Positions 1 through 64,000 of a stretch of 64,000 nucleotides of DNA are shown in pieces. A program made the translations under genes and the position numbers. Within the stretch, counting starts at the first letter, position 1. Each line of letters starts with the position of its first letter. The DNA is from Guptibacillus hwajinpoensis (GTDB lineage: Bacteria > Bacillota > Bacilli > Bacillales > Guptibacillaceae). The notes beneath the pieces were generated by a model, which was given only the letters and a program-made list of their open reading frames with translations, was not told where the DNA came from and ran no database searches. The DNA lies in NCBI RefSeq assembly GCF_001039475.1, contig NZ_LELK01000001.1:1927561-1991560 (forward strand). The letters are read 5' to 3'.

Positions 1-92
1 TTTTGTGCGCCGAGGAGGCTCATCGCCCGCCCCACGGAAAGCGAGCATCCTGGAGCGGAAATTAACCACTCTTATAGAAAAGAGTTTTTTAG
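1..92. repeat. Dispersed GC-rich repeat element, copy A (cut by window edge)
   Basis: This is the right part of the repeat family seen at 9017, 15944, 23811, 49284 and 56030. It shows the GC-rich core (cgcccgccccacggaaagcg), the block ctggagcggaaattaacca and the AT-rich end tagaaaagag. The left part lies outside the window. It sits just downstream of the stop of the c-di-GMP gene on the minus strand. Confidence 0.8.
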
Positions 93-97
93 CATCA

Positions 98-2524
98 CTA
101 CGCTAGTGATTGTCCCACTGCTAAGTATGTTGATTCAATTTGTTCAGACGTGACAGGCTTACTAAAGAAATAACCCTGAATACTATCACAACCCTTATCA
201 CTTAAAAATTGCGCCTGCTCAATCGTCTCTACACCCTCCGCTATCACGTGAAGCTTTAACTGCTTACTCATCGCAATGATCGCACTCGTAATTTGATCTG
301 ACTTTACATTGTGGGTTAGTTCATCGATAAAGGACTTATCAATCTTAATCTGATTAATGGAAAAGTCTTTTAGATAGCTGAGTGAGCTATAACCGGTACC
401 AAAATCATCGATTGAAATGCTAACCCCCAACTCTCTTAATGAAGTAATCATCCATGACGAACGGGATGAGTTCTCCATCGTCATGCTTTCTGTGACTTCA
501 AGTTCGATTAGAGAAGGATCGAGGTGATAGCGTTCAATCGTTTTTTTCACAGTTGTGATTAACTCTTCCGTCTGGAACTGCTTCGCCGATAGATTAACTG
601 AAACCCGAATCGGATTTCCCAAGTCGCTCCACTTCTTTGCTTGTGCACATGCCATATCAAGAACCTGACTCCCGAGTTCTATGATTAACCCAGTTTCTTC
701 TGCAAGTGTAATAAAATCATTCGGATACCTCAGTTTGCCTCCCTCAGGCTGCCATCGAACGAGCGCTTCTACCCCAGACAGTGAACCATCCTCACACTTA
801 ACTTGTGGTTGATAATGGAGAACGAACTCTTTTTTCTGAAGAGCGGTTCTAAGCGAACTTTCCTGAATTAATCTCAATTCACTTTTTTTGCCCATTGAAG
901 TAGAGTAGAATTGGTACTTCTGACGGTTTCGTCCTTTGGCTGAATACATAGCGATATCAGCATGCTTCATTAAAGATTCTACATTTTCTCCGTCATCAGG
1001 TGTGAGAGCAATGCCTATGCTGACAGACGTTGAAAGTTCATGTGAACCAACAATGAACGACTCTTTAAAACATGCGATAATTTCATCAGCTAGTTCATCA
1101 GGGTATACCTTACTAAAATCATTTAGCACAATAACAAATTCATCCCCTCCAAGCCTCGCGAGAAATCCATAGGCTTCAACGCAAGATTGAAGGCGCTTCC
1201 CAACAGCGATAAGGAACTCATCTCCGGTATTATGTCCGAGGGCGTCGTTAATTACTTTAAACCGATCAAGATCAAGCATCATAACAGCAACATCGCAACG
1301 GTCTTCTTTTCCTTGTAAGACTTTCTCAAGAAATTCACCGAAGAAGCGACGGTTAGGTAGAAGGGTTAGTGAATCGTAATAGGCCATTTGTTGCGTTTCT
1401 CGCTCAGCTTTTCGTTGTTTTGTGATGTCTTTCGTAATCGCATAAATGCGATCTAACTTATCGTTTAAATAAATCGGAACAAACGTCACATTTAACTCAT
1501 TCACATCACCTAGAACTGTATAAACTTTCGTATTCAGGCTCACAGCTCTCTTTGTTTCATGGACTTTTAGGAAATGCTGACGCATTTGTTCATAATCATC
1601 TTTTTCAAAGAAATCCATTGGGTTTATACTTCTTAATTGCTCATTCTTTACATTGAATAACTTCTCACCAGCTGGATTTAACGAGCGAATTCTACCATCC
1701 ACAGATAGTGTCATAATGGCATCAATACTATAAGAAAGAAGGGATCGAAGGCGATAATCATTTCCCTTCAACTCAATCGACTGCTTGATAAATCTTCGCT
1801 CTGTCACAATTCCAAAGATCATGATCGTTTGGATACATAAGGAACAGACTGCAATAACGATTGAGAGCGTGTTTGTATTAAGTCCTTCCACATACTCATC
1901 GTTAACTGCTGAAGATAAAGTAAAAGTCGCTGCTTCAATTCCTACGTAATGCATACCTGCAATCGCGAATCCCATAACGCTAGCGCTTATGACTTTCAAC
2001 AAGATAATATTACTAAACGGTTTATTTGTGGAGAATGCAAAGGAAAGCTTAAGTGCAATGAACGAAGCAACTACTGCAATGAGAATTGATAATCCTAGAA
2101 GCAAACGGTTGTAAGTAATAATTACCTTCTCCATCGCTTCCATCCCAATATAATGCATAGCAACGATCGCACAAGCCATAAAAACCGTACCTATTATAAG
2201 CCTACTATTTGTTTGGTTTTGGCTCCCCACTGCAATAAGAGCAATGAGTGCTCCTAGAAACGATGCACCTATCGAAAGAAACACTAGTGATAGATCATAT
2301 GTCATCGGGATCGACATAGAGAAAGCTAGCATGCCAATAAAGTGCATCGACCAAATGCCAATACCCATAGCACCAGCTCCACCAACGATCCACACCCATC
2401 TACGTAACCCTTTCGCATGTGAAACCCTACCTGCAAGATCCAGTGCACTATAAGATGCAATAATAGCAATGAAAATTGAAAGCATGATGATCCATAAATT
2501 ATATTGTCCGGACATTTGCATCAT
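98..2524 (-). CDS. MHYT-PAS-GGDEF-EAL membrane protein (c-di-GMP turnover)
   Basis: 808-residue bifunctional-type c-di-GMP protein. The N-terminal 240 residues are an MHYT sensor with seven or so membrane helices and three recognisable MHYT-like motifs (MHFIGM, MHYIGM, MHYVGI), a family proposed to bind copper and sense diatomic gas or redox state. A PAS domain follows (about 255-375). The GGDEF domain (about 380-540) keeps an intact RLGGDEF active site. The EAL domain (about 555-800) keeps EAL, VNLS, EVTE, DDFGTGYSS, KIDKSF and AEGVE, so both synthesis and hydrolysis are possible on residues alone. No RxxD inhibitory site is visible just before GGDEF. The start follows a CGGAGGAAC site. It appears monocistronic. 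Confidence 0.93.
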   Translation of the reverse strand: MMQMSGQYNLWIIMLSIFIAIIASYSALDLAGRVSHAKGLRRWVWIVGGAGAMGIGIWSMHFIGMLAFSMSIPMTYDLSLVFLSIGASFLGALIALIAVGSQNQTNSRLIIGTVFMACAIVAMHYIGMEAMEKVIITYNRLLLGLSILIAVVASFIALKLSFAFSTNKPFSNIILLKVISASVMGFAIAGMHYVGIEAATFTLSSAVNDEYVEGLNTNTLSIVIAVCSLCIQTIMIFGIVTERRFIKQSIELKGNDYRLRSLLSYSIDAIMTLSVDGRIRSLNPAGEKLFNVKNEQLRSINPMDFFEKDDYEQMRQHFLKVHETKRAVSLNTKVYTVLGDVNELNVTFVPIYLNDKLDRIYAITKDITKQRKAERETQQMAYYDSLTLLPNRRFFGEFLEKVLQGKEDRCDVAVMMLDLDRFKVINDALGHNTGDEFLIAVGKRLQSCVEAYGFLARLGGDEFVIVLNDFSKVYPDELADEIIACFKESFIVGSHELSTSVSIGIALTPDDGENVESLMKHADIAMYSAKGRNRQKYQFYSTSMGKKSELRLIQESSLRTALQKKEFVLHYQPQVKCEDGSLSGVEALVRWQPEGGKLRYPNDFITLAEETGLIIELGSQVLDMACAQAKKWSDLGNPIRVSVNLSAKQFQTEELITTVKKTIERYHLDPSLIELEVTESMTMENSSRSSWMITSLRELGVSISIDDFGTGYSSLSYLKDFSINQIKIDKSFIDELTHNVKSDQITSAIIAMSKQLKLHVIAEGVETIEQAQFLSDKGCDSIQGYFFSKPVTSEQIESTYLAVGQSLA

Positions 2525-2610
2525 TTAGTTGTTCCTCCGATAGTATTTAATGATGTTTCTTCTACTCTTTTATCGGTTAATCTTAGAACAAACTTAAGAC
2601 AAAACGTAGA

Positions 2611-3606
2611 TTACATCCTGATCCCAAGTTTCCTTTTAACCTCATTTAATAAAGGACGTGCTTTATCCCTTGCCTTTTCTGCTCCTTTTTCAAGAACCAA
2701 TTCTAGCTCATCTGTATGCGACATATAAGTATTGTACTTTCTGCGTGGTTCTTCAAGGAATAAATTCATAGCATGATAAAGTTCACTTTTGGCCTCTCCC
2801 CATCCAATTCCATTTTCAAATCGTTCTCGCATTCTTGCAATATCTTTATCACTCGCAAACTCTTGATAAAGTGCAAACACAACTGAATCATCAGGATTTT
2901 TCGGTTCATTTGGAAGAGAAGAGTCTGTTTTTATTCGATTAAGTAATTTGCGAAGTTTAGTTGATTCTTCAAATAATGGTATCGTATTTTGATAGCTTTT
3001 GCTCATTTTTCTTCCATCAAGACCAGGGATGATTGCAGTTGCTTCTTCCACAACATAGTCTGGTATGGAAAACGTTTCTCCATATTGCTTGTTAAACCCT
3101 TCAGCCAGATGACGTGCAATCTCAACATGTTGAATTTGGTCTTTCCCTACTGGAACAAGATCTGACTTAAAAAGTAGAATATCAGATGCCATTAGAACCG
3201 GATAAGTGAACAACCCTATATTTACACCTTCATCCGGTTCTCTCCCCGCCTCATTATTCCGATCAACAGCCGCTTTATATGCATGAGCTCTATTCATTAA
3301 ACCCTTTGAACTAAAACAGGAAAGGATCCAGGAGAGTTCAAAAATCTCAGGGACATCAGATTGACGATAAAATATTGATTTTGAAGGATCAAGACCTAAT
3401 GCAAGCCATGTTGCAGCAATACCATATGATAATTCTCTCATCTCTTCAGGATCTCTTACGCTCGTTAGTGCATGATAATCGGCAATGAAATAAATTGGTT
3501 CAAGCTTATTATCCCTAGCAAGATTAAGTGCAGGCTTGATCGCACCGCTATAATTACCTAGATGAACTTTCCCTGTTGGTTTAATTCCAGTTAGAACTGT
3601 CTTCAT
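2611..3606 (-). CDS. trpS: Tryptophanyl-tRNA synthetase
   Basis: 331-residue class Ic synthetase that charges tRNA-Trp in the cytoplasm. The N-terminus has the TGIKPTGKVHLGNYSGA stretch with the HIGH-like HLGN. The KMSKS signature is intact (GRKMSKSYQNTI, about residue 200). Length matches bacterial TrpRS. ATG at 3606 follows GGAGGAA. A T-box leader with a TGG specifier lies directly upstream, so expression should rise when uncharged tRNA-Trp accumulates. Confidence 0.97.
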   Translation of the reverse strand: MKTVLTGIKPTGKVHLGNYSGAIKPALNLARDNKLEPIYFIADYHALTSVRDPEEMRELSYGIAATWLALGLDPSKSIFYRQSDVPEIFELSWILSCFSSKGLMNRAHAYKAAVDRNNEAGREPDEGVNIGLFTYPVLMASDILLFKSDLVPVGKDQIQHVEIARHLAEGFNKQYGETFSIPDYVVEEATAIIPGLDGRKMSKSYQNTIPLFEESTKLRKLLNRIKTDSSLPNEPKNPDDSVVFALYQEFASDKDIARMRERFENGIGWGEAKSELYHAMNLFLEEPRRKYNTYMSHTDELELVLEKGAEKARDKARPLLNEVKRKLGIRM

Positions 3607-3632
3607 CTCGATTCCTCCATTTTAGACAACAC

Positions 3633-3906
3633 AAAAAGGGTTCCCCATCCAATAAGGACGGGAAACCCGTGTTGCCACCTTTATTCGTCTACATGAGTAA
3701 ACGCACTTAACACTTACAGGAAAAATGACACATTCCAATAAGATGTCTTTTGTATCGGTAAGACGCTCCGCCAGATCCTACTATCCTAATTTCAGATCGG
3801 TAGCTCAGAAGCCCATTCCTTTTTCGTGCACGCTGATTCTCACCTGCCATCAGCTCTCTGAAGTGCTGCTCGAAAGTACTCTTCTTCTTCATTGCCTGTC
3901 TATTTT
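3633..3906 (-). promoter_or_regulatory. T-box leader (tRNA-Trp responsive) with terminator
   Basis: Read on the minus strand, the leader carries Stem I landmarks (AGAGAGCTGATGGCAGGTGAG), a specifier region ggaaTGGgcttctgag with a Trp codon, and the antiterminator core AGGTGGCAACACGGGT. Its TGGC bulge can pair with the GCCA 3' end expected of tRNA-Trp. The competing terminator is the gggtttcccgtcc/ggatggggaaccc hairpin followed by a T run (3633-3668). ORFs called inside it are spurious. Confidence 0.93.
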
Positions 3907-3912
3907 TTTATA

Positions 3913-3941
3913 ATTCTAACTTTACGCTTTGGAAAGATCAA
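3913..3941 (-). promoter_or_regulatory. Sigma-A promoter of the trpS T-box transcript
   Basis: Minus strand TTGATC (3936-3941), 17-bp spacer, TAGAAT (3913-3918). The predicted start near 3905 coincides with the beginning of T-box Stem I. Confidence 0.75.
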
Positions 3942-4045
3942 CACTTTTCCACTTTTTAACTGAATAATTTAAACCTTCTCCGTACATTATGGAGTTATAT
4001 GACTTTCCAAAAGAAACGAGCATATCAAAATGGGAGGAGACGAAA

Positions 4046-5101
4046 ATGAACGATCTACATTCATTTAGCTGGTATGCAGCTCGTATCAAAAAACATATGC
4101 CTATCGAAGCTTTTAAACCTGTACCAAGACGACTACTTGGAGGCCTTACATATTTAGTCATAACAATAAGCTGTTTTTTTGTGATTGGTCTTGTTGAATT
4201 ACACCCACTAATAAATCTAGGAATTTCCATTATAATAGGCTGTTCTTTTGCAGGTCTTGGATTTCTTGGGCATGAAATTCTGCATGGCACTGTCGTACGG
4301 AAATCTTGGCTCAGAGACCTTCTCGGTGCTATTGCCTTCTGGCCGCTAAGTACTGGTCCACAATTATGGAGAAAGTGGCATAACTTGAATCATCACGTTC
4401 ATACACAACACGATGAAAATGATCCAGATGCATGGCCGACCCTTGAAAGAATCTCGAAATTAAAGGTTTTTCGGTGGATTTACAATCTCCCGCTATCCAT
4501 TCGTGCTTTCTTCGCATTTGCATCCCTTGCTGTTCAATTTACAGCTCATTCACTTAAGATGTTTACTGTGTATGTAAAAGAGTTTAAACCACGTAAGCAA
4601 CCAGAAGTATGGTTACAAACAATCCTGCCCTGGATGACATGGATCGGTCTGATTTTCTTAATCGGCTTTACCAAATGGCTTTTTGCCTTTCTTATCCCTT
4701 TGCTGATTGCTAACTTTATTGTGATGGCTTACATATCAACAAATCACAGGCTTAATCCACTAACACCTGTGAATGATCCACTTGCCAACAGTTTAACGGT
4801 GACCGTTCCAAAGTGGGTCGATACGATCCATTTCAATTTCTCCTATCATACGGAGCACCATCTTTTTCCTGGAATGAATCCAAAGTATTATCCAATTGTT
4901 AAGCAGCACATCAAAACCATGTGGCCAGAACGATATCATGAAATGCCTATGACACAAGCATTAATTGCATTATGGCAAACACCTCGTGTTTATTTTGAAC
5001 ACAATGAGCTTATCGATCCAATGAACAAAAACGCCTATGGTTCCCTTGGAAACAAGTTAGACCCAAAAGCGATCCTTCCTAGAAAGCTAACAGACAAATA
5101 A
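4046..5101 (+). CDS. Membrane fatty-acid desaturase (acyl-lipid type)
   Basis: Integral-membrane di-iron desaturase introducing a double bond into membrane acyl chains. Three histidine boxes are present: HEILHG, HNLNHH and HTEHH. Hydrophobic pairs lie before box one and between boxes two and three. The start chosen is the ATG at 4046 behind GGGAGGAG, giving 351 residues. An upstream ATG at 3989 has no ribosome site. Length and box spacing resemble Bacillus Des. No desK/desR pair is adjacent, so the cold-control arrangement of B. subtilis is not shown here. Substrate position is not determinable. Confidence 0.9.
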   Translation: MNDLHSFSWYAARIKKHMPIEAFKPVPRRLLGGLTYLVITISCFFVIGLVELHPLINLGISIIIGCSFAGLGFLGHEILHGTVVRKSWLRDLLGAIAFWPLSTGPQLWRKWHNLNHHVHTQHDENDPDAWPTLERISKLKVFRWIYNLPLSIRAFFAFASLAVQFTAHSLKMFTVYVKEFKPRKQPEVWLQTILPWMTWIGLIFLIGFTKWLFAFLIPLLIANFIVMAYISTNHRLNPLTPVNDPLANSLTVTVPKWVDTIHFNFSYHTEHHLFPGMNPKYYPIVKQHIKTMWPERYHEMPMTQALIALWQTPRVYFEHNELIDPMNKNAYGSLGNKLDPKAILPRKLTDK

Positions 5102-5149
5102 ACGCACAAGAAAAGGCTGATTAACTGAAATCAGCCTTCTTGCGCGTTT
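5101..5149 (+). terminator. Terminator of the desaturase gene
   Basis: Long hairpin: aacgcacaag and aggctgatt pair with aatcagcct and cttgcgcgttt, starting right after the stop codon. Confidence 0.85.
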
Positions 5150-5211
5150 GTTATTCAACCCATGCTCTATTGACAGATATATTCTGCCTAATACAGCCTA
5201 TGTTCAGAGAA

Positions 5212-5307
5212 TTAGTAGCCTCCTCCAACAAAAGCTGCACCTACGATGATAAGAAGAATGAACAGCACTACAATTAGAGCAAACCCACTGCCGTAACCGT
5301 ATCCCAT
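5212..5307 (-). CDS. YjcZ-family sporulation micropeptide
   Basis: 31 residues, beginning [19 protein letters not shown] and ending AAFVGGGY. It has a Gly/Tyr-rich head, one hydrophobic helix and a Gly-Tyr tail, the hallmark of the YjcZ/YtzL group of small sporulation-associated membrane peptides. The ATG at 5307 follows a strong AAAGGAGGT site. It was found by reading the desaturase-arsR gap on the minus strand. Function is unknown; membrane insertion during sporulation is inferred from the family. Confidence 0.88.
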
Positions 5308-5469
5308 GGAGTATGACCTCCTTTCCATCATGGATTACTACATACTATGCAAGACTCACAGCAATGGATGGGCGTTCGCTTATGTTTCTCGTATTACTTT
5401 AGGATCTCTTGATGAAACCATTGGATCATTTCTTCTTTACACAAGACAAGATGATCCTCTCTTTCCTCG

Positions 5470-5510
5470 TTGCTAAATTCTCCCTTGCATATATAAGAAT
5501 ATACTTATAT
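5470..5510 (+). promoter_or_regulatory. ars operon promoter with ArsR operator
   Basis: TTGCTA (5470-5475), 16-bp spacer, TATAAG (5492-5497). The -10 lies inside the inverted repeat ATATAAG-aatata-CTTATAT (5491-5510), a typical AT-rich ArsR site, so bound repressor would occlude polymerase. Confidence 0.75.
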
Positions 5511-5532
5511 ACTAATCATCGGAGGTGATGGG

Positions 5533-5877
5533 ATGGAGAAAACACTAATTGAGATTGATAAAGCTGCAGCGGTCCTTAAATTACTCGGTGATAAAACGCG
5601 ATTAACGATGATTGGGTTACTTAAAGATGGCGAATGCTGCGTTTGTGAGTTTGTTGAAGTTCTTCAAATGAGTCAACCCTCTATTAGCCAGCACCTTAGA
5701 AAACTACGTGACAACGGGCTTGTTAAGGAACGTCGAAGTGGACAATGGATTTTCTATTCATTGAATCGAGAAAGTGACACCTTCTCGATTGTAGAAAGCG
5801 TACTTGAGCTTATTCCTGAACAAATGGACAAGCTAAAAGAATTAGAAAATAAAGGATTACGCATTTGCTGCGATTAA
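5533..5877 (+). CDS. arsR: ArsR-type arsenite-responsive repressor
   Basis: 114-residue SmtB/ArsR winged-helix protein. The As(III)-binding motif ECCVCEF (Cys35, 36, 38) precedes the recognition helix [20 protein letters not shown] further Cys pair ends the protein (ICCD) and could join metal binding. The ATG follows CGGAGGTGATGGG. It is the first gene of the arsR-arsB-arsC operon. Arsenite or antimonite binding should release the operator at 5491. Confidence 0.95.
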
Positions 5878-5890
5878 TGGGGGTATTGGA

Positions 5891-7186
5891 TTGACTTCTG
5901 TCTTACTAGCTATACTAATCTTTGTGGTTACACTAGTTCTCGTGATCTGGCAGCCAAAAAATCTTGGTATTGGCTGGTCTGCCTGTGGAGGTGCTATACT
6001 TGCTCTCCTTGTTGGCGTTGTTGATTTTCAAGATGTTATAACCGTAACTGGCATTGTATGGAATGCGACATTCGCTTTCATAGCCATCATCCTAATCTCA
6101 CTGATATTAGATGAAATTGGATTCTTCGAATGGGCTGCTCTTCACATGGCTCGAGCGGCTAAAGGAAACGGACTTCGCATGTTCATTTATGTGATATTGC
6201 TTGGTGCAATCGTAGCAGCGCTTTTTGCTAATGACGGAGCTGCACTGATTCTGACACCCATCGTCCTAGCTATGGTCCGAAACTTGAACTTCAAAGAAAA
6301 AATGATTCTTCCATTCATAATGGCGAGTGGATTTATTGCCGATACAACTTCTTTACCGCTTGTTGTAAGTAACCTTGTAAATATTGTATCTGCTGACTTC
6401 TTCGACATTGGATTTGTAGAATATGCATCTCGAATGATCGTACCGAACTTCTTTGCACTCGGTGCAAGTATTCTTGTTCTCTATCTATTTTTCAGAAAAG
6501 ATATTCCAGGAAATTACGATGTGAATCAGCTGCGATTGCCGAATGAAGCAATTAAAGATCACAAGATGTTTAAACTATCTTGGTATGTTCTCGCCGTTCT
6601 TCTCGTTGGATATTTCTCAAGTGAATTCATTGGCGTGCCCGTTTCAATTATCGCTGGTATTGTTGCAATCTTCTTCCTTCTAATGGCAAGACGAAGCAAA
6701 GCTGTTGAAACAAATAAGGTCATCCAAGGTGCTCCATGGGCAATTGTCTTCTTCTCGATCGGAATGTATGTTGTTGTATATGGTTTACGAAATCAAGGTT
6801 TAACAGATGTGCTTGCAGGTGTGATTCAAGCAACTGCTGATCAAGGCTTACTTGCTGCAACACTTTCAATGGGCTTTATCGCAGCGATTCTTTCATCTCT
6901 GATGAATAATATGCCAACTGTTATGATTGATGCACTTGCCATCCAAGCCACTTCAACTTCTGGAACATTACGAGAAGCATTGATTTACGCAAATATTATC
7001 GGATCAGATCTTGGACCTAAAATCACTCCAATTGGATCACTTGCAACACTCTTATGGCTTCATGTACTATCCCTAAAAGGCGTGAAAATCTCTTGGGGCT
7101 ACTACTTTAAAATTGGAATCGTGCTAACTATTCCAACACTATTCATTACATTACTCGGTCTATACCTCTGGCTGATTATCATCTAA
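5891..7186 (+). CDS. arsB: Arsenite efflux permease ArsB
   Basis: 431-residue polytopic protein of the ArsB/NhaD superfamily with about 12 helices. It exports arsenite and antimonite. The region [20 protein letters not shown] is characteristic of the family. The start is TTG at 5891 behind GGGGGT, 13 bases after the arsR stop, which indicates co-translation. No arsA is present, so it should work as a proton-coupled carrier. Confidence 0.95.
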
Positions 7187-7209
7187 ATTACATCTAAAGG
7201 GAGATTATT

Positions 7210-7629
7210 ATGTCTAAAAAAACGATTTACTTTCTATGTACTGGAAACTCCTGCAGAAGCCAAATGGCTGAAGGATTTGGAAAGAAGCATCTTAGTGATG
7301 ACTATAATGTTTATTCAGCTGGGATCGAAGCTCACGGCTTAAACCCAAATGCAGTAAAAGCAATGAACGAATCCGGAATCGATATTACAAATCAAACGTC
7401 TGATAAGATTGACACAGAAATCTTGAACAACGCTGATCTTGTTGTTACATTATGCGGCGATGCAAACGACAAATGCCCAGTAACGCCACCACATGTTAAG
7501 CGCGAGCACTGGGGTTTTGACGATCCAGCAAAAGCAGAAGGATCAGAAGAAGAAAAATGGGCATTTTTCCAGCGCGTTCGTGATGAAATTGAAGAACGTA
7601 TCGCTCGATTTGCCAAAGAAGGTAAATAA
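7210..7629 (+). CDS. arsC: Arsenate reductase, thioredoxin-coupled
   Basis: 139 residues with a low-molecular-weight phosphatase fold. It has the P-loop CTGNSCRS with nucleophile Cys10, and the relay cysteines Cys82 and Cys89 in [11 protein letters not shown], at the numbering of the S. aureus and B. subtilis enzymes. It reduces arsenate to arsenite for export by ArsB, regenerated by thioredoxin. Last gene of the operon, 23 bases after arsB. Confidence 0.96.
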
Positions 7630-7636
7630 AAGACTC

Positions 7637-7672
7637 AAAAAGGCACTTCAACCTCCGTTGAAGTGCCTTTTC
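7637..7672. terminator. Bidirectional terminator between arsC and the ABM gene
   Basis: aaaaggcacttcaac/gttgaagtgcctttt with T runs on both strands. It can end arsC on plus and the ABM gene on minus. Confidence 0.85.
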
Positions 7673-7687
7673 ACATGTAAGTATTCA

Positions 7688-7790
7688 ATTTATCCGCGAT
7701 ATTTTTGATATATCCGCGAAATAGCAATTTTATCCGCGATATTCCGGATATTTCCGCGGAAATGAAGAAAATATCCGCGATTTTTCATGT
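7688..7790. repeat. Array of TATCCGCG words
   Basis: About five copies of (t)atccgcg(a/g) spaced roughly 15-25 bases apart with AT-rich filler; one copy forms the palindrome tccgcgga. Single or degenerate words recur near 29860 and 58550. The array lies between the stop of the minus-strand ABM gene and its probable terminator. Confidence 0.7.
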
Positions 7791-7808
7791 GAAACTTAAA
7801 ACGAGGGC

Positions 7809-8096
7809 TTAATCAAGCTTCTTCATTTTATATACTTCTCTGTTAGTTATGAGGTCTGCAATCTCATTTCTGTATTTCTCATAATGCGCTGAGTTGATGT
7901 GCGACTCTACAGCATCTTGATTTTCCCACACTTCATAGATCACAAACGTTGTATCTTCGACCGATTGATGAACATCATATTGAATGCATCCTTCTTCTTC
8001 TCGTGAGCCAATAAGCACTTCATGAAGCACGCGTTTAACGTCGCCTTCACATCCTTCCTTCGGCTTAAGGATAGCTGTTACTGTAAGCTGTTCCAT
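7809..8096 (-). CDS. Antibiotic biosynthesis monooxygenase (ABM) family protein
   Basis: 95 residues, single dimeric alpha/beta barrel ABM domain (LTVTAILKPKEGCEGDVKRV, then CIQYDVHQS, FVIYEVWENQDAVESHINS), similar to YgiN-like putative quinol monooxygenases. The start chosen is ATG at 8096, correctly spaced after GGAGGTAAG; a TTG 15 bases upstream overlaps that site. Substrate unknown. Roles in quinone or reactive-species handling are inferred from relatives. Confidence 0.85.
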   Translation of the reverse strand: MEQLTVTAILKPKEGCEGDVKRVLHEVLIGSREEEGCIQYDVHQSVEDTTFVIYEVWENQDAVESHINSAHYEKYRNEIADLITNREVYKMKKLD

Positions 8097-8219
8097 ACTT
8101 CTTACCTCCAATTGTTATTTACGATTAGGATAAGCATAGTAGGTTCAACTTATTAAAGCAAAAGTAGTGCTTAATTCTAACGAGTGAGAATAGCAATTCC
8201 TTATTCCTTTTCCTGGTTA

Positions 8220-8519
8220 CTACTTTGTTTTTGAGATAGGTTTTAAGATTGTCCGTTGAAGAGGTACACCACCCATGGATATGTTCCTTTCAATAAAAGC
8301 ATATGGTTTGTCGTCAATTAGAAAACGACGATGGCCTATGTATTCAACTTTTTTACCCTGTGACTCAAGCTCCGCTTTAATGGCACGGATGTACTCATTA
8401 AAATCAAAATATCGCTCATCAAAATCAATTTGCAAATGGTCTTTACGATAACCCATCAACCAGTTAAACCCCGTTAAGGAAAGAACGATACCTCCAATGA
8501 CAATAAAAACACTCCACAT
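8220..8519 (-). CDS. Small membrane-anchored protein of unknown function
   Basis: 99 residues. An N-terminal hydrophobic helix (about 3-21) is followed by a soluble charged domain with the acidic aromatic stretch DFDERYFDFNEY and an RRFLIDDKPYAF segment. It begins with ATG after AAAGGAGGT. No family recognised. It stands alone between convergent and divergent neighbours. Confidence 0.75.
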   Translation of the reverse strand: MWSVFIVIGGIVLSLTGFNWLMGYRKDHLQIDFDERYFDFNEYIRAIKAELESQGKKVEYIGHRRFLIDDKPYAFIERNISMGGVPLQRTILKPISKTK

Positions 8520-8673
8520 GTTTTGTACCTCCTTTCTTACGTTATACGAACAAAAACTGGTAATTGTTTCAATTATTTAATAATACTAAGTGATATTCTG
8601 AATAGTCATCCCATGTTTCAATTTCTACAAAAAGGTAAATAACACATGTAGACACTTAAAGCAGGAGGAGATT

Positions 8674-8976
8674 ATGATGGCTTTATTAGAAATTAGCGTA
8701 GCACCTATCGGAACTACCCAAACAAGCATGAGTCATTTTGTAACGAATGCGATAAGATTGGCAGAGAAAGAAGGTTTTAAATACCACGTTGGTCCAACCT
8801 CTACCGTTTTTGAAGGTGATGTTGATGAACTATTCGAACTAGCAAGAGATATTCATACAGGAGCATTGAAGAACGGTTCAGATCGTGTTGTCACGAATAT
8901 TAAGATCGAGGATAGGGAGGACAATGCACTAACAATTGATGGACAAGTGAATGAAGTGAAACGTTCAATTGGATGA
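8674..8976 (+). CDS. MTH1187-type thiamine-binding protein
   Basis: 100 residues of the YqgV/MTH1187 (DUF77) family, a ferredoxin-like fold that binds thiamine in the cytoplasm. Seen features are the start ALLEISVAPIGT, the conserved HVGPTSTVFEGD and the ending RVVTNIKIEDR. The ATG follows GCAGGAGGAG; a second ATG three bases later is equally possible. No thiamine transport gene or TPP riboswitch is adjacent. Confidence 0.9.
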   Translation: MMALLEISVAPIGTTQTSMSHFVTNAIRLAEKEGFKYHVGPTSTVFEGDVDELFELARDIHTGALKNGSDRVVTNIKIEDREDNALTIDGQVNEVKRSIG

Positions 8977-8990
8977 CGATATTGGAGGAT

Positions 8991-9013
8991 GGAGAACCAT
9001 TCTCCTTTTTTTA
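8991..9013 (+). terminator. Terminator of the thiamine-binding protein gene
   Basis: Short hairpin ggagaa-cca-ttctcc followed by seven T. Confidence 0.75.
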
Positions 9014-9016
9014 TTT

Positions 9017-9181
9017 GGCTCTTTTCGTAGACATTGTTGCTTTTACTGTATAGCGTTTGATTTCCGCTCCAGGATGCTTGCTTTCCGCGGGGCGGGCGGT
9101 GAGCCTCCTCCGCTCCATTCAGCGAAGTGTGTTTTTTTATTCAATAATTATTTCATAAGCAACAATCTTTTAGAAAAGAGC
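9017..9181. repeat. Dispersed GC-rich repeat element, copy B
   Basis: Complete copy bounded by imperfect inverted ends, ggctcttttcgtagacattg on the left and agcaacaatcttttagaaaa on the right. The core is abbreviated: tttccgctcc, aggatgcttgctttccgcgg, ggcgggcggtgagcctcc, then tccgctcc. It lies between convergent genes and contains no ORF. Confidence 0.85.
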
Positions 9182-9202
9182 TTTTTATTTAAATTTGAGC
9201 AC

Positions 9203-9237
9203 AAAAAAAGATGAAAACTCACTCCAGAGTCTCCATC
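9203..9237 (-). terminator. Terminator of the 56-residue ORF
   Basis: On the minus strand AAGATG...CATCTT hairpin with an inner ACTC/GAGT pairing and a following T run, directly after the stop. Confidence 0.65.
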
Positions 9238-9408
9238 TTATTTGTTTCCAATATCATGTTTAGTTTGCTTAAGTTCGTGTTCATATTCGGCAAGTTCAAG
9301 CTGCAAACGCTTCTCGGTGCGCTTTTTATCGAAATTCAGAAATAAAGCTGCAACTGCTACAAATCCTATACTTAGCATTAGGAATTGTAAAAATAATTCA
9401 AATGACAT
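9238..9408 (-). CDS. Small single-helix membrane protein, unknown
   Basis: 56 residues: a hydrophobic N-terminal half (SFELFLQFLMLSIGFVAVAA) then a charged, probably coiled-coil tail (RLQLELAEYEHELKQTK). ATG at 9408 has a weak GAGG site nine bases ahead, and a terminator follows immediately. The family is not recognised; a scaffold or assembly peptide is one guess. Confidence 0.6.
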   Translation of the reverse strand: MSFELFLQFLMLSIGFVAVAALFLNFDKKRTEKRLQLELAEYEHELKQTKHDIGNK

Positions 9409-9479
9409 CCTACATTACCTCTTTTCTAACCTTAATTTTTCTTTAGGGGGAATGTTAATATACCCTTTATCAGGTAATG

Positions 9480-10685
9480 TTAAACGTCCCCTGCCTTTGC
9501 TTCAGGTTTAATAGCAAAGAAACATAGAAGCAAGGCAACTGCGCTTATTCCTGATGAAACATAGAATACGGATTCATGTGATTGGTTCATTAGTATGGCA
9601 TAGACTGGTGGACCTGCCGCTACGCCCAGAAACCGTGTTGAACTATAAAGGGACGTAATGGTTCCCCTCTCCTCTTTTTTAACCCCTTCTGTTATGAGTG
9701 CATCAAGGCAAGGGAGAGAAGCTCCGATTCCAATTCCAGCAAGAAATAGAATGAGTAGCATTAGCCATAGCTTGTTAGTAAATGAAACCATTAACGTAGA
9801 TGCAAAGACGAGGAATAAACCACTAAAGATACACCATTTCATTACCGTTTTCTCTTCCCCAATTCGCTTACCAGTCATAAAGGATGTAAGTGACAAAGCG
9901 ACAAGAGGAATAGCAATGATGACACCTTTCTTTACCCCAATAATTTGGAATTCATTTTCAAGAAACCCTGCAAGATAAAAAAGCACACCAAAAAGAACGA
10001 ACATGATAATACCACCGATTGCAAAAATAGCCGTAAGCCACTTGCCATCATGATGAAAGATTTCTTTTAAACAGGTTAGAAAACAAGAAAAAGTTTGTGG
10101 ATCCTCTTTTTTTTCTGGGGATTTAACAAGGAAACTGACCAGTAATATTGAAATAAGTGAGAAAACAGGTATTGATAAAAATGGTAAGTACCAAATAAAC
10201 GATGCAAGAAGCGCACCAAGTATTGGACTTAATACTTTTCCAACAGTGTTGGACGTTTCAATCAGCCCAAGACCTGCACTTACATCTTTATCACTTTTAA
10301 ACAGATCACCAACAAGTGGAAGGACAACAGGAGCTGCCCCAGAAGATCCAATTCCTTGTAATACTCTTCCCACAAGAATCATGACATAAGGGTCATCAAG
10401 AGACCATGATGCCCAACCTGTTACAAGTCCACCTACTCCTGCTATAAATAAACTTGGTATAATGACTTTCTTTCTACCGAATCGATCGGATAAATAGCCT
10501 GCAATTGGAATTAACAATATTGCTGCAATTGAATACACAGTAATGATCATTGATACTTTAAAGGATGTGATGCCAAGTTTCTTTTCAATGAGCGGTAGAA
10601 CAGGGATGAGCATTGAATTGCCAAGTGTCATAACAAGTGGAATGGATGCAAGCGAAATAAGATCCCACTTCTTTTTATCGTCCAT
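9480..10685 (-). CDS. MFS multidrug-type exporter (12 TM, DHA1)
   Basis: 401 residues after choosing ATG at 10685 behind TGGAGGAAG; the open frame extends upstream without a ribosome site. MFS motif A is clear (GYLSDRFGRKK) and motif C-like GASLPCLDALITEG occurs in the second half. Twelve hydrophobic segments with a central loop after KSPEKKEDP. Resembles Bacillus exporters of the YmfD/Bmr type. Substrate is not inferable, and no adjacent regulator is seen. Confidence 0.88.
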   Translation of the reverse strand: MDDKKKWDLISLASIPLVMTLGNSMLIPVLPLIEKKLGITSFKVSMIITVYSIAAILLIPIAGYLSDRFGRKKVIIPSLFIAGVGGLVTGWASWSLDDPYVMILVGRVLQGIGSSGAAPVVLPLVGDLFKSDKDVSAGLGLIETSNTVGKVLSPILGALLASFIWYLPFLSIPVFSLISILLVSFLVKSPEKKEDPQTFSCFLTCLKEIFHHDGKWLTAIFAIGGIIMFVLFGVLFYLAGFLENEFQIIGVKKGVIIAIPLVALSLTSFMTGKRIGEEKTVMKWCIFSGLFLVFASTLMVSFTNKLWLMLLILFLAGIGIGASLPCLDALITEGVKKEERGTITSLYSSTRFLGVAAGPPVYAILMNQSHESVFYVSSGISAVALLLCFFAIKPEAKAGDV

Positions 10686-10922
10686 AAGCTTCCTCCAGTG
10701 AAAACTGAACTTCTCAAGTAGTTTGCCTGCTCTTGTTCTCGGGTATACCATAGTAGCTGGCTATTTCTATACTTAGATTACACTTTAAGCCATAAGATAA
10801 AATGAATTCCAAACATAGATAATCGTCATAAATGTGTAACATAGCTTACAGTCGCAATGTCAACTCATACTGTATACTACATGGAGATGAGCCATGTATC
10901 ATTCCATTTGGAGGTCAAACAC

Positions 10923-11318
10923 ATGATCACACTTTATACTTCACCTAGCTGCACATCTTGCAGAAAAGCAAAAGCCTGGCTTGAAGAACACAATCTTCCT
11001 TACGAACAACGCAACATGTTTGCTAAGCCCTTATCGGAAGACGAAATCAAAGCAATCATTCGCATGACAGAAAAAGGAACAGAGGAAATTATCTCTACAC
11101 GTTCAAAAGCTTTTGATGCACTGGATAAAGAACTGGATGAATTAACATTACAGGAGCTCTACAGTTTAATCAAAGACAATCCCGGTATTCTAAAACGCCC
11201 TATTCTTCTTGATACAAAACGTCTTCAGGTTGGTTTCCATGAAGATGAAATTAGAAGCTTTCTCCCAAGAAAAGTAAGAGCATTCCAACTCGAGCAAATT
11301 CTTCAGGAAGCACAATAG
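10923..11318 (+). CDS. spx: Spx-family global stress regulator
   Basis: 131 residues from ATG 10923 behind TGGAGGTC, exactly the canonical Spx length. The redox switch is Cys10-Thr-Ser-Cys13 ([12 protein letters not shown]). The RNA polymerase alpha-CTD interface region [20 protein letters not shown] and the conserved [20 protein letters not shown] and [10 protein letters not shown] are intact. It binds alpha-CTD and activates thiol-stress genes; family members are degraded by ClpXP with YjbH. It does not sit beside mecA/yjbC-type genes, so it may be a second Spx paralogue. An open frame upstream (from 10857) is unsupported. Confidence 0.92.
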
Positions 11319-11326
11319 AAATTAGA

Positions 11327-11356
11327 AAAGCGAGAATCACTCTCGCTTTTTTTTAT
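11327..11356 (+). terminator. Terminator of spx
   Basis: aaaagcgaga-atcac-tctcgctttt plus T run. Confidence 0.85.
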
Positions 11357-11414
11357 TTTTCGACTCATATCACTTCATTAAAAATAAGTGCTTTGATTGA
11401 GTGTCGCTTTTTCG

Positions 11415-11420
11415 GGGTAT
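11415..11420 (+). promoter_or_regulatory. Possible sigma-B -10 element upstream of usp
   Basis: GGGTAT occurs 47 bases before the usp ATG. A convincing GTTTAA-like -35 at 13-15 bases is not seen (sequence there is ttgattga), so this is tentative. Confidence 0.3.
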
Positions 11421-11466
11421 CAACTAGAGGAAAGCGAATTTAAGCACACGTTCGGAGGTCTTTCCT

Positions 11467-11883
11467 ATGTATGAAAACATCATGCTTGCATCTGACGGTT
11501 CAGCAGATTCAGTTAAAGCAGCTGATCAAGTATTCCAATTAGCTAACCTAACAGACGCTAAAGTAGACATTGTCTATGTCGTTGACGGTGAAACGTCTAA
11601 GCATGACGTGTTACGAAACGTTGACTCAATTGGTATTGATGAAGAAAGAAGAGACAAACTTCGTGCTGCGGAAGAGAAAGCAGTCGAAGCCAATGTATCC
11701 TATGATGTCACCATTTTGCGCGGTAATCCTTCCACAACGATTGTTGAATATGCGGCTGAGAAAAAAGTCGACCTGATCGTAATGGGAACGAGAGGTTTAA
11801 ACGTTCTACAAGAAATGGTAGTTGGCAGTGTCAGTCATCAAGTTATCCAAAAAGCCAACTCTCCTGTCCTTATTGTAAAATAA
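11467..11883 (+). CDS. Universal stress protein, UspA family
   Basis: 138 residues, one Usp domain. The ATP-binding signature near the C-terminus is intact: MGTRGLNVLQEMVVGSVS, i.e. G-2x-G-9x-G-S. The N-terminal strand ENIMLASDGS fits the family. ATG follows CGGAGGTC. Cytoplasmic. Role in stress survival is inferred from the family. Confidence 0.92.
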   Translation: MYENIMLASDGSADSVKAADQVFQLANLTDAKVDIVYVVDGETSKHDVLRNVDSIGIDEERRDKLRAAEEKAVEANVSYDVTILRGNPSTTIVEYAAEKKVDLIVMGTRGLNVLQEMVVGSVSHQVIQKANSPVLIVK

Positions 11884-11899
11884 ACAGAATAAATCTTAG

Positions 11900-11929
11900 A
11901 CTCCTTAATAGAACTAAGGAGTTTTTTCG
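11900..11929 (+). terminator. Terminator of usp
   Basis: actcctta-atagaac-taaggagt followed by T run. Confidence 0.85.
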
Positions 11930-12055
11930 TTTATTCTTTCTATAAGAAAACTATTTCTCTGGTTTACAAACCAAAAGCCTGGAGAAAAATATTCAAGTAT
12001 GTATAAACCATTATTCACAAGTGACATATTATTAGAAGGTTAAGGAGGCAGTACG

Positions 12056-13039
12056 ATGAAAGCTCTAGTACTTAACGATAAAGGGTTATGGGATACCATG
12101 ACAGTGGAAGAAATTGAAACACCGACTCCTGGTAAAGGTGAAGTTCTAGTTAATATTCACGCTGCAGGCTTAAACCCTGTTGACTATAAAACAGCAACAA
12201 ATGGTAATCCAAACTGGACATATCCACATGTTCTTGGACTTGATGGTGCTGGGATTATTGAGCAAGTAGGTGAAGATGTAACAGAATGGAACCCTGGTGA
12301 TCGCGTTGTCTATCACGGAGATCTGACAAAGAAAGGAACATTTGCAGAGTACGCGATAACATCTGCTCATACAATTTCAGCTCTACCTGATTCGATACCG
12401 TTTGAAGATGCGGCTGCGATTCCGACTGCTGGTTATACAGCTTATCAAGCACTTTTCCGTAAGCTTCATATACACAAAGGACAAAAAATCCTTATCCACG
12501 CTGGAGCAGGTGGGGTTGGCGGCTTCGCAATCCAGATGGCAAAATACATGGGATTAACGGTCATCACAACTGCATCCAAACATAATCACAACTTTGTTAA
12601 ACAATTGGGTGCTGATTATGCGATCGATTACAAAGAAGAAGATTTTGTTGAACGAGTACTAGAGATTACGAATGGGATTGGGGTAAACGCTGTTCTTGAT
12701 GCAGTAAGTGGTGATAACGCAACAAAGTCACTTGATACACTCACGTTTAATGGCCAAATTGCCTACATCGCAGGCGCACCTGACTTTACTCAAGGTGTCT
12801 CTTTCGCACGTCCTCTTTCTTTCCACCAGATCGCACTCGGTGGTGTTCACCAATCCTCTAATACAGCAGAACAAGCGGACCTTGCGGCAATGGGAGACGA
12901 AATGATTAACCTCCTTCTAGGCGGCTATGTTGATCCATTGATTCATCAAATCGTTTCCCTAGAAGATGTTCCACAAGCACTTGTTGAATTATCCGAACGA
13001 CATGTGACCGGTAAGATTGTAGCAAAGGTGAAAGAGTAA
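12056..13039 (+). CDS. Zinc-independent quinone oxidoreductase / MDR alcohol-dehydrogenase family
   Basis: 327-residue medium-chain dehydrogenase/reductase. N-terminal GroES-like domain (GEVLVNIHAAGLNPVDYK). The Rossmann NADPH site is HAGAGGVGGFAIQMAK (about 150). The zinc ligands of alcohol dehydrogenases are absent, which points to the NADPH:quinone reductase branch. ATG after AAGGAGGC. Monocistronic with its own terminator. Confidence 0.9.
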   Translation: MKALVLNDKGLWDTMTVEEIETPTPGKGEVLVNIHAAGLNPVDYKTATNGNPNWTYPHVLGLDGAGIIEQVGEDVTEWNPGDRVVYHGDLTKKGTFAEYAITSAHTISALPDSIPFEDAAAIPTAGYTAYQALFRKLHIHKGQKILIHAGAGGVGGFAIQMAKYMGLTVITTASKHNHNFVKQLGADYAIDYKEEDFVERVLEITNGIGVNAVLDAVSGDNATKSLDTLTFNGQIAYIAGAPDFTQGVSFARPLSFHQIALGGVHQSSNTAEQADLAAMGDEMINLLLGGYVDPLIHQIVSLEDVPQALVELSERHVTGKIVAKVKE

Positions 13040-13048
13040 CTTAAGATC

Positions 13049-13082
13049 AATCGTCCTCGCATAATGAGGACGATTTTTTTTT
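13049..13082 (+). terminator. Terminator of the quinone oxidoreductase gene
   Basis: aatcgtcctc-gcataat-gaggacgatt followed by T run. Confidence 0.85.
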
Positions 13083-13204
13083 GGATTGTTAACACCCTTG
13101 ATTTGTAATTATTAAGAAAAGGCTATGTTAGCTCATATTGTGGATTTCTGGATGTTTGGCTCATTAGAAGTATTACCTGACTAACTATCTAAAGAAAAGA
13201 AATA

Positions 13205-13233
13205 TTGCAACAACTTATTCGATATGCTACTAT
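13205..13233 (+). promoter_or_regulatory. Sigma-A-like promoter of the hisS leader transcript
   Basis: TTGCAA (13205-13210), 17-bp spacer, TACTAT (13228-13233). Predicted start near 13240, just upstream of the leader-peptide ribosome site. Confidence 0.6.
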
Positions 13234-13257
13234 ATTTTGAAATAAGAGGTGAACGAT

Positions 13258-13302
13258 ATGGTTAACTTATCTTTTGTCGTACAACTTCATCATCACAGCT
13301 AG
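13258..13302 (+). CDS. hisS leader peptide with three consecutive His codons
   Basis: 14 codons, MVNLSFVVQLHHHS then TAG. ATG at 13258 follows an AGAGGTG ribosome site at normal spacing. The His codons (CAT CAT CAC, 13288-13296) are next to the end, and the stop codon begins the first of two successive hairpins, the classic layout of a ribosome-sensed amino-acid attenuator. It precedes a histidyl-tRNA synthetase. Translation would monitor charged tRNA-His. Confidence 0.8.
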   Translation: MVNLSFVVQLHHHS

Positions 13303-13400
13303 CCTTGCTATCCGCTTGTTAAAAATCGCGTATAGGAAGGCTATTTCTCGTAACCGCATGAATCTGAAGAGCAAGCTTCTTCATTCTATGCGGTTTTTTT
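13300..13400 (+). promoter_or_regulatory. Attenuator of hisS: pause hairpin plus terminator
   Basis: Hairpin 1 (13300-13343) pairs tagcctt with aaggcta and tatccgc with gcgtata (one mismatch). Hairpin 2 (13352-13395) pairs aaccgcat with atgcggtt and gaaga with tcttc, then seven T, an intrinsic terminator. A gcttg at 13314-13318 can pair with caagc at 13372-13376, linking the two regions, but the true antiterminator needs folding. No T-box core (AGGGTGGNACCGCG) is present. Confidence 0.75.
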
Positions 13401-13427
13401 GTATTCAAAAACGAAAGGATGATTTAA

Positions 13428-14708
13428 ATGAAAAAGCTGAAGGATCAGAACGTTAAGGGAGCAGTAGATTACTTACCTAAAGAAGAAACAATACGCCGTA
13501 ACATCAGAAGAACACTAGAAGATACATTTATTCAGTACAATTGTCTCCCACTGGAAACGCCCATTCTAAATAAACAGGACCTACTATCATCTAAATATGC
13601 GGGCGGTGCTGAAATCTTAGAAGAAATGTATACCTTATCTGATCGTGGTGAACGTGAGCTTGCTCTTCGGTACGATTTAACTATACCATTTGCCAAAGTG
13701 GTTGCCATGAACCCAGATTTGCAAATGCCTTTTAAGCGCTATGAAATCGGGAAAGTTTTCAGAGATGGCCCAGTTAAACCAGGACGATTCAGAGAGTTTA
13801 CACAGTGTGATGTTGATGTAACAGGTATTGACTCACCACTAGCAGAAGCTGAGTTAATGGAGATGGCTTGCGATATTTTCACCAAGCTTAACCTTGAGGT
13901 AACGATTCAGTATAACAATCGCAAACTTCTCGCTGGTATGCTTGAATCCATCTCCATTCCAGAATCCCTCTTGAATGACGTTATATTAACATTGGATAAG
14001 CTAGAGAAAATCGGGATGGACGGTGTGAAAAAAGAACTGCAGCAAAAAGGCGTTTCGTCTCAATCGATCGCACTTGTCGAAAAGGAAACGCAGCAATGGG
14101 TGAACAAAGAGATATGCTATTTTAAGTCATACTCTTCTGCTAATGAAAAGGTTAAACAAGGCTTACAAGAACTTGAAGAACTAACCTCCTACATTGAAGG
14201 ACTCGGTTTACAAAAACAATGTAAGTTCAACCCATTTCTAGCCAGAGGGCTCGACATCTACACTGGAACAATCTACGAAGTTTTCATAACCGATCAATCC
14301 ATTTCTTCTAGCATCGGGAGTGGCGGACGCTATGATAGTGCGATTGGCGGATTACTTGGAACGGATGAGCCTGTCTCTACAGTTGGCATATCATTTGGGC
14401 TTGATGTAATTCTAACAGCAATTAAGAGTAAAGAAGAGCCTTTTTCATTAGAGGAGAATCCAGATTATCTTATCATTCCAATTGGAACCAAGCTTGAAGC
14501 TCTTATTGTAGCGTCTTCTTATCGTAAAAAAGGCTACCGAGTTGAACTCGATATGAGTGGTAAACGCACTGGTAAATTACTCGACCGTGCAAATAAAAGA
14601 GGGATTAAGCAAGTTATTTTTGTAGGAGAACAGGAAGTTGAACGCAATGAAATCGTCCTGAGATTATTAGAAGAAGGAAATGAAGAACGAATTCCGTTTC
14701 AATTTTAG
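13428..14708 (+). CDS. hisS: Histidyl-tRNA synthetase
   Basis: 426-residue class II synthetase. The histidine-A signature is LARGLDIYTGTIYE. Motif 2 region GPVKPGRFREFTQCDVD and RYDLTIPFA are present. A C-terminal HGTP anticodon-binding domain (about 335-426) ends the protein, which argues against HisZ. It is not in the usual hisS-aspS order, so it may be a second HisRS in the genome. ATG follows AAAGGATG. Controlled by the His-codon leader upstream. Confidence 0.9.
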   Translation: MKKLKDQNVKGAVDYLPKEETIRRNIRRTLEDTFIQYNCLPLETPILNKQDLLSSKYAGGAEILEEMYTLSDRGERELALRYDLTIPFAKVVAMNPDLQMPFKRYEIGKVFRDGPVKPGRFREFTQCDVDVTGIDSPLAEAELMEMACDIFTKLNLEVTIQYNNRKLLAGMLESISIPESLLNDVILTLDKLEKIGMDGVKKELQQKGVSSQSIALVEKETQQWVNKEICYFKSYSSANEKVKQGLQELEELTSYIEGLGLQKQCKFNPFLARGLDIYTGTIYEVFITDQSISSSIGSGGRYDSAIGGLLGTDEPVSTVGISFGLDVILTAIKSKEEPFSLEENPDYLIIPIGTKLEALIVASSYRKKGYRVELDMSGKRTGKLLDRANKRGIKQVIFVGEQEVERNEIVLRLLEEGNEERIPFQF

Positions 14709-14719
14709 TGCATGTAACA

Positions 14720-14755
14720 AAAAAAGCGAAGGATCAGAGATGATCCACCGCTTTT
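14720..14755. terminator. Terminator between hisS and the TerC gene
   Basis: aaaagcg and ggatca pair with tgatcc and cgctttt, interrupted by single mismatches; the convergent gene ends at 14802, so it may serve both. Confidence 0.75.
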
Positions 14756-14801
14756 GTATACGTATTATTCTTTTATTTGAAACCGATTGAAGCTCCTCTG
14801 A

Positions 14802-15575
14802 CTATCCTTCTGAAGCATCTACTTCTTTTTCCTTTGAAAGGAACCAGCCGCCAACAGCAATGAGAATCAAAACACTATAGAACGTCGCCTTCCATGCTAC
14901 AGATTTCGCAAAAGCCTCTGGTAATACACCTAATTCAGGATGCGACAATGTGTAAACGGATAGCTTAACACCAACCCAGCCAACAATCATAAACGCCGCA
15001 ATCTCTAAACCTGGCTTCGCTTTCAACAATGTAACAAAGTAATTAGCTGCAAATCGCATAATAATCAAGCCAATAAGACCACCTGCGAAGATTACTAGAA
15101 ATTTCCCTCCATCTAGTCCACCAATTTGAGGTAAAGGGGTATTCGGGAGAGTGACTGCTAATGCAACTGCTGCAAGAATTGAATCAACTGCAAAAGCAAT
15201 ATCTGCTAGTTCAATTTTAATTACAGTGCCCCAGAAGCTGGCTTGTTTCTTTTCTTTGTTTTCCTTTTCTTTGTTTATGGTTTTCTTGAAAATCGTTTTT
15301 CGAACAATATGATTGATCGCAATAAACAATAGATACAATGCTCCTATTGCTTGCACCTGCCACACATGCACTAGAAACGAAATGGCGAATAGTGATGCGA
15401 AGCGAAAAACAAAAGCACCTGCTAATCCGTAGAACAAAGCTTTTTTACGCTGTTCCTCTGGTAAATGTTTAACCATAATAGCTAATACTAGTGCATTGTC
15501 TGCTGCAAGTAGCCCTTCAAGTCCAATGAGAAGCAGCAAAACCCAACCATACTCAAGTAAAATAGCAAACTCCAT
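14802..15575 (-). CDS. ykoY: TerC-family manganese exporter (YkoY/MeeY type)
   Basis: 257 residues, seven to eight membrane helices, with the TerC acidic motifs GLEGLLAADNALVLAIMVKH and ELADIAFAVDSILAA. ATG at 15575 is well spaced from AAGGGGG; upstream codons crowd that site. It is preceded by a yybP-ykoY Mn riboswitch, as is B. subtilis ykoY, whose product exports Mn and helps metalate secreted enzymes such as LtaS (established for the family). Predicted to be induced by Mn excess. Confidence 0.92.
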   Translation of the reverse strand: MEFAILLEYGWVLLLLIGLEGLLAADNALVLAIMVKHLPEEQRKKALFYGLAGAFVFRFASLFAISFLVHVWQVQAIGALYLLFIAINHIVRKTIFKKTINKEKENKEKKQASFWGTVIKIELADIAFAVDSILAAVALAVTLPNTPLPQIGGLDGGKFLVIFAGGLIGLIIMRFAANYFVTLLKAKPGLEIAAFMIVGWVGVKLSVYTLSHPELGVLPEAFAKSVAWKATFYSVLILIAVGGWFLSKEKEVDASEG

Positions 15576-15615
15576 TTTCATCCCCCTTGTTCTCATCTTT
15601 TTATAAGAATACTAA

Positions 15616-15775
15616 CCACAAAAATAACCTTTACCCACATACGGTAAAGGTTAAAAAATATAGACCTTTACCAGCAGTAAAGGTCTTGCTAACAACTGTT
15701 AAGTTGCCAACAAAGCCGAGAGTGCGAACACTCCGGAATGACGACTTTGTTGTAAAAGCTACTCCCCTTTAGGAG
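15616..15775 (-). promoter_or_regulatory. yybP-ykoY manganese riboswitch with two tandem terminators
   Basis: Minus strand shows the conserved AAAGGGGAGTAGC, GTCGTCATTCCGG, CTCGGCTTTGTTGGC and TTAGCAAGACCTTT blocks of the Mn2+ sensor (about 15670-15775). The last block is also the 5' arm of a terminator agacctttac/gtaaaggtct with T run (15652-15686). A second independent hairpin aacctttaccc/ggtaaaggtt with T run follows at 15618-15652. Mn binding would free the first; the role of the second is unclear. Confidence 0.92.
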
Positions 15776-15799
15776 TCCGATTATTAGATTGTTAAATTT

Positions 15800-15829
15800 A
15801 TACTAATGCAAGGACTAGCTATTCGTCAA
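15800..15829 (-). promoter_or_regulatory. Promoter of the Mn riboswitch transcript
   Basis: TTGACG (15824-15829), 18-bp spacer, TAGTAT (15800-15805) on the minus strand. Confidence 0.65.
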
Positions 15830-15850
15830 GATCTTTTTTCTTTTGATTGG

Positions 15851-15943
15851 GTGTTTGTTCCTATAGCAGATTCATTTCCGCTCCAATCAGCTATGTTTAG
15901 TTCTTTATATAAATCTCTTTTAAAAACTACAATCTTTAAAAAA
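15851..15943. repeat. Short, core-less form of the dispersed repeat (copy C')
   Basis: Degenerate ends (tatagca... and aatctttaaa) flank a single ttccgctcc with no GC-rich core. It abuts the full copy at 15944. Confidence 0.55.
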
Positions 15944-16162
15944 GGCTTTTTTAGTATAGATTGTTGCTATAAGAGTTGGTGAATTTCCGCTCCACGATGC
16001 TCGCTTTCCGCGGGGCGGGCGGTGAGCCTCCTCGTCGCTAACGCTCCTGTGGGGTCTCACCTGTCCCGCTAGTCCCGCAGGAGTCGAGCATCCTTCCGCT
16101 CCAATCCTAAGTTGGTTTTTTCAATAATTTTTTCAAAAGCAACAATCTTTTAGAAAAGAGCC
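15944..16162. repeat. Dispersed GC-rich repeat element, copy C (long form)
   Basis: Left end ggcttttttagtatagattgttgc, right end agcaacaatcttttagaaaa. The GC core is full length, with the segments gctcgctttccgcggggcgg, cgctaacgctcctgtggggt and ctagtcccgcaggagtcgag, flanked on both sides by ttccgctcc. The core can fold on itself (gcgggac/gtcccgc type pairings). No ORF. It occupies most of the gap between the TerC and methyltransferase genes. Confidence 0.88.
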
Positions 16163-16196
16163 TTAAGAAAAGACCTTTTTAAAAGAACCCTTTGAT

Positions 16197-16928
16197 TTAT
16201 GGCTTTTTACATGAAAAAAGTAAAAACAATGGGATTCTCTTTCTTCGTTCATATTCCTCTTTAGTTTCGAAATTTTCTCTTCGAGGCGTCCCTTCACGAA
16301 GGGTTTGGATCTCAAAACCAGCGCGCTGCAAAGAGAGGAAATAGTCTTCAATGGTTCGGTGATATTTCACAACGTCCTCCCCGATCCAGGGCTCAATTCT
16401 TTTTCCAGAAGAAAAGTAATTATCCACAATCCAGTTCGAACGCTTTCCTCCCTGCATGCTTTCAACAGACGCTGTTAAAACAGGATGTTGAACACTAAAG
16501 ACAAACTCTCCACCAGGTTTTAGTGTGTGATAAACCTTTTCCATAACTTGTTCAACTTCTTCTATGTAATGTAGAACTAATTGAGAGATGACTCGGTCAA
16601 ACGTGTTGGGTGGATACTCGTACTCTTCTAAAGAAGAGTGTTGCACACGACCTAATGATCCTTCTAGTTTATCCGCAGCTCTTTCGCACATGTTCTTAGA
16701 TCCATCAATGCCTAAATAAGATGAACAGTTACGCATAAGTAACTCTTCTCCAAGCGAGGCATCACCACACCCGAGATCCAAGATGCTTAAGCCACCGATA
16801 TCTCCTAGTAGATCGAACAGGGCTGGATTCTCAATTAGTTTATTCGGACTCTCATTCCGATGTCGTCTAACCATATAGTGATCGTAGAACTCTTTGTTGT
16901 CATAAACAGACGAACCTTTGTATTCCAT
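16197..16928 (-). CDS. Class I SAM-dependent methyltransferase
   Basis: 243 residues. SAM motif I is LDLGCGDASLGEEL (about 50-63), followed by an acidic loop GIDGSKNM and the post-motif region FDRVISQLVLHYI, as in UbiE/COQ5-like enzymes. ATG follows GGAGGAAG. Substrate unknown. Its stop lies only 35 bases from the right end of repeat copy C. Confidence 0.88.
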   Translation of the reverse strand: MEYKGSSVYDNKEFYDHYMVRRHRNESPNKLIENPALFDLLGDIGGLSILDLGCGDASLGEELLMRNCSSYLGIDGSKNMCERAADKLEGSLGRVQHSSLEEYEYPPNTFDRVISQLVLHYIEEVEQVMEKVYHTLKPGGEFVFSVQHPVLTASVESMQGGKRSNWIVDNYFSSGKRIEPWIGEDVVKYHRTIEDYFLSLQRAGFEIQTLREGTPRRENFETKEEYERRKRIPLFLLFSCKKP

Positions 16929-17067
16929 CCAGCTTCCTCCTCTATTTGGGCATTCTGCATACTATTCGATAGTGCTACTCGATCTCCTTTACTTTTGTTG
17001 ATAAACCCTCAAATATTTCAATAAAGTAAGGACTGCCAGAGAACTCAAGCAACCCTTACGTTTATCA

Positions 17068-17492
17068 TTAATTCAACTCAATTTTCACAGGCTCTAATTC
17101 AACTGGCAAATTGCCACTTAAATCACCTAAACTTACCCTCACCACATACTGGTCTTCACCGAAAATCTTCCCATTGCTAACTTCAAAAGTACTTCTGAAA
17201 ATTAGTTTTTCTTTATCTAACACTTTAACCGAATGCTTCATTGGTTCATCGTAGATATCTTTCCTGCTTTCTTCAACTAATAGAGAACTCCTTAGAAAAG
17301 CTTCCTATCTTCTCTTTCTATCTGAACTTGGGTACTGATTGATCCAAGCTAGTGCATCTGTCGTTCCTCATTCTCAATCCTACACTCTGCATTATCTTTA
17401 CTAGTTGAAATTGCATACTTTCCACAGAAGAAAGTTTTACTCCAAGCAATTCTTTTATCAACACAATCTCGATCACTTTCACCCATTTTCAT
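17068..17492 (-). pseudogene. Decayed gene of unknown function
   Basis: Minus strand begins MKMGESDRDCVDKRIAWSKT and reads to about ENEERQ, then shifts frame near 17355-17370 to ALAWINQYPSSDRKR, meets an in-frame TAG at 17305-17307, and continues as EAFLRSSLLVEESRKDIYDE to the end ELEPVKIELN and stop at 17068. Continuous sense across one frameshift and one nonsense codon is the evidence. Intact length would be about 140 residues. Family not recognised. The remaining parts of 16929-17584 hold nothing I can assign. Confidence 0.65.
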
Positions 17493-17584
17493 TTAATTGG
17501 ACCAATACACGTGTCTTTAACACACCGTGATACGTATGATGTCATTACAAGAGTTTAATAAGCAGAAGAAAGGATGTTGCAGAA

Positions 17585-18106
17585 GTGAAGAACAACTTCT
17601 CATATTTAAAGGAGCATATCGGTCGTAAAGTACGCGTAGACCGAAGTGGTCCTGAGTCACAGGAGGGTAGACTACTTGGGCTTACTGAGGACCTGCTAGT
17701 ACTAAAAAACAACGATAGTGTAATTTTTTATTATCAAACATCACATTTGAAAAGTATTACGCTAGATTCGAAAGAAGAGCTTTCCCTTGCAGAAGAAAAT
17801 TGGGTATCTGAAGGAAGCACACTACGTGATGTACTTGAAAAATTAAAACATAGTTGGATTCAAATTAATCGTGGGGGGCCTGAGAAAGTGGAGGGGGTTC
17901 TAAGTAGAGTAGAAAATGATGAACTCATTTTAGTAAGAAATGAAGAACTCATCTATATTTCTCTCTTTCATATCAAAAGTGTTAGTAGCCCCGACGTAAG
18001 TAACAAAAACGATCAGAAGGCTTCTGCTCTTGGAAGCTCAGACCTATGTGAGCCTATGAATGTTTATACTCTATCTACGCCACCGTCACTTAGAAAAAGA
18101 TCATAA
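17585..18106 (+). CDS. CotB-domain spore coat-like protein 1
   Basis: 173 residues, GTG start after AAAGGATG. Two copies of the CotB-type module: HIGRKVRVDRSGPESQEGRL...HLKSI (about 11-60) and WIQINRGGPEKVEGVL...HIKSV (about 94-140). CotB of B. subtilis has three such RGGPE modules followed by a Ser/Lys-rich tail phosphorylated by CotH; that tail is absent here and the C-terminus is a short unrelated extension. Coat location is inferred from the family. First of three adjacent paralogues. Confidence 0.82.
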   Translation: MKNNFSYLKEHIGRKVRVDRSGPESQEGRLLGLTEDLLVLKNNDSVIFYYQTSHLKSITLDSKEELSLAEENWVSEGSTLRDVLEKLKHSWIQINRGGPEKVEGVLSRVENDELILVRNEELIYISLFHIKSVSSPDVSNKNDQKASALGSSDLCEPMNVYTLSTPPSLRKRS

Positions 18107-18130
18107 ATAAAACGAAGGGATTGGTTAACT

Positions 18131-18568
18131 ATGAATAATTTCAGATATCTTAAAGCACACATTGGGCGTACAGTTAAAATAGATCGAGGTGGCCCTGAAT
18201 CTCAAGAAGGAACACTTGTAGACCTTCAAGAAGACTTTCTCGTACTAAAAGGAACAGGTGATTCACTTTACTACTACCAGATTACACACTTAAAAAGCAT
18301 TTCTATGAATTCACAAGATGGTTTTCGAGGACGCTCTCACAACCATAAAGAAGATTTAGTTGAAGGTTCCACTTTTGAAGAAGTTCTTAAGAACTCACAG
18401 TATCGTTGGGTACGTATTAACAGAGGTGGCCCTTCTAAAACTGAGGGCGTCATTGAAAAAGTTGAAAACGATTCAGTAACTCTTATTAAAAATGATGAAG
18501 TCATTACACTTCCACTTTTCCATATCCGTAGTATTGTGTTAGAGGTAGAAAAGGATGATCAAACATGA
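18131..18568 (+). CDS. CotB-domain spore coat-like protein 2
   Basis: 145 residues with two modules, HIGRTVKIDRGGPESQEGTL...HLKSI and WVRINRGGPSKTEGVI...HIRSI. ATG at 18131 after GAAGGGATTGG. Its stop overlaps the ATG of the next paralogue (ATGA), which shows translational coupling. Closest in the window to proteins 1 and 3, evidently by tandem duplication. Confidence 0.82.
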   Translation: MNNFRYLKAHIGRTVKIDRGGPESQEGTLVDLQEDFLVLKGTGDSLYYYQITHLKSISMNSQDGFRGRSHNHKEDLVEGSTFEEVLKNSQYRWVRINRGGPSKTEGVIEKVENDSVTLIKNDEVITLPLFHIRSIVLEVEKDDQT

Positions 18569-18963
18569 CTAATTTTAAAGTTCTAGAAGGGAAACAAGTT
18601 CAAATTAATTTAAAAGGACCTGAATCGAAAAGTGGCTCTCTTCTTAGTGTAAAGGATGACCACCTTGTTCTTCTAAGTGAAAATGGGGTTATTTACTACA
18701 ATCTTACACATGTAAAAAGCATTACTAAGAACTCAACAGCAAATTCAGAACAAAATCATAAGAAATCCTATTTAAAAAAGGGCTCTTTTGAAGACGTACT
18801 ATCAGCTATGCATCACAAATGGGTGAAAATCAATCGTGGTGGACCAGAGCACACTGAAGGCGTATTGGTTGGCTTACAAGATGATCACATCCTCCTAATT
18901 AAAGAACGTGAACTAATCCACATTTCCATGTTTCATATCAAAAGTGTAAGTGTTGGGGAATAA
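18565..18963 (+). CDS. CotB-domain spore coat-like protein 3
   Basis: 132 residues with two modules, KQVQINLKGPESKSGSL...HVKSI and WVKINRGGPEHTEGVL...HIKSV. It starts four bases inside the previous gene. No terminator is obvious after it, so transcription may continue into the small ORFs at 19139 and 19268. Confidence 0.82.
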   Translation: MTNFKVLEGKQVQINLKGPESKSGSLLSVKDDHLVLLSENGVIYYNLTHVKSITKNSTANSEQNHKKSYLKKGSFEDVLSAMHHKWVKINRGGPEHTEGVLVGLQDDHILLIKERELIHISMFHIKSVSVGE

Positions 18964-19138
18964 AGAATGTAACTTAAATATTTGTAAAGATAGAATTTAA
19001 ACGAATCTTCACAAATTGACGATTCCTATAGTAGTTGGAGTCCCTCCCCCTACTATTCGGTATCGTAATCTTAATCTATTGATATGATTTGCCAATCTCC
19101 TTAGATACATTACTCTTTAATGGGGAGAGGAGGAAAAA

Positions 19139-19255
19139 ATGATAGCAGCAGTAACCATTTTACTATCAGGATATTTCCTGCACCAATCAATTAAACCAGC
19201 AGTGCAATCCACCTTAAACCCATCTCTCTACTACAAAGGTCAATTATTCACGTGA
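19139..19255 (+). CDS. Tiny membrane peptide (38 residues)
   Basis: MIAAVTILLSGYFLHQSIKP then a polar tail ending YYKGQLFT. ATG follows an excellent GAGAGGAGG site. Located inside the CotB-like cluster. No family recognised; the ribosome site and position suggest a genuine small sporulation gene. Confidence 0.6.
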   Translation: MIAAVTILLSGYFLHQSIKPAVQSTLNPSLYYKGQLFT

Positions 19256-19267
19256 AGAGGAAGCGAC

Positions 19268-19366
19268 ATGCCAATTACTTCAATTACCTTTACGATCGTC
19301 GTTTTCCTCCTCACCATTAATTTTAACATCTCACTTGAGCACTCCTTTAGAAGGGACAAGAGTTGA
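19268..19366 (+). CDS. Tiny membrane peptide (32 residues)
   Basis: MPITSITFTIVVFLLTINFN then ISLEHSFRRDKS. ATG lies 13 bases after the previous stop and follows GAGGAAG. One hydrophobic helix with a basic tail. Probably co-translated with the 38-residue ORF. Function unknown. Confidence 0.5.
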   Translation: MPITSITFTIVVFLLTINFNISLEHSFRRDKS

Positions 19367-19551
19367 GGGCCGTTTCGTACCTACCTGATCTAATTGTAGT
19401 CATCAAGCTTTATCTTCATTTATTTTGATACTCCCATTGAATCGACCGCAATAGTTGCTACGATCTTTATTCTCTTTCATTACAAGTGGAGAATATTCTG
19501 TTCCTATCAATGGGATCTCTGCCTGTTTCTATAAAAGAAAGGAGGTCAAGC

Positions 19552-20223
19552 GTGAGAAATTTAAACGACTTAATTAATGAGACAATTAAAATAAAGCTAA
19601 ACGGTAATAGTGATTTGATAGGTGTGCTTATTGATAGCGGGAACGATATTCTCGTTCTTTATGATGGTAACAATCTCATCTATGTATCACAATTTCACGT
19701 CCATTATTTTGAAGTTTGCAATAGTGTAGAAGACAAGATTTCGACCACAGTCGACTCTTTATTCCCCGGAATGGAACCGTTGGATTCAATCTCATTTCGA
19801 AAAACACTACAAGAATCTCGAGGGATTTTCACGGAAATATTCGTTTCTGGTCACAAAAGCATCCACGGTTATATTACTAGTGTTATGAATGACTACATCG
19901 TATTTCAAAGCCCAATTTATAAAACAATGTATATTTCACTTAAGCATCTAAAGTGGCTAATACCATACCCTCAGAATGTACGACCTTATGAGCTAACAGA
20001 TAGCGAATTCCCTGTCGTTCCAATCGGTTTGTCATTAGCTCGCACCTTAGAAGAGCAATTGAAGAAATTACTTGACCAGATTGTGATATTTGATCTGAAT
20101 GAAAATTCGAATAAATCAGGAAAGCTGACGAGCATGCACGGTAACCAAATTACTTTAACAAGAGCGCGCAACCAGCCTGTATTTCTAAATTATCACCACA
20201 TTAAAACCGTACACTTTCCATAA
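19552..20223 (+). CDS. Divergent three-module CotB-like protein
   Basis: 223 residues from GTG 19552, which follows a near-perfect AAAGGAGGTCA; the upstream ATG at 19486 has none. Three diverged modules keep the pattern of a basic strand, a Gly/Asn turn and a closing His-(I/V)-(K/H) strand: IKIKLNGNSDLIGVL...FHVHYF, IFVSGHKSIHGYI...HLKWL, IFDLNENSNKSGKL...HIKTV. The RGGPE core is lost. Likely a coat or coat-associated protein derived from the neighbours. Confidence 0.7.
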   Translation: MRNLNDLINETIKIKLNGNSDLIGVLIDSGNDILVLYDGNNLIYVSQFHVHYFEVCNSVEDKISTTVDSLFPGMEPLDSISFRKTLQESRGIFTEIFVSGHKSIHGYITSVMNDYIVFQSPIYKTMYISLKHLKWLIPYPQNVRPYELTDSEFPVVPIGLSLARTLEEQLKKLLDQIVIFDLNENSNKSGKLTSMHGNQITLTRARNQPVFLNYHHIKTVHFP

Positions 20224-20456
20224 CTTGTATTTAAACCCACATACTTCTATTCGTCCGTTATCTCCTAACGGACTTTTTGATATTTACTCACCTTCCCCCT
20301 ATTACCTACTATCTCTATATCTTTAGTTCTATTCCACTCTAGTTCTAACAAACAAAGCCGATAGGTACTTGTCAGTATTTGACGTGTTTTGCGAAGGAGA
20401 TTAATTTAACTTGAAGAAATCCCTACTTATGAAAATCAAAGGGGGCTTCAACTATA

Positions 20457-23400
20457 ATGAAAAACGGGAAAAAATTATTTTCGACTTTAGGAGCAAGTTT
20501 ACTCGCTGGTTCATTACTTGTATCAGGTGGAGCTAGTGCTAACGTATCAGGTCCTATCGTTGAAACGAGTCTGCATGATCACGTGGAGCTCGATTCAGCT
20601 ATGATGGATATGAGGAATGTACTAAATAAGGTGTTACCAACAGGAACACAGTTAAATGCGGCCGATACTCTTATTAGCCAGGCAGGCGCTGGTGTCAAAA
20701 TCAAATGGAATTCACTTTTTGGAACACCATCCATGATCGTGAAAGATCAGGGATACCTAACTGAAGCTTCAAATAAAAATGCTGAAACCGTTGCTCGAGA
20801 TTGGTTAGAGGAAAATGCTGCGCTATTCGGAGTGAAAGCTTCTGAGATTGCTAATTTGAAAGTTACTCGTAACTATGCAATGAAGGGTACCGGTCTTCAA
20901 CCTGTTACATTCCAACAAACGTTTGATGGTATTGAGTCGGTTTATGGAGGCCGCGTGATTGTAGCTGTTAACAAAGAAGGTAAAATACTATCTGTTACAG
21001 GAAATATGAGCCGTTCCACTTCTCTTGTAGACAATTTCGACCTTACGTCAAAAGAAGCGCTAAGCAAAGCGATTGAGCTTCAAAGTCCTTCAATTTCATA
21101 CACACCTAATTTAATTGATACTGAAAAGGCCTGGGACGTATTCGCTGCAGACGTTCTTCCTACGAAACAACGAGTTAAAAAGGCAACATTTATAACGGAT
21201 AAAGGCGTCCGTCCTGCTTATCGCGTCTTATTCATTGAGAAGCTAAATGAAGGATACGAGATTGTGATAGATGCAGCTACAGGCGAGCAATTGTACAAAC
21301 GCTCCCTTGTTGACTATCTTGCAGATCCAGAAGGTCTAATCTTCGAAAACTTCCCTGGTGCACCTAAGGGTGGAACACAAACAGTAAAGTCATTTAATGG
21401 TGATCCTAATGCATCACCTAACGGCTGGTTGCTACCTGGAACTCCTCTAGGCATTACGACTTTCGGAAACAATGCGAATACGTATGCGAACTGGAGCAAC
21501 TTCATCGCACCCGCCGATCAAGCAGTAAGACCAGTTGCACCACTTGGCGAATTCAGCTTTACATTTAAAGATTCTTGGAATAAGACCAAAGGACAAACGG
21601 TTCCTCCTTCTTATGCAGATGATGTAAACAGTGCATCAACGAACCTTTTCTATCACCATAACCTTTTCCACGATTATTTCTATAATCTTGGATGGGTAGA
21701 AGGTGCCGGTAACCTACAGCTGTCTAACTTCGGTAAAGGTGGTTTGGGTGGAGATGCGATCCTTGGGCTTGTACAGGCAGGCGCAGCATCAGGCGGCGCA
21801 CCAACTTACACAGGACGTGACAATGCCTACATGCTCACATTACCAGACGGCATTCCTGCCTGGAGCGGCATGTTCTTATGGGAACCTATTGCTGGCGCAT
21901 TTGAAGGATCATATGCTGATGGAGACTTCGACGCAGGAATCATCTATCATGAATACTCGCACGCCTTGTCCACTCGACTTGTAGCTGGTGGTGAAGCTCT
22001 TGGAAGTCACCAATCTGGTTCGATGGGTGAAGGCTGGGGTGACTGGTACGGTATGCACTACCTGCTGAAAAATGGCCTACAGGATAAACCAGTCGTTGGC
22101 GGCTATGTAACTGGAAATATGGAGAGTGGAATTCGAAGCTACGCGTTGGATGATTCTCCATATAACTACGGAGATATTGGCTATGATGTAGGCGGTCCTG
22201 AAGTTCACTCTGATGGTGATATCTGGGCAGCCATTCTATGGCAAGTAAGAGAAGAATTAATCGAAACCTACGGTAAAACAGAAGGTGAATCCATTGCTGA
22301 GCACCTTGTTATGGATGCTATGCCGATTTCTGTTCCTGAGCCTTCAATGGAAGACATGAGAACAGCGATCATCGCCTCAGACTTTGAGCGTTACGGCGGT
22401 GAGCACTATGATGCTCTATGGAAAGCATTTGCTCAGCGTGGCTTAGGTTCTGATGCGTATTCTAACGGTGGTAATGATACAGATCCAATCCCGGCATTCA
22501 ACCATCCAGATGGACAGCACAACGGACAGATTTCGGGTACTGTTATTAATGCAGCAACGAACAAGCCAATTAAAGATGCTCGTATTATTATTGGAGAATT
22601 TGAAGCTAGAACAAGTCCACTCTCCGTCACAACGGAAGAAGGAAAGTTTGCAACTTATATGGTGGAAGGTACTTACAACATCACCATACAAGCAAAAGGA
22701 TTTGGCTCTAGAACAATTGAAAACGTTACGATTAAACCTGGTAAGAAAAATAACCTTTCATTTAAACTATCACCTAACGTCGCTTCTTCCTTTAACGGTG
22801 CTTCGATTGCAAATGTTTCAGGTGAATCGGACAGCAACCCAGTAAAGTTCGCGATTGATGATACCGAAGCTAGTGTATACGCTACTGATACACAAGAAAA
22901 TGGTTTTAAAGGATCAGACTTTGTAGTTGATTTAGCAGGGGACGAGGCAGTAGATATCTCTCATATCCAGGTAAGTGCGATGAAGGATATTTCAAAAGCT
23001 AGATTCGCAACACTCAAGAACTTTAGCGTACAAACATCAATGGACGGAAAGAACTGGACAACTGTCGTGAGAGAAAAATTCACAGCTCAAAAACCTAGAC
23101 CAACTGTAGCTGATCTTCATTACAAAGGCTTTGACTTAGACAAGCCTGTGAAAGCGAAATTCCTTAAATTCATTGCACACGATTCACAAGACAATTCGAA
23201 AGGATATGTTCAAGTTGCTGACATCCAGGCTTTCACATCAAAGAAAGCACAAATTGAGCCAGTGACACTCGAACCTGAAGAGCCTTTTATTGCTGAAGGA
23301 ACTGTACAAGCAGGCAATGCAGGAACTGGAATTGGTAACCTTGCCGACGTGCCAGCCACTCTCGCAGTTACAGAGAATGAGTTTGTAACGACACAAAACC

Positions 23401-23675
23401 CAGAGCCGGCTTCCCAAGGTGCTGACGGTTACGTCGTTACACTACCCGCTCAGTATGGTGATGGCATCCATAACTTCACATTAGAAGGCTTAAGTGATAC
23501 TGAATACGACTACGATGTTTATTTCTACAACAAGAACTTCGAACCAATTGGAGGAGTAGCAACGGCTGGTGCTAATGAAGCCGGAGTCATTCCTGGAGGT
23601 ACAAAATATGTGTACGTAGGCCTATACTCAGGAGCAAACGTACCGTTTACCTTCACAGCAACGAGCCCATATTAA
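20457..23675 (+). CDS. Secreted M36 (fungalysin-type) metalloprotease, multidomain
   Basis: 1072 residues. Signal peptide 1-28 ending GGASA. FTP/PepSY-type propeptide to about 280. Catalytic zinc domain with IIYHEYSHALS (HExxH near 497-501) and the third-ligand region GSMGEGWGDWYGM. After it come a carboxypeptidase-regulatory-like beta sandwich (about 688-775), a discoidin/F5-8C-like domain (about 780-930) and a C-terminal beta domain (about 945-1072). It degrades extracellular protein; the accessory domains suggest binding to polymers or surfaces (inference). Own terminator. Confidence 0.92.
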   Translation: MKNGKKLFSTLGASLLAGSLLVSGGASANVSGPIVETSLHDHVELDSAMMDMRNVLNKVLPTGTQLNAADTLISQAGAGVKIKWNSLFGTPSMIVKDQGYLTEASNKNAETVARDWLEENAALFGVKASEIANLKVTRNYAMKGTGLQPVTFQQTFDGIESVYGGRVIVAVNKEGKILSVTGNMSRSTSLVDNFDLTSKEALSKAIELQSPSISYTPNLIDTEKAWDVFAADVLPTKQRVKKATFITDKGVRPAYRVLFIEKLNEGYEIVIDAATGEQLYKRSLVDYLADPEGLIFENFPGAPKGGTQTVKSFNGDPNASPNGWLLPGTPLGITTFGNNANTYANWSNFIAPADQAVRPVAPLGEFSFTFKDSWNKTKGQTVPPSYADDVNSASTNLFYHHNLFHDYFYNLGWVEGAGNLQLSNFGKGGLGGDAILGLVQAGAASGGAPTYTGRDNAYMLTLPDGIPAWSGMFLWEPIAGAFEGSYADGDFDAGIIYHEYSHALSTRLVAGGEALGSHQSGSMGEGWGDWYGMHYLLKNGLQDKPVVGGYVTGNMESGIRSYALDDSPYNYGDIGYDVGGPEVHSDGDIWAAILWQVREELIETYGKTEGESIAEHLVMDAMPISVPEPSMEDMRTAIIASDFERYGGEHYDALWKAFAQRGLGSDAYSNGGNDTDPIPAFNHPDGQHNGQISGTVINAATNKPIKDARIIIGEFEARTSPLSVTTEEGKFATYMVEGTYNITIQAKGFGSRTIENVTIKPGKKNNLSFKLSPNVASSFNGASIANVSGESDSNPVKFAIDDTEASVYATDTQENGFKGSDFVVDLAGDEAVDISHIQVSAMKDISKARFATLKNFSVQTSMDGKNWTTVVREKFTAQKPRPTVADLHYKGFDLDKPVKAKFLKFIAHDSQDNSKGYVQVADIQAFTSKKAQIEPVTLEPEEPFIAEGTVQAGNAGTGIGNLADVPATLAVTENEFVTTQNPEPASQGADGYVVTLPAQYGDGIHNFTLEGLSDTEYDYDVYFYNKNFEPIGGVATAGANEAGVIPGGTKYVYVGLYSGANVPFTFTATSPY

Positions 23676-23693
23676 ACTATAGTAGATTATAAT

Positions 23694-23728
23694 ACAAAAG
23701 CGAGCTTGCATGACAAGCTCGCTTTTGT
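23694..23728 (+). terminator. Terminator of the M36 protease gene
   Basis: acaaaagcgagcttg-catga-caagctcgcttttgt, a 15-bp stem. Confidence 0.88.
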
Positions 23729-23810
23729 GCGTTTTATTTCTGATGTTTGAAAAAATGTTTCTCCCGTTACTAGATCTGTGAATGACAAATGTAACTTCCT
23801 TTTTCAAATG

Positions 23811-23992
23811 GACCTTTTCTTAAAGATTGTTGCTCCTTAGAACTGTTGTATAAATACCACACTTCGCTAATTGGAGCGGAAGGATGCTCGACTCCTGCGG
23901 GACAGGTGAGACCCCGCAGGCACGCCGCCCGCCCCGCGGAAAGCGAGATCCTGGAGCGGAAATTAACCATAACCACTATACTCTAGCAACAT
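23811..23992. repeat. Dispersed GC-rich repeat element, copy D (inverted)
   Basis: Opposite orientation to copies B and C. Left end ccttttcttaaagattgttg, core gaggatgctcgactcctgcg..gccccgcggaaagcg between ggagcgga blocks, right end decayed to agcaac. It fills the space between the protease terminator and the GNAT gene. Confidence 0.82.
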
Positions 23993-24080
23993 ATCCTTCC
24001 GATCATTATTGTTGAAATATCCTATCTACTATGCGATAAACGATACAGTTAACTACTAATCAGAGGAGAATTATCATTCT

Positions 24081-24590
24081 ATGAACATCACCATACGCAA
24101 TGCAAAGAAAGATGAATTACATGCGATACGAAAACAAAGAGTCGATGCTTACGCTGATCATAAACAAGCTATTCCTGAAGCACACTGGGATGCCTTACGA
24201 CAAGCAATCTCTTCAGAAGCAGATCAACAACCTGGCGTCGAGTTACTAGTAGCCGAGATGGATGAGAACATTGTAGGAAGTGTCGCTTTGTTTCCAGCAA
24301 ACACAGATGCTTACGAAGGCTTTGTTGACGAATTGAATTATCCTGAAATACGTGTTCTTGCCGTTGCTCCAAGTGCGCGTGGAAAAGGAGTAGCTACAGC
24401 TCTACTTAATGAATGCATTCACCTCGCAGGAGCTCAAGGGTTCCATGAGATTGGTCTCCACACTGGCGAATTTATGAAAACGGCCATTGCTTTATATGAA
24501 CGGTCTGGCTTTAAGCGATTGCCTCAACACGACTTTGAACCAGCGAATGATGGCATTATTGTAAAAGCTTTTAAACGTTCCATTTCATAA
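24081..24590 (+). CDS. GNAT family N-acetyltransferase
   Basis: 169 residues. Acetyl-CoA motif A is VLAVAPSARGKGVATALLNE (about 92-111), with the C-terminal motif B region ALYERSGFKRLP. ATG follows AGAGGAGAA. Substrate unknown. Confidence 0.9.
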   Translation: MNITIRNAKKDELHAIRKQRVDAYADHKQAIPEAHWDALRQAISSEADQQPGVELLVAEMDENIVGSVALFPANTDAYEGFVDELNYPEIRVLAVAPSARGKGVATALLNECIHLAGAQGFHEIGLHTGEFMKTAIALYERSGFKRLPQHDFEPANDGIIVKAFKRSIS

Positions 24591-24602
24591 TCCCCTAAAC
24601 TC

Positions 24603-24637
24603 AAAAAAGCACGGCTCCCATTGGGGACCGTGCTTCT
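24603..24637. terminator. Bidirectional terminator (GNAT gene / subtilase gene)
   Basis: aagcacggctccc-att-ggggaccgtgctt with T runs on both strands between convergent genes. Confidence 0.85.
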
Positions 24638-24641
24638 ATTA

Positions 24642-27098
24642 TTATGGCATAAGGTATGTTGCATAGTAACGTGTAATGGCTACTGCGAAATCTCCTCTTG
24701 TTACTTTTTCAGTTGGCTCAAACTGCGCTGTGACGTTCGGCTCAAGATCATATGGTCCCTGTGTAACATCAAAGTAGGCATTTAGTATATTTAAATCTAG
24801 TGCTAGCTGCACATATCCTTTTAGCACTGCTGGAACTTCAGCACCATCTGAAAGTGTAATTCGCTCATCTTTGTATTGTACTGTTAATTCTTCATTCATC
24901 GCTTCCGCTTCATCCTGCAAGCCGAGGCTTTGTACAAGAGAGTAAGCTAATTCAGCTCTAGAAACAGATCCTTTTGGTGAGAACTTACCATTTACTGCTT
25001 TCATAACACCATTGTCATTTTGTTCAATGTCTTTTAAAGCAGCACCTTTAGCTGTCACGGCTTCAGCGTAAGGAAGGTCAGTGGCATTAACATCAGAGAA
25101 CGTCTTGTTGATCGGAAGCGTTTGTACAACACCTGCTCCCATCGTTAGAAACTTCGCTAGATCAATTCGTTTGAGCGATTCATTCGGTCGAAAGTCTCCA
25201 TTACTTTTACTATCTAGCAACCGTTCAGAAACACCTGTTTGAATAGCAGCTTCTGCAGGATGTCCTTCGATATCATTTAATCCACTAAATCCATTCGCTT
25301 TCTTAAATGCAAGTTCTCCTTTAATCGCTTCTGGTAACGCTAAACCGTTTAGTCCTCTAAGTTCCACTGTCCACTTACCTGGTATTGGTGCAGACACTTG
25401 AACAGTGCGATTTGTGTATAAACTGAATAGGACAGAAATTCCTGAAGAGTATTCCGTTCCATCTGGTGCTGTTAGAACAAGATTAATCGTATTGCCTGTT
25501 TCACCTAATAATCCTTTTGCGTTAACTCTAGCAACAACCTCAGTGACGCCTTCTTCAACTTGAAATTCCTTCTTATTCTCATTTGCCGCACCGTAATCGA
25601 TTGTAAAAGGTTCGCGGTTCACTTGCATATCCACATTCGAATTGAACGTATTTGTCATGTTCACTGTACTACCATAACTTTTACCCATATTTAGTGCTTC
25701 ATCAACTGCAGCATAAGCATTAGCATATCCTGCACCAACTTCCCACGCTTCATACCCTGGCATGTTTGTTGCCGTATCCTGAACAATTTGTTTCACCTCT
25801 AATGGAGATAATTCAGGATTAGCATCTAGTATTAATGCAACAATACCTGCCATGTGTGGGGCTGCCATGGATGTTCCACTCATCGTCGTGTAGTAAGGAA
25901 GATAAGCTGGTTCAATTAATTCAACGTCTTTATCTGCTGATAGACCTGTTGTTGGTGATATAACGCGTGTTGAAACAATATCTTTTCCTGGGGTCGTAAT
26001 TGTCGGCTGGTCAATCCATTCGAATGTTTCTCCATCCACAGTTACTTGGCCGCCCTTCTGGCTTACACCTCTTGATGAAAAGTCAGCGAGGTTCCCCTGT
26101 TTGTCTCCTGCTGCAACAGTGATAACCCAAGGTGCCTTCTTATAATTCCCAGTGATTGTAGATTCTGCAGGTCCTGAGTTACCCGCTGAGAAAACTGTTA
26201 CAATTCCGCGATCATACAGCTTTTTCGTAGCAATATTGATTGGATCTTCCGGATCAAAGTCTGTTCCCGCATCACTTGTTGCGCCCCAAGAATTTGTGAT
26301 CACACGGATATTGTAATCATTCTGATGCGTTAGAGCATAATCAAAGCCGCCTAACGTATCTAGAATAGCAAGTCCTGCACCAGAGCCATAACCAATTAAG
26401 TTTGCTCCAGGAGCTACGCCTTCATATTCTCCAGCAGATTTAGAACCGGTGGCACCGACAATTCCAGCAACGTGAGTACCGTGACCTGAGTTGTTGTCTG
26501 TATTAGGTACATCTTCTACGTACGTAATTGGCAATAAACCATTTTGAGCATTCAGATTGGTCGAGCCAAGAACATTTTGAACTAGATGGTCGCCATATTT
26601 GATATCACTATGTGTGCCGTCTACTCCGCTATCGTTCACAACCACTCCAATTCCCTTTCCAGAAAAAGGCATTCCACCATTCGCTTTTCTCATCTCAACG
26701 TCCGCGCGAACCGCATCTACACCTGTTAGAGCAGTTGCTTCAGCATTTTCATATTCTAGTTGATCGTTATAGTAGATTGAGCGAACTTCAGAGCGCTTAG
26801 CGAGTTCCTCAATTTGATTTGCAGTAGCAATTACGCCTGTTATTGGAAGGTTCTGTAGTGATAGACCTTTTGTAATCCCTATGTCGTCAAGTAACGTTAG
26901 TTGAGATGCCTTTGGTGCCCCATCACCATAGAACGTAACAATTACCTCTAGATTAGTCGTTTGTGATTTCATTATTTGCTGTAGCTTTGTTCCAATCGTT
27001 GTTTCCCCACTTTGAGCTGATGCACTATGTAGTGGTATCGAACTCAAAACGGTTGCACCTACTAACAGTAGTGCTAGTATAATCGATTTTAATTTCAT
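24642..27098 (-). CDS. Secreted subtilisin-like S8 protease with SLH-like C-terminus
   Basis: 818 residues. Signal peptide 1-29 (ASA-QS), I9-type propeptide to about 120, then the S8 domain with Asp156 (VNDSGVDGTH), His206 (GHGTHVAG), oxyanion Asn307 and Ser410 (SGTSMAAPH). After a beta domain (about 475-610) come three SLH-like repeats, visible as DFRPNESLKRIDLAKFL, FSPKGSVSRAELAYSL and FEPTEKVTRGDFAVAI. These probably hold the enzyme on the cell wall. A second subtilase lies at 39654. Confidence 0.93.
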   Translation of the reverse strand: MKLKSIILALLLVGATVLSSIPLHSASAQSGETTIGTKLQQIMKSQTTNLEVIVTFYGDGAPKASQLTLLDDIGITKGLSLQNLPITGVIATANQIEELAKRSEVRSIYYNDQLEYENAEATALTGVDAVRADVEMRKANGGMPFSGKGIGVVVNDSGVDGTHSDIKYGDHLVQNVLGSTNLNAQNGLLPITYVEDVPNTDNNSGHGTHVAGIVGATGSKSAGEYEGVAPGANLIGYGSGAGLAILDTLGGFDYALTHQNDYNIRVITNSWGATSDAGTDFDPEDPINIATKKLYDRGIVTVFSAGNSGPAESTITGNYKKAPWVITVAAGDKQGNLADFSSRGVSQKGGQVTVDGETFEWIDQPTITTPGKDIVSTRVISPTTGLSADKDVELIEPAYLPYYTTMSGTSMAAPHMAGIVALILDANPELSPLEVKQIVQDTATNMPGYEAWEVGAGYANAYAAVDEALNMGKSYGSTVNMTNTFNSNVDMQVNREPFTIDYGAANENKKEFQVEEGVTEVVARVNAKGLLGETGNTINLVLTAPDGTEYSSGISVLFSLYTNRTVQVSAPIPGKWTVELRGLNGLALPEAIKGELAFKKANGFSGLNDIEGHPAEAAIQTGVSERLLDSKSNGDFRPNESLKRIDLAKFLTMGAGVVQTLPINKTFSDVNATDLPYAEAVTAKGAALKDIEQNDNGVMKAVNGKFSPKGSVSRAELAYSLVQSLGLQDEAEAMNEELTVQYKDERITLSDGAEVPAVLKGYVQLALDLNILNAYFDVTQGPYDLEPNVTAQFEPTEKVTRGDFAVAITRYYATYLMP

Positions 27099-27235
27099 CC
27101 TTACTCCCCCTGTTCAGAATGTTTTAACTATTACACTTATTATCTCGAAAGTAGCCCCGCTTAGCTATTCCACTTAAGTTATAAATTGCTAACCATAAGA
27201 ACTATAGGACAACTAGTACCAATGGGGTACATATA

Positions 27236-27270
27236 AAAAGTCAGATTCCTTTACATAAAGGAATCTGACT
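27236..27270 (-). terminator. Terminator of the response-regulator gene
   Basis: agtcagattccttta-cat-aaaggaatctgact, with T run on the minus strand. Confidence 0.88.
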
Positions 27271-27286
27271 CGAATACGGTAGAAAG

Positions 27287-27925
27287 TTAAGGCAATGGTA
27301 CCAACTGGTGTTGCACGGCATAGATAATGGCTTGAGATCTGCTTTTCACATTCAGCTTTTTGTATATTTTGCTTACATGAATCTTAACCGTTTTATCGCT
27401 AATATAAAGTTCTTCACCAATCTCTTTGTTACTCTTCCCACTAACTAGACAGATAAGGACTTCCTTTTCACGATCCGTAAGCTCAGAAGTGCTCGACGCC
27501 TCCTGCTTTTGATTATAGAATCCTAGCAGCCTTTTCGTAAGCGTGGGATCAATGATAGACTCTCCTTTTGCAACAGTTCGAATCGCTTCCACAACTTGAT
27601 CTGTTGGGAGATCCTTGAGCAAGTAGCCGTCAGCCCCTTCTCTAATTGCAGCCATGAAATATTCATCGTGACTATGCATCGTCAAGACTAGTACCTTCAC
27701 AGAAGGATAATCCCGTTTCAACATTCCTGTTAACTCAATCCCGTTTTTATCGGGAATGTTAATATCCATTAGCACAACATCAGGTTGACACGATGTGACG
27801 ACACGAACAACCTCATTTCCATTAACCGCTTCACCTACTACCTTAATGTCCTCTTCCATTTCTAGAATGTTTTTTAGACCATCACGCAAAACAGCATGAT
27901 CATCCACTAGCATGACGTTGATCAT
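27287..27925 (-). CDS. NarL/LuxR-type response regulator
   Basis: 212 residues from ATG 27925 (GAGGGGGG site). Receiver domain with phospho-acceptor Asp54 (VVLMDINIPDKNG) and a LuxR helix-turn-helix at the C-terminus (LTDREKEVLICLVSGKSNKEIGEELYI..TVKIHVSKIYKKL split across about 145-195). It overlaps the end of the kinase gene by 26 bases. Target genes unknown. Confidence 0.93.
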   Translation of the reverse strand: MINVMLVDDHAVLRDGLKNILEMEEDIKVVGEAVNGNEVVRVVTSCQPDVVLMDINIPDKNGIELTGMLKRDYPSVKVLVLTMHSHDEYFMAAIREGADGYLLKDLPTDQVVEAIRTVAKGESIIDPTLTKRLLGFYNQKQEASSTSELTDREKEVLICLVSGKSNKEIGEELYISDKTVKIHVSKIYKKLNVKSRSQAIIYAVQHQLVPLP

Positions 27926-29750
27926 GTTCCATTCCCCCCTCAAGACCAAGCTTTGGTATCGCTAAACTAATTTCTGTCCCTTCGCCTTCTCTACTATCAA
28001 TTTGTAGAGTAGCTTCTATTTTCTCTGCTTGTTCATTCATACTTAAAATACCAAAATGAGGATCTTTCTTGGCTTTCACCATCGCTCCTAACAATGAGAA
28101 ACCAACGCCATCATCTGTCATTTTTAATAAAACATGCTCTTTCTGGTAGCTCAGTAATACGGTAACGCTAGTAGCTTTCGCATGCTTAATTGTATTTTGA
28201 ACACTTTCCTGAAAGATATCAAACATTACTTTTTCCACCATCGGACTTAACACAATGGGCTTTCCGCGCTCCTCGAATGAAAGATTCAGCTGAGATTCTT
28301 TCTTGATCACATCAATTCTTTTAAGGATCGCCTGTTTTAATCCAACACGTTCTGTCTCATACGGGCGTAAGGCATAAATTGACTCTCTTATTTCTTTCAA
28401 ACTATGTCTAAGTTTGCTTAAGCTGTCCACAAGGATATCATTTGCTTCCGCAGGCTTTTGATAGAATTTCCTATTAGCTGTTTCAAGCTTCAATACAGCT
28501 CCTGCAAGTGACTGGGCGACTCCATCATGGATCTCTCTTGCAATACGATTACGTTCTTCTAACACGGTCCTTTTTTCCTGCTCAGAAATTAGCATTCGGG
28601 TTTTAATAACGACTGCTAATTGATTCGCGAGCGTTGCAACAGATTGAATATCTTCCTGTCTGAAACTATGTGTTCTGCTTCTTGCAACAACAAACATACC
28701 AAGAGATTTTCCTTCTAAAATAATGGGTGCATACACGAAAGCTTTTAGTGCTTTATCAAAACATGAGGGCACAATCCCTGGGTTTTTCTTTCGATCTTGA
28801 AAAACCTCCGTCTCGCTAATATCATCAAAATCCTTTATTCCATGTGGAGCCATACATTCTTCTTTCACAACCTGACCATGGGAGAAACGAACTCTCCATC
28901 GCCCATTTTCCTTAACCCACAGCACACTTGCATCAACATCTACAAAATCGTTAAGGCTTGTTTCAATCGAGTCTACCCAATTTTTTGTTGGTAGCCATCT
29001 ATTTAATTCTGTTGAGATCGCAAACAAAGCTTTCAGTCGATTCCGCTCAGTATGTAGCCTAACAATAATGGCGCTGAGCAATGCAAAACCGACAAGAGGT
29101 GAGAAAAAGAAAAAGTAGGAAAACACATCTATTACGCCTCTATTCTGATTCGAGACGTAGAACATGACCCCTATGTAAATGATCGAGATGACACCACTGA
29201 TGAGCTCAGTTATAAACTTTGTTCGCCAAATTTGGATTGGATAGGTTTGTGGTCGAATGATTAATACCAGATCTACAAGTAGATTGTTAATCACATAGTA
29301 CGCGCCGGTTAATAGCATCACGGAAATCAATGAACTGTTCTCTGATTGACTATAGAATGGTTCAAGTAAACGGGCAATGGATACAGCAGCTATGAAACTT
29401 AGTACGAGTTGAGAAGGATTAAAGAATACAATCCGAAGCGGCCTTCTTCGGATGACATTAACCAGAAGTACAATTATTGCATAGATCACCATTGCGAGTG
29501 GTAATCCTTCTACAGCGTAAATTGTATAAATTAAAGGAAAGCTTAAAGACGTATATCCTTTCCAAACAGAAATAGGATAGTATTCTGTTACAAATAGAAA
29601 GCCGACTAACAACACGAATACTCCAAAGTTTTCTGGTTGTTGAATATGCAAAGCCATCCAACCAACTGATAACCAGCCAATAAGGGATACAAGCGTTAAA
29701 AACCACCTGGCGTGCCTTTCTCTTCTCTGAATAGGTGCTTTATGCTCCAT
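27900..29750 (-). CDS. Membrane sensor histidine kinase (HisKA_3 family)
   Basis: 616 residues from ATG 29750, spaced correctly from GGAGG; an ATG 12 bases upstream overlaps that site. N-terminal seven or eight membrane helices (to about 235), a GAF-like domain (about 250-390), the HisKA_3 box NRIAREIHDGVAQSLAGAV with the phospho-His, and a C-terminal HATPase (MTDDGVGFSL, GILSMNEQAEKI). Partner of the overlapping NarL-type regulator. The membrane part resembles MASE-like sensors; the signal is unknown. Confidence 0.92.
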   Translation of the reverse strand: MEHKAPIQRRERHARWFLTLVSLIGWLSVGWMALHIQQPENFGVFVLLVGFLFVTEYYPISVWKGYTSLSFPLIYTIYAVEGLPLAMVIYAIIVLLVNVIRRRPLRIVFFNPSQLVLSFIAAVSIARLLEPFYSQSENSSLISVMLLTGAYYVINNLLVDLVLIIRPQTYPIQIWRTKFITELISGVISIIYIGVMFYVSNQNRGVIDVFSYFFFFSPLVGFALLSAIIVRLHTERNRLKALFAISTELNRWLPTKNWVDSIETSLNDFVDVDASVLWVKENGRWRVRFSHGQVVKEECMAPHGIKDFDDISETEVFQDRKKNPGIVPSCFDKALKAFVYAPIILEGKSLGMFVVARSRTHSFRQEDIQSVATLANQLAVVIKTRMLISEQEKRTVLEERNRIAREIHDGVAQSLAGAVLKLETANRKFYQKPAEANDILVDSLSKLRHSLKEIRESIYALRPYETERVGLKQAILKRIDVIKKESQLNLSFEERGKPIVLSPMVEKVMFDIFQESVQNTIKHAKATSVTVLLSYQKEHVLLKMTDDGVGFSLLGAMVKAKKDPHFGILSMNEQAEKIEATLQIDSREGEGTEISLAIPKLGLEGGMEHDQRHASG

Positions 29751-30114
29751 TTCGGCCTCCATTCGACATTATCTGAATTTTCCCTCTATAACTAGTTTAC
29801 ATGACTTTGAATTTTTTATAAAGAACACAAATTAGTCGGCGAATAAAGTTGAGATTGGTTTATATCCGCGATTCTACATTTCTGTCATAAAAAAAGAATC
29901 CTCGAACTAGAGGATCCTTTGAGAAGTTATAAACAACCCGGAACTAGTCGAAATGGAGATCCACTAACCAATCCCGGGGCCAACCCTTTGATGTAAGGGT
30001 TTGATACCTTTCATTATGACAAACATCTTCCCTTTTACCAATTCAACTAAGGATATAACTATTTATAGTACTTTAGATGTATAACCAACCATCTCCCTCT
30101 ATTCACTAAAATGC
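29751..30114. other. Intergenic region between kinase and ynfA genes
   Basis: No gene. It holds a perfect 0A-box-like TGTCGAA in minus orientation beside the kinase start, one TATCCGCG word near 29865, a hairpin with minus-strand T run at 29890-29918 (probable terminator of the ynfA transcript), and a GC-rich stretch at 29935-30003 with the inverted repeat aaccctttgatgtaagggtt. Origin of the last is unknown. Confidence 0.5.
29890..29918 (-). terminator. Probable terminator of the ynfA transcript
   Basis: Minus-strand ggatcctc-tagttc-gaggattc followed by seven T, about 200 bases after the ynfA stop. Confidence 0.65.
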
Positions 30115-30435
30115 TTAATTCCGCGGAACTAACATAATGGTGACTCCTACTAAACAAATAGCAGCTCCAAGAATGTCGTATAAATCAGGCGTTTTCTTAT
30201 CTATTCCCCATCCCCAGAGGACTGACATGATAATAAAAACGCCACCATATGCAGCGTACACTCTTCCAAACGACGGGAAAACCTGCCACGTTGCAATGAT
30301 GCCATATAGAACTAATGCAACACCACCAGCTAGTCCAAGTAAACTTGAATATCCTTCCCGAAGCCAGAGCCATATCAGATAGCCACCTCCAATTTCTGCA
30401 AGACCTGCTAGTACGAATAATAGAATAGCTTTCAT
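30115..30435 (-). CDS. ynfA: YnfA family (UPF0060) membrane protein
   Basis: 106 residues, four membrane helices. Diagnostic stretches are [20 protein letters not shown] and [21 protein letters not shown]. It resembles small multidrug resistance folds; the function is not firmly established. ATG after AAAAGGAGTGATAG. Confidence 0.93.
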
Positions 30436-30597
30436 AAATCTATCACTCCTTTTTCATGAGCTTTGAATAGTTAATAGACATTTTTTGAGTTAAAATAAAC
30501 CCAATCGGTACTTAAGTATGATAATCTATTACAAAATGATTTCAACTATAGGAGACAATCATGTAAGAATAACTACTAACAGGAGAAGAGGATACCC

Positions 30598-32190
30598 ATG
30601 GCGCAACGTGATCAATACATACAAAAATCTAAAAACACCTGCGAGCATGTTTATGGAATGGATCCCAACTCAATTCCCGTTTTACATGTGTTACTTTCTG
30701 AAGAAGAACTAGAATTACGTTTACAAAAATATGAAAGTTCACTTTCTATCATACAAAAATTCATGCAGAAGCTCCTAAGCTATCTTACCGAAACTCCCAC
30801 TATGGTTGTCACAACAGATCATGAGGGATATATTCTCGATGCTTATGGTGATGATCGTTTTAAAAGTATGACAGATTCTTTCGGAATCGCTAGAGGAGTT
30901 CGTTTTGATGAATCTACTGCAGGAACAAATTCAATTTCACTTGCACTTCAATATAACGAACCTGTGCATCTTGTCGGTTTGGATCATTATCACAACTGCT
31001 TTGAACAGGTTGCATGCTACTCTGCTCCATTCTCCTACGAGAATGGACAACTAATGGGTACGGTATCTCTCATGACAACGAAAGAATATGCGTCCCCGCT
31101 CCACCTTGGATTGCTTTCATCTGCAATTGATACGATTGAACAAGAAATTAAATTGAATCAACAGAACGATCAGCTGCATCTTTATAATCAAATGTTAATG
31201 AGTGCCACACCACTGGGAATAATCATCACCGATCAAGAAGGACATATTCTTGAATACAATTTGAGCGCCGAGACGATTACTGGTAGAAACAAGCAAGAAA
31301 TGATCGGAAGAATAATTACGTCAATTCCAGAACTTGCTCCTTTTTTCCAGCACGTATGCAATAAAAAAAAGAGCCTTGTAAATATCGAGTTAACATTCTC
31401 TGCTAGTAATGAGAAAAGATGCTTCCTTGATATTTTGCCTCTTTTTGATGAAACAAACAACCAGCTCGTTGGGGCTTTTGCACAGTTTAGAGACATGACA
31501 TCTTATTATGAATTGCAGGACCAGGTGATTCAATCGGAGAAACTATCCGCTATCGGAAAGCTAGGAGCAGGATTTGCACATGAAATCCGAAACCCACTCA
31601 CGTCCATTATCGGTTTTACACAGATGTTAGATGTCGATGACGAGCAAGCGAAATACGTGAATATCATTAAAGATGAACTAGAACGTATGAAAAACCTCGT
31701 TAATCAATTTGTCATGATGGGAAAACCAACGATTAGCCAACGTAGAACAGGAAATTTAACGACTCTAATTTCAGAAACAGTTGAATTAATGAATAGTAAT
31801 GCTCATTTATTTAATGTTGAAATTTACTTCAATGATCGGGAAAATCTATTTATATGTATGGACGCTTCACAAATTAAGCAAGTGCTGATCAACTTCATCA
31901 AAAATGCTATAGAAGCTATGGCTGAGGGTGGACAGATCTGGGTTAGTCTTCAAAAGGACCGCACGAGTGTTACTATTACCGTTGAAGACAACGGCCAGGG
32001 TATGACTAAGGAAGAAGTTAAACAACTTGGTACGCCTTTCTTCAGTTCAAAAAGAAGTGGGCTTGGGATCGGACTTTCAATTTGTTTTGATATTATCAAG
32101 GCACATGAAGGAAAAGTTTCTGTTGAATCAGAAGAAGGCGATGGAACAAAAGTCCATCTTACCCTACCATATCAAAGAGAAGAGGTTTAA
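30598..32190 (+). CDS. Orphan GAF-PAS sensor histidine kinase
   Basis: 530 residues, no membrane segment, so cytosolic. The N-terminal 190 residues resemble the GAF sensor of AcoR-type activators (RFDESTAGTNSISLAL, HYHNCFEQVACYSAPF). A PAS domain follows (about 200-310), then HisKA with GFAHEIRNPLTSI and HATPase with NAIEAM, DNGQGM, GLGIGLSIC. This HisKA/PAS layout resembles sporulation kinases (KinA/KinE group), and no response regulator is adjacent. A role in the Spo0 phosphorelay is inference only. ATG is weakly served by AGGAGAAGAGG. Confidence 0.88.
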   Translation: MAQRDQYIQKSKNTCEHVYGMDPNSIPVLHVLLSEEELELRLQKYESSLSIIQKFMQKLLSYLTETPTMVVTTDHEGYILDAYGDDRFKSMTDSFGIARGVRFDESTAGTNSISLALQYNEPVHLVGLDHYHNCFEQVACYSAPFSYENGQLMGTVSLMTTKEYASPLHLGLLSSAIDTIEQEIKLNQQNDQLHLYNQMLMSATPLGIIITDQEGHILEYNLSAETITGRNKQEMIGRIITSIPELAPFFQHVCNKKKSLVNIELTFSASNEKRCFLDILPLFDETNNQLVGAFAQFRDMTSYYELQDQVIQSEKLSAIGKLGAGFAHEIRNPLTSIIGFTQMLDVDDEQAKYVNIIKDELERMKNLVNQFVMMGKPTISQRRTGNLTTLISETVELMNSNAHLFNVEIYFNDRENLFICMDASQIKQVLINFIKNAIEAMAEGGQIWVSLQKDRTSVTITVEDNGQGMTKEEVKQLGTPFFSSKRSGLGIGLSICFDIIKAHEGKVSVESEEGDGTKVHLTLPYQREEV

Positions 32191-32210
32191 CACCTCTTCT
32201 CTTTTTTTTA
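32177..32210 (+). terminator. Terminator of the orphan kinase gene
   Basis: agagaagaggt-ttaac-acctcttctct plus T run; the stem includes the final codons and the stop. Confidence 0.88.
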
Positions 32211-32225
32211 TCTAAAACATAACAA

Positions 32226-32263
32226 AGCCTGCCACCTAAAGGAGATCCTTTAAGTGGCAGGCT
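32226..32263 (-). terminator. Terminator of the put operon
   Basis: agcctgccac and aaagga pair with tccttt and gtggcaggct; a modest T-rich tail on the minus strand. Confidence 0.75.
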
Positions 32264-32289
32264 GGTTACTGTTCTCATTTCAATTCAGC

Positions 32290-33837
32290 TTAAAACATTT
32301 CTGAAACAGTTTTTGCTTGCATGTGAAGTCCAAGATAATCCGGACCACCTGCTTTAGAATCTGTTCCAGACATTTTGAATCCACCAAATGGATGGTATCC
32401 AACAATCGCACCTGTACAGTTACGGTTGAAGTATAGGTTACCTACATGGAAGTCCATTTTCGCCTGTTCGATGTGTGCACGGTTATTCGTGATAACAGCA
32501 CCTGTTAAGCCATACTCTGTATTGTTCGCAATCTCAATTGCTTCATCGAAGTTATCTGCTTTCGTTAAGCAAACAACCGGTCCGAAGATTTCTTCCTGCT
32601 GCATCCGGGATTTCGGAGCAAGATCAGCAAACACAGTTGGCTTGATGAAATACCCTTTAGAGTCATCGCCTTCTCCACCTGCAACAAGACGTCCTTCTTC
32701 TTTCCCGATCTCAATGTAGCTCATGATCTTATCGAAAGAAGCCTGGTCAATGACTGGTCCCATGTACACATCTGGACCTGTCGTTTCGCCTAGCGTAAGT
32801 TCATTTGTTAATTCTACGACGCGATCGCGGACTTGATCGTATACCTCTTTAAGAATGACCGCACGGGAGCCTGCAGAACATTTCTGACCAGAGAAACCAA
32901 ATGCCGAGACAACAATTGCCTGTGCAGCAAGTTCAAGATCTGCATCTTTATCTACAACGATCGTATCTTTACCACCCATTTCAACGATCACTCGCTTCAA
33001 GTGTTGTTGACCAGGCTGTACTTTTGCCGCACGCTCATAGATGCGCGTTCCAACTTCACGTGAACCAGTAAATGTAATGATTGATGTTTTTGGATGGTCA
33101 ACAAGATAGTCGCCTACTTCTGCGCCGCTTCCTGGTACGAAGTTCAATACGCCTTTTGGAAGGCCAGCTTCTTCAAGTACTTCTACGAATTTCGCAGCTA
33201 CAACTGGTGTTGCACTTGCTGGTTTAAGAAGTACTGTATTTCCTGTAACAAGCGGTGCTACTGCTGTACCAGCCATAATTGCAAACGCAAAGTTCCACGG
33301 TGGAATAACAAGAGCTACTCCGCTTGGCGTGTAAACATAGCGGTTCTGTTCGCCTGGACGACTTTCGATTGCTTTTCCTTCACCAAGCTCAATCATCTGA
33401 CGAGCATAGTATTCCATGAAATCAATTGCTTCTGCAGTATCAGCATCAGCCTCTTTCCAAGGCTTTCCTGCTTCATAAACAAGGTATGCAGAGAATTCAT
33501 GCTTACGGCGACGAACAATCGCAGCTGCGCGGAATAGAAGTTCAGCACGAGAGCGAGCAGACCATTTTCTCCAGCCTTCAAATGCTTCATCAGCAGCTTG
33601 GATCGCTCTCTCAGCATGCTCTTTTGTTGCTTTCGAAACGCGTCCAACAACTTGCTCTTTGTTTGCCGGATTTATGGAAACAATTTTGTCCTCTGTACTT
33701 ACACGCTCACCATTAATGAGAAGATCATGATCTTTACCGAGCTCTTCTTTTACTAGCTTCAGTGCTTCTTCAAAAGCCTTCTTGTTTTCCTTAACAGTGA
33801 AATCAGTAAACGGTTCGTGTTTGTATGGTACTACCAT
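32290..33837 (-). CDS. pruA: L-glutamate gamma-semialdehyde dehydrogenase
   Basis: 515 residues, the exact length of B. subtilis RocA/PutC. NAD-dependent aldehyde dehydrogenase with catalytic Cys in [10 protein letters not shown], general base Glu in [12 protein letters not shown] motif [13 protein letters not shown] and the signature PWNFAFAI. It oxidises P5C/glutamate semialdehyde to glutamate, the second step of proline breakdown, after PutB encoded 34 bases upstream. Confidence 0.96.
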
Positions 33838-33871
33838 GAGTAAATTCCCCTTTCGAATTTAAAAATTGATT

Positions 33872-34798
33872 TTATTTTTTTAACAATCCATTTAACGCAA
33901 AAGCAATGTTGGCAGGTCGTTCGGCTAACCGCCTCATAAAATACCCATACCAGTCATTTCCATAGGGCATATACACTCTTACTGTATAGCCTTCAGATAA
34001 AAGTTCTAGCTGTCTTTCGCTTCGCATGCCATATAGCATCTGGAATTCAAATTGATCTTTCGAAATGCCATGTTCTCTGACTAATTCTTTCGTGTACTGA
34101 ATAATCGCGTCATCATGACTTGCAATTGCTGTGTAATTCCCATTCAATAAATGCTTCTTAATAAGGAGTTTCAAGTTATGATCAACATCAGATTTAGCAG
34201 GAAATGCTACTTCCGCTGATTCCTTGTAAGCGCCTTTAACAAGTCGTAAATTTGGCTTTACTTCGTTTAAATCATCCAGGTCCTGATCTGATCGATATAA
34301 ATAAGATTGAATAACAGTTCCAATGTTGCTGTACTGCTTCTTTAGTGCTTTGTAGAGATCGAGCGTTGCCTGTGTCCTTGACGAGTCTTCCATATCAATC
34401 GTCACAAACACATCATACTTCCTAGCCTCATCCATAATCTGAATCATATTCTCCCATACAAGATCGTGATTAATATCAAGACCAAGTGACGTTACTTTAA
34501 GGGAAAGTTGTGAATTCAAATCATGAGCGCTGATCATTCGAATCGTCTGTAAACACTCAAGCGTTCGTTCTCTCGCTTCAGCTTCTGAAGCAACAAACTC
34601 CCCGAGATGGTCGACTGTCACACGTAACCCCTGACTATTCAAACTCTGAATTAGAGGTACAGCGTGCTCAAAGGATTCCCCGCCAACAATCTTATCAGCC
34701 CCAAACTTACTACCCCATCGTTTAGCAAATCGATCGAGTGAAGGCCTGCTGGCAAGAAAAAGGAAAAAACTCTTGTTGAGGGCTTCCAACGCTACCAC
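33872..34798 (-). CDS. putB: Proline dehydrogenase
   Basis: 308-residue FAD-dependent PRODH barrel. Family landmarks are VTVDHLGEFV, KVTSLGLDI, VTIDMEDSSRTQATLDLYK, RLVKGAYKESAEVAFP, EFQMLYGMRSE and YMPYGNDWYGYFMRRLAERP. It oxidises proline to P5C at the membrane. The start is uncertain: GTG 34798 almost touches AAAGGAG, and the TTG at 34789 is better spaced. No putP is adjacent. Confidence 0.95.
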   Translation of the reverse strand: MVALEALNKSFFLFLASRPSLDRFAKRWGSKFGADKIVGGESFEHAVPLIQSLNSQGLRVTVDHLGEFVASEAEARERTLECLQTIRMISAHDLNSQLSLKVTSLGLDINHDLVWENMIQIMDEARKYDVFVTIDMEDSSRTQATLDLYKALKKQYSNIGTVIQSYLYRSDQDLDDLNEVKPNLRLVKGAYKESAEVAFPAKSDVDHNLKLLIKKHLLNGNYTAIASHDDAIIQYTKELVREHGISKDQFEFQMLYGMRSERQLELLSEGYTVRVYMPYGNDWYGYFMRRLAERPANIAFALNGLLKK

Positions 34799-35001
34799 GC
34801 TCCTTTAACCTATATCTCCAAACATTCATCAAGCAGCAAGTCGTAATAATATTTTCTTTCTTGTGAAAATTATATCGATTTTATAGTCCATCTGACAACG
34901 TATTGAAAACACAATAGTTCCCACCGATTTTTGTGGTTTAAGCACAATAGAAAAGCGAAAGCGGCTGTTTAGACCCCACAGGCACTGTGGAGCGTGCTCA
35001 C

Positions 35002-35027
35002 AAAAAAGAAGCTGCAACCGCAGCTTC
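35002..35027 (-). terminator. Terminator of putR
   Basis: gaagctgc-ggtt-gcagcttc followed by TTTTTT on the minus strand. Confidence 0.82.
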
Positions 35028-35031
35028 TCTG

Positions 35032-35115
35032 TTTAGACAATATAATTGGGATTTGGACAATAAAAATGTATTTTGGCTAATATAATTTGGTTTCGGACAA
35101 TATATCCGAATTTTG
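35032..35115. repeat. Array of GGACAATATAATT-like words
   Basis: Five related words (agacaatataattggg, ggacaataaaaatgt, ggctaatataatttgg, ggacaatatatccga, ggataataa) separated by a few bases. It lies between the putR stop and the putR terminator, as the TATCCGCG array does for the ABM gene. Confidence 0.6.
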
Positions 35116-35147
35116 GATAATAACCCACCCACTCCAAACAAACCGAC

Positions 35148-36434
35148 CTATTTCGTAGCGCCTTTTTGCTCCTCTACAGCAGCCAGATATCGATTGTAGT
35201 AAGACGGAATGTTGTTTAGTAACAACAATTCAATATAAATATGACTTTTCATATTAAAATCTTCAAAATCGATGTCCGTTAAATCCTGGATCTGCTTCAT
35301 GCGGTAATTAAGTGTATTCGGATGGATAAAGAGCTCGGCAGCCGTATGCTTTCCTTTACCATTGTTTGATAAGTACACTTCAAGTGTTTTTAACAAACTA
35401 GAATGACTCACTGAATCTTTCTCCATCAAGTTTAATAGGTTCTGATTGTAATAATGTTCTGTATTGTTTTTCTCATAAAGCGCAGCAAGATATCGATATA
35501 CGCCAAGTTTGGAGAACTCGCGTGGCATCACGTCAGGTCTAGGTCCAATAAAATCAGCGGTCTCAATGACTTCCAGTGCTTCAAGAAAACTCTTTCTCAT
35601 ATCAATGAGCTCAACATACTCTTTTCCAATACCAATCAAAAAGGAATAGAATTCCTCATGAGTAAGTGCACTTTTTACGTATTCTACGAGCTCACGACTA
35701 TTTTCGATCGCTGAACCTTTCCGGTCTTTAGTTCCTGATATCACAGCGACAACTTGTAAATCTGTTTTAAGTACCTGTAATTTGTGACGTTTGAATCGAG
35801 ATAAAAGCTCAACTACTTCATTAAGAAGCGGTTCCTGCGCAGGTTCGGCTATCGACATGACGAGCACAGAAAAGCGGTCAGGTAATGGCAAACTCGCTAC
35901 CTGTGCTTTCCTCCGAATTTGATTCTCACTTTCATACTCATGAAGAAGAACGTTCCATAGAAGTTTTTCCTGCTTTCCCTCGTGCTCCTGTCCTTTTCGG
36001 TAGGATTTATGAATCAGCTGACCTATATGTGGAGTGATTTCAGTTAGAAACGTCACCTCTTCATCCGATAGAAGCGTATTCGTTTCTTGAACCCATACAT
36101 AGCCCATTGTTCGCTCTTCATAAATCGCTTTCACAACAATCCGTTGATAAAAACCGATCTCTTCAATTGGAGCTATCCGAATCGGTGCTTCATTGCTTTC
36201 CAACTGCTGTACAATGCCTTCTTTTTTCAGTCGATCAATAATGAAAACAGGACACTTTTTATACAAAATGGTTTTCTGTTGCGTTTGATCAAAGCTTTCA
36301 GATGCTGTGCTATATGAAATCAGTTCGAAATTTTTGTTTTCAATAATAACCGGCTTGTTTATAGCGATGCTGATGATTTCAGTTACTTTATGAATATCCG
36401 TCGCTTCTAAAATCTGTTCTTTTACATTTATCAT
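35148..36434 (-). CDS. putR: PucR/CdaR-type activator of proline utilisation
   Basis: 428 residues. Central GAF-like/GGDEF-like regulatory region and a C-terminal PucR helix-turn-helix (LLKTLEVYLSNNGKGKHTAAELFIHPNTLNYRMKQI region, about 345-395). Position directly upstream of putB-pruA in the same direction matches B. subtilis PutR, which activates put genes with proline (established for that protein). The ATG is at 36434. A terminator separates it from putB, so it is a separate unit. Confidence 0.88.
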   Translation of the reverse strand: MINVKEQILEATDIHKVTEIISIAINKPVIIENKNFELISYSTASESFDQTQQKTILYKKCPVFIIDRLKKEGIVQQLESNEAPIRIAPIEEIGFYQRIVVKAIYEERTMGYVWVQETNTLLSDEEVTFLTEITPHIGQLIHKSYRKGQEHEGKQEKLLWNVLLHEYESENQIRRKAQVASLPLPDRFSVLVMSIAEPAQEPLLNEVVELLSRFKRHKLQVLKTDLQVVAVISGTKDRKGSAIENSRELVEYVKSALTHEEFYSFLIGIGKEYVELIDMRKSFLEALEVIETADFIGPRPDVMPREFSKLGVYRYLAALYEKNNTEHYYNQNLLNLMEKDSVSHSSLLKTLEVYLSNNGKGKHTAAELFIHPNTLNYRMKQIQDLTDIDFEDFNMKSHIYIELLLLNNIPSYYNRYLAAVEEQKGATK

Positions 36435-36841
36435 GATCTACCCCTCCATCTCTGTACCGCCATTAACATTGAAACTAAAGGGTTTTAGCAATACTAGTCT
36501 ACGTCGTGTTCATCCACTCTTATTATAGCGATTTCTCTACAAAAGAAAAACGTTATGGGAACATTTACATTATATATTGAGCCTTTCAAAAAGGTCTCAA
36601 TAATCTATGGATTAACCAGGCTATCCCCTATGATAAACTATTGGAAACGCTTACTAAATAGCGGATTGAGATTCCCCTCACTAATTACAGCCTCTATTCT
36701 TCTAGCGTTTAATGCAGGAAATACACTGGTAGCAGCAATGACATATAACCTCCGCTTTATTTCTATTTAAAATAAAATGAACTTTACCCCTTCCATAATT
36801 GTATAAATATGTGAAAATGAAAAAATGAAGGGTGTGACAAT
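36435..36841. other. Intergenic region upstream of the ECF operon
   Basis: No supported gene. An open frame at 36555-36770 lacks a ribosome site and resembles nothing I know. It contains a hairpin ttgagcctt-tcaaa-aaggtctcaa near 36577-36600. The promoter of the downstream operon should lie in 36770-36830. Confidence 0.4.
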
Positions 36842-37207
36842 ATGGGTACTGGTTTTCTCGTAGGATTAATTGTTGCAGGTGTATTAGGCATTCTATTTGG
36901 TGTAATCATTGCTTCACTTCAGAAGCATGTTCACAAGAAAAACGGGAAGATTGACTTCTCAAAAACGAATCTCTACTTTTACTGGTCACGATGGGATTAC
37001 GTCATGATTACGTCAGCTGCTTACTCAATCATTTGTATAACGGGGCTTTTCTATTTAGTAGTAAGTGGAGAGGATATCCAAAATCCTTTTGTGCAGTTTT
37101 TTCTTCATCAAACGTTCGTCTTCCCATTGCTTACATTTCTCTGGTTCATTTTCCGACTTGCGTATACGTATAAGGGCATAAAAGAGCGCTGGCCGAATGA
37201 GTTTTAA
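36842..37207 (+). CDS. Four-helix membrane protein, unknown, first gene of the ECF operon
   Basis: 121 residues with three or four hydrophobic segments (about 4-26, 55-78, 86-108) and a basic loop LQKHVHKKNGK. ATG lies after GAAGGGTGTGAC. It overlaps the sigma-factor gene by 11 bases, implying coupled translation and possibly a role in sensing for that sigma factor. Family not recognised. Confidence 0.75.
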   Translation: MGTGFLVGLIVAGVLGILFGVIIASLQKHVHKKNGKIDFSKTNLYFYWSRWDYVMITSAAYSIICITGLFYLVVSGEDIQNPFVQFFLHQTFVFPLLTFLWFIFRLAYTYKGIKERWPNEF

Positions 37208-37733
37208 TCGTTTAAGTAAATCGTCTGTTGAGATCACCGAACCTGAAACGCTAGAACAAGCGTATACACTTTATAAAGATTCACTGTATCGTTTCATCTA
37301 TCGCTATACCCTGGATGAACAGCTCAGCATTGATCTTGTACAGGATACATTCCTTAAGTTTCATAACTATAAGAAACGCTTTGATTCTAATCAATCGTCA
37401 TTAAAAACGTATCTGTTTACTATCGCTTATCAATTGATGATCAATAAATTAAAGCGTCGCCACAAACTTAAGACTCTTCTTCCTTTTCTCGTCAATGAGC
37501 AAGATCATCCTACTAACAAACTAGATGATAAAATGGCAGTTCAATGGGCTATAAAGAAACTTCCTGAAAAGCAACGTGCTGTTATCTTACTAATTTACTA
37601 TCACGATATGACTCAGGAAGAAACGTCAGCTGTGCTTGAAATTCCGATCGGCACCGTCAAATCGAGATTATCTTCTGCGATTAAACGTATGCGTGAAGTA
37701 ATGGAGGGAAAACCCGATGAAACGCAAAAATAA
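37197..37733 (+). CDS. ECF-type RNA polymerase sigma factor
   Basis: 178 residues. Region 2 (LYKDSLYRFIYRYTLDEQLSIDLVQDTFLKFH) and region 4 (LPEKQRAVILLIYYHDMTQEETSAVLEIPIGTVKSRLSSAIKRMRE, split over about 118-165) are clear. It overlaps the genes before and after it. The small third gene is the likely anti-sigma factor. Target promoter unknown. Confidence 0.92.
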   Translation: MSFNRLSKSSVEITEPETLEQAYTLYKDSLYRFIYRYTLDEQLSIDLVQDTFLKFHNYKKRFDSNQSSLKTYLFTIAYQLMINKLKRRHKLKTLLPFLVNEQDHPTNKLDDKMAVQWAIKKLPEKQRAVILLIYYHDMTQEETSAVLEIPIGTVKSRLSSAIKRMREVMEGKPDETQK

Positions 37734-37962
37734 CCAAACGATCCCAGAAGAACTACATGAACTTTTAGATAAGTATACGGTGGATGTTCCCCCTATACCT
37801 CTTAGAAAAAACAAGTTAGATCAAGTTGGAGATTTTCTGACAGAGCCAGTATCTAACCCGCTTGACAGTAAGTCAATATCACCCTCATTGCTACTCAAAA
37901 TTCAGTTAGCCCCTATTGGAGTTGTGCTTGCATTATCTACAGGGGCAATGCTATTGATGTAG
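37717..37962 (+). CDS. Small single-pass protein, candidate anti-sigma factor
   Basis: 81 residues: a polar N-terminal cytosolic part (about 1-57) and one C-terminal helix (LLLKIQLAPIGVVLALSTGA). It overlaps the sigma gene by 17 bases. It lacks a recognisable zinc anti-sigma motif (HxxxCxxC) and is shorter than usual anti-sigmas. Assignment rests on operon position. Confidence 0.65.
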   Translation: MKRKNNQTIPEELHELLDKYTVDVPPIPLRKNKLDQVGDFLTEPVSNPLDSKSISPSLLLKIQLAPIGVVLALSTGAMLLM

Positions 37963-37972
37963 TGAAGACAAA

Positions 37973-38003
37973 AAAAGCGTGAAGCACTAGTGCTTCACGC
38001 TCT
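37973..38003. terminator. Bidirectional terminator (ECF operon / persulfide dioxygenase)
   Basis: agcgtgaagcac-tagtgcttcacgct, near-perfect palindrome with T and A tracts, between convergent units. Confidence 0.85.
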
Positions 38004-38008
38004 TTCCA

Positions 38009-39418
38009 TCACTTCTCGATATGATCAAATTCTTTTTCCCATTTAGCAAAACCACCGCTAAAGTTTAAGATATCTTTGAACCCTAGAGATTGTAGTAGGC
38101 TTGTTCCGATTGCTGAACGTGTACCCGATTGACAGTGAACGACTACCGTTTTGTCTTCTGGGATTTCCTCAGCTTGATCTTCTAAATACCCTAGCATATG
38201 GTGATTTGCACCAGGAATGTGGCCTTTGTTCCATTCATCTTGTTTTCTTATATCGACAACATAAACGTCGTCTTTTTCATAGACATCCTTTAGCTCTTCA
38301 GCAGTAATAAAGGAGTACCCTTCGAGATCATTCCACTGTGAAAGTAGCTCTGGACCTGCAAATGCTTTAATGTTATCAATTCCGATTGAATGCAGTGCTT
38401 TCACAATTTCTTCTTGCTTGTCTTCCTCTGCAATTAGAAGCAAGTTATGGTCATAATCAAGTACCCAACCTGACCAATTCGTGAATGCTTTATTAAATGG
38501 GAGATTAATCGCACCATCAATGTGACCAGCCGCAAAATCAGTTGCTGGACGAGTATCAACGACAGTTGTGTTTTCTTTTGAAGCAAGAGCACTAAACTCA
38601 TCAACATTTGAGATTTTTTCTAGGTTCTCACCAGTTAAAACGTTCGGTCCTTTTTTATTTACCTTTTTCATAACCGCAAAGTAAGTTGGAGCTTCAGGCT
38701 GTTCGTTAAGAAGTTCTTTCACAAATGAACCTTCATTCTCTTCCTTTAACGCCCAGTTATTGCGTAGTTCGTAGCCTACAGTAGATTGTGGAACTGCACC
38801 TAACGACTTACCACATGCACTTCCTGCACCATGCCCCGGCCAAACTGTGAGATATTCTGGTAGTTCTTTAAATTTTTGTAGCGAACTGAACATTGATTTT
38901 GCTCCAGTTTCAGCTGTTCCTTTTGCCCCAGCCGCTTTTTCAAGCAAATCTGGACGACCAATATCACCAACAAAAACAAAGTCTCCTGTGAAAATGCCCA
39001 TTGGTACTTCAGATCCGCCACCGTGATCGGTTAGAACGAATGAAATGCTTTCTGGGGTATGCCCTGGGGTATGCATAACACCAAGTTCAATATTACCTAC
39101 TTTGATCGATGAACCATCTTTAACAAGTTCAACATTTAATCCGTCAAGATAACCGTACTTCCAGTCTTGATCTCCTTCATCAGACAAGTATAATTTCACA
39201 TCGTGTTTTTCTGCGAGCTGGCGTGCGCCCGAAACAAAATCAGCATGAATGTGCGTTTCTGCTGCTGCAGCTAAATGAAAGCCTTCCTTTTTAGCTACTT
39301 CTAAATATGGCGTAACATCACGTGCAGGATCAATAACCAATGCTTCACCTGTTCGCTGACATCCAATTAAATAAGAATATTGTGCGAGCTTTTCGTCGAA
39401 AAACGTTCGTAAATACAT
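38009..39418 (-). CDS. MBL-fold persulfide dioxygenase with two rhodanese domains (CstB-like)
   Basis: 469 residues. N-terminal metallo-beta-lactamase domain with ETHIHADFVSGA, HTPGHTPES and GDFVFVGDIGRPD typical of sulfur dioxygenases. Rhodanese 1 (about 285-360) keeps VDTRPATDFAAGHI but has no active Cys (LLIAEEDKQEE). Rhodanese 2 (about 375-465) has VVHCQSGTRSAIG. It oxidises persulfides to sulfite/thiosulfate, a sulfide-detoxification role by analogy with CstB. ATG after CAGGAGGC. Two CsoR/CstR-like operators lie upstream. Confidence 0.9.
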   Translation of the reverse strand: MYLRTFFDEKLAQYSYLIGCQRTGEALVIDPARDVTPYLEVAKKEGFHLAAAAETHIHADFVSGARQLAEKHDVKLYLSDEGDQDWKYGYLDGLNVELVKDGSSIKVGNIELGVMHTPGHTPESISFVLTDHGGGSEVPMGIFTGDFVFVGDIGRPDLLEKAAGAKGTAETGAKSMFSSLQKFKELPEYLTVWPGHGAGSACGKSLGAVPQSTVGYELRNNWALKEENEGSFVKELLNEQPEAPTYFAVMKKVNKKGPNVLTGENLEKISNVDEFSALASKENTTVVDTRPATDFAAGHIDGAINLPFNKAFTNWSGWVLDYDHNLLLIAEEDKQEEIVKALHSIGIDNIKAFAGPELLSQWNDLEGYSFITAEELKDVYEKDDVYVVDIRKQDEWNKGHIPGANHHMLGYLEDQAEEIPEDKTVVVHCQSGTRSAIGTSLLQSLGFKDILNFSGGFAKWEKEFDHIEK

Positions 39419-39450
39419 TTGTTTTGCCTCCTGAATGAAAAATGATTAAT

Positions 39451-39464
39451 TACCCTATGGGGTA
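39451..39464. promoter_or_regulatory. CsoR/CstR-like operator 1
   Basis: TACCC-TAT-GGGGTA, 33 bases upstream of the persulfide dioxygenase ATG. Matches the TACCCC/GGGGTA style of CsoR-family operators. Confidence 0.6.
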
Positions 39465-39516
39465 TTTGAATTCATCATAAACCCTTTTAAAATTTTCTTC
39501 AACCATTCTGCTTTTA

Positions 39517-39530
39517 TACCCTACAAGGTA
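39517..39530. promoter_or_regulatory. CsoR/CstR-like operator 2
   Basis: TACCCTACAAGGTA, same 14-base length and TACC/GGTA ends, with start-to-start spacing of 66 bases from operator 1. Confidence 0.45.
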
Positions 39531-39604
39531 GTCCACTCTATATAAGTCTTTATTACCTAACCTTATCCTTTCTAAACTTTGAAATTCCTACTCTCAATGT
39601 ACAC

Positions 39605-39640
39605 AAAAGAAAAACCGAATAGTGAAAAACACTATTCGGC
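39605..39640 (-). terminator. Terminator of the second subtilase gene
   Basis: gccgaatagtg-ttttt-cactattcggt with a T-rich tail on the minus strand. Confidence 0.85.
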
Positions 39641-39653
39641 ATAAGCACTATTA

Positions 39654-41006
39654 TTATTTAGGTCCTGCAATAGCTGCTGTTTGCAAAGCTTCTTGAACAG
39701 CTTTATAAGCATCTACATAACCTGCTCCAACCTCGTGATAAGCATAACCAGACATTGGTTCTGCCGTATTCTCGAGAGCGCTTAAAGCAGCATCAGGTTG
39801 GAGATCTGGATTCGCTTCTTCCATTAAAGCTAGAACACCCGAGATATGAGGTGTAGCCATGCTTGTTCCACTGGATGTTGTGTAATATGGAAGGTACTCA
39901 GGTGCAATGTAATTTACATCTTTCGTTGTACCTAGCGTATTAATAATAACTCCTGTAGATGATTTAGTAGCGACAATATCAACACCTGGAGCAGTAATAT
40001 CAGGGTGAAGAAGTGGATCACCGGCTACTCCCCTAGAAGAAAAGTCAGCAAGCTGCTTATCCTTAGTACCAGCTGCAACTGAGATAACCCAAGGTGCTGC
40101 AGAATAAGGATTCAACGTGTTATCTTCTGGCCCTTCGTTTCCGGCTGCAAATGTTACAGTCATACCATTATCATGTGCGATTTTACTTGCTACGTTAATT
40201 GGGTCGTTCGGAGAATATTCTCCAGTTGATCCCCAGCTGTTACTAATAATATCAATACCGTACTCTTCCTGATGCTCAATAACATAATTAAAGCTTTCAA
40301 GAGCCCAGAGAATATTTAGACCTTCACCCGCACCAAGTCCAACTAATTTAGCGTCAGGTGCTACGCCTGCATATAACCCATCGCTTGCTTCACCAAGTCC
40401 AGCAATTGTCCCAGCAACATGTGTCCCGTGGCCTGAACTTGTATCTGTGTTTGGCACATTCTCTAGATAAACGTCTTGTCCACCGAAGATGCTGCCGCCT
40501 ACCAGCATCTTGACGTTTTGTACAACCTTAGAACCAAATGGAAGGTCTGGATGTGTGCCATCAATACCACTATCGATCACAGCAACAGTAGTTCCCTTAC
40601 CAGTATAGCCAAGATCACTCCAAACTTTTTCTGCACCAATTACTGTTCTGCTATCTTTCATTAAGTAGTCTAATTTCTTGTTTTTATAAATGGATACAGC
40701 ATTTGTCTTACTTTTCAATAGTGAATCGATTTCTAATGCGGTTCCCGTTATCCCAACAATCGGCAATTCACTGAACGTTTTGAGTGATAAACCTAACGAT
40801 TTCAGAAGATCTAGTTCCTCGACAGTGGGTTTAGCATCATATGTAAGAATCGCTTCAACCTCTGTCCACCCTGTTACTTTGTTTAGAACATTATCCAATG
40901 TGCTGTCAATTTCAAGGTTACTCGCCTGAGTTGGTTTAGCATGACCTGGAATCAGCATAGCCAATACTAGAACTGCCACCAATAATAGTTTACTTAGAAA
41001 TTTCAT
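39654..41006 (-). CDS. Secreted subtilisin-like S8 protease
   Basis: 450 residues. Signal peptide 1-29, I9-like propeptide to about 115, then catalytic Asp145 (VIDSGIDGTH), His193 (GHGTHVAG), Asn290 (AAGNEGP) and Ser382 (SSGTSMATPH). It corresponds to the first 465 or so residues of the larger subtilase at 24642 without the wall-binding repeats, so it is probably released. ATG behind CGGAGGG. Confidence 0.93.
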   Translation of the reverse strand: MKFLSKLLLVAVLVLAMLIPGHAKPTQASNLEIDSTLDNVLNKVTGWTEVEAILTYDAKPTVEELDLLKSLGLSLKTFSELPIVGITGTALEIDSLLKSKTNAVSIYKNKKLDYLMKDSRTVIGAEKVWSDLGYTGKGTTVAVIDSGIDGTHPDLPFGSKVVQNVKMLVGGSIFGGQDVYLENVPNTDTSSGHGTHVAGTIAGLGEASDGLYAGVAPDAKLVGLGAGEGLNILWALESFNYVIEHQEEYGIDIISNSWGSTGEYSPNDPINVASKIAHDNGMTVTFAAGNEGPEDNTLNPYSAAPWVISVAAGTKDKQLADFSSRGVAGDPLLHPDITAPGVDIVATKSSTGVIINTLGTTKDVNYIAPEYLPYYTTSSGTSMATPHISGVLALMEEANPDLQPDAALSALENTAEPMSGYAYHEVGAGYVDAYKAVQEALQTAAIAGPK

Positions 41007-41245
41007 TAAATCCCTCCGTCTTTATTCGTAATTAAGTTGTACCCACGCCTCTAGTATAAAGAACATTCAGAATGTTTTGTATTGGGAAATGACAGTTGAT
41101 TATTTCAACTTAAAAGCATTTTCGAGAAGGACATTTCCCAATAACCTAAAATTTTCTAGTCTAACTTGTGGTTATAAAACGACAACATTCGGGAACGTCT
41201 CTTAAAGCGTGTTTAGACATACGACATGATAACGGAGGTTTTCTA

Positions 41246-41725
41246 ATGTTTACGTTCAGTGATATTCCAATGTTCTTTGTGAACTTTTTTGTGATATTAC
41301 CAATTATCACGCTCATACATGAAGCAGGTCACGTTCTTATTGCTCGACTTTTTGGCGGTAAAATTAAATTCTGTATAGGAACAGGAAAGACGGTCTTTCA
41401 TATTGGTCCACTTGAAGTAAAAAAGAAGTATTTTATGGAAGGATGGTGTCAGTACGAAGATCTAACTTATAACAGAACGTGGGCACACGTGGCGATTTAT
41501 GCAGCAGGTAGTTTATTTAATATCATTGTAATTCTCATCATGAACGCTTTAATCTATGCTGACGTAATACCTGTTGACTTGTTTTTCTATCAATTCACTT
41601 ACTTCTCGATCTACTTTATTTTCTTCTCCCTTATGCCTTATCGAAACGACGCTGGAAAGCCAAGCGATGGCATGGCAATCTTTGATGTAATACGCTATGG
41701 AAAAGCCGAAGATCCGATCGATTAA
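41246..41725 (+). CDS. Small M50-like (site-2 protease fold) membrane protein
   Basis: 159 residues from ATG 41246 behind ACGGAGGT. HEAGH in LPIITLIHEAGHVLIARLFGG is the zinc motif of M50 peptidases, with four or so membrane helices. The late NPxxDG ligand motif is not evident (FFSLMPYRNDAGKPSDGMAI is the nearest), so activity is uncertain. An upstream extension of the frame to 41168 lacks a ribosome site. Confidence 0.75.
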   Translation: MFTFSDIPMFFVNFFVILPIITLIHEAGHVLIARLFGGKIKFCIGTGKTVFHIGPLEVKKKYFMEGWCQYEDLTYNRTWAHVAIYAAGSLFNIIVILIMNALIYADVIPVDLFFYQFTYFSIYFIFFSLMPYRNDAGKPSDGMAIFDVIRYGKAEDPID

Positions 41726-41750
41726 GTGATGACTCCTATTCATAAATAGA

Positions 41751-41787
41751 AGGGTATCAGAGCGAAAGCTACTGATACCCTTTTTTA
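41751..41787 (+). terminator. Terminator of the M50-like gene
   Basis: agggtatcag-agcgaaagcta-ctgataccct plus T run. Confidence 0.85.
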
Positions 41788-42002
41788 TGAACTACCAAAA
41801 GAAAATTGGTCGCTCACAACTTACTTTTTGCATCCTGAGTCTAAATTACTAGAAAATTGTAAATAATAACGCTTTTTTATAGCGAGAATTTAATATTAAA
41901 TTAGTACTATAATCCTACAAAAGTCGGAAAACCTCTTAATAAAAACCAAAATAATACAAATAAAGGTGATAATAGTAGTGATTTTCTTCGCGCATAATAT
42001 GG

Positions 42003-42031
42003 TTGACTACTAAAGTATTCCAATGTAGAAT
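42003..42031 (+). promoter_or_regulatory. Sigma-A promoter of the symporter-prolidase unit
   Basis: TTGACT (42003-42008), 17-bp spacer, TAGAAT (42026-42031). The predicted 80-base leader contains the palindrome GGTGCGCACC at 42078-42087. The rest of 41790-42000 is AT-rich with nothing assignable. Confidence 0.7.
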
Positions 42032-42118
42032 TTAGGGCTTTTTTAATTTATGAATGTAATGTGGTAGCATACTTATCGGTGCGCACCTTAGAAAATACAC
42101 AGACAAGGAAGTGGCATA

Positions 42119-43513
42119 ATGGAAATTACACATAATCCGAACCTCCTATGGTTTGTCATTGCATATGGCATCCTAATGGTAGGTTTGGGCATTTATTTCT
42201 CAAAGAAGGTTTCTAATAGTGAGGACTTCATTCTTGCTGGTAAGGGACTCGGTGCTCTTGTACTAACAGGAACCCTGCTAGCTACATGGACTGGTAGCGG
42301 TAGTATTTCCGGTGGAGAAACGTCTATGGCTTATAGCTACGGCATTATTCCAGCGTTTCTTATGGCCATACCGACAATCATAGGGATTCTCGTTCTTTAT
42401 ATTATTGCTCCTAGAATTCGAGCTTTCGGTAAATATACAGTTTCTTCGATTCTAGAAGAAAAATATGGTTCATTCGCGAGGATGTTAGCCGGTATTATCA
42501 TCATTCTTGCTTATGTTGGAATTGTTTCTTATCAAATGAAGGGTTTTGGATTCATACTCAATCTAACAACCGGCATCTCAGTTGAAACAGGAACAATCAT
42601 TGGGGCAGCTCTTATTATTTTCCTTGCAACAATTGGAGGTCTGCGTTCAGTTGCTCCTACTGATGCAATCAGCGCTATTCTTATGGTTCTAGGATTAGCC
42701 ATCACCTTACCAACAATCTTTGTAATTGCTGGAGGGTGGGATAACATCGTTGCGAATGTGCCATCCGATCACTTAACATTCAGTGGTCAATTATCAAACA
42801 TTCAACTTCTAGGATATTTGTTGCCTTCTTTATTTCTACTGTTGGCTGACCAAAACATGTACCAACGATTGGCGTCTTCAAGTGGCGATCAGTCTTCAAA
42901 GAAAGCACAAATTGGTTGGCTTGTAGCCATGATTCTAATTTCACCGACAATTGGCTTAATTGCATTCGCAGCTCGGTCACTTTTTCCAAATATCGATCCA
43001 GGAATGGCTCTAATGGCAACAACAGTTGTTATGCCAACGTTTGTAGGAGGTATTCTTTTAACAGCAGCAACTGCATTTATTATTACAACGGGTAACTCCT
43101 ACCTACTATCTGCCGCAACTAATGTAACGTACGATATTTTTGGTAAATATATCAACAAAGATGCAACGGATAGACAATTGTTAGTTATGACAAAGTGGTT
43201 CATTGTTATCCTAGGTGTACTTGCTTACATTATCATTAGTTTCTTCCCAACTGTTCTTTCTGTTCAAATGTATGCTTATACCGTTTACGGAGCAGGAATC
43301 ACGCCAGCTGTTCTAGCTGTCTTCTTCTGGAAACGCGTGAACATTTACGGTGGTATTTCATCTATGATTGCTGGTGTTGTCACAACTCTTGTTTGGGAAA
43401 TTCCACTATCAAAACCATTTGACTTAAACAGTGTTCTCTTTGCTGTACCTGTCGCTGTTATCGTACTAATTATTGTAACGCTCGCGACATCAAACAAAAC
43501 AAAGACTGCCTAA
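42119..43513 (+). CDS. Sodium:solute symporter (SSS family)
   Basis: 464 residues, about 13 membrane helices with the LeuT-like SSS fold. Typical stretches are EDFILAGKGLGALVLTGTLLATWTGSGSI (about 32-60) and DQNMYQRLASSSGDQSSKKA. It shares a direction with the Xaa-Pro peptidase gene 41 bases downstream, which suggests uptake of a proline-containing compound or the amino acid itself. It could supply the put pathway, but it is not a clear PutP. Substrate is inference. Confidence 0.88.
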   Translation: MEITHNPNLLWFVIAYGILMVGLGIYFSKKVSNSEDFILAGKGLGALVLTGTLLATWTGSGSISGGETSMAYSYGIIPAFLMAIPTIIGILVLYIIAPRIRAFGKYTVSSILEEKYGSFARMLAGIIIILAYVGIVSYQMKGFGFILNLTTGISVETGTIIGAALIIFLATIGGLRSVAPTDAISAILMVLGLAITLPTIFVIAGGWDNIVANVPSDHLTFSGQLSNIQLLGYLLPSLFLLLADQNMYQRLASSSGDQSSKKAQIGWLVAMILISPTIGLIAFAARSLFPNIDPGMALMATTVVMPTFVGGILLTAATAFIITTGNSYLLSAATNVTYDIFGKYINKDATDRQLLVMTKWFIVILGVLAYIIISFFPTVLSVQMYAYTVYGAGITPAVLAVFFWKRVNIYGGISSMIAGVVTTLVWEIPLSKPFDLNSVLFAVPVAVIVLIIVTLATSNKTKTA

Positions 43514-43554
43514 TAAACTAATCAGACTTTCTATAGAATAGGTTGTGAATAAAT

Positions 43555-44655
43555 ATGAATCAACGACTAGAAAAATTCTCTAACTGGCTAAAGGAAACTG
43601 AACAAACATTTGCATTTGTTCATTCTTCTTCCAATGTATTCTATCTTTCTGACTTCGAATGCGAACCTCATGAACGGTTATTAGGTCTATTTATTTTCCC
43701 TGAGCATGAACCGTTTCTAGTTCTTCCTGGAATGGAAGTAGATCAAGCGAAAGACGCAGGGTGGGAACATGAAATCATCGGTCATGGTGACGCTGATAAC
43801 CCATGGGATATGATTCACACAGCATTGAAGAACAGAGGGATTATGGAAGCTACCAAAGTTGCAATCGAGAAAGAAACCCTCTCTTATGGACGTGCAGAAG
43901 AAGTGATGAAACGATACCCTTCCGTTACATTTACAAGCGCTGAAGATAAACTAAATGAGCTTCGCTTAATTAAAGACACGAAAGAATTAGAAGTTCTTAA
44001 GAAGGCCGCTGCATTAGCCGATTTTGGTGTTGAAACAGGAGTAAAAGCACTTCGCGAGGGCTGTACGGAAATGGAAGTTCTTGCAACGATTGAATACGAA
44101 CTAAAGAAAAAAGGCATTCGAGAAATGTCCTTTTCAACAATGGTCCTATTTGGTGAGAAAGCAGGACAACCACATGGGAATCCTGGAGATCGAAAGCTTA
44201 AAAAAGGCGATCTTGTTCTATTCGATCTTGGTGTTGTATTAGACGGATATTGCTCTGATATTACAAGAACTGTTGCATTCCAAGAAGTAAACGAAAAGCA
44301 AAAAGAAATTTATGATATTGTCTTAAACGCTCAGCTTCAAACGCTTGAAATATCAAAACCTGGAACAAGACTAGGCGATTTAGATATAACGGCTAGAGAA
44401 GTTATTTCTAAAGCAGGTTACGGTGACTACTTCCCACACCGAATCGGTCACGGAATAGGAATTGATGTCCATGAATACCCTTCAATGAGTGAAAATAACG
44501 ACTCTCTTTTAGTCGAAGGTATGACCTACACAATCGAACCGGGTATTTATCTCCCAGAGGTTGGTGGAGTGAGAATTGAAGATGATGTACTTGTTACAAA
44601 ATCAGGATATGAAACGCTAACCAAATATCCTAAAGAGCTTCAAATCATTAAATAA
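43555..44655 (+). CDS. Xaa-Pro peptidase, M24B family
   Basis: 366 residues with a creatinase-type N-domain and pita-bread catalytic domain. Metal ligands are visible as DLGVVLDGYCSDITRT (two Asp), GHGIGIDVHEYP (His), TIEPGIY (Glu) and VRIEDDV (Glu). It cleaves X-Pro dipeptides in the cytosol, releasing proline. Second gene after the symporter. Confidence 0.94.
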   Translation: MNQRLEKFSNWLKETEQTFAFVHSSSNVFYLSDFECEPHERLLGLFIFPEHEPFLVLPGMEVDQAKDAGWEHEIIGHGDADNPWDMIHTALKNRGIMEATKVAIEKETLSYGRAEEVMKRYPSVTFTSAEDKLNELRLIKDTKELEVLKKAAALADFGVETGVKALREGCTEMEVLATIEYELKKKGIREMSFSTMVLFGEKAGQPHGNPGDRKLKKGDLVLFDLGVVLDGYCSDITRTVAFQEVNEKQKEIYDIVLNAQLQTLEISKPGTRLGDLDITAREVISKAGYGDYFPHRIGHGIGIDVHEYPSMSENNDSLLVEGMTYTIEPGIYLPEVGGVRIEDDVLVTKSGYETLTKYPKELQIIK

Positions 44656-44661
44656 TAGTAA

Positions 44662-44697
44662 GAAAAGACCGACTCTGCGAAGAGTCGGTCTTTTCTA
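44662..44697 (+). terminator. Terminator of the symporter-prolidase unit
   Basis: aaaagaccgactct-gcga-agagtcggtctttt, a perfect 14-bp stem. Confidence 0.9.
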
Positions 44698-44737
44698 TTT
44701 GTATACCATTAACGTTCCAATGTCGTGTATTGGTAAC

Positions 44738-45373
44738 TTATAAATATTCTTCATGTGGTGCATGTGTTGGATATAGCATATAGTACATCGGATACGCTCT
44801 TTCATACCAAAACTGAATAATCGGACCTAGAAGAATGACAAGTGCAACTGTTCCTATCCCAACTGGTCCACCTATAAGAAGTGCAAGTGTTGCCATAATC
44901 ACAGCAACAATTGTCTGTCCCATTTGTAAGCTCAGATTAAATCGAGAACTTACAACAAGGAACAATTGATCGAACGGAGCTCTTGGAAACTGTGGCAAAA
45001 TATAGATTGCAACTCCTAGCCCAATTGTTACCATACCTGCGATAAGGATAAAGACTTTTGCCATTAGTGGCGCAGCTGATAAATTAATTGATGCAAATAC
45101 AATTTCTAGCCAGAAATCGAGAATAAAACTTTCTAATACAATCGGTAAGGCTGCTAACCATTCTGGCTTTTGCTTCATAAGACTACTGTTAATGAATATA
45201 ACAAGTATCTGAAACATCCCATACCAGAATCCTACTGTTAAACCTACTAAATCTGATATACCAATAAAAAAGGACGTCCAGAAACCTGCGCCAAGTGTAG
45301 CGTGAATAATTAGTGCTACACCGAAAAAGTTAATAAACATACCTAGAAGGTAAATCGTAACTCGATAAAACAT
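44738..45373 (-). CDS. YczE/YyaS-type integral membrane protein
   Basis: 211 residues, five or six helices (starting MFYRVTIYLLGMFINFFGVA). The GAGFWTSFFIGISDLVGLTVGFW region and the family's PFDQLFLVVSSRF stretch support assignment to the YczE group, whose function is unclear (YczE affects lipopeptide production in B. subtilis). ATG follows GGAGGAGGTC. Preceded by a probable structured leader. Confidence 0.85.
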   Translation of the reverse strand: MFYRVTIYLLGMFINFFGVALIIHATLGAGFWTSFFIGISDLVGLTVGFWYGMFQILVIFINSSLMKQKPEWLAALPIVLESFILDFWLEIVFASINLSAAPLMAKVFILIAGMVTIGLGVAIYILPQFPRAPFDQLFLVVSSRFNLSLQMGQTIVAVIMATLALLIGGPVGIGTVALVILLGPIIQFWYERAYPMYYMLYPTHAPHEEYL

Positions 45374-45514
45374 TACGACCTCCTCCCTTCCTATAAAATA
45401 AATAAAATCTGGTAGAGTGAAACTCCCTCTTATGATGACGTTTTTGTTACGCTTTGCTGTCAGCCGAGGTCCTGTCTCATCGATTGGAAGAGAGGATACT
45501 TTCTACGATTTTTC
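45374..45514 (-). promoter_or_regulatory. Possible structured 5' leader (unidentified riboswitch-like RNA)
   Basis: About 140 bases between the promoter and the ATG of the yczE-like gene. Nested long-range pairings: CCTCTCTT (45488-45495) with AAGAGGG (45425-45431), and GATGA (45477-45481) with TCATC (45434-45438), enclosing the GC-richer segment gacaggacctcggctgacag. It matches no riboswitch consensus I know, and no terminator is evident, so control might be translational. Confidence 0.45.
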
Positions 45515-45520
45515 GAGTTC

Positions 45521-45549
45521 ATTTTATTAGCGATTAATCGAATCGTCAA
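45521..45549 (-). promoter_or_regulatory. Sigma-A promoter of the yczE-like gene
   Basis: TTGACG (45544-45549), 17-bp spacer, TAAAAT (45521-45526) on the minus strand. Confidence 0.72.
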
Positions 45550-45611
45550 TCGGTTTTACTTAAAAAACATAATTCCATTTTTTTCAGGGATTTCGATTTA
45601 TTTTTACACAA

Positions 45612-45639
45612 TAAAAAATGCTGCCCATTTGGACAACAT
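45612..45639 (-). terminator. Probable terminator of the rsbR-like gene
   Basis: Minus strand atgttgtcc-aaat-gggcagcat with two G-U pairs and TTTTTT. A core-less repeat copy separates it from the gene's stop. Confidence 0.7.
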
Positions 45640-45652
45640 TAAAATTTAATCA

Positions 45653-45758
45653 AAGCTCTTGTTGTAGACATTGTTGATATAGTGGGTTAATTTCCGCTCC
45701 AATTAGTGTGGTTTTTTATACAAAAAGCGTTCAAAAACACAATCTTTTAAAAAGAACA
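45653..45758. repeat. Short, core-less form of the dispersed repeat (copy E)
   Basis: Ends agctcttgttgtagacattg and acaatcttttaaaaagaac enclose a single ttccgctcc with no GC core. Located inside the 3' untranslated region of the rsbR-like gene. Confidence 0.7.
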
Positions 45759-45772
45759 TTTCGAGCTTGGCC

Positions 45773-46585
45773 TCAATCAAAGATGTGTTTGGCAAGCGCC
45801 TGCTTTAGTGTACTGTGTGTTTGGATTGAAGAAAAATCAATTCCTAGATGAACCATCGTCTGGGCTACTTCTGGTCGTATGCCTGAGAGTATACCTTTGA
45901 CACCAAGAAGTTCTAGAGAATAGATAATATTAAAGATATTATTCGCTACCATTGTATCTACAATCGTTACTCCAGAAAGGTCGATAAAGATATGGGTTAG
46001 ACTTTTCTGAGTCGATTCCCTTAAAGCCGTTTCCATTAACAAACTTGCACGATGAGTATCGATATCTCCTATAATAGGTAAAACCGCTACACCTTCAAGA
46101 ATGGGAACAACTGGTACAGAAAGTTCTAGAAACACTTCCTGAGCATGACTAAGGGTGCTCTTATACGCTGCTACATAGGCTGTACTAAAAGCATAAACAG
46201 CCTGATCAATTAAAGGGTTAATAATGCGTGAGATCTCAAAAACAGTTTGAAGCGAGCAATTAGACTCAACTGAAATTTCCTCGATCACTTGCCATAAAGC
46301 CTGTCTATATTGAGATGTATTACTAAGTGAATTGTCTAGCTCTGATCCATAGTTAACAGCAAATTCACCAGTATCGCGAGCCCAACTTGTGACACTTTCC
46401 ATTGCTTTACTACGATCACCTAGAATGGCATCTACACAAAGTTGAATCAATTCCTCATTTAACTTTGTTACCTTTTCATATTCAAACTCGTCATTAACTA
46501 GGCTTTTTGCTATTTCGTATTTTCTCTCTTGAATCTTCTCTCCAATCATGATGACTTCTTTTTCAATGACAGGATGTACTGACAT
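45773..46585 (-). CDS. RsbR-type stressosome co-antagonist (STAS domain)
   Basis: 270 residues from ATG 46585 behind CGGAGGTT. N-terminal non-haem globin-like region and C-terminal STAS domain (about 158-268). The two threonines phosphorylated by RsbT in RsbRA have equivalents: Thr177 (IIGDIDTHRA) and Thr211 (LSGVTIVDTMV). It would assemble with RsbS and RsbT to control sigma-B. No rsbS/rsbT is nearby, so it is a stand-alone paralogue. Confidence 0.92.
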   Translation of the reverse strand: MSVHPVIEKEVIMIGEKIQERKYEIAKSLVNDEFEYEKVTKLNEELIQLCVDAILGDRSKAMESVTSWARDTGEFAVNYGSELDNSLSNTSQYRQALWQVIEEISVESNCSLQTVFEISRIINPLIDQAVYAFSTAYVAAYKSTLSHAQEVFLELSVPVVPILEGVAVLPIIGDIDTHRASLLMETALRESTQKSLTHIFIDLSGVTIVDTMVANNIFNIIYSLELLGVKGILSGIRPEVAQTMVHLGIDFSSIQTHSTLKQALAKHIFD

Positions 46586-46799
46586 ACTTCTAACCTCCGA
46601 TATCATATCGAATCTCTTCTTCATTATAGAAGAAAAAAATTTATTTTACATTAAAAACTTCGTAGTCCCTCTCCGTTTTATATTCTTTGTTTGCATCATG
46701 GAGGCTTATAATCATCCTTTCAAAGAAACAAACACGCTCAAATCCAACACTTCTTTCTCTTTAGTCCTTCGCTTTTCAAAACCTTTTTCCAGATGATGT

Positions 46800-46827
46800 T
46801 TGCTTTTTTTGGAGGACGTGTTATACT
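46800..46827 (+). promoter_or_regulatory. Promoter and long 5' UTR of the cold-shock gene
   Basis: TTGCTT (46800-46805), 16-bp spacer, TATACT (46822-46827). It leaves about 120 untranslated bases before the ATG, typical of csp mRNAs. The stretch 46586-46799 shows nothing else assignable. Confidence 0.65.
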
Positions 46828-46956
46828 AAGGTTAATTATTGTTGTTCGGTACTGATTATTAAAGAATAGGCTACTTCAGAAAGTACTTACATCTCAAATG
46901 ATTATGTAGAGCAGTAATAGTAATATTTGTGCAAAACGCACTTGGAGGATACACAT

Positions 46957-47157
46957 ATGAACAAAGGTACAGTAAAATGGTTTAACGCAGAAAAAGGTTT
47001 TGGCTTCATCGAAGTTGAAGGCGGAGACGACGTATTCGTACATTTCTCAGCTATTCAAGGCGAAGGTTTCAAAACTCTTGAAGAAGGTCAAACAGTTACT
47101 TTTGACACTGAGCAAGGTAACCGCGGACCACAAGCTACTAACGTAACTAAAGCGTAA
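46957..47157 (+). CDS. csp: Cold-shock protein, CspA/CspB family
   Basis: 66 residues. RNP1 is KGFGFIEV and RNP2 is VFVHFSAI. The start [16 protein letters not shown] and length match Bacillus CspB/C/D. It is an RNA chaperone. ATG after TTGGAGGAT. The open frame extends upstream without a ribosome site. Confidence 0.96.
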
Positions 47158-47169
47158 ATAGCATATACT

Positions 47170-47203
47170 AAAAGGCTTTTCCCTTCTGGGAAAAGCCTTT
47201 TAT
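47170..47203 (+). terminator. Terminator of csp
   Basis: aaaaggcttttccc-ttct-gggaaaagcctttt, a perfect stem. Confidence 0.9.
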
Positions 47204-47211
47204 TTTGTTTT

Positions 47212-47628
47212 CTATTCAATTACGGGTAATACATTTGTCACATAGGTACCTGCAATTAAGTCGTGAAGAGAACGATGATCTGAACGAGTTGCAACCATAA
47301 TTATACTAATAAGAAACCCTATTCCCATCGTTAAGACATACACTAAGAAAGCTACAACAATTCTAAGAACCATCGTTAGAAATCCGGGCGGTTCCCCATT
47401 GATTCGAACGATCCTTATCCCGAGTACTCGTTTTCCAACCGTATAGCCATACCAGAAAATTGGCAGAAGAAAATAATAAAGAAACTGTATTAATCCACTC
47501 ACTTCTTCTCCAGATTGCCCTTGAATAACGTAATTAGTTAAAAGTGATAACGGTACACCAAGTAGAAAAGCATCGACTAAACAGGCACCTACACGCGGCC
47601 AAAACCCAACTGTAACCGTAGGATCCAT
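47212..47628 (-). CDS. RDD family membrane protein
   Basis: 138 residues from ATG 47628 behind CGGGAGGGG. The RDD signature is GFWPRVGACLVDAFLLGVPL near the N-terminus; three helices follow, with VGKRVLGIRIV in the central segment. Function unknown. It follows the cupin gene by about 40 bases in the same direction. Confidence 0.88.
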   Translation of the reverse strand: MDPTVTVGFWPRVGACLVDAFLLGVPLSLLTNYVIQGQSGEEVSGLIQFLYYFLLPIFWYGYTVGKRVLGIRIVRINGEPPGFLTMVLRIVVAFLVYVLTMGIGFLISIIMVATRSDHRSLHDLIAGTYVTNVLPVIE

Positions 47629-47667
47629 TCTGGAAAGCCCCTCCCGAATTACCTTTTTAACCAAAAG

Positions 47668-48033
47668 TTATGAAGTTGCCTCCTCTTTTATACTCATAAA
47701 TTTAGCTGGATCCAAATCACCCTCAATTGCGATTGCAGTCAGGCCATCCTCAGTTGTCGTTTCATGCCATTCATCTTTATCCCAAAACACTGCATCGCCC
47801 GCTTTTACTTTAACGAGTTCATCTTCTTCTCCTCTCACCCACCCTTCTCCACTCAGAATTAAGAATAGCTGAGGGGTGACAGCCTGGTGGTAACCGATAA
47901 TATTCTCTTTATCTAAATACATTGCTCCGATATGTACACTTGAATCCGTCTGGGTAATTCTTGACATAACAAATTGTGAACCAAATTTCGTTATTTCTTT
48001 GCCTGATGTGCGATTAAAGTTGTAAATTTCCAT
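47668..48033 (-). CDS. Cupin-domain protein
   Basis: 121 residues, single conserved beta barrel. Motifs include HIGAMYLDKENIIGYHQAV and AGDAVFWDKDEWHETTTEDG; the histidines could bind metal. ATG after TAGGAGGATATC. Substrate unknown. Confidence 0.85.
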   Translation of the reverse strand: MEIYNFNRTSGKEITKFGSQFVMSRITQTDSSVHIGAMYLDKENIIGYHQAVTPQLFLILSGEGWVRGEEDELVKVKAGDAVFWDKDEWHETTTEDGLTAIAIEGDLDPAKFMSIKEEATS

Positions 48034-48221
48034 ATCGATATCCTCCTACATTCGCTAAAATCTGTTTATAGTACTTATATTGGCAGCTAAAGATTATATC
48101 TAGTTACTTCCTTATATGGTACCTCTTCTCAAAGTACTCAAAACCTACCATTCTTGGTTACTCTCTTCATAAAATTCTCCCTAGATACTTTATTCTCATT
48201 CCTTGTGACTATTCCCTCCCG

Positions 48222-48294
48222 CTTGAAAATAATGGATTTGATTATTTTCAAGCATAGACAAAAGCAACCTCCAAGGAGATTGCTTTTGTCTATG
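48222..48294. repeat. Two adjacent perfect inverted repeats
   Basis: IR1: cttgaaaataat-ggatttg-attattttcaag (12-bp arms, 48222-48252). IR2: catagacaaaagcaa with ttgcttttgtctatg (15-bp arms, 48253-48294), whose right arm contains the stop of the MBL gene. IR2 probably terminates that gene, although the minus strand lacks a clean T run. The rest of 48034-48221 shows nothing assignable. Confidence 0.75.
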
Positions 48295-49114
48295 TATGAA
48301 ACAACTGACCTTCTAGTGCTTTGATGTAACGTTCAGCTGATTTTTGTACAGCACGATCTGCTTCAGTTACTACTATCTTATGAAATGCATTATAAATTCG
48401 ATTAAACTTGAGTGGGTTTACTTTGTCTGCCATCTCTTTCACTTTATTTGCAGGTAGGGGGATTAAATTCGGATAGCTGTACATAAAGCTTACCCACTCT
48501 TGATCTGCTACAACTTGAATAATATCTCCAGTTAGCAATAAGCCCCTTCCATCATTTCCACTTTCTGAATGAAGTACTGCTCCACCTTTGAAATGACCTC
48601 CAAGACGATAGATCGTTAACCCAGATGCAAGTTCTAGCGCCTCACCGCTCCAAAAATGAATAAGCTCACTATCTCTCATCACCCACTGTTGATCGTCTTC
48701 ATGAATATAAATCGGTACATTGAAAGCCTCTGCCCATTCTACCTGAGTTGAATAATAATGTGGATGGGAAAGAGCAATTGCATCGAGTCCACCCAGGTCC
48801 ATTATACGGTTGATTGTTTGTGAATCAAGATAGGATATGCAATCCCACATTAGATTAAAGCCACCTTGTTGAACAATATATGCTGTCTGACCAATTCCAA
48901 AAGATGGCGCAGTTGTAATACTATAAAGTCCTCTTTCTTCTTCAATCACTTGATTTTGAAACTGTTTCCCTTCCTGCATCTTTTCAAGCGTTGTCCACTC
49001 CTGTCCCTCAGGATTCACATATTGCCGCTCTTCCCTACAAATAGTACAACCCTCTGGATCGTTCTCCATTAATGCATATTGCGTACCACAGGTAATACAA
49101 ATGGATCGGTTCAT
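48290..49114 (-). CDS. MBL-fold hydrolase with N-terminal Cys4 motif
   Basis: 274 residues. The first 30 have CITC and CTIC pairs, a likely zinc ribbon. The MBL core shows ALSHPHYYSTQVEWAEAF (a degenerate HxHxDH), GGHFKGGAVLHSE and LLLTGDIIQVV. Loss of part of the metal motif makes the activity uncertain. ATG follows GGGAGAAG. Confidence 0.82.
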   Translation of the reverse strand: MNRSICITCGTQYALMENDPEGCTICREERQYVNPEGQEWTTLEKMQEGKQFQNQVIEEERGLYSITTAPSFGIGQTAYIVQQGGFNLMWDCISYLDSQTINRIMDLGGLDAIALSHPHYYSTQVEWAEAFNVPIYIHEDDQQWVMRDSELIHFWSGEALELASGLTIYRLGGHFKGGAVLHSESGNDGRGLLLTGDIIQVVADQEWVSFMYSYPNLIPLPANKVKEMADKVNPLKFNRIYNAFHKIVVTEADRAVQKSAERYIKALEGQLFHT

Positions 49115-49237
49115 GGGTATCTTCTCCCTTTCATTTACTCCTTAATCCTTATGGGAATTATAACCTAACTTGTTTCAGAGTGACTCAAGCAAATGTCTTA
49201 TTTGGGTCTACAACTTTTGTACGATGTCTATTTGTAA

Positions 49238-49521
49238 GGCTCTTTTCTAAAAGATTGTTGCTTTTTGAAGGATTTTTCTCAAAGGCTCTTTTCGTAAACA
49301 TTGTTGCTATAGGAGTAGGGTAATTTCCGCTCCAGGATGCTCGCTTTCCGCGGGGCGGGCGGTGAGCCTCCTTCCGCTCCAATCACTAATTGTGGTTTTT
49401 TTTCAATATTTGTATCAAAAGCAACAATCTTTTAGAAAAGAGCCTTCTTAAAAGAACCTGACTTCGCTAATTGGAGCGGAAATTGACCTACTCTTTCAGC
49501 AACAATGTCTACAAAAAGACC
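49238..49521. repeat. Core-less repeat copy (outer) interrupted by another copy
   Basis: Outer left part 49238-49283 (ggctcttttctaaaagattg onward) and outer right part 49445-49521 (ttcttaaaagaacctgactt .. caacaatgtctacaaaaaga) join to a short-form element like 56030 without its core. The inner element lies between them. Confidence 0.8.
49284..49444. mobile_element. Nested copy of the dispersed repeat (copy F, MITE-like)
   Basis: Complete element with ends ggctcttttcgtaaacattg and caacaatcttttagaaaaga, and an abbreviated GC core nearly identical to copy B. It is flanked by ttctcaaa (49276-49283) and ttcttaaa (49445-49452), a possible 8-base target duplication with one mismatch. No transposase inside. 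Confidence 0.65.
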
Positions 49522-49525
49522 AAGT

Positions 49526-49563
49526 AAAAAAAAAAGCACCCTACCAAGTTGGCAGAGTGCTTT
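49526..49563 (-). terminator. Terminator of ltaS
   Basis: agcactctgccaac-ttggtagggtgct on the minus strand followed by ten T. Confidence 0.88.
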
Positions 49564-49569
49564 TGATGA

Positions 49570-51549
49570 CTAATGTTCTTTTGAATGTTCATTGGATTGT
49601 TCTTTTGGTTGCTCAGGTGCTTCTTGCTCAGGATCAATTTGATTAACATTGTAGTTGTAATCATTTCGATCAACAGGTGTAAAACCTTCTGGATCGTAGA
49701 AGCGAAGCAGATCACCATATACAACCTTATCAGAAAGATCTAATGTTTCCTTAACGTATTTACCAGCATTTTCACATGCTTCTGAATCAACTTTTTCACC
49801 AGTCGGATTTGCATAACACTTTTCGTTAACTGATGTTACTTCAGGTGTTACGAAATCTCCATTACGGAATGGAACAATCTCACGATGATCTTCAGAAAGA
49901 AGATCTGAACCAAATGAGATGAACTCATCCGTTTCAACACCTAGTAGATGAAGGACTGTATCTCTAATATCGATCTGTCCACCATATTTGTGGACTTGCT
50001 TTCCTTCAACACCAGGCGCAGTAATGAATACCGGTACTCGCTGCATTTGTGCATTTTCGTAAGGATTCATTTCTTTACCCATTACTTTTTCCATTGCTTT
50101 GTTGTGATTGTTTGAGATACCATAATGATCACCATACATAACGATTACTGTATCTTCGTATAAACCAGATTCCTTAAGATCATTAAAGAATTGTTCAATC
50201 GATTCATCCATGTACTTCGCAGTTTGGAAGTAGCCATTTACAACTGAATCTTCTGTTTCAGGTGTAGGGAAATCGACATCTCCTTCATCCATCGTGAACG
50301 GGAAGTGGTTCGACAACGTTAGCATCTTCGCATGAAACGGTTCTTCAAGATTTTCAAGATATGGCATGGATTCTTCGAAGAATGGTTTATCTTTTAGACC
50401 ATAGTTATGAACGTTTTCCTCGCTCATATCATAGTAGCTTGAATCAAAGAATTTCTGAATACCAAACGATTTATACATTTCATCACGATTCCAGAATGTT
50501 TTACCATTACCGTGGAAAGATGACGTAGTGTATCCTCTTTGTTCAAGGATCGCTGGTTGAGCATGATACGTATTACGTGCTTTTTCCATTGCAACTGAGC
50601 CACTTGGTAGCGAATAAAGAGAGTTTGCCATCATAAATTCGGCATCAGATGTTTTTCCTTGTCCAACTTGACCGAAAATGTTGTCAAAGTAGAACGTATT
50701 CTGATCTTCTACCAGACTGTTTAAGAATGGCGTTACTTCTTGACCATTTACTTCTTTACCAATAACGAAAGTTTGGAATGATTCAAGTGAAATATAAATC
50801 ACATTTTTTCCTTCCGCTTTACCGAAGTACTCCGGGTTTGGTTCAGTACGGTTGGCCTCAACGAAGTTCCTTACGTCTGTAAGATCATCGCTGCTGGCAA
50901 ATGCACTCTGTGAATTCGATTTAATAGTCGTTATAGCATCGAAAATTTGATAGTTAAATTGTCCAAGATACTTAACAAGGTACGTACGATCAAATGAACG
51001 TGTAAGAAGTTCCGGACGATCTGTTTCAGCAAGGCCAAGGTTCACGATAAAAAAGACAGCGGCTGAAGCAAATAGTAACGAGATTTTCTTTCTTTTAATT
51101 GGTGCCTGCGGTTTAACAACCTTAAATAGAATCAATCCAAGGATGAGCAGTGTATCAACAAAGTAGAAAACATCTGTAAAGTTCATTAGCGCAAATGCAC
51201 TGTCTTTCAATTCTCCAGCATCATTTGTGTGCATAACTGTTGGCAACGTAATAAAATCATTAAAGAAGCGGTAGTAAACGACATTTGCATATAGAACGAA
51301 TGATAGCAAGAAATCAATAATCAGAATCGCCCATGCTCGTTTACGTCCTTTAAAGAATAAAGCAAAACCAAAGAAAAATAATAATGAACTAATCGGATTT
51401 AGAATCAGTAGAAATGACTGAAGGCCATTCTTAATACCTAATTCAAATTCAGTTTGATAGACTGCGTAGGTTTTTAACCAGAATAATAGAATGACGCCAA
51501 AGAACAATGTCCACGGCTTATTCATTTGAGCTTTAAATTGTTCACGCAT
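49570..51549 (-). CDS. ltaS: Lipoteichoic acid synthase
   Basis: 659 residues from ATG 51549, spaced well from AAGGAGGG; an ATG nine bases upstream is too close to it. Five N-terminal membrane helices (to about 195), then the extracellular sulfatase-fold domain. The nucleophile Thr lies in GQGKTSDAEF; other metal motifs are YISLESFQ and VIVMYGDHYG. It polymerises glycerol-phosphate using Mn. B. subtilis has four LtaS-type paralogues, so the exact one is unresolved. The C-terminus is a Gln/Glu/Pro-rich tail. Confidence 0.93.
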   Translation of the reverse strand: MREQFKAQMNKPWTLFFGVILLFWLKTYAVYQTEFELGIKNGLQSFLLILNPISSLLFFFGFALFFKGRKRAWAILIIDFLLSFVLYANVVYYRFFNDFITLPTVMHTNDAGELKDSAFALMNFTDVFYFVDTLLILGLILFKVVKPQAPIKRKKISLLFASAAVFFIVNLGLAETDRPELLTRSFDRTYLVKYLGQFNYQIFDAITTIKSNSQSAFASSDDLTDVRNFVEANRTEPNPEYFGKAEGKNVIYISLESFQTFVIGKEVNGQEVTPFLNSLVEDQNTFYFDNIFGQVGQGKTSDAEFMMANSLYSLPSGSVAMEKARNTYHAQPAILEQRGYTTSSFHGNGKTFWNRDEMYKSFGIQKFFDSSYYDMSEENVHNYGLKDKPFFEESMPYLENLEEPFHAKMLTLSNHFPFTMDEGDVDFPTPETEDSVVNGYFQTAKYMDESIEQFFNDLKESGLYEDTVIVMYGDHYGISNNHNKAMEKVMGKEMNPYENAQMQRVPVFITAPGVEGKQVHKYGGQIDIRDTVLHLLGVETDEFISFGSDLLSEDHREIVPFRNGDFVTPEVTSVNEKCYANPTGEKVDSEACENAGKYVKETLDLSDKVVYGDLLRFYDPEGFTPVDRNDYNYNVNQIDPEQEAPEQPKEQSNEHSKEH

Positions 51550-51635
51550 GACTGTCATTACCCTCCTTACGGGAAATTCCCGTTTTATATAAGATCTATT
51601 AATTAAATGTAAATTTATTGTTTTTTTACACGCTA

Positions 51636-51647
51636 ATACTCGAGTAT
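51636..51647. promoter_or_regulatory. Perfect 12-bp palindrome upstream of ltaS
   Basis: ATACTCGAGTAT, in the likely promoter zone of ltaS (minus-strand TATTATACT overlaps it). Confidence 0.4.
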
Positions 51648-51716
51648 AATACGCCCAATCTAGTTTAATGTCAAATTTCGCTCGAGGTATGTAATTGATG
51701 ATAAGTTAAGTTGGAA

Positions 51717-51743
51717 ACGTTATTTTAACGTCAATTACGTTAA
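51717..51743. promoter_or_regulatory. Overlapping ACGTTA/TAACGT palindromes upstream of ltaS
   Basis: ACGTTA-TTT-TAACGT (51717-51731) overlaps TTAACGT-CAATT-ACGTTAA (51725-51743); a further TAACG half-site occurs at about 51757. This looks like an operator cluster. Nothing else is assigned in 51550-51920. Confidence 0.5.
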
Positions 51744-51923
51744 TTTCAATGAATGTAACGCTACAGTAAAAGAAAGAAGGTAGAACCTTCAAAAACGATG
51801 CCATTATTATGAAGAATTAGGATGAAAACAAAAGGGTACTGAAGAAAGTTGTTAATGTTATCCATTCATTTAACAAGCATATTACGTTTACGTTCCAATA
51901 CAATATTCGTTTCAATATTAATG

Positions 51924-51953
51924 AAAAAAAGCGCCTCATTTAGAGGCGCTTTT
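51924..51953 (-). terminator. Terminator of the DHA2 exporter gene
   Basis: agcgcctc-attta-gaggcgct, with T run on the minus strand. Confidence 0.88.
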
Positions 51954-51954
51954 C

Positions 51955-53442
51955 TCATGATTCATTGACCGCAGGTTGTTCGCTCTGATCCCTTCTTTCC
52001 TCTGGAACAGCTTTACGAATAAACAGTGCGACTATTAAGCCAACTATCGTTAACCCAAATGCAACAAGGTAGACAAGGCCTACACCTGAAACGAGAGACT
52101 GACTGATTGTTTCAGCATTTGTTGGATTACTTGCTTCATCTAAATAGGTTTGTTGACGATTTGTCATAATGCTGATAAAAACAGAGACACCTATCGCACC
52201 TGAAACTGGCTGCAGCGTGTTCATGATTGCCGTTCCATGCGGATACAAATGTTTCGGCAGACCATTTAATCCATTCGTCTGGGCAGGCATCATGATTGCT
52301 GAGATCGACAGCATTAATAGAACGTAGCTGCCTATGATAATCCATATCGGAGTAGTTAATCCAATTGTACTAAACGTGAACATAACACCTGTAAGTACAA
52401 ATGATGCAGGAATAATTAACTTACGAGGACCAAATTTATCGAACAACTTTCCCATCACCGGTGACATGATTCCGTTCAATAGACTTCCGGGCAATAGAAT
52501 TAACCCAGCTGTTGCAGCCGATAAACCGAGTGGACCCTGCATATACATTGGCAAAATAATCTCAGATGAAAACATTGCCATGATGATAATAATAAATAAG
52601 ACGACAGCTATCGTGAACATCGGGTATTGGAGAACCCGTACATCAAGTAACGGTTCTTCTAATTTCAATTGTCTGAACACAAAATAGATAAGTGAAATAA
52701 CTCCAATAATGAGTGGTAAGAAAACGTTTGGGTTAAGGTAACCCATATCGCCTTCTCCCGCAAAACTAAATCCGAGTACAATACCGCCAAAACCAAGTGT
52801 CGAAAGTATGATTGAAGGAATATCAACTTTCGGCTTCGTAACCTCTCCAACATTTTTAAGAAACTTGTAGCCGAATCCAATTGAGAATAGTGCAAATGGA
52901 ATTACCGTAATAAAAAGGTATCTCCATCCAAGGTGCTCAACAATGAGGCCAGAAAGGGTTGGACCAATAGCAGGAGCAAACATAATGACAAGTCCTATCA
53001 TTCCCATAACTGACCCACGTCGTTCAGGTGGGAACACAAGTAGAAATGTATTAAATATAATCGGAATTAGTAAGCCCGTTCCAACCGCTTGAAGCAGTCT
53101 GCCACCTAATAGAATGGTGAAGGTTGGGGCAATCGCACAAATAACCGTTCCAATCGTGAAGATTGTCATCGTGCCAAGAAACATTTGACGAGTCGTATAC
53201 GATTGAAGTAGTAGTGCCGAAATCGGTGTTAATATCCCCATTACTAACATAAATCCAGTCGCCATCCACTGAACCGTGGCAGGTGTCACACTGAATCGTT
53301 CCATTAAAGTTGTTAAAGCTATATTCAAGAGCGTCTCATTAAGAATCGCAAAGAATGCTCCTATAATTAGAGATATCATCACTGGCTTTACATTAAAATC
53401 TGGATCCTCAGCCAGAAATTCGAATGTCTTGTTATTTTCCAT
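51955..53442 (-). CDS. DHA2-family MFS exporter (14 TM, EmrB/QacA type)
   Basis: 495 residues from ATG 53442 (AAAAAGGGG site about ten bases ahead). Fourteen hydrophobic segments. Motif C-like GFSFAGEG and the early NETLLNIALTTLMERFSVTPATVQWM are typical of EmrB/LmrB. A drug or metabolite proton antiporter. It diverges from the padR-chrA unit, whose operator could also reach its promoter. Confidence 0.9.
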   Translation of the reverse strand: MENNKTFEFLAEDPDFNVKPVMISLIIGAFFAILNETLLNIALTTLMERFSVTPATVQWMATGFMLVMGILTPISALLLQSYTTRQMFLGTMTIFTIGTVICAIAPTFTILLGGRLLQAVGTGLLIPIIFNTFLLVFPPERRGSVMGMIGLVIMFAPAIGPTLSGLIVEHLGWRYLFITVIPFALFSIGFGYKFLKNVGEVTKPKVDIPSIILSTLGFGGIVLGFSFAGEGDMGYLNPNVFLPLIIGVISLIYFVFRQLKLEEPLLDVRVLQYPMFTIAVVLFIIIIMAMFSSEIILPMYMQGPLGLSAATAGLILLPGSLLNGIMSPVMGKLFDKFGPRKLIIPASFVLTGVMFTFSTIGLTTPIWIIIGSYVLLMLSISAIMMPAQTNGLNGLPKHLYPHGTAIMNTLQPVSGAIGVSVFISIMTNRQQTYLDEASNPTNAETISQSLVSGVGLVYLVAFGLTIVGLIVALFIRKAVPEERRDQSEQPAVNES

Positions 53443-53600
53443 CTTTAAGTAACCCCTTTTTACGCGCAAATCAATAAAAAAACATCTTACTATATATCAT
53501 GTCCTATTAAAAGCATTTGCTTTTCTCCAATAGTTATTGTAAATGATTTATTAACTCTCCCCCGATTACTTGACCGGTATTTGAAAACAAATTACAATAA

Positions 53601-53615
53601 TATCGAATTTCGATA
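53601..53615. promoter_or_regulatory. Candidate PadR operator
   Basis: TATCGAA-T-TTCGATA, followed directly by the overlapping cgatatcg/atatcgatat palindromes, 16 bases before the ribosome site of the padR gene. Confidence 0.55.
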
Positions 53616-53644
53616 TCGATATGCGATTATAGGAGGTTGGTTTT

Positions 53645-53953
53645 CTGGATAACAAAGTGCTTCGTAAGCTTTTTCTAGGTTTTATTCAAATCCATATTCT
53701 TCATCATGCGAAGGAAGAAGCCATCTACGGGTCATGGATGCTTGACGAACTAATGGAGCATGGATATGAAATTAGTGCCGGCACCCTTTACCCAATTCTA
53801 CACACGATGGAAAAGGATGGATTGCTTACGAAAGAAGAAACAAATGTGAACGGCAAAATTCGAAAGTATTACCGTACGACAGATAAAGGAAATCATGTAT
53901 TACATGAAGCGAGAGCAAAAGCTTATGAACTTTTTAAGGAAATTAAAAGTTAA
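53645..53953 (+). CDS. PadR-family regulator (ChrI-like)
   Basis: 102 residues if it begins at CTG 53645, which would read MDNKVLRKLFLGFIQIHILHH and stands eight bases after AGGAGG. The next candidate, GTG 53657, is too far. PadR winged helix (LDELMEHGYEISAGTLYPILHTMEKDGLL, about 35-65) is clear. Thirteen bases upstream of chrA; PadR-family ChrI proteins control chromate transporters in Bacillus, so autoregulation of the pair is likely. Confidence 0.85.
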   Translation: MDNKVLRKLFLGFIQIHILHHAKEEAIYGSWMLDELMEHGYEISAGTLYPILHTMEKDGLLTKEETNVNGKIRKYYRTTDKGNHVLHEARAKAYELFKEIKS

Positions 53954-53965
53954 TGGGGGATATCA

Positions 53966-55153
53966 ATGTCTAGTAAATACTTTTTAAAAACCTTAATAGA
54001 AATTTTTCTAGTATCCTCGAGACTAGGTTTGACATCCTTTGGTGGACCTGTTGCACACTTAGCTTACTTTAAAGAGGAATATATCGATAGAAGAAAATGG
54101 CTTGATGAGAAAATGTACGCAGATATTATTGCTTTGTGCCAGTTCTTACCTGGCCCAGCAAGTAGTCAGGTTGGTATCGCAATTGGAATGTTGCGGGGAG
54201 GTATGCTTGGCGGAGTGATTTCCTGGTTTGGATTTACAATGCCTTCTATTCTAATTCTTGTAATCTTTGCAATGCTGTATCAAACGTTCTCTTTCGGAGA
54301 CGGGACGTTTATTCATAGTTTAAAAATCGTGGCGGCAGCCGTTGTCCTTCATGCCATTATTGGACTTGGGAAAAAACTAACGCCAGACAGAACGAGAATA
54401 GCCATTGCCCTATCAGCTACACTTATTATGTTACTTTATCCTTCTGCATGGATGCAGCTGCTCATAATCGCTGGAGCTGGCCTATTAGGATTAAAATTAT
54501 TTAGCAATAAAACGGAAACAAATGTTAAACCATTTCCCGTATCGATTTCTAAAAAGACGGGCGTTTTTTCGCTCCTTACTTTAGGATCGCTTCTCATTAT
54601 CTTACCAGTTATTAATCGGTTTACGGATCATTCTCTGATTAACCTGTTCGATACGTTCTTTCGAGTTGGTGCACTCGTATTCGGTGGCGGTCATGTTGTT
54701 CTCCCTATGATTGAACGTGAAATTGTTCCTCAAGGAATGCTAACAGCGGATCAATTTCTTGCAGGATATGGTATGGCTCAAGCAGTTCCAGGTCCACTGT
54801 TTACGTTTGCTAGCTACCTCGGTACGATGTTAGAAGGTATAATGGGGGCTGTTGTTGTTACAATCGCTATTTTCCTACCTTCTTTCTTATTAATAACTGC
54901 AGCTCTTCCTTTTCTAAACGAGCTAAGAGAACGAGCATCTTTTCAAAAAATTCTTATCGGTGTGAACGCTAGTGTTGTTGGAATCTTGTTAGCTGCTTTC
55001 TATGATCCTGTTATAAAAAGCTCCATTCTTGCTCCAGAAGATTTCGCTTTAGCCGCTATTCTTTTCGCACTGCTCTCGATATGGAAGTTACCTGCATGGA
55101 TGATCGTTATAGTTGGTGTAATAGGTGGATATCTACTCCAGTGGATTAGTTAA
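53966..55153 (+). CDS. chrA: Chromate transporter ChrA
   Basis: 395 residues, long-chain form with two homologous halves. Half 1 has RLGLTSFGGPVAHLAYFKEE and QFLPGPASSQVGIAIGMLRGG; half 2 has RVGALVFGGGHVVLPMIERE and GMAQAVPGPLFTFASYLG. It exports chromate. ATG after ATGGGGGAT. Second gene of the padR-chrA unit. Confidence 0.95.
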   Translation: MSSKYFLKTLIEIFLVSSRLGLTSFGGPVAHLAYFKEEYIDRRKWLDEKMYADIIALCQFLPGPASSQVGIAIGMLRGGMLGGVISWFGFTMPSILILVIFAMLYQTFSFGDGTFIHSLKIVAAAVVLHAIIGLGKKLTPDRTRIAIALSATLIMLLYPSAWMQLLIIAGAGLLGLKLFSNKTETNVKPFPVSISKKTGVFSLLTLGSLLIILPVINRFTDHSLINLFDTFFRVGALVFGGGHVVLPMIEREIVPQGMLTADQFLAGYGMAQAVPGPLFTFASYLGTMLEGIMGAVVVTIAIFLPSFLLITAALPFLNELRERASFQKILIGVNASVVGILLAAFYDPVIKSSILAPEDFALAAILFALLSIWKLPAWMIVIVGVIGGYLLQWIS

Positions 55154-55190
55154 ATAAAATCGAAGGCACTTGGTGCCTTCGATTTTATTA
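55151..55190 (+). terminator. Terminator of padR-chrA
   Basis: aaataaaatcgaaggcac-ttg-gtgccttcgattttatt, a long perfect stem. Confidence 0.9.
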
Positions 55191-55204
55191 TTGTATGCTA
55201 GAAG

Positions 55205-55999
55205 TTAACTATTACTTGGCATCGTTGCATATTCTGAACGATCGATTTCCCAGGACAGTATCGTTGTATTGTCTCTTACCCCATTTTCTTTCACTTCACT
55301 TAGCAATTGCCGAACACCTTCAGGTATAGAACACCCCTTCATACGCTTAGCAACTTCACCTGATGAGAAGAAGTTAGTATTAGGACATTCAATAAGGCCA
55401 TCTGTCGTAAGCAACAGTATCGTCTTCCCTTTTCGAAGTTCTTTCGTTCCTGTGCTAAAGCATGGAACAGCGGTATCAAACGTGTTCACTTCGCCTATCC
55501 ACTCATAGAAACTCCGATGATTTTGTTTGTATTCACCCAATGCTTCTAGCTCTGAATGAAACAAATAAAGAACACAATCACCTACAGAGAACCACCAAAC
55601 ATATTTCGCTTTACGTACGACGATTAAACACGCTGTCTCTCCTGATACTTCTTGACACCTTCTTCTAAAATCGTCATGTTGGAAGATGGTTAAAATGGTT
55701 TCTGGCAATGCTCCAATTGCAACACCAACCGGTTTCTCAAGAATGCGTTCAAGAATAAACCGGTGATGTTTGAATTCCTTTACAATAAGATTAGCACTGT
55801 CTGCTGTTTTGTGAGCGTCGAGCACTATACTAAGTTCCCAGTCAGATCCAGTCCACACTAAACAGCCATCTTCATTCTTATATTGACCGCTTGATGAGTT
55901 TCCACCAAACCTCCCAATACTAACTCTTCCAACCTGACAAACGTTCAATTCATCAACATACGTTCGTTCATTGCCAACCCAGCTCATTTCACTGTTCAT
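55205..55999 (-). CDS. PP2C-like serine/threonine phosphatase
   Basis: 264 residues from ATG 55999 (CGGAGTGAG site). PPM fold signs are GGNSSSGQYKNEDG near residue 30, SIVLDAH (metal Asp), GDCVLYLF and LLLTTDGL with a later RDNTTILSW. Metal motifs are partly divergent (DAH instead of DGxGG). Partner proteins unknown; not in an operon. Confidence 0.85.
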   Translation of the reverse strand: MNSEMSWVGNERTYVDELNVCQVGRVSIGRFGGNSSSGQYKNEDGCLVWTGSDWELSIVLDAHKTADSANLIVKEFKHHRFILERILEKPVGVAIGALPETILTIFQHDDFRRRCQEVSGETACLIVVRKAKYVWWFSVGDCVLYLFHSELEALGEYKQNHRSFYEWIGEVNTFDTAVPCFSTGTKELRKGKTILLLTTDGLIECPNTNFFSSGEVAKRMKGCSIPEGVRQLLSEVKENGVRDNTTILSWEIDRSEYATMPSNS

Positions 56000-56029
56000 A
56001 TTTCTCACTCCGAGCTTTCCATTTTAATA

Positions 56030-56247
56030 GGCTCTTTTCTGAAAGATTGTTGTTTTGAAAGGATTTTCTAAAAAAAACCTGACTTCGCTAACTGGAGCGG
56101 AAGAATGCTCGACTCCTGCGGGACTAGCGGGACAGGTGAGACCCCGCAGGAGCGTTAGCGACGAGGAGGCTCAAGCGTCCCGCCCCGCGGAAAGCGGGTA
56201 GGAGCGGAAATTGACCAGCTATAACAACAATGTCTACGAAAAGAGCC
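56030..56247. repeat. Dispersed GC-rich repeat element, copy G (long form)
   Basis: Left end ggctcttttctgaaagattg, right end caacaatgtctacgaaaaga; a complete core between two ggagcgga blocks, inverted relative to copy C. Its right end overlaps the 3' end of the Nudix gene. Confidence 0.88.
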
Positions 56248-56626
56248 TTTTAATAAGAAGGGAAGCAATTGAATTAGGATAAACGGTTAGTAGATCTATA
56301 CTAGAAAGTGGAACCCAGACGGCTTGATATGTTCCAGAGTTACGGTTTGCAAATTCGCTCCCATTTCCGCTACCAAACTCGCCAGATAATATAGTTGCGA
56401 CATAATACTGCTCACCATTATCTTCGATTGCAGCAAAAAGAGTACCTACTTGCACAGTTACGCCTAACTCTTCATAAGCTTCCCTTTTGGCTGCTTGTTC
56501 ATATGATTCTCCATACTCAACTCCGCCTCCAGGTAGAACATAATACGTTTCACCGTTCTTCACTCGTTTAATTAACGCCACATCTCTATTTCTTACTATT
56601 ACTACACCTGCTCGGTTTCTAGCCAC
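56234..56626 (-). CDS. Nudix hydrolase 1
   Basis: 130 residues. The Nudix box is complete: GGGVEYGESYEQAAKREAYEELGV (about 33-56). Substrate unknown. The last residues RLFS and the TAG stop are encoded by the terminal inverted repeat of copy G, so the original C-terminus may have been changed. ATG is at 56626, in the run GAAGGGGTAAGG. Confidence 0.9.
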   Translation of the reverse strand: MARNRAGVVIVRNRDVALIKRVKNGETYYVLPGGGVEYGESYEQAAKREAYEELGVTVQVGTLFAAIEDNGEQYYVATILSGEFGSGNGSEFANRNSGTYQAVWVPLSSIDLLTVYPNSIASLLIKRLFS

Positions 56627-56703
56627 TAACCTTACCCCTTCCTCGCAAACTCCTTTTCTTAGATTCTAAATCGTATCGTTCTTTTCCTTTGTGAAACGTA
56701 AAA

Positions 56704-56889
56704 TTACTTTATGCTACCTTTGCAATGGATACACACCTGATAACTTTCCTTATCTACTAACTTTTCTAAATAAAGATTATCATAAGTGCCTTCCCTTTTA
56801 TCAATTGGTGTTGTATGAAATTCGCATTGATCGCCCGCAAATGTTGTGCGATGAATCACGCGTTTTGTATGATCAATTAAATATTTCAT
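56704..56889 (-). CDS. Small protein with CxxC tail, unknown
   Basis: 61 residues from ATG 56889 behind AAGGAGGAAG; the longer open frame upstream is unsupported. It begins MKYLIDHTKRVIHRTTFAGD and ends VCIHCKGSIK; with Cys in DQCEF this could bind zinc. Family not recognised. Confidence 0.7.
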   Translation of the reverse strand: MKYLIDHTKRVIHRTTFAGDQCEFHTTPIDKREGTYDNLYLEKLVDKESYQVCIHCKGSIK

Positions 56890-56945
56890 GATCTTCCTCC
56901 TTATCATGTATTTATCTTCCTCCTTAAGCAAGAAGTAATGGAAAT

Positions 56946-56990
56946 AAAAAAAAGCCGAAAAAAGACCTCTATAGGTCTTTTTTCGGCTTA
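56946..56990 (-). terminator. Terminator of the DUF2294 gene
   Basis: agccgaaaaaagacct-ata-gaggtcttttttcggct, long near-perfect stem with eight T on the minus strand. Confidence 0.9.
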
Positions 56991-57027
56991 TAACTGGTTC
57001 TATTGCCCAGTGTATTTCCACCTTGCG

Positions 57028-57717
57028 TTAATTCGGTTTAATGATAATCGTAATATAGCTTTTATCCAGATTGAAATCCCAATCCACGAAAATGTCTTGC
57101 ACTTTGGTAGATAGAATTGATTCAAATTGATTATCGTGAAGCAACCCTTTTTCCAAGCGTCTTTTCGTTAATTTAAGCTCTTCTTCAAAGCCACTACGGA
57201 TAAGTTCTTTTTCAATCCTGACGAGAATACCATCACGAAGTACAACGAGCGTTCGTTCATTAAGCATACATGAATCCACGCCTTCAGGTGCTTTTTCCGC
57301 TAGCTTACTGACCCGCACGATTTCTTCATGAACTCTTTCTTTACCATGGTACTCACTAAGGCCATTCTCTTCTGCATTCTCCACATTTTTCATCACACCA
57401 AGGATCATCCCTGTACGATTTTGTAGAGACCAATCATGATAGAAAGACTCTATTTCAAGATTTCCCATAACACGAAGTGATGCTTTGATTTCTGGCAACA
57501 ATCCTTGCATAAGAAGATCTCTTGTTTCTTCTACCCTCATGTCTTCTTTTTGATCCACGAGTACTCGCTCCATTGGCGCTAGAAAATCGCGGAAATATAT
57601 CGTAATATAAGGCTCCATAATCGACACATAAACCGATGAAGGCCCTTTTCCAAAATTATCTCTTAACAGTTTACCAACATAACTTGCAATTTCTGCTTCA
57701 GTTGATTTAGGCTCCAA
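57028..57717 (-). CDS. DUF2294 tandem-domain protein
   Basis: 229 residues made of two similar halves, each with an IxxYVGKLLRDNFGKGP-like start, a VLRDGILVRIEKELI-type strand and a closing VxDxxxD segment (the first half includes VYVSIMEPYITIYFRDFLAP). DUF2294 proteins occur with Na+/bicarbonate systems in some genomes; no such partner is here. Cytosolic. Function not established. Confidence 0.85.
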   Translation of the reverse strand: MEPKSTEAEIASYVGKLLRDNFGKGPSSVYVSIMEPYITIYFRDFLAPMERVLVDQKEDMRVEETRDLLMQGLLPEIKASLRVMGNLEIESFYHDWSLQNRTGMILGVMKNVENAEENGLSEYHGKERVHEEIVRVSKLAEKAPEGVDSCMLNERTLVVLRDGILVRIEKELIRSGFEEELKLTKRRLEKGLLHDNQFESILSTKVQDIFVDWDFNLDKSYITIIIKPN

Positions 57718-57869
57718 TACTGTTCACCCTTTATCTTAAGACAGGAACTTTTTTGTTCCCCATCCATTAGTCATTATAGTAGTCTTTCCTTATGATTAAA
57801 AGGATATTGTGTGAATTAGATATTTCAATTACATGACAAGAAATGATTTGTGATTTCTTAAAATGGTCT

Positions 57870-58307
57870 TTACTTCCCTAGAAAAGTTCTCAACGCTTCT
57901 CTGATTCCTTCTGGATAAACCGTTCTCGCTCCTGATAGAACCGTCTCAATCGGTATCCAGCTAGCAACTGCCTCATTTTCTTCTATGAGTTGATACTCTT
58001 CATTGTTATAGGAAAAAGCATCTTTGAATGAAACAGCATATAATTGCACAATCTCATGAGTTAGCTCATGATCAACGGTATATATATTTTCTAAACACGT
58101 TATGTATGTATCAATAGTAATATCAAGCCCGAGTTCTTCTTTAAATTCTCTCACAACGGTTTCATACGATCGTTCCCCGACCTCAATCGTTCCACCTAGT
58201 GGTCGATAATAATCACCATCTCCCTCCGAATGAGAACCATGGTAGGCTTCCACGAGGATGCTATCTCCTCTTATGAGTAGTCCTAGTGACTTCACCTTTA
58301 TCCCCAT
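57870..58307 (-). CDS. Nudix hydrolase 2
   Basis: 145 residues with an intact Nudix box GGTIEVGERSYETVVREFKEELGL (about 39-62). The start KVKSLGLLIRGDSILVEAYHG resembles MutT-type proteins. It begins two bases after the stop of the small membrane protein gene, so the two are co-transcribed. Confidence 0.9.
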   Translation of the reverse strand: MGIKVKSLGLLIRGDSILVEAYHGSHSEGDGDYYRPLGGTIEVGERSYETVVREFKEELGLDITIDTYITCLENIYTVDHELTHEIVQLYAVSFKDAFSYNNEEYQLIEENEAVASWIPIETVLSGARTVYPEGIREALRTFLGK

Positions 58308-58308
58308 C

Positions 58309-58512
58309 TTACTTCCTCCTCTTCTTCTTTTTCTTCCCTTTTTTATTCAGAAATAACCATGCAACCCGCTGGATCACGACGATTAATGCCCCAAGAGACA
58401 TAATCAAACCAGGACGCGCTGACCGATCTTCCTCTAAAAAAAAGATCAAGAGAATCGCACTAACGATGAAGATTAAGCTTATCGTAAATACCATGTATTT
58501 CTTTTTCTTCAT
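58309..58512 (-). CDS. Small two-helix membrane protein, unknown
   Basis: 67 residues: helices about 8-25 and 36-53, with a strongly basic tail KKGKKKKKRRK. ATG follows GGGAGGT. Directly upstream of the Nudix 2 gene and probably coupled. The ribosome site of Nudix 2 overlaps the codons of the Lys/Arg tail. Confidence 0.75.
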   Translation of the reverse strand: MKKKKYMVFTISLIFIVSAILLIFFLEEDRSARPGLIMSLGALIVVIQRVAWLFLNKKGKKKKKRRK

Positions 58513-58595
58513 TTCGATACCTCCCTTCGATCATAACGGGAATTAGGTTTTTGCGGATATATTCGAAATTTCGAGGATAAAACGGATAAACATTA

Positions 58596-58623
58596 AAAAC
58601 CAGAGGAGTTCTCCCCTGGTTTC
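58596..58623 (-). terminator. Terminator of the APH-fold kinase gene
   Basis: aaaccaggggagaactcctctggttt on the minus strand with T run. Confidence 0.8.
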
Positions 58624-58709
58624 TCAACCAACTTCACTTAAACATGCTGGCAATCATGGTTGAGCCTTTCAAACATGTATTACCACTTATAACCAGTCAG
58701 AAAACATCA

Positions 58710-59723
58710 CTATGCTTTTTCTAACTTCTTCATTACACTGTCGAAAGAAATATCGGCAATTAATTCTTTATTTACTAAACGGTGACGAATATTCTCCAGA
58801 GCTTTTTTCTCTTTTTCTTGCATTCGGTCCACGTTAAATTTCTTATTGAAAACCGTATATAGTTCAAAATCTCTTAATTTGAGAAAACAGGGTATTGTTT
58901 TAAGCCATTCGTTCGAGATTGTTGCCTCCATGCGGTATCCTTTCAAAAATGAATAAAGGAATTCTGTCGCAAAAGCAGATCTTACTTGAAGTGATTCATC
59001 TCCATATTTATCCCAAACAGCATAATAAACCGGAATGGCGAGATCACTACTATAGTAATGGTACATACTATCGTCAAAATCAAAGATGTGTATTTCGTTG
59101 CCATCATAAAAGAAGTTTCCATGATGAACGTCAGAGTGAATAAGACCAAACGTTTTACCCGTTTCATGAAAAGATTTAATTTCATCGACCAGTCTTTCTC
59201 CCTCTGTAATAATATTCGCGTCGTCACTACGTGTAAGATAGTGGTCAAATCGCAGTAAATCTCCTTGATCCCATCTCTCCCGCTTGCCGTTAGCGGGTTG
59301 ATAATTCATTGATATTCTGTGCATCTTTCCAATTTCTCTTCCCCATGCTTCGAACAACTCAGAACGAAACGCTGAGTCATCGGTTTTAACTGCATAACCT
59401 GGTACTTTATCGAATAAACAGGCATAGAAACATCCCTTTTCTACCGGAATCATCTCAACTCTATGTCCTGAATCAGTACGGGAGACGTTAACGCCCTGCC
59501 TGTGTAATTCATTAATCCAGTCTAGTTCTGCTTGAATTTCGTCAAATGATCGATGCGAGCTATGTGTTAGTCTTAAAATCCAAAGTTGTTCACCCCGCTT
59601 CACTTCATAAACATAGTTTTCAAAATCACCGAGCTTCTTTTTCTCTTCACCATGTATACCAAACAAAGTCATTGCTTCTTCAACAATTGCATTAGAAAAT
59701 AAGGCTTCAATCCACGCTTCCAT
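58710..59723 (-). CDS. Aminoglycoside phosphotransferase (APH)-fold kinase
   Basis: 337 residues. Catalytic loop GLIHSDVHHGNFF and metal motif IHIFDFDDSMYHYYSSDLA are intact. The family includes homoserine, choline and fructosamine kinases as well as resistance enzymes, so the name does not imply drug resistance. Substrate unknown. Monocistronic. Confidence 0.88.
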   Translation of the reverse strand: MEAWIEALFSNAIVEEAMTLFGIHGEEKKKLGDFENYVYEVKRGEQLWILRLTHSSHRSFDEIQAELDWINELHRQGVNVSRTDSGHRVEMIPVEKGCFYACLFDKVPGYAVKTDDSAFRSELFEAWGREIGKMHRISMNYQPANGKRERWDQGDLLRFDHYLTRSDDANIITEGERLVDEIKSFHETGKTFGLIHSDVHHGNFFYDGNEIHIFDFDDSMYHYYSSDLAIPVYYAVWDKYGDESLQVRSAFATEFLYSFLKGYRMEATISNEWLKTIPCFLKLRDFELYTVFNKKFNVDRMQEKEKKALENIRHRLVNKELIADISFDSVMKKLEKA

Positions 59724-59796
59724 CTCAACACCTCACTATTTGTTGTAATAACTAGAAAATTCGACTTCACTCATGACATTTCCTTTAAACAACAAT

Positions 59797-59821
59797 ACGC
59801 CCTCAATAGTTGAGGGCGCTC
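59797..59821 (-). terminator. Terminator of the rbs operon
   Basis: gcgccctcaa-ctat-tgagggcgt just after the rbsB stop. Confidence 0.85.
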
Positions 59822-59825
59822 CTTA

Positions 59826-60749
59826 TTACTCTGTTTCTTGCGTCACTAGTTTAAGTGGGACAGGAATCGTTTCTTCTACTTCATTTCCTTTTAAAACATC
59901 TACACCAGCGTTCACAGCAAGTGCTCCTATTTCCTCAGGCTGCTGCGCAACCGTTGCTGAAAGCTTACCATCATTGATGCTATTAATCGCATCTTCGTTT
60001 CCGTCAAACCCTACTACGAGGACATCTTTTCCTGAACTTTGTATCGCTTGTATCGCTCCAAGCGCCATTTCATCATTATGAGCGAAAACCGCTTCAATAT
60101 CAGGATTTCCTTGAAGTAAATTCTCCATCGTATTCAAACCTTCTGTCCGGTCAAAGTTGGCTGTTTGCTTTGCAACAACATCAAGTTTAGCGTCAGCTAT
60201 GTTATGAAATCCTTTACCGCGTTCGCGTGTAGCTGAAGCTCCCGGTACACCTTCAAGTTCTGCTATCTTTGCACCTTCACCAAGCTGATCAACTAGATAC
60301 TTGGCAGCCATTTCTCCACCTTTTTCATTATCAGAAGAGACAAGCGTTGCAACTTCTCCTTTTTCAGCTGAACGATCTAGTGTGACAACTGGAATACCTA
60401 AGCTATTTGCCGATTGAACGGCGGTAGAAATCGCTGCAGAATCTGTTGGATTAATCAATAATACATCGACACCTTGCTGAATTAGATCTTCCACATCGTT
60501 AATTTGCTTAGCGGCATCATTCTGTGCATCTACTACAACGACATCCATTCCGTTTGCTTTCGCTTCTGCTTCTACCCCGTCCTTCATGGATACGAAGAAT
60601 GGATTATTTAATGTAGAAACAGATAAGCCAATTTTAATATCTTCTAGGTCTGTATCTTGACTCGGCTTCGCCCACTCAGGAGGCTGCAACGAACAAGCCC
60701 CTAGCATAAGAAGTGACACCCCAAGCAGTAATGGCAATATTTTTTTCAT
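59826..60749 (-). CDS. rbsB: Ribose ABC transporter substrate-binding lipoprotein
   Basis: 307 residues from ATG 60749 behind TAGGAGGAT. Lipoprotein signal with lipobox LMLGAC. Periplasmic-binding-protein family I core: IGLSVSTLNNPFFVSMKDGV, LVSSDNEKGGEMA, AVFAHNDEMALGA. It binds ribose outside the membrane. Last gene of rbsKDACB. Confidence 0.95.
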   Translation of the reverse strand: MKKILPLLLGVSLLMLGACSLQPPEWAKPSQDTDLEDIKIGLSVSTLNNPFFVSMKDGVEAEAKANGMDVVVVDAQNDAAKQINDVEDLIQQGVDVLLINPTDSAAISTAVQSANSLGIPVVTLDRSAEKGEVATLVSSDNEKGGEMAAKYLVDQLGEGAKIAELEGVPGASATRERGKGFHNIADAKLDVVAKQTANFDRTEGLNTMENLLQGNPDIEAVFAHNDEMALGAIQAIQSSGKDVLVVGFDGNEDAINSINDGKLSATVAQQPEEIGALAVNAGVDVLKGNEVEETIPVPLKLVTQETE

Positions 60750-60759
60750 TGTAATCCTC

Positions 60760-61710
60760 CTAAGCTGCTTTTTTACGATCAATTAGTACGGCAATGATAA
60801 TAACGACACCTTTCACAACCATCTGGAAGAAAGAAGATACGCCGAGTAAATTAAGTCCGTTGTTTAATGTACCAATAATGAGTGCACCAATTAACGTACC
60901 AATAATTAACCCACGTCCACCTGAAAGACTCGTTCCACCTAGTACAACTGCGGCGATCGCATCAAGCTCATAAGATGTACCCGCTGTTGGTTGTGCTGAA
61001 TTTAAGCGTGACGTAAGGATTGCCCCTGCAAGTGCTGATAACAACCCTGCTAATGAATAAATCATTACTTTTATACGCGAGACTTTAATACCTGAGATAA
61101 GTGCTGCTTTCTCATTTCCACCGATTGCGTATGTTTTTCTACCGAATGGAGTTTTGTGTAAAATAACCCATAGAACACCGAACGATAGAAGCATTGTAAT
61201 GGCAGGAACTGGAATGCCAAGGAAATAACCACGACCGAACAGTTGAAAGGCATAGCTATCACCAAGACCTGTTATTGGATTACCATCTGTGTATACGAGA
61301 GTTAGTCCACGAAACATTGTCATTGTAGCGAGCGTTGCAATGAACGGCGCCATTTTACCTTTTGTAATCAATAATCCGTTTACCATTCCCATTAATGCAC
61401 CAAGGAGTGACCCAATTAGTATAGCTAATATCGGATCAATACCAGATACCATCATGCCAGCCATTAGCGCACTGGATAGGGCAAGAATTGACCCAACTGA
61501 TAAATCAATTCCGCCAGTTAGAATAACAAAGGTCATACCATATGCAATAAGGGCATTAATGGCAACCTGTCTAAGCAAGTTGAGTAGATTTAATGGCTCT
61601 AGGAAACTAGGATTTAAAATTGAAACGGTGATAACGAGAACCATTAATCCTAGAAGTGGTCCAAGCTTTTGCATAACATCCCCAACGTGATTCGTTTTCA
61701 TTTTATTCAT
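60760..61710 (-). CDS. rbsC: Ribose ABC transporter permease
   Basis: 316 residues, about eight to ten helices. Signature GMTFVILTGGIDLSVGSILALS and AIAAVVLGGTSLSGGRG. It overlaps rbsA by eight bases. Membrane channel of the RbsABC importer. Confidence 0.96.
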   Translation of the reverse strand: MNKMKTNHVGDVMQKLGPLLGLMVLVITVSILNPSFLEPLNLLNLLRQVAINALIAYGMTFVILTGGIDLSVGSILALSSALMAGMMVSGIDPILAILIGSLLGALMGMVNGLLITKGKMAPFIATLATMTMFRGLTLVYTDGNPITGLGDSYAFQLFGRGYFLGIPVPAITMLLSFGVLWVILHKTPFGRKTYAIGGNEKAALISGIKVSRIKVMIYSLAGLLSALAGAILTSRLNSAQPTAGTSYELDAIAAVVLGGTSLSGGRGLIIGTLIGALIIGTLNNGLNLLGVSSFFQMVVKGVVIIIAVLIDRKKAA

Positions 61711-63202
61711 CTTCCTGACCTCCTGTTGCCAGTGTCATTATTTTCTCTTGCGTTGCTTCTTCTTTAGATACTTCTCCAGTCAACTCCCCTTCTCGAAAAA
61801 CGAGAATACGATCGCTCATTCCAAGAACTTCTGGAAGCTCTGATGACACCATTATGATCGCGACACCACGATCTGTTAGCTCATTCATAAGCTGATAGAT
61901 CTCACGCTTCGCGCCTACATCAACTCCGCGCGTTGGTTCATCCAGAATCAAGACTTTAGGACCAATACCAATCCATTTCGCAATGACAACCTTTTGCTGA
62001 TTGCCTCCTGATAGATTTTTGGCACTTGTACTAGCAGACTCTGTTTTAATTGTCAGTCTTTTAATGAGCAGTTCTACAAAATCCTGCTCGCTTTTCTCAT
62101 TAATGAGACCTTTAGGGGCAAAACTATATAAACTCGGAAGTGCAATGTTGTCTTTTAATGAGAAATCTAGGACGAGCCCTTCTTCTTTACGGTCTTCCGT
62201 AATAAAACCTAGCCCCAGTGATACAGCTTGATGTGGACTTTTAATTGTCACTTGCTTTCCATTAAGGTGAATTTCCCCACCGTATCTTCCATCTAGCCCA
62301 AAAATGGTACGCATAATTTCCGTACGTCCAGCTCCCATTAAACCTGACACACCAACGATTTCTCCTGATCGCACCGAAAAGCTGACATCTTCGAAGGCAC
62401 CTTTACGTGAAAGTCCCTTAACTTCAAGCATCGTATCACCAGGGTTTGGGGATCGTTCTGGAAAGCGGTCTGTTAATTCACGTCCCACCATTTTCCGTAC
62501 GACTTCATCAAAGCTCGTATCTGGTATTGGTTTTGTATCAACGGTTTTACCATCTCGCATAACCGTAATGCTGTCACAAATTGTGAAAATCTCTTCCATT
62601 CTGTGTGAAATATATACAATTGAAACACCTTGAACTTTCAGTGATTGAATCACTTGAAAAAGCGTTTGAATTTCTCGCTCAGTTAACGCGGCAGTCGGCT
62701 CATCCATTATAATCACTTTGGCATCTGTCATTAATGCTTTGGCAATTTCAATCATTTGTTGCTGTCCAACCGAGCATTTACCTGCTTCCTGGTGAAGAGG
62801 GATGGATATAGCAAGCTTTTTAAACTGTTCATTCGCAACCGCTTTCATTTTTCTCGTATTTAGTAATCCGAAATGTGTAACCGGTTCCTTATTGATGAAT
62901 AAGTTCTCAAGAACGGTTAAATCAGGCCAGATATTCAGTTCCTGATGAATAAATGCTACACCATTTTCCTCTGCCTGCTTCGGATTATCAAAAAACGTTT
63001 CCTTCCCATCTGACAAAATTGTTCCACTGTCTTTTTTGTGTAGACCAGTAAGAATATTCATCAAAGTGGATTTGCCAGCTCCATTCTCACCCATAAGAGC
63101 GTGAACCTCTCCATCTTTAATTTCAATGTTGACCCCTTCAAGCACTTTATTACTACCAAACGCTTTATGAATATCGTGCATGCTAATTTGCAAATCGTTC
63201 AC
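61703..63202 (-). CDS. rbsA: Ribose ABC transporter ATPase (two NBDs)
   Basis: 499 residues. NBD1: Walker A GENGAGKST, signature SVGQQQ, Walker B VIIMDEP. NBD2: degenerate Walker A GLMGAGRT, signature LSGGNQQ, Walker B VLILDEP. This asymmetry is normal for sugar importers of this class. Lies six bases after rbsD. Confidence 0.96.
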   Translation of the reverse strand: MNDLQISMHDIHKAFGSNKVLEGVNIEIKDGEVHALMGENGAGKSTLMNILTGLHKKDSGTILSDGKETFFDNPKQAEENGVAFIHQELNIWPDLTVLENLFINKEPVTHFGLLNTRKMKAVANEQFKKLAISIPLHQEAGKCSVGQQQMIEIAKALMTDAKVIIMDEPTAALTEREIQTLFQVIQSLKVQGVSIVYISHRMEEIFTICDSITVMRDGKTVDTKPIPDTSFDEVVRKMVGRELTDRFPERSPNPGDTMLEVKGLSRKGAFEDVSFSVRSGEIVGVSGLMGAGRTEIMRTIFGLDGRYGGEIHLNGKQVTIKSPHQAVSLGLGFITEDRKEEGLVLDFSLKDNIALPSLYSFAPKGLINEKSEQDFVELLIKRLTIKTESASTSAKNLSGGNQQKVVIAKWIGIGPKVLILDEPTRGVDVGAKREIYQLMNELTDRGVAIIMVSSELPEVLGMSDRILVFREGELTGEVSKEEATQEKIMTLATGGQEDE

Positions 63203-63207
63203 CTCTT

Positions 63208-63600
63208 TTAAAAGTTTACACCTGCGTGAAGAATGCAGTTGGCAAATGGGGTTGTCTCTCCTGTTCGAATGACAACCTTCGCTTCTTTTGTACGTTCCTT
63301 AAACAGTTCATGAGTAAGATACTTTGTTGGAATCTTATCAAGACGATGCTTAAGTTCTTGATCTACCTCTACATTTGTTTCCACCTCTTCAGCAAGCGTG
63401 ACTTGTTCAACGACCATTTCGTTAAGAAGTTCAGTTACCACTTCAATGAAAGATGGCGTGCCCGGCCTAAGCGCAAGATCAATTTTGGTTACACCATTTG
63501 GTACTGGAAGCCCTGCATCCGCTATCACAATTTGATCCGTATGACCGAGATCTGCAAGGACTTTTGCTATATGACTATTGAGCATACCTCTTCTTTTCAT
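63208..63600 (-). CDS. rbsD: D-ribose pyranase
   Basis: 130 residues. Conserved [20 protein letters not shown] with catalytic His20, and the C-terminal [20 protein letters not shown]. It interconverts ribose pyranose and furanose for the kinase. Overlaps the rbsK stop by four bases. Confidence 0.96.
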
Positions 63601-64000
63601 TCCGATAGCACCCTTTCTACCTCTTCACGCGTTGGCATACCACCTTGTGCCCCAAAACCGGTTACAGAAAGGGAAGCCGCACGATTTCCAAATGTTATGC
63701 TTTCCACAATTCCTTTTCCTTCTGCAATGGCGGTACCAAACGCTGCATTAAACGTATCTCCAGCTCCTGTTGTATCAACAGCTTCTACTTTAAAAGAAGG
63801 AACAAGCACTTCTTTCACACCATCAAAATAACGCACTCCTGCCGCTCCTTCTGTAATCATGACTTTCTCAGGGAATGCCATTAATGCATCTTTGATCGGT
63901 TGATCATGAAAAAGGACAGTTGCTTCATGCTCATTTGGTGTAATGTACGTTGCATTCTCAATAAGCTTTCTTGAAATCTCACGAGCTGGTGCAGGGTTTA
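63597..64000 (-). CDS. rbsK: Ribokinase, C-terminal part (cut by window edge)
   Basis: About 134 residues are inside the window. It reads [20 protein letters not shown] at the edge and contains the PfkB signature [14 protein letters not shown] with the catalytic Asp. It phosphorylates ribose to ribose-5-phosphate. A short internal ATG (63881) is not the start; the frame runs to the edge. An rbsR regulator is expected just beyond. Confidence 0.95.

Follow-up and report, generated by a model that had tools for sequence, protein, structure and literature searches.

Results

The window that we analysed is a stretch of 64,000 nucleotides of DNA from Guptibacillus hwajinpoensis, whose nearest named relatives mostly belong to Pseudalkalibacillus. 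On its minus strand there is a promoter, followed by a leader of about 140 nt, an extended Shine-Dalgarno (SD) sequence and the start codon of a gene for a YczE-like membrane protein of 211 amino acids (44738–45373). The open reading frame scores 75.1 bits against the NCBIfam model NF052291 (membrane_YczE), below the cut-off of 205, and on this similarity the protein is a YczE homologue and not an equivalog; Pfam gave no match at an E-value of 0.001. Homologues are present in 88 of the 101 relatives searched, and 13 same-genus genomes were searched for the protein. At an E-value of 0.001 or better, the genome itself holds four matches, which are the window gene and three more distant relatives. 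The predicted structure of the protein is confident (pLDDT 90.4); however, we found no sequence relative in the PDB, no clear solved relative with Foldseek (best E 0.64) and no interpretable match in a second structural comparison (best Z 5.7 over 63 residues), and we therefore rejected solved structures as a guide to function.

The neighbours of the yczE-like gene are an upstream STAS-domain gene, which we take to be RsbR-like, and an M24 peptidase gene. The nine loci listed do not agree in the order of the genes around yczE, so we also rejected the neighbours as a guide to function. In two Pontibacillus loci (L040 and L057), an ORF upstream of yczE presumably encodes a GntR-type regulator, judging by its N-terminus, and in L040 a second YczE-like ORF lies between this ORF and yczE. 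Elsewhere in the window there is a T-box leader (3651–3901, minus strand; 127.8 bits against a gathering score of 93). Some yczE genes are linked to PLP-dependent MocR regulators (YczR) in a report that calls YczE uncharacterised (PMC4944035). The window gene resembles those genes as a regulated YczE-family gene of uncharacterised function, but it differs in that no divergent MocR gene is found among its neighbours, which does not fit the YczR arrangement, and in that we propose control at the RNA level. The yczE gene of B. amyloliquefaciens FZB42 is described as essential for several antibiotics (PMC4634765).

An earlier note on this DNA, made by reading the letters, had proposed a sigma-A promoter, TTGACG-17-TAAAAT, and we found it in place at 45549–45521 on the minus strand. 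By pattern alone this promoter is not above chance (4 sites found versus 4.4 expected). When we aligned the upstream regions of 14 same-genus orthologues, it was almost invariant, including the part AATCGC of its spacer, and it is conserved upstream of yczE homologues in several genera. The extended motif is found in 24 of 397 genomes, 18 of which have it upstream of a homologous YczE gene; the other six matches lie elsewhere and pointed to no second target family, so we rejected a promoter regulon. Among 38 distinct promoter strings (one of which, L085, is not before a YczE gene), 25 carry AATCSCTAATARAAT. Halobacillus loci carry this promoter motif before short leaders, and Pontibacillus loci have different promoter spacers. 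Conservation of the AATCGC spacer together with the –10 box across several genera is unusual for a plain sigma-A promoter, and in some species a dyad overlaps this region. Terminator-like hairpins were also seen near these promoters. In the window, one followed by a T-run lies between the STAS-domain gene and the yczE promoter (45617–45640, minus strand). In Halobacillus loci (L048:3936–3982, L050:3936–3982 and similar), a hairpin GTGGTCACGA..TCGTGACCAC-TTTTTTT directly follows the –10 box of yczE, and it could stop read-through from the upstream gene yet be incomplete in the promoter's own transcript.

From the position of the promoter, the leader RNA is predicted to start near 45514 and to run to 45374 on the minus strand, which agrees with the length of about 140 bases given in the earlier note. 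Across the 14 same-genus upstream regions GGAAGGGAGG is invariant, and the group of leaders that we call L001–L011 shows good conservation over the first ~35 nt, so that promoter and leader segments are both kept upstream of orthologues. In contrast, the interior of the leader is hypervariable; its sequence and length differ between sub-lineages and it is nearly absent in L013 and L014. The leader had been said to match no known riboswitch, and a search of Rfam bore this out, with no family at the gathering score in the window leader (weaker matches fell below it) and none in 10 orthologous loci; on this basis we rejected a known cis-regulatory RNA, and the exclusion of known riboswitch classes extends as far as Rfam 15. 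In the literature on yczE and riboswitches, no such leader was found, and searches on Halobacillus leader RNA and on anti-SD leaders returned nothing relevant; most subscription journals lay outside the scope of all these searches.

Segments near the two ends of the leader can pair with each other. Approximately 20 nt into the RNA, TCCTCTCTTCC (segment b, 45486–45496, minus strand; UCCUCUCUUCC in the RNA) is complementary to the extended SD GGAAGGGAGGA (45381–45391) over 11 bp with one G-U pair, and we call this segment the anti-SD. The 11-bp match is present in 11 of the 14 same-genus (Pseudalkalibacillus) orthologues; in L012 the match has a bulge, and in L013 and L014 it has mismatches. To compare the match with chance, we used dinucleotide shuffles of each leader, with identical leaders dropped as duplicates, and found that the duplex energy beats the shuffles in 11 of 11 leaders of the L001–L011 group (fractions 0.0025–0.04) but not in L012–L014, while one of 26 other distinct leaders (L060) does so at 0.05. 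The window leader also has the lowest leader-by-SD energy among the 49 SD-bearing ORFs of the window (–20.2 kcal/mol versus a mean of –11.6 kcal/mol).

When we folded an alignment of 10 distinct leaders (A5, from which L007 was left out) with RNAalifold, the consensus consisted of the anti-SD:SD helix and two inner helices. In this closed fold, segment c (AAGAGGGAGUU, 45421–45431) pairs with segment f (45400–45409). The consensus pairs 99.6% of cells in A5, as compared to 52–71% when it is slid by 1–3 columns, and its covariation score is reached by 1 of 500 shuffles; none of the 11 anti-SD:SD pairs varies in A5, so this covariation lies entirely in the inner helices. When L007 and L012 are included by way of a model alignment, which is itself fitted to the structure, the score is reached by 0 of 500. 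Folded alone, the window leader does no better than its shuffles, of which 57 in 200 are as good (z –0.57). The nested pairing that the earlier note had drawn, CCTCTCTT with AAGAGGG and GATGA with TCATC, fared less well than the consensus; of the 10 distinct same-genus leaders, 3 contain it in full (that of the window and those of its two closest relatives), and it pairs 78.3% of cells and has no excess covariation. The stronger partner of CCTCTCTT, which that note had missed, is the SD.

We found by computation that a second, conserved fold frees the SD. When the SD was forced open (14 leaders) or the transcript was cut just ahead of it (15 leaders; both foldings omit L007), all leaders formed a stem, which we call P1on, between approximately the first 12 nt of the leader and a segment a short way upstream of the SD. 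In the window, P1on joins segment a (AAAAUC-GUAGA, 45502–45512, minus strand) to UCUAC-ca-GAUUUU (45404–45416), and the GAUUUU of this 3′ arm is part of segment f. In the SD-open fold of the long leaders, an internal purine segment occupies the anti-SD; in the window this is segment c, paired with the anti-SD as CUCUU/AAGAG plus UCC/GGA, and the outer part of the nested pairing of the earlier note partly recurs here in a slightly shifted register. P1on is also found in leaders without the long insertion (L013, L014, L038 and L076). In cut transcripts, P1on has an expected 8–14 pairs in 15 of 15 leaders and exceeds shuffles in 11 of 15 (fraction ≤ 0.035), with the four short leaders at 0.085–0.185.

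The arms of P1on covary between lineages, with C-G to U-A and U-A to G-C exchanges, as can be seen in L011 (AAAAUCUUA/UAAGAUUUU), L012 (GAAAAUUUG/CAAGUUUUC), L014 (AAAAAUUUGA/UCAAGUUUUU) and L038 (AGAAAAUUUGAA/UUCAAGUUUUCU). Misalignment of the 3′ arms obscured the result of RNAalifold on A5 with the SD forced open, and the short arm set A8 was not aligned correctly by MAFFT; we therefore used an arm-swap test. The two arms of a leader pair better with one another than with arms swapped in from other leaders (p 0.0003 for 16 leaders; for 8 lineages p is 0.0155 or 0.0042, according to which representative is taken). With one arm shortened, p is 0.0118 in 12 leaders and 0.0574 in 8 lineages. In a comparison with shuffled 3′ arms, 0.05 is reached by 5 of 9 leaders. 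The covariation of P1on rests on few independent changes, and the stem is placed at the very 5′ end by the promoter-predicted start.

Leaders of Halobacillus and Thalassobacillus have no long insertion and start with a predicted hairpin. The arms of the Halobacillus-type hairpin co-evolve, with 0 of 10,000 permutations as good in 15 leaders (six near-duplicates of 21, L049, L052, L055, L059, L087 and L094, were left out). The leader of L043 does not fold in this hairpin test, and RNAalifold on a MAFFT alignment of 18 Halobacillus-type leaders gave no consensus. L056, L058 and L059 were left out of alignment A7.

To find further copies, we searched with a model of the closed fold (R1). In 12 of 14 genus members it finds a single strong copy, in each case at the yczE-like gene, and over 61 genomes there was nothing strong outside this gene (four weak matches, E 0.08–0.9), so we rejected an RNA class that serves many genes. 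A search of the window's own genome for the exact anti-SD/SD pattern with a gap of 20–50 nt gave 0 matches and is uninformative because this gap is shorter than that of the real leader. Taken together, these data support a real, conserved, structured cis-acting RNA outside Rfam.

Discussion

In our computed folds, segments b, c and f all change partners between one fold and the other, so that the two folds exclude each other, and for this reason our preferred reading of the leader is a bistable translational switch or brake. Together with the conserved segments, the co-variation of the P1on arms and the conserved anti-SD:SD match that we computed, this leads us to the tentative view, to which we give a little less than an even chance, that the leader is a bistable cis-acting RNA controlling translation of the yczE-like gene, one that was probably expanded from a plain 5′-terminal hairpin. 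During transcription, the first ~12 nt would pair with the segment just before the U-rich spacer to form P1on, and meanwhile the internal purine segment would occupy the anti-SD, so that the SD would emerge free and translation could start. This open fold can form first because all of its parts are made before the SD. The complete leader could instead adopt the more stable fold, in which the anti-SD would cover the SD (11 bp), the freed internal segments would pair with each other and translation would be shut. The closed fold is predicted to be more stable than the open fold by 5.4–12.9 kcal/mol in ten leaders of the L001–L011 group. From this stability and from the order in which the parts are made, we infer a translational switch or a time-limited brake, with a balance that would respond to something; given the same energy difference, the leader might simply be shut.

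The pairings near the 5′ end could also serve messenger stability, and we think it rather unlikely, but worth weighing, that the leader is mainly a 5′-terminal stabiliser in which the 5′ hairpin and the strong SD shield the RNA from 5′-end-dependent decay, with the insertion and its anti-SD as a non-switching peculiarity of one lineage. Such a role would fit the presence of P1on in leaders that lack the insertion and the co-evolving arms of the hairpin that begins Halobacillus-type leaders. Plain 5′-terminal hairpins are reported to stabilise B. subtilis messengers, and the determinants given for stabilising leaders in Bacillus are a 5′ occlusion and/or a strong SD (PMC3997798). The B. subtilis aprE leader cited there resembles the window leader, which has a predicted hairpin at its very 5′ end and then a strong SD; in the clade of the window, however, a long insertion that carries the anti-SD sits in the loop. 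Stabilisation would not explain why 11 of 14 same-genus orthologues retain the 11-bp anti-SD:SD match although the sequence between its two arms diverges. Control at the DNA level, with a repressor or activator acting at the conserved spacer and –10 box and the RNA structure of minor importance, seems to us quite improbable. The conserved AATCGC, the recurrence of AATCSCTAATARAAT and the position of most motif matches before a yczE-like gene all speak for it, and in L009 a perfect dyad, CGATTGAC-N6-GTCAATCG, overlaps the promoter. However, the dyad is imperfect or broken in other leaders, we identified no regulator gene and gene order is not conserved, and the pairings in the leader would be unaccounted for.

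SD-sequestering switches are the expression platforms of translational riboswitches, and the window leader resembles them in having an anti-SD with two alternative partners, one of which is the SD. A small-molecule or ion riboswitch, with an aptamer closed by P1on and the anti-SD as expression platform, would have this two-state architecture and, as there is no Rfam match, would belong to a new class. Unlike such switches, the window leader has no conserved aptamer-like core, since its interior differs among sub-lineages, and there is one strong copy per genome, at one gene only; a metabolite riboswitch is thus possible but not supported, and we regard it as quite improbable. The ligand-sensing RNA of the earlier note survives as a conserved, structured leader outside Rfam, while ligand sensing itself gained no support, as the segment enclosed by the proposed pairing is not conserved. 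An RNA thermometer was rejected, since in silico the SD core of ten L001–L011-group leaders has an unpaired probability of at most 0.02 and stays paired from 37 to 65 °C, and attenuation by a terminator was rejected as a simple scan found no terminator-like site on the minus strand within 45374–45520. Because the interior is not conserved, the bistable switch more probably depends on a trans-acting factor or on kinetics than on a metabolite. The fuller proposal, that this is an undescribed, genus-restricted class of regulatory RNA in which a 5′ hairpin was expanded into a two-state, SD-sequestering switch, responsive to a trans-acting factor or ligand and so setting production of the orphan YczE-type protein, we put forward as a possibility that is more doubtful than the switch itself.

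The likeliest origin of the leader is a plain 5′-terminal hairpin whose loop, in part of Pseudalkalibacillus, was expanded and acquired the anti-SD. Should the switch work, the orthologues, some with a plain 5′ hairpin and some with the expanded anti-SD hairpin, would form a natural series from a passive hairpin to a regulatory leader, and the signal that flips the switch would point to what the poorly understood YczE-type family of membrane proteins handles.

Follow-up and report, generated by a model that had tools for sequence, protein, structure and literature searches.

The region 49238–49521 of the window, the whole 64,000-nucleotide stretch of Guptibacillus hwajinpoensis DNA analyzed here, raises the question of how two copies of one repeat family came to lie one inside the other, and whether the family is mobile or only a set of hairpins. 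A first-pass annotation had proposed that a complete inverted-ended element interrupts a second copy of the same family, and its coordinates proved correct to the base. The inner element is 161 nt long with inverted ends, and its host is a family copy in the opposite orientation. The 24-nt end is present as two direct copies, starting at 49238 and at 49284; the inverted counterpart of the second, which belongs to the inner element, has its last base at 49444. By size, the outer copy falls in a core-less class (110–123 nt) and the inner copy in a half-core class (154–167 nt). The features of the nest are:

49284–49444, plus strand: inner MITE copy, complete, of the half-core class, with terminal inverted repeats at both ends, 47 similar places in the genome and flanks duplicated at 7/8 positions.
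49284–49307, plus strand: terminal inverted repeat on the left of the inner copy, GGCTCTTTTCGTAAACATTGTTGC, matching the left-end type of the IS1595-family elements L171 and L172.
49421–49444, minus strand: terminal inverted repeat on the right of the inner copy, reading GGCTCTTTTCTAAAAGATTGTTGC after reverse complementation and matching the right-end type of L171 and L172.
49276–49283, no strand: left flank of the inner element, TTCTCAAA, one copy of its 8-bp target site duplication, identical at 7/8 positions to 49445–49452.
49445–49452, no strand: right flank of the inner element, TTCTTAAA, the other copy of its 8-bp target site duplication, identical at 7/8 positions to 49276–49283.
49238–49283, minus strand: opening part of the outer MITE copy, holding its right end on the minus strand and including the left target copy; it matches right ends of other copies at 93% and is placed by the joined alignment.
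49445–49521, minus strand: remainder of the outer MITE copy, holding its left end and beginning with the duplicated target 49445–49452; 90% identity over 72 nt with the core-less copy L241.
49324–49383, plus strand: half-length GC-rich core of the inner copy, read from the sequence as flanked by the direct repeats TTTCCGCTCC and TTCCGCTCC.

Without the insert and one target duplicate, the outer copy consists of 49238–49283 and 49453–49521. It retains an intact right end at 49238–49261, while its left end at 49498–49521, GGTCTTTTTGTAGACATTGTTGC, is degenerate, with one base missing from GGCTCT. The annotation had further held that the outer halves join cleanly once the insert is removed, and they do: the 115-nt product aligns over its full length to L241, a 110-nt copy that stands uninterrupted at another genomic site, with 89% identity over the aligned columns and 7 gap positions. 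The insertion point lies in an A/T-rich spacer near the right end of the outer copy. The flanks of the outer copy itself agree at 4/8 positions, a clear duplication being gone, so this copy is old or was imprecisely inserted.

A nest of this kind might also result from homologous recombination among copies, or from gene conversion, without any insertion, and the genome offers the material for it: similar copies are many, and arrays sharing end sequences show that copies recombine with one another. The inner copy is nevertheless complete to both termini and flanked by a near-perfect 8-bp repeat, and it is opposite in orientation to the host copy, which rejoins at a single point. We consider recombination a very unlikely origin of the nest and hold with high confidence that 49238–49521 is a MITE inserted in another copy of the same IS1595-type MITE family.

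The family consists of gene-less elements of 110–245 nt with asymmetric 24-bp terminal inverted repeats. Allowing up to three mismatches, the pattern GGCTCTTTTCNNAAANATTGTTGC occurs 10 times in the window and not once in 100 shuffles. Across the 4.26-Mb genome, we counted 293 occurrences of the 24-nt end pattern against 0 of a reversed-pattern control, which translates to about 140 copies. The window copies contain no open reading frame of at least 90 aa, and one predicted frame overlaps a copy end by 14 bases. Copies with the full core measure about 217–231 nt. The nearest relatives of the window genome belong to Pseudalkalibacillus, the nearest found being P. hwajinpoensis Y2 (L063). Outside the nest, the following sites of the family were recorded in the window:

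9017–9182, plus strand: family copy with the duplication TTTTATTT (8/8), recognized by end matches and flanks.
15944–16162, plus strand: full-core copy of 219 nt, duplication 7/8, with family sequence in its left flank (a second likely nested or adjacent insertion).
23810–23833, plus strand: one terminal repeat of a degenerate copy with a shortened core (core from about 23867).
45652–45755, plus strand: degenerate core-less copy; the site is empty in Y2.
51919–51926, no strand: unoccupied target TAATGAAA, holding a 223-nt copy in Y2, found by colinear comparison with Y2.
56030–56247, minus strand: full-core copy of 218 nt, duplication 8/8; the site is empty in Y2.

Like the copy at 15944–16162, another genomic copy (L002) has family sequence in one flank as well, and nesting or adjacency is thus not unique to 49238–49521. 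Elsewhere in the window genome, a head-to-tail array of three to four copies occupies G000:C14:1873073–1873630 (L138; the assembly has N inside it). Neighbors in the array share 6 bp at the junction, with no duplication between them, and a similar array occupies the corresponding place in Y2 (C10:1274635–1275321, L124). The array looks as if one insertion had been followed by recombination or unequal exchange.

The flanks of the inner copy had been put forward as an 8-base duplication, and the same length turned out to be duplicated genome-wide. Among 65 sampled end pairs of the window genome, 24 carried a perfect 8-bp duplication and 38 a duplication matching at 7/8 positions or better; permuting the right flanks among copies (2,000 permutations) gave an expectation of 2.3 and a maximum of 9 for the latter. 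Some of the sampled pairings are spurious or overlapping, which lowers the observed rate. Exactly 8 bp was the only common length of perfect duplication among the sampled pairs. The duplicated targets are A/T-rich, with a consensus of about TTWWWWAA, and A/T-rich duplications of this length were seen at most well-bounded copies.

Empty sites in relatives were found as well. At the nest locus, upstream of an MBL-fold gene, the element is absent from five relatives (Y2 and four more; L063–L067), and Y2 has colinear empty sites for the window-genome copies at 1858907, 45652, 49238 and 56030. The clearest filled and empty pair is the site of the copy at Y2:1388547: this 223-nt copy is arranged as TAATGAAA-element-CAATGAAA, and the window genome has a single TAATGAAA there. 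The presence/absence polymorphism that we observed is at the level of species.

These data bear directly on the alternative that the repeats are hairpins or terminator-like palindromes of the REP/BOX type, local or spread by recombination, with the nest a chance juxtaposition or a tandem duplication. The long copies do fold very stably (z −7.1), the core hairpin exists outside the 24-nt ends, and recombination-made head-to-tail arrays are present at 1873073–1873630 and at its counterpart in Y2. Against such an origin stand 8-bp duplications that are exact and lie at fixed ends, empty sites that have just one target copy, and the clean outer join, and we regard it as having almost no chance of being right; for the family as a whole, an explanation by REP/BOX-type hairpins only is refuted by the duplications and empty sites. 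Since other copies do have duplications and relatives do have empty sites, the first-pass view that the family is mobile and MITE-like, and more than a set of hairpins, holds. The family has what characterizes a MITE: it is short, non-coding and high in copy number, and it has terminal inverted repeats, a duplication of fixed length, and both filled and empty orthologous alleles.

The annotation had also raised the matter of a transposase with matching ends. Such a transposase was found, in the IS1595 family and in other genera, by an order-wide scan of 397 genomes for convergent ends 1–2 kb apart. Two genomes had convergent ends at a spacing of 1.8–1.9 kb, and both pairs delimit full-length elements: L171, of 1,771 bp (528–2298) with the duplication TTGACTAA/TTGACTAA, and L172, of 1,880 bp (545–2424) with the duplication ATAATTAA/ATAATTAA. 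Each pairs an end of the GTATAGATTGTTGC type with one of the CTCAAAGATTGTTGT type, reproducing the left/right asymmetry of the MITE. Both code for a transposase of about 335 residues. That of L171 matches the IS1595 model NF033547 at 1.3e-61 and PF12762 at 2.8e-17, and that of L172 shares 91% identity with the L171 protein. Passenger genes lie between the ends of both elements, a 2′-5′ RNA ligase-like gene in L171 and genes for a helix-turn-helix regulator and a small membrane protein in L172.

With the L171 transposase as query, 13 of 30 fetched IS1595 loci had convergent ends (at most 4 mismatches) with duplications of 7–8/8; the control, about 1.2 Mb of other loci, gave 0. All 13 full-length elements (L171, L172 and 11 more) belong to other genera of the order. 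IS1595 elements whose transposases are only 40–45% identical have different ends, GGCTCTGTTAAA, and the match to the MITE ends is therefore specific to a subgroup. The assignment to IS1595 draws on full-length, same-ended elements that encode an IS1595-type transposase, on the 8-bp duplication and on ends that begin with GG. It counts against this assignment that the MITE has its ends alone in common with the full-length elements and no internal sequence, so that loss of their interior is no more than a possible route of descent.

The ends of ISL3 elements also begin with GGCTCTT, and their duplications are 8 bp and A/T-rich. These shared traits suggest a MITE moved by some other transposase family with 8-bp duplications and GGCTCT ends, ISL3 above all, and ISL3 elements do occur in other genera of the order. 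None was found in the window genome, however, and not one of 30 fetched ISL3 loci had a matching end pair of the GGCTCTTTTCGTAWACATTGTTGC type, compared with 13 IS1595 loci. On this count ISL3 was rejected, and we judge a mover outside IS1595 to be extremely unlikely. Since the ends of the MITE are those of the IS1595 family, an enzyme of that family very probably moved the roughly 140 copies around the window genome, as far as sequence comparison can tell.

In the window genome itself (G000), neither a transposase of the L171 type (E ≤ 1e-10) nor a PF12762 protein was found. The L171-type enzyme was likewise not found in Y2 or in most of the genus, where only fragments or weak matches turned up in two genomes (G001 and G008), and a PF12762 search of 15 genomes gave no match in the genus. 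With no transposase in the window genome or in Y2, the family is probably immobile in both at present, short of the arrival of a transposase from outside. Such an absence is expected of a relic, non-autonomous family; it lowers present-day mobility and leaves the affiliation of the ends as it is.

We infer the following course of events. A transposase of the IS1595 subgroup would recognize the 24-bp ends and, acting in trans on the MITE, would insert it at A/T-rich sites (about TTWWWWAA), duplicating 8 bp. The enzyme may once have been resident in the lineage of the window genome and then lost, or may have entered only transiently. The nest would have formed in two steps, the core-less outer copy arriving first and the half-core copy later, the latter presumably entering the A/T-rich spacer that separates the outer copy's core site from its right end.

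Gene-less elements thought to be moved in trans by the transposase of an insertion sequence are familiar from RUP of Streptococcus pneumoniae, which has different ends and is linked to a different IS family. Within the IS1595 family, duplications are usually 8 bp and a zinc finger is present except in the IS1016 group, and the related Merlin elements have GG ends (PMC8101967); ISApl4 has A/T-rich 8-bp repeats (PMC12561309). The window element resembles the family and its relatives (IS1016, ISPna2 and the eukaryotic Merlin) in its GG-starting ends and A/T-rich 8-bp duplications, and its full-length partners have a DDE transposase with a zinc ribbon; it differs in being 161 nt long, lacking a gene and sharing only its ends with full-length elements. 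Judged by its description, an IS1595-derived MITE of Haloquadratum walsbyi, related to ISHwa6, has nearly the same anatomy, with 165 nt, a 25-bp inverted repeat, an 8-bp direct repeat and 7 copies (PMC3852290). That element is archaeal, whereas the window family has about 140 copies in a Bacillus-like genome and a separate structured core. Also alike by description are stem-loop repeats dispersed through the intergenic regions of Bacillus relatives: in the Bacillus cereus group bcr1, which is reported to have characteristics of a mobile element, and in B. halodurans Bhal-1, of 74 nt and 36 copies (PMC2267715). Bhal-1 could be related to the GC-rich core.

A literature search for the MITE family and its end sequence, with most subscription journals outside its reach, returned no description, and a search with the end and core sequences gave chance primer-like matches only. 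A high-copy MITE family of the IS1595 type is ordinary in kind, and the kind is already known; this one is undescribed within the literature searched and notable for its copy number, its breadth across the order and its shared core. Its recognition gives intergenic hairpins that had lacked an explanation a place in a mobile family whose transposase class is identified, and transposition explains some of the intergenic differences between two related species. The 24-nt end pattern is present in 257 of the 397 sampled genomes of the order and in 99 of 135 genera, so annotating the family would clean up many Bacillus-like genomes.

The core is a more open question than the kind of MITE. In long copies, it lies between the direct repeats TTTCCGCTCC and TTCCGCTCC, and core-less copies, the outer copy of 49238–49521 among them, have a single TTCCGCTCC and no core. 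The full core, present in 15944–16162 and elsewhere, is about 115–130 nt long and bounded by TTTCCGCTCC and TTCCGCTCCAATC. It also occurs without the 24-nt ends in two relatives (G003 and G011) and in other genera; plasmid matches cover the core only, and a phage search gave no match. In G003 (L211–L220) and G011 (L221–L224), the core has another conserved surrounding, often just after a terminator-like hairpin, which is possibly a second carrier element. RNAalifold predicted 39 pairs from 16 hand-chosen cores, 15 of them with at least one compensatory two-sided change, and the covariation energy term was small (−0.48); counted over these hand-picked sequences and ignoring their relatedness, the predicted covariation is suggestive. 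Rfam gave no gathering-level match, the best being a weak one to RAGATH-19 (E 0.5).

We raise tentatively, as a possibility that we think rather doubtful, that the core is a structured element in its own right, under selection and probably an RNA hairpin, which occurs in several genera and was picked up and amplified by the IS1595-type MITE. If so, the family would spread functional cargo and not itself alone, with the core-less copies as its empty form and the full-core copies as its filled form. A shared, covarying core raises the question of whether a gene-less transposon carries a functional structured RNA.

Several smaller observations concern the core and its surroundings. The short size classes (L242, L232 and the inner copy at 49324–49383) look like core deletions at short direct repeats, such as GCTC in L242. 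The half-core variant has itself been amplified, accounting for about half of the well-bounded sampled copies, a sample that the search query biases towards half-core copies. Positions 1–75 of the window hold a truncated core with a left arm, the right end not being intact. A second small repeat of 106 nt (L006:1717–1822) has the ends GGCTATGTTAATGA...AAGCTAACATAGCC and the duplication ATGCGAAA (8/8), with further flank matches in L244 and near G000:C14:1833237; the resemblance of its ends to those of the distant IS1595 clade, GGCTCTGTTAAA, suggests a second IS1595-type MITE. The window also contains a T-box leader (RF00230, 127.8 bits) at 3651–3901 on the minus strand.
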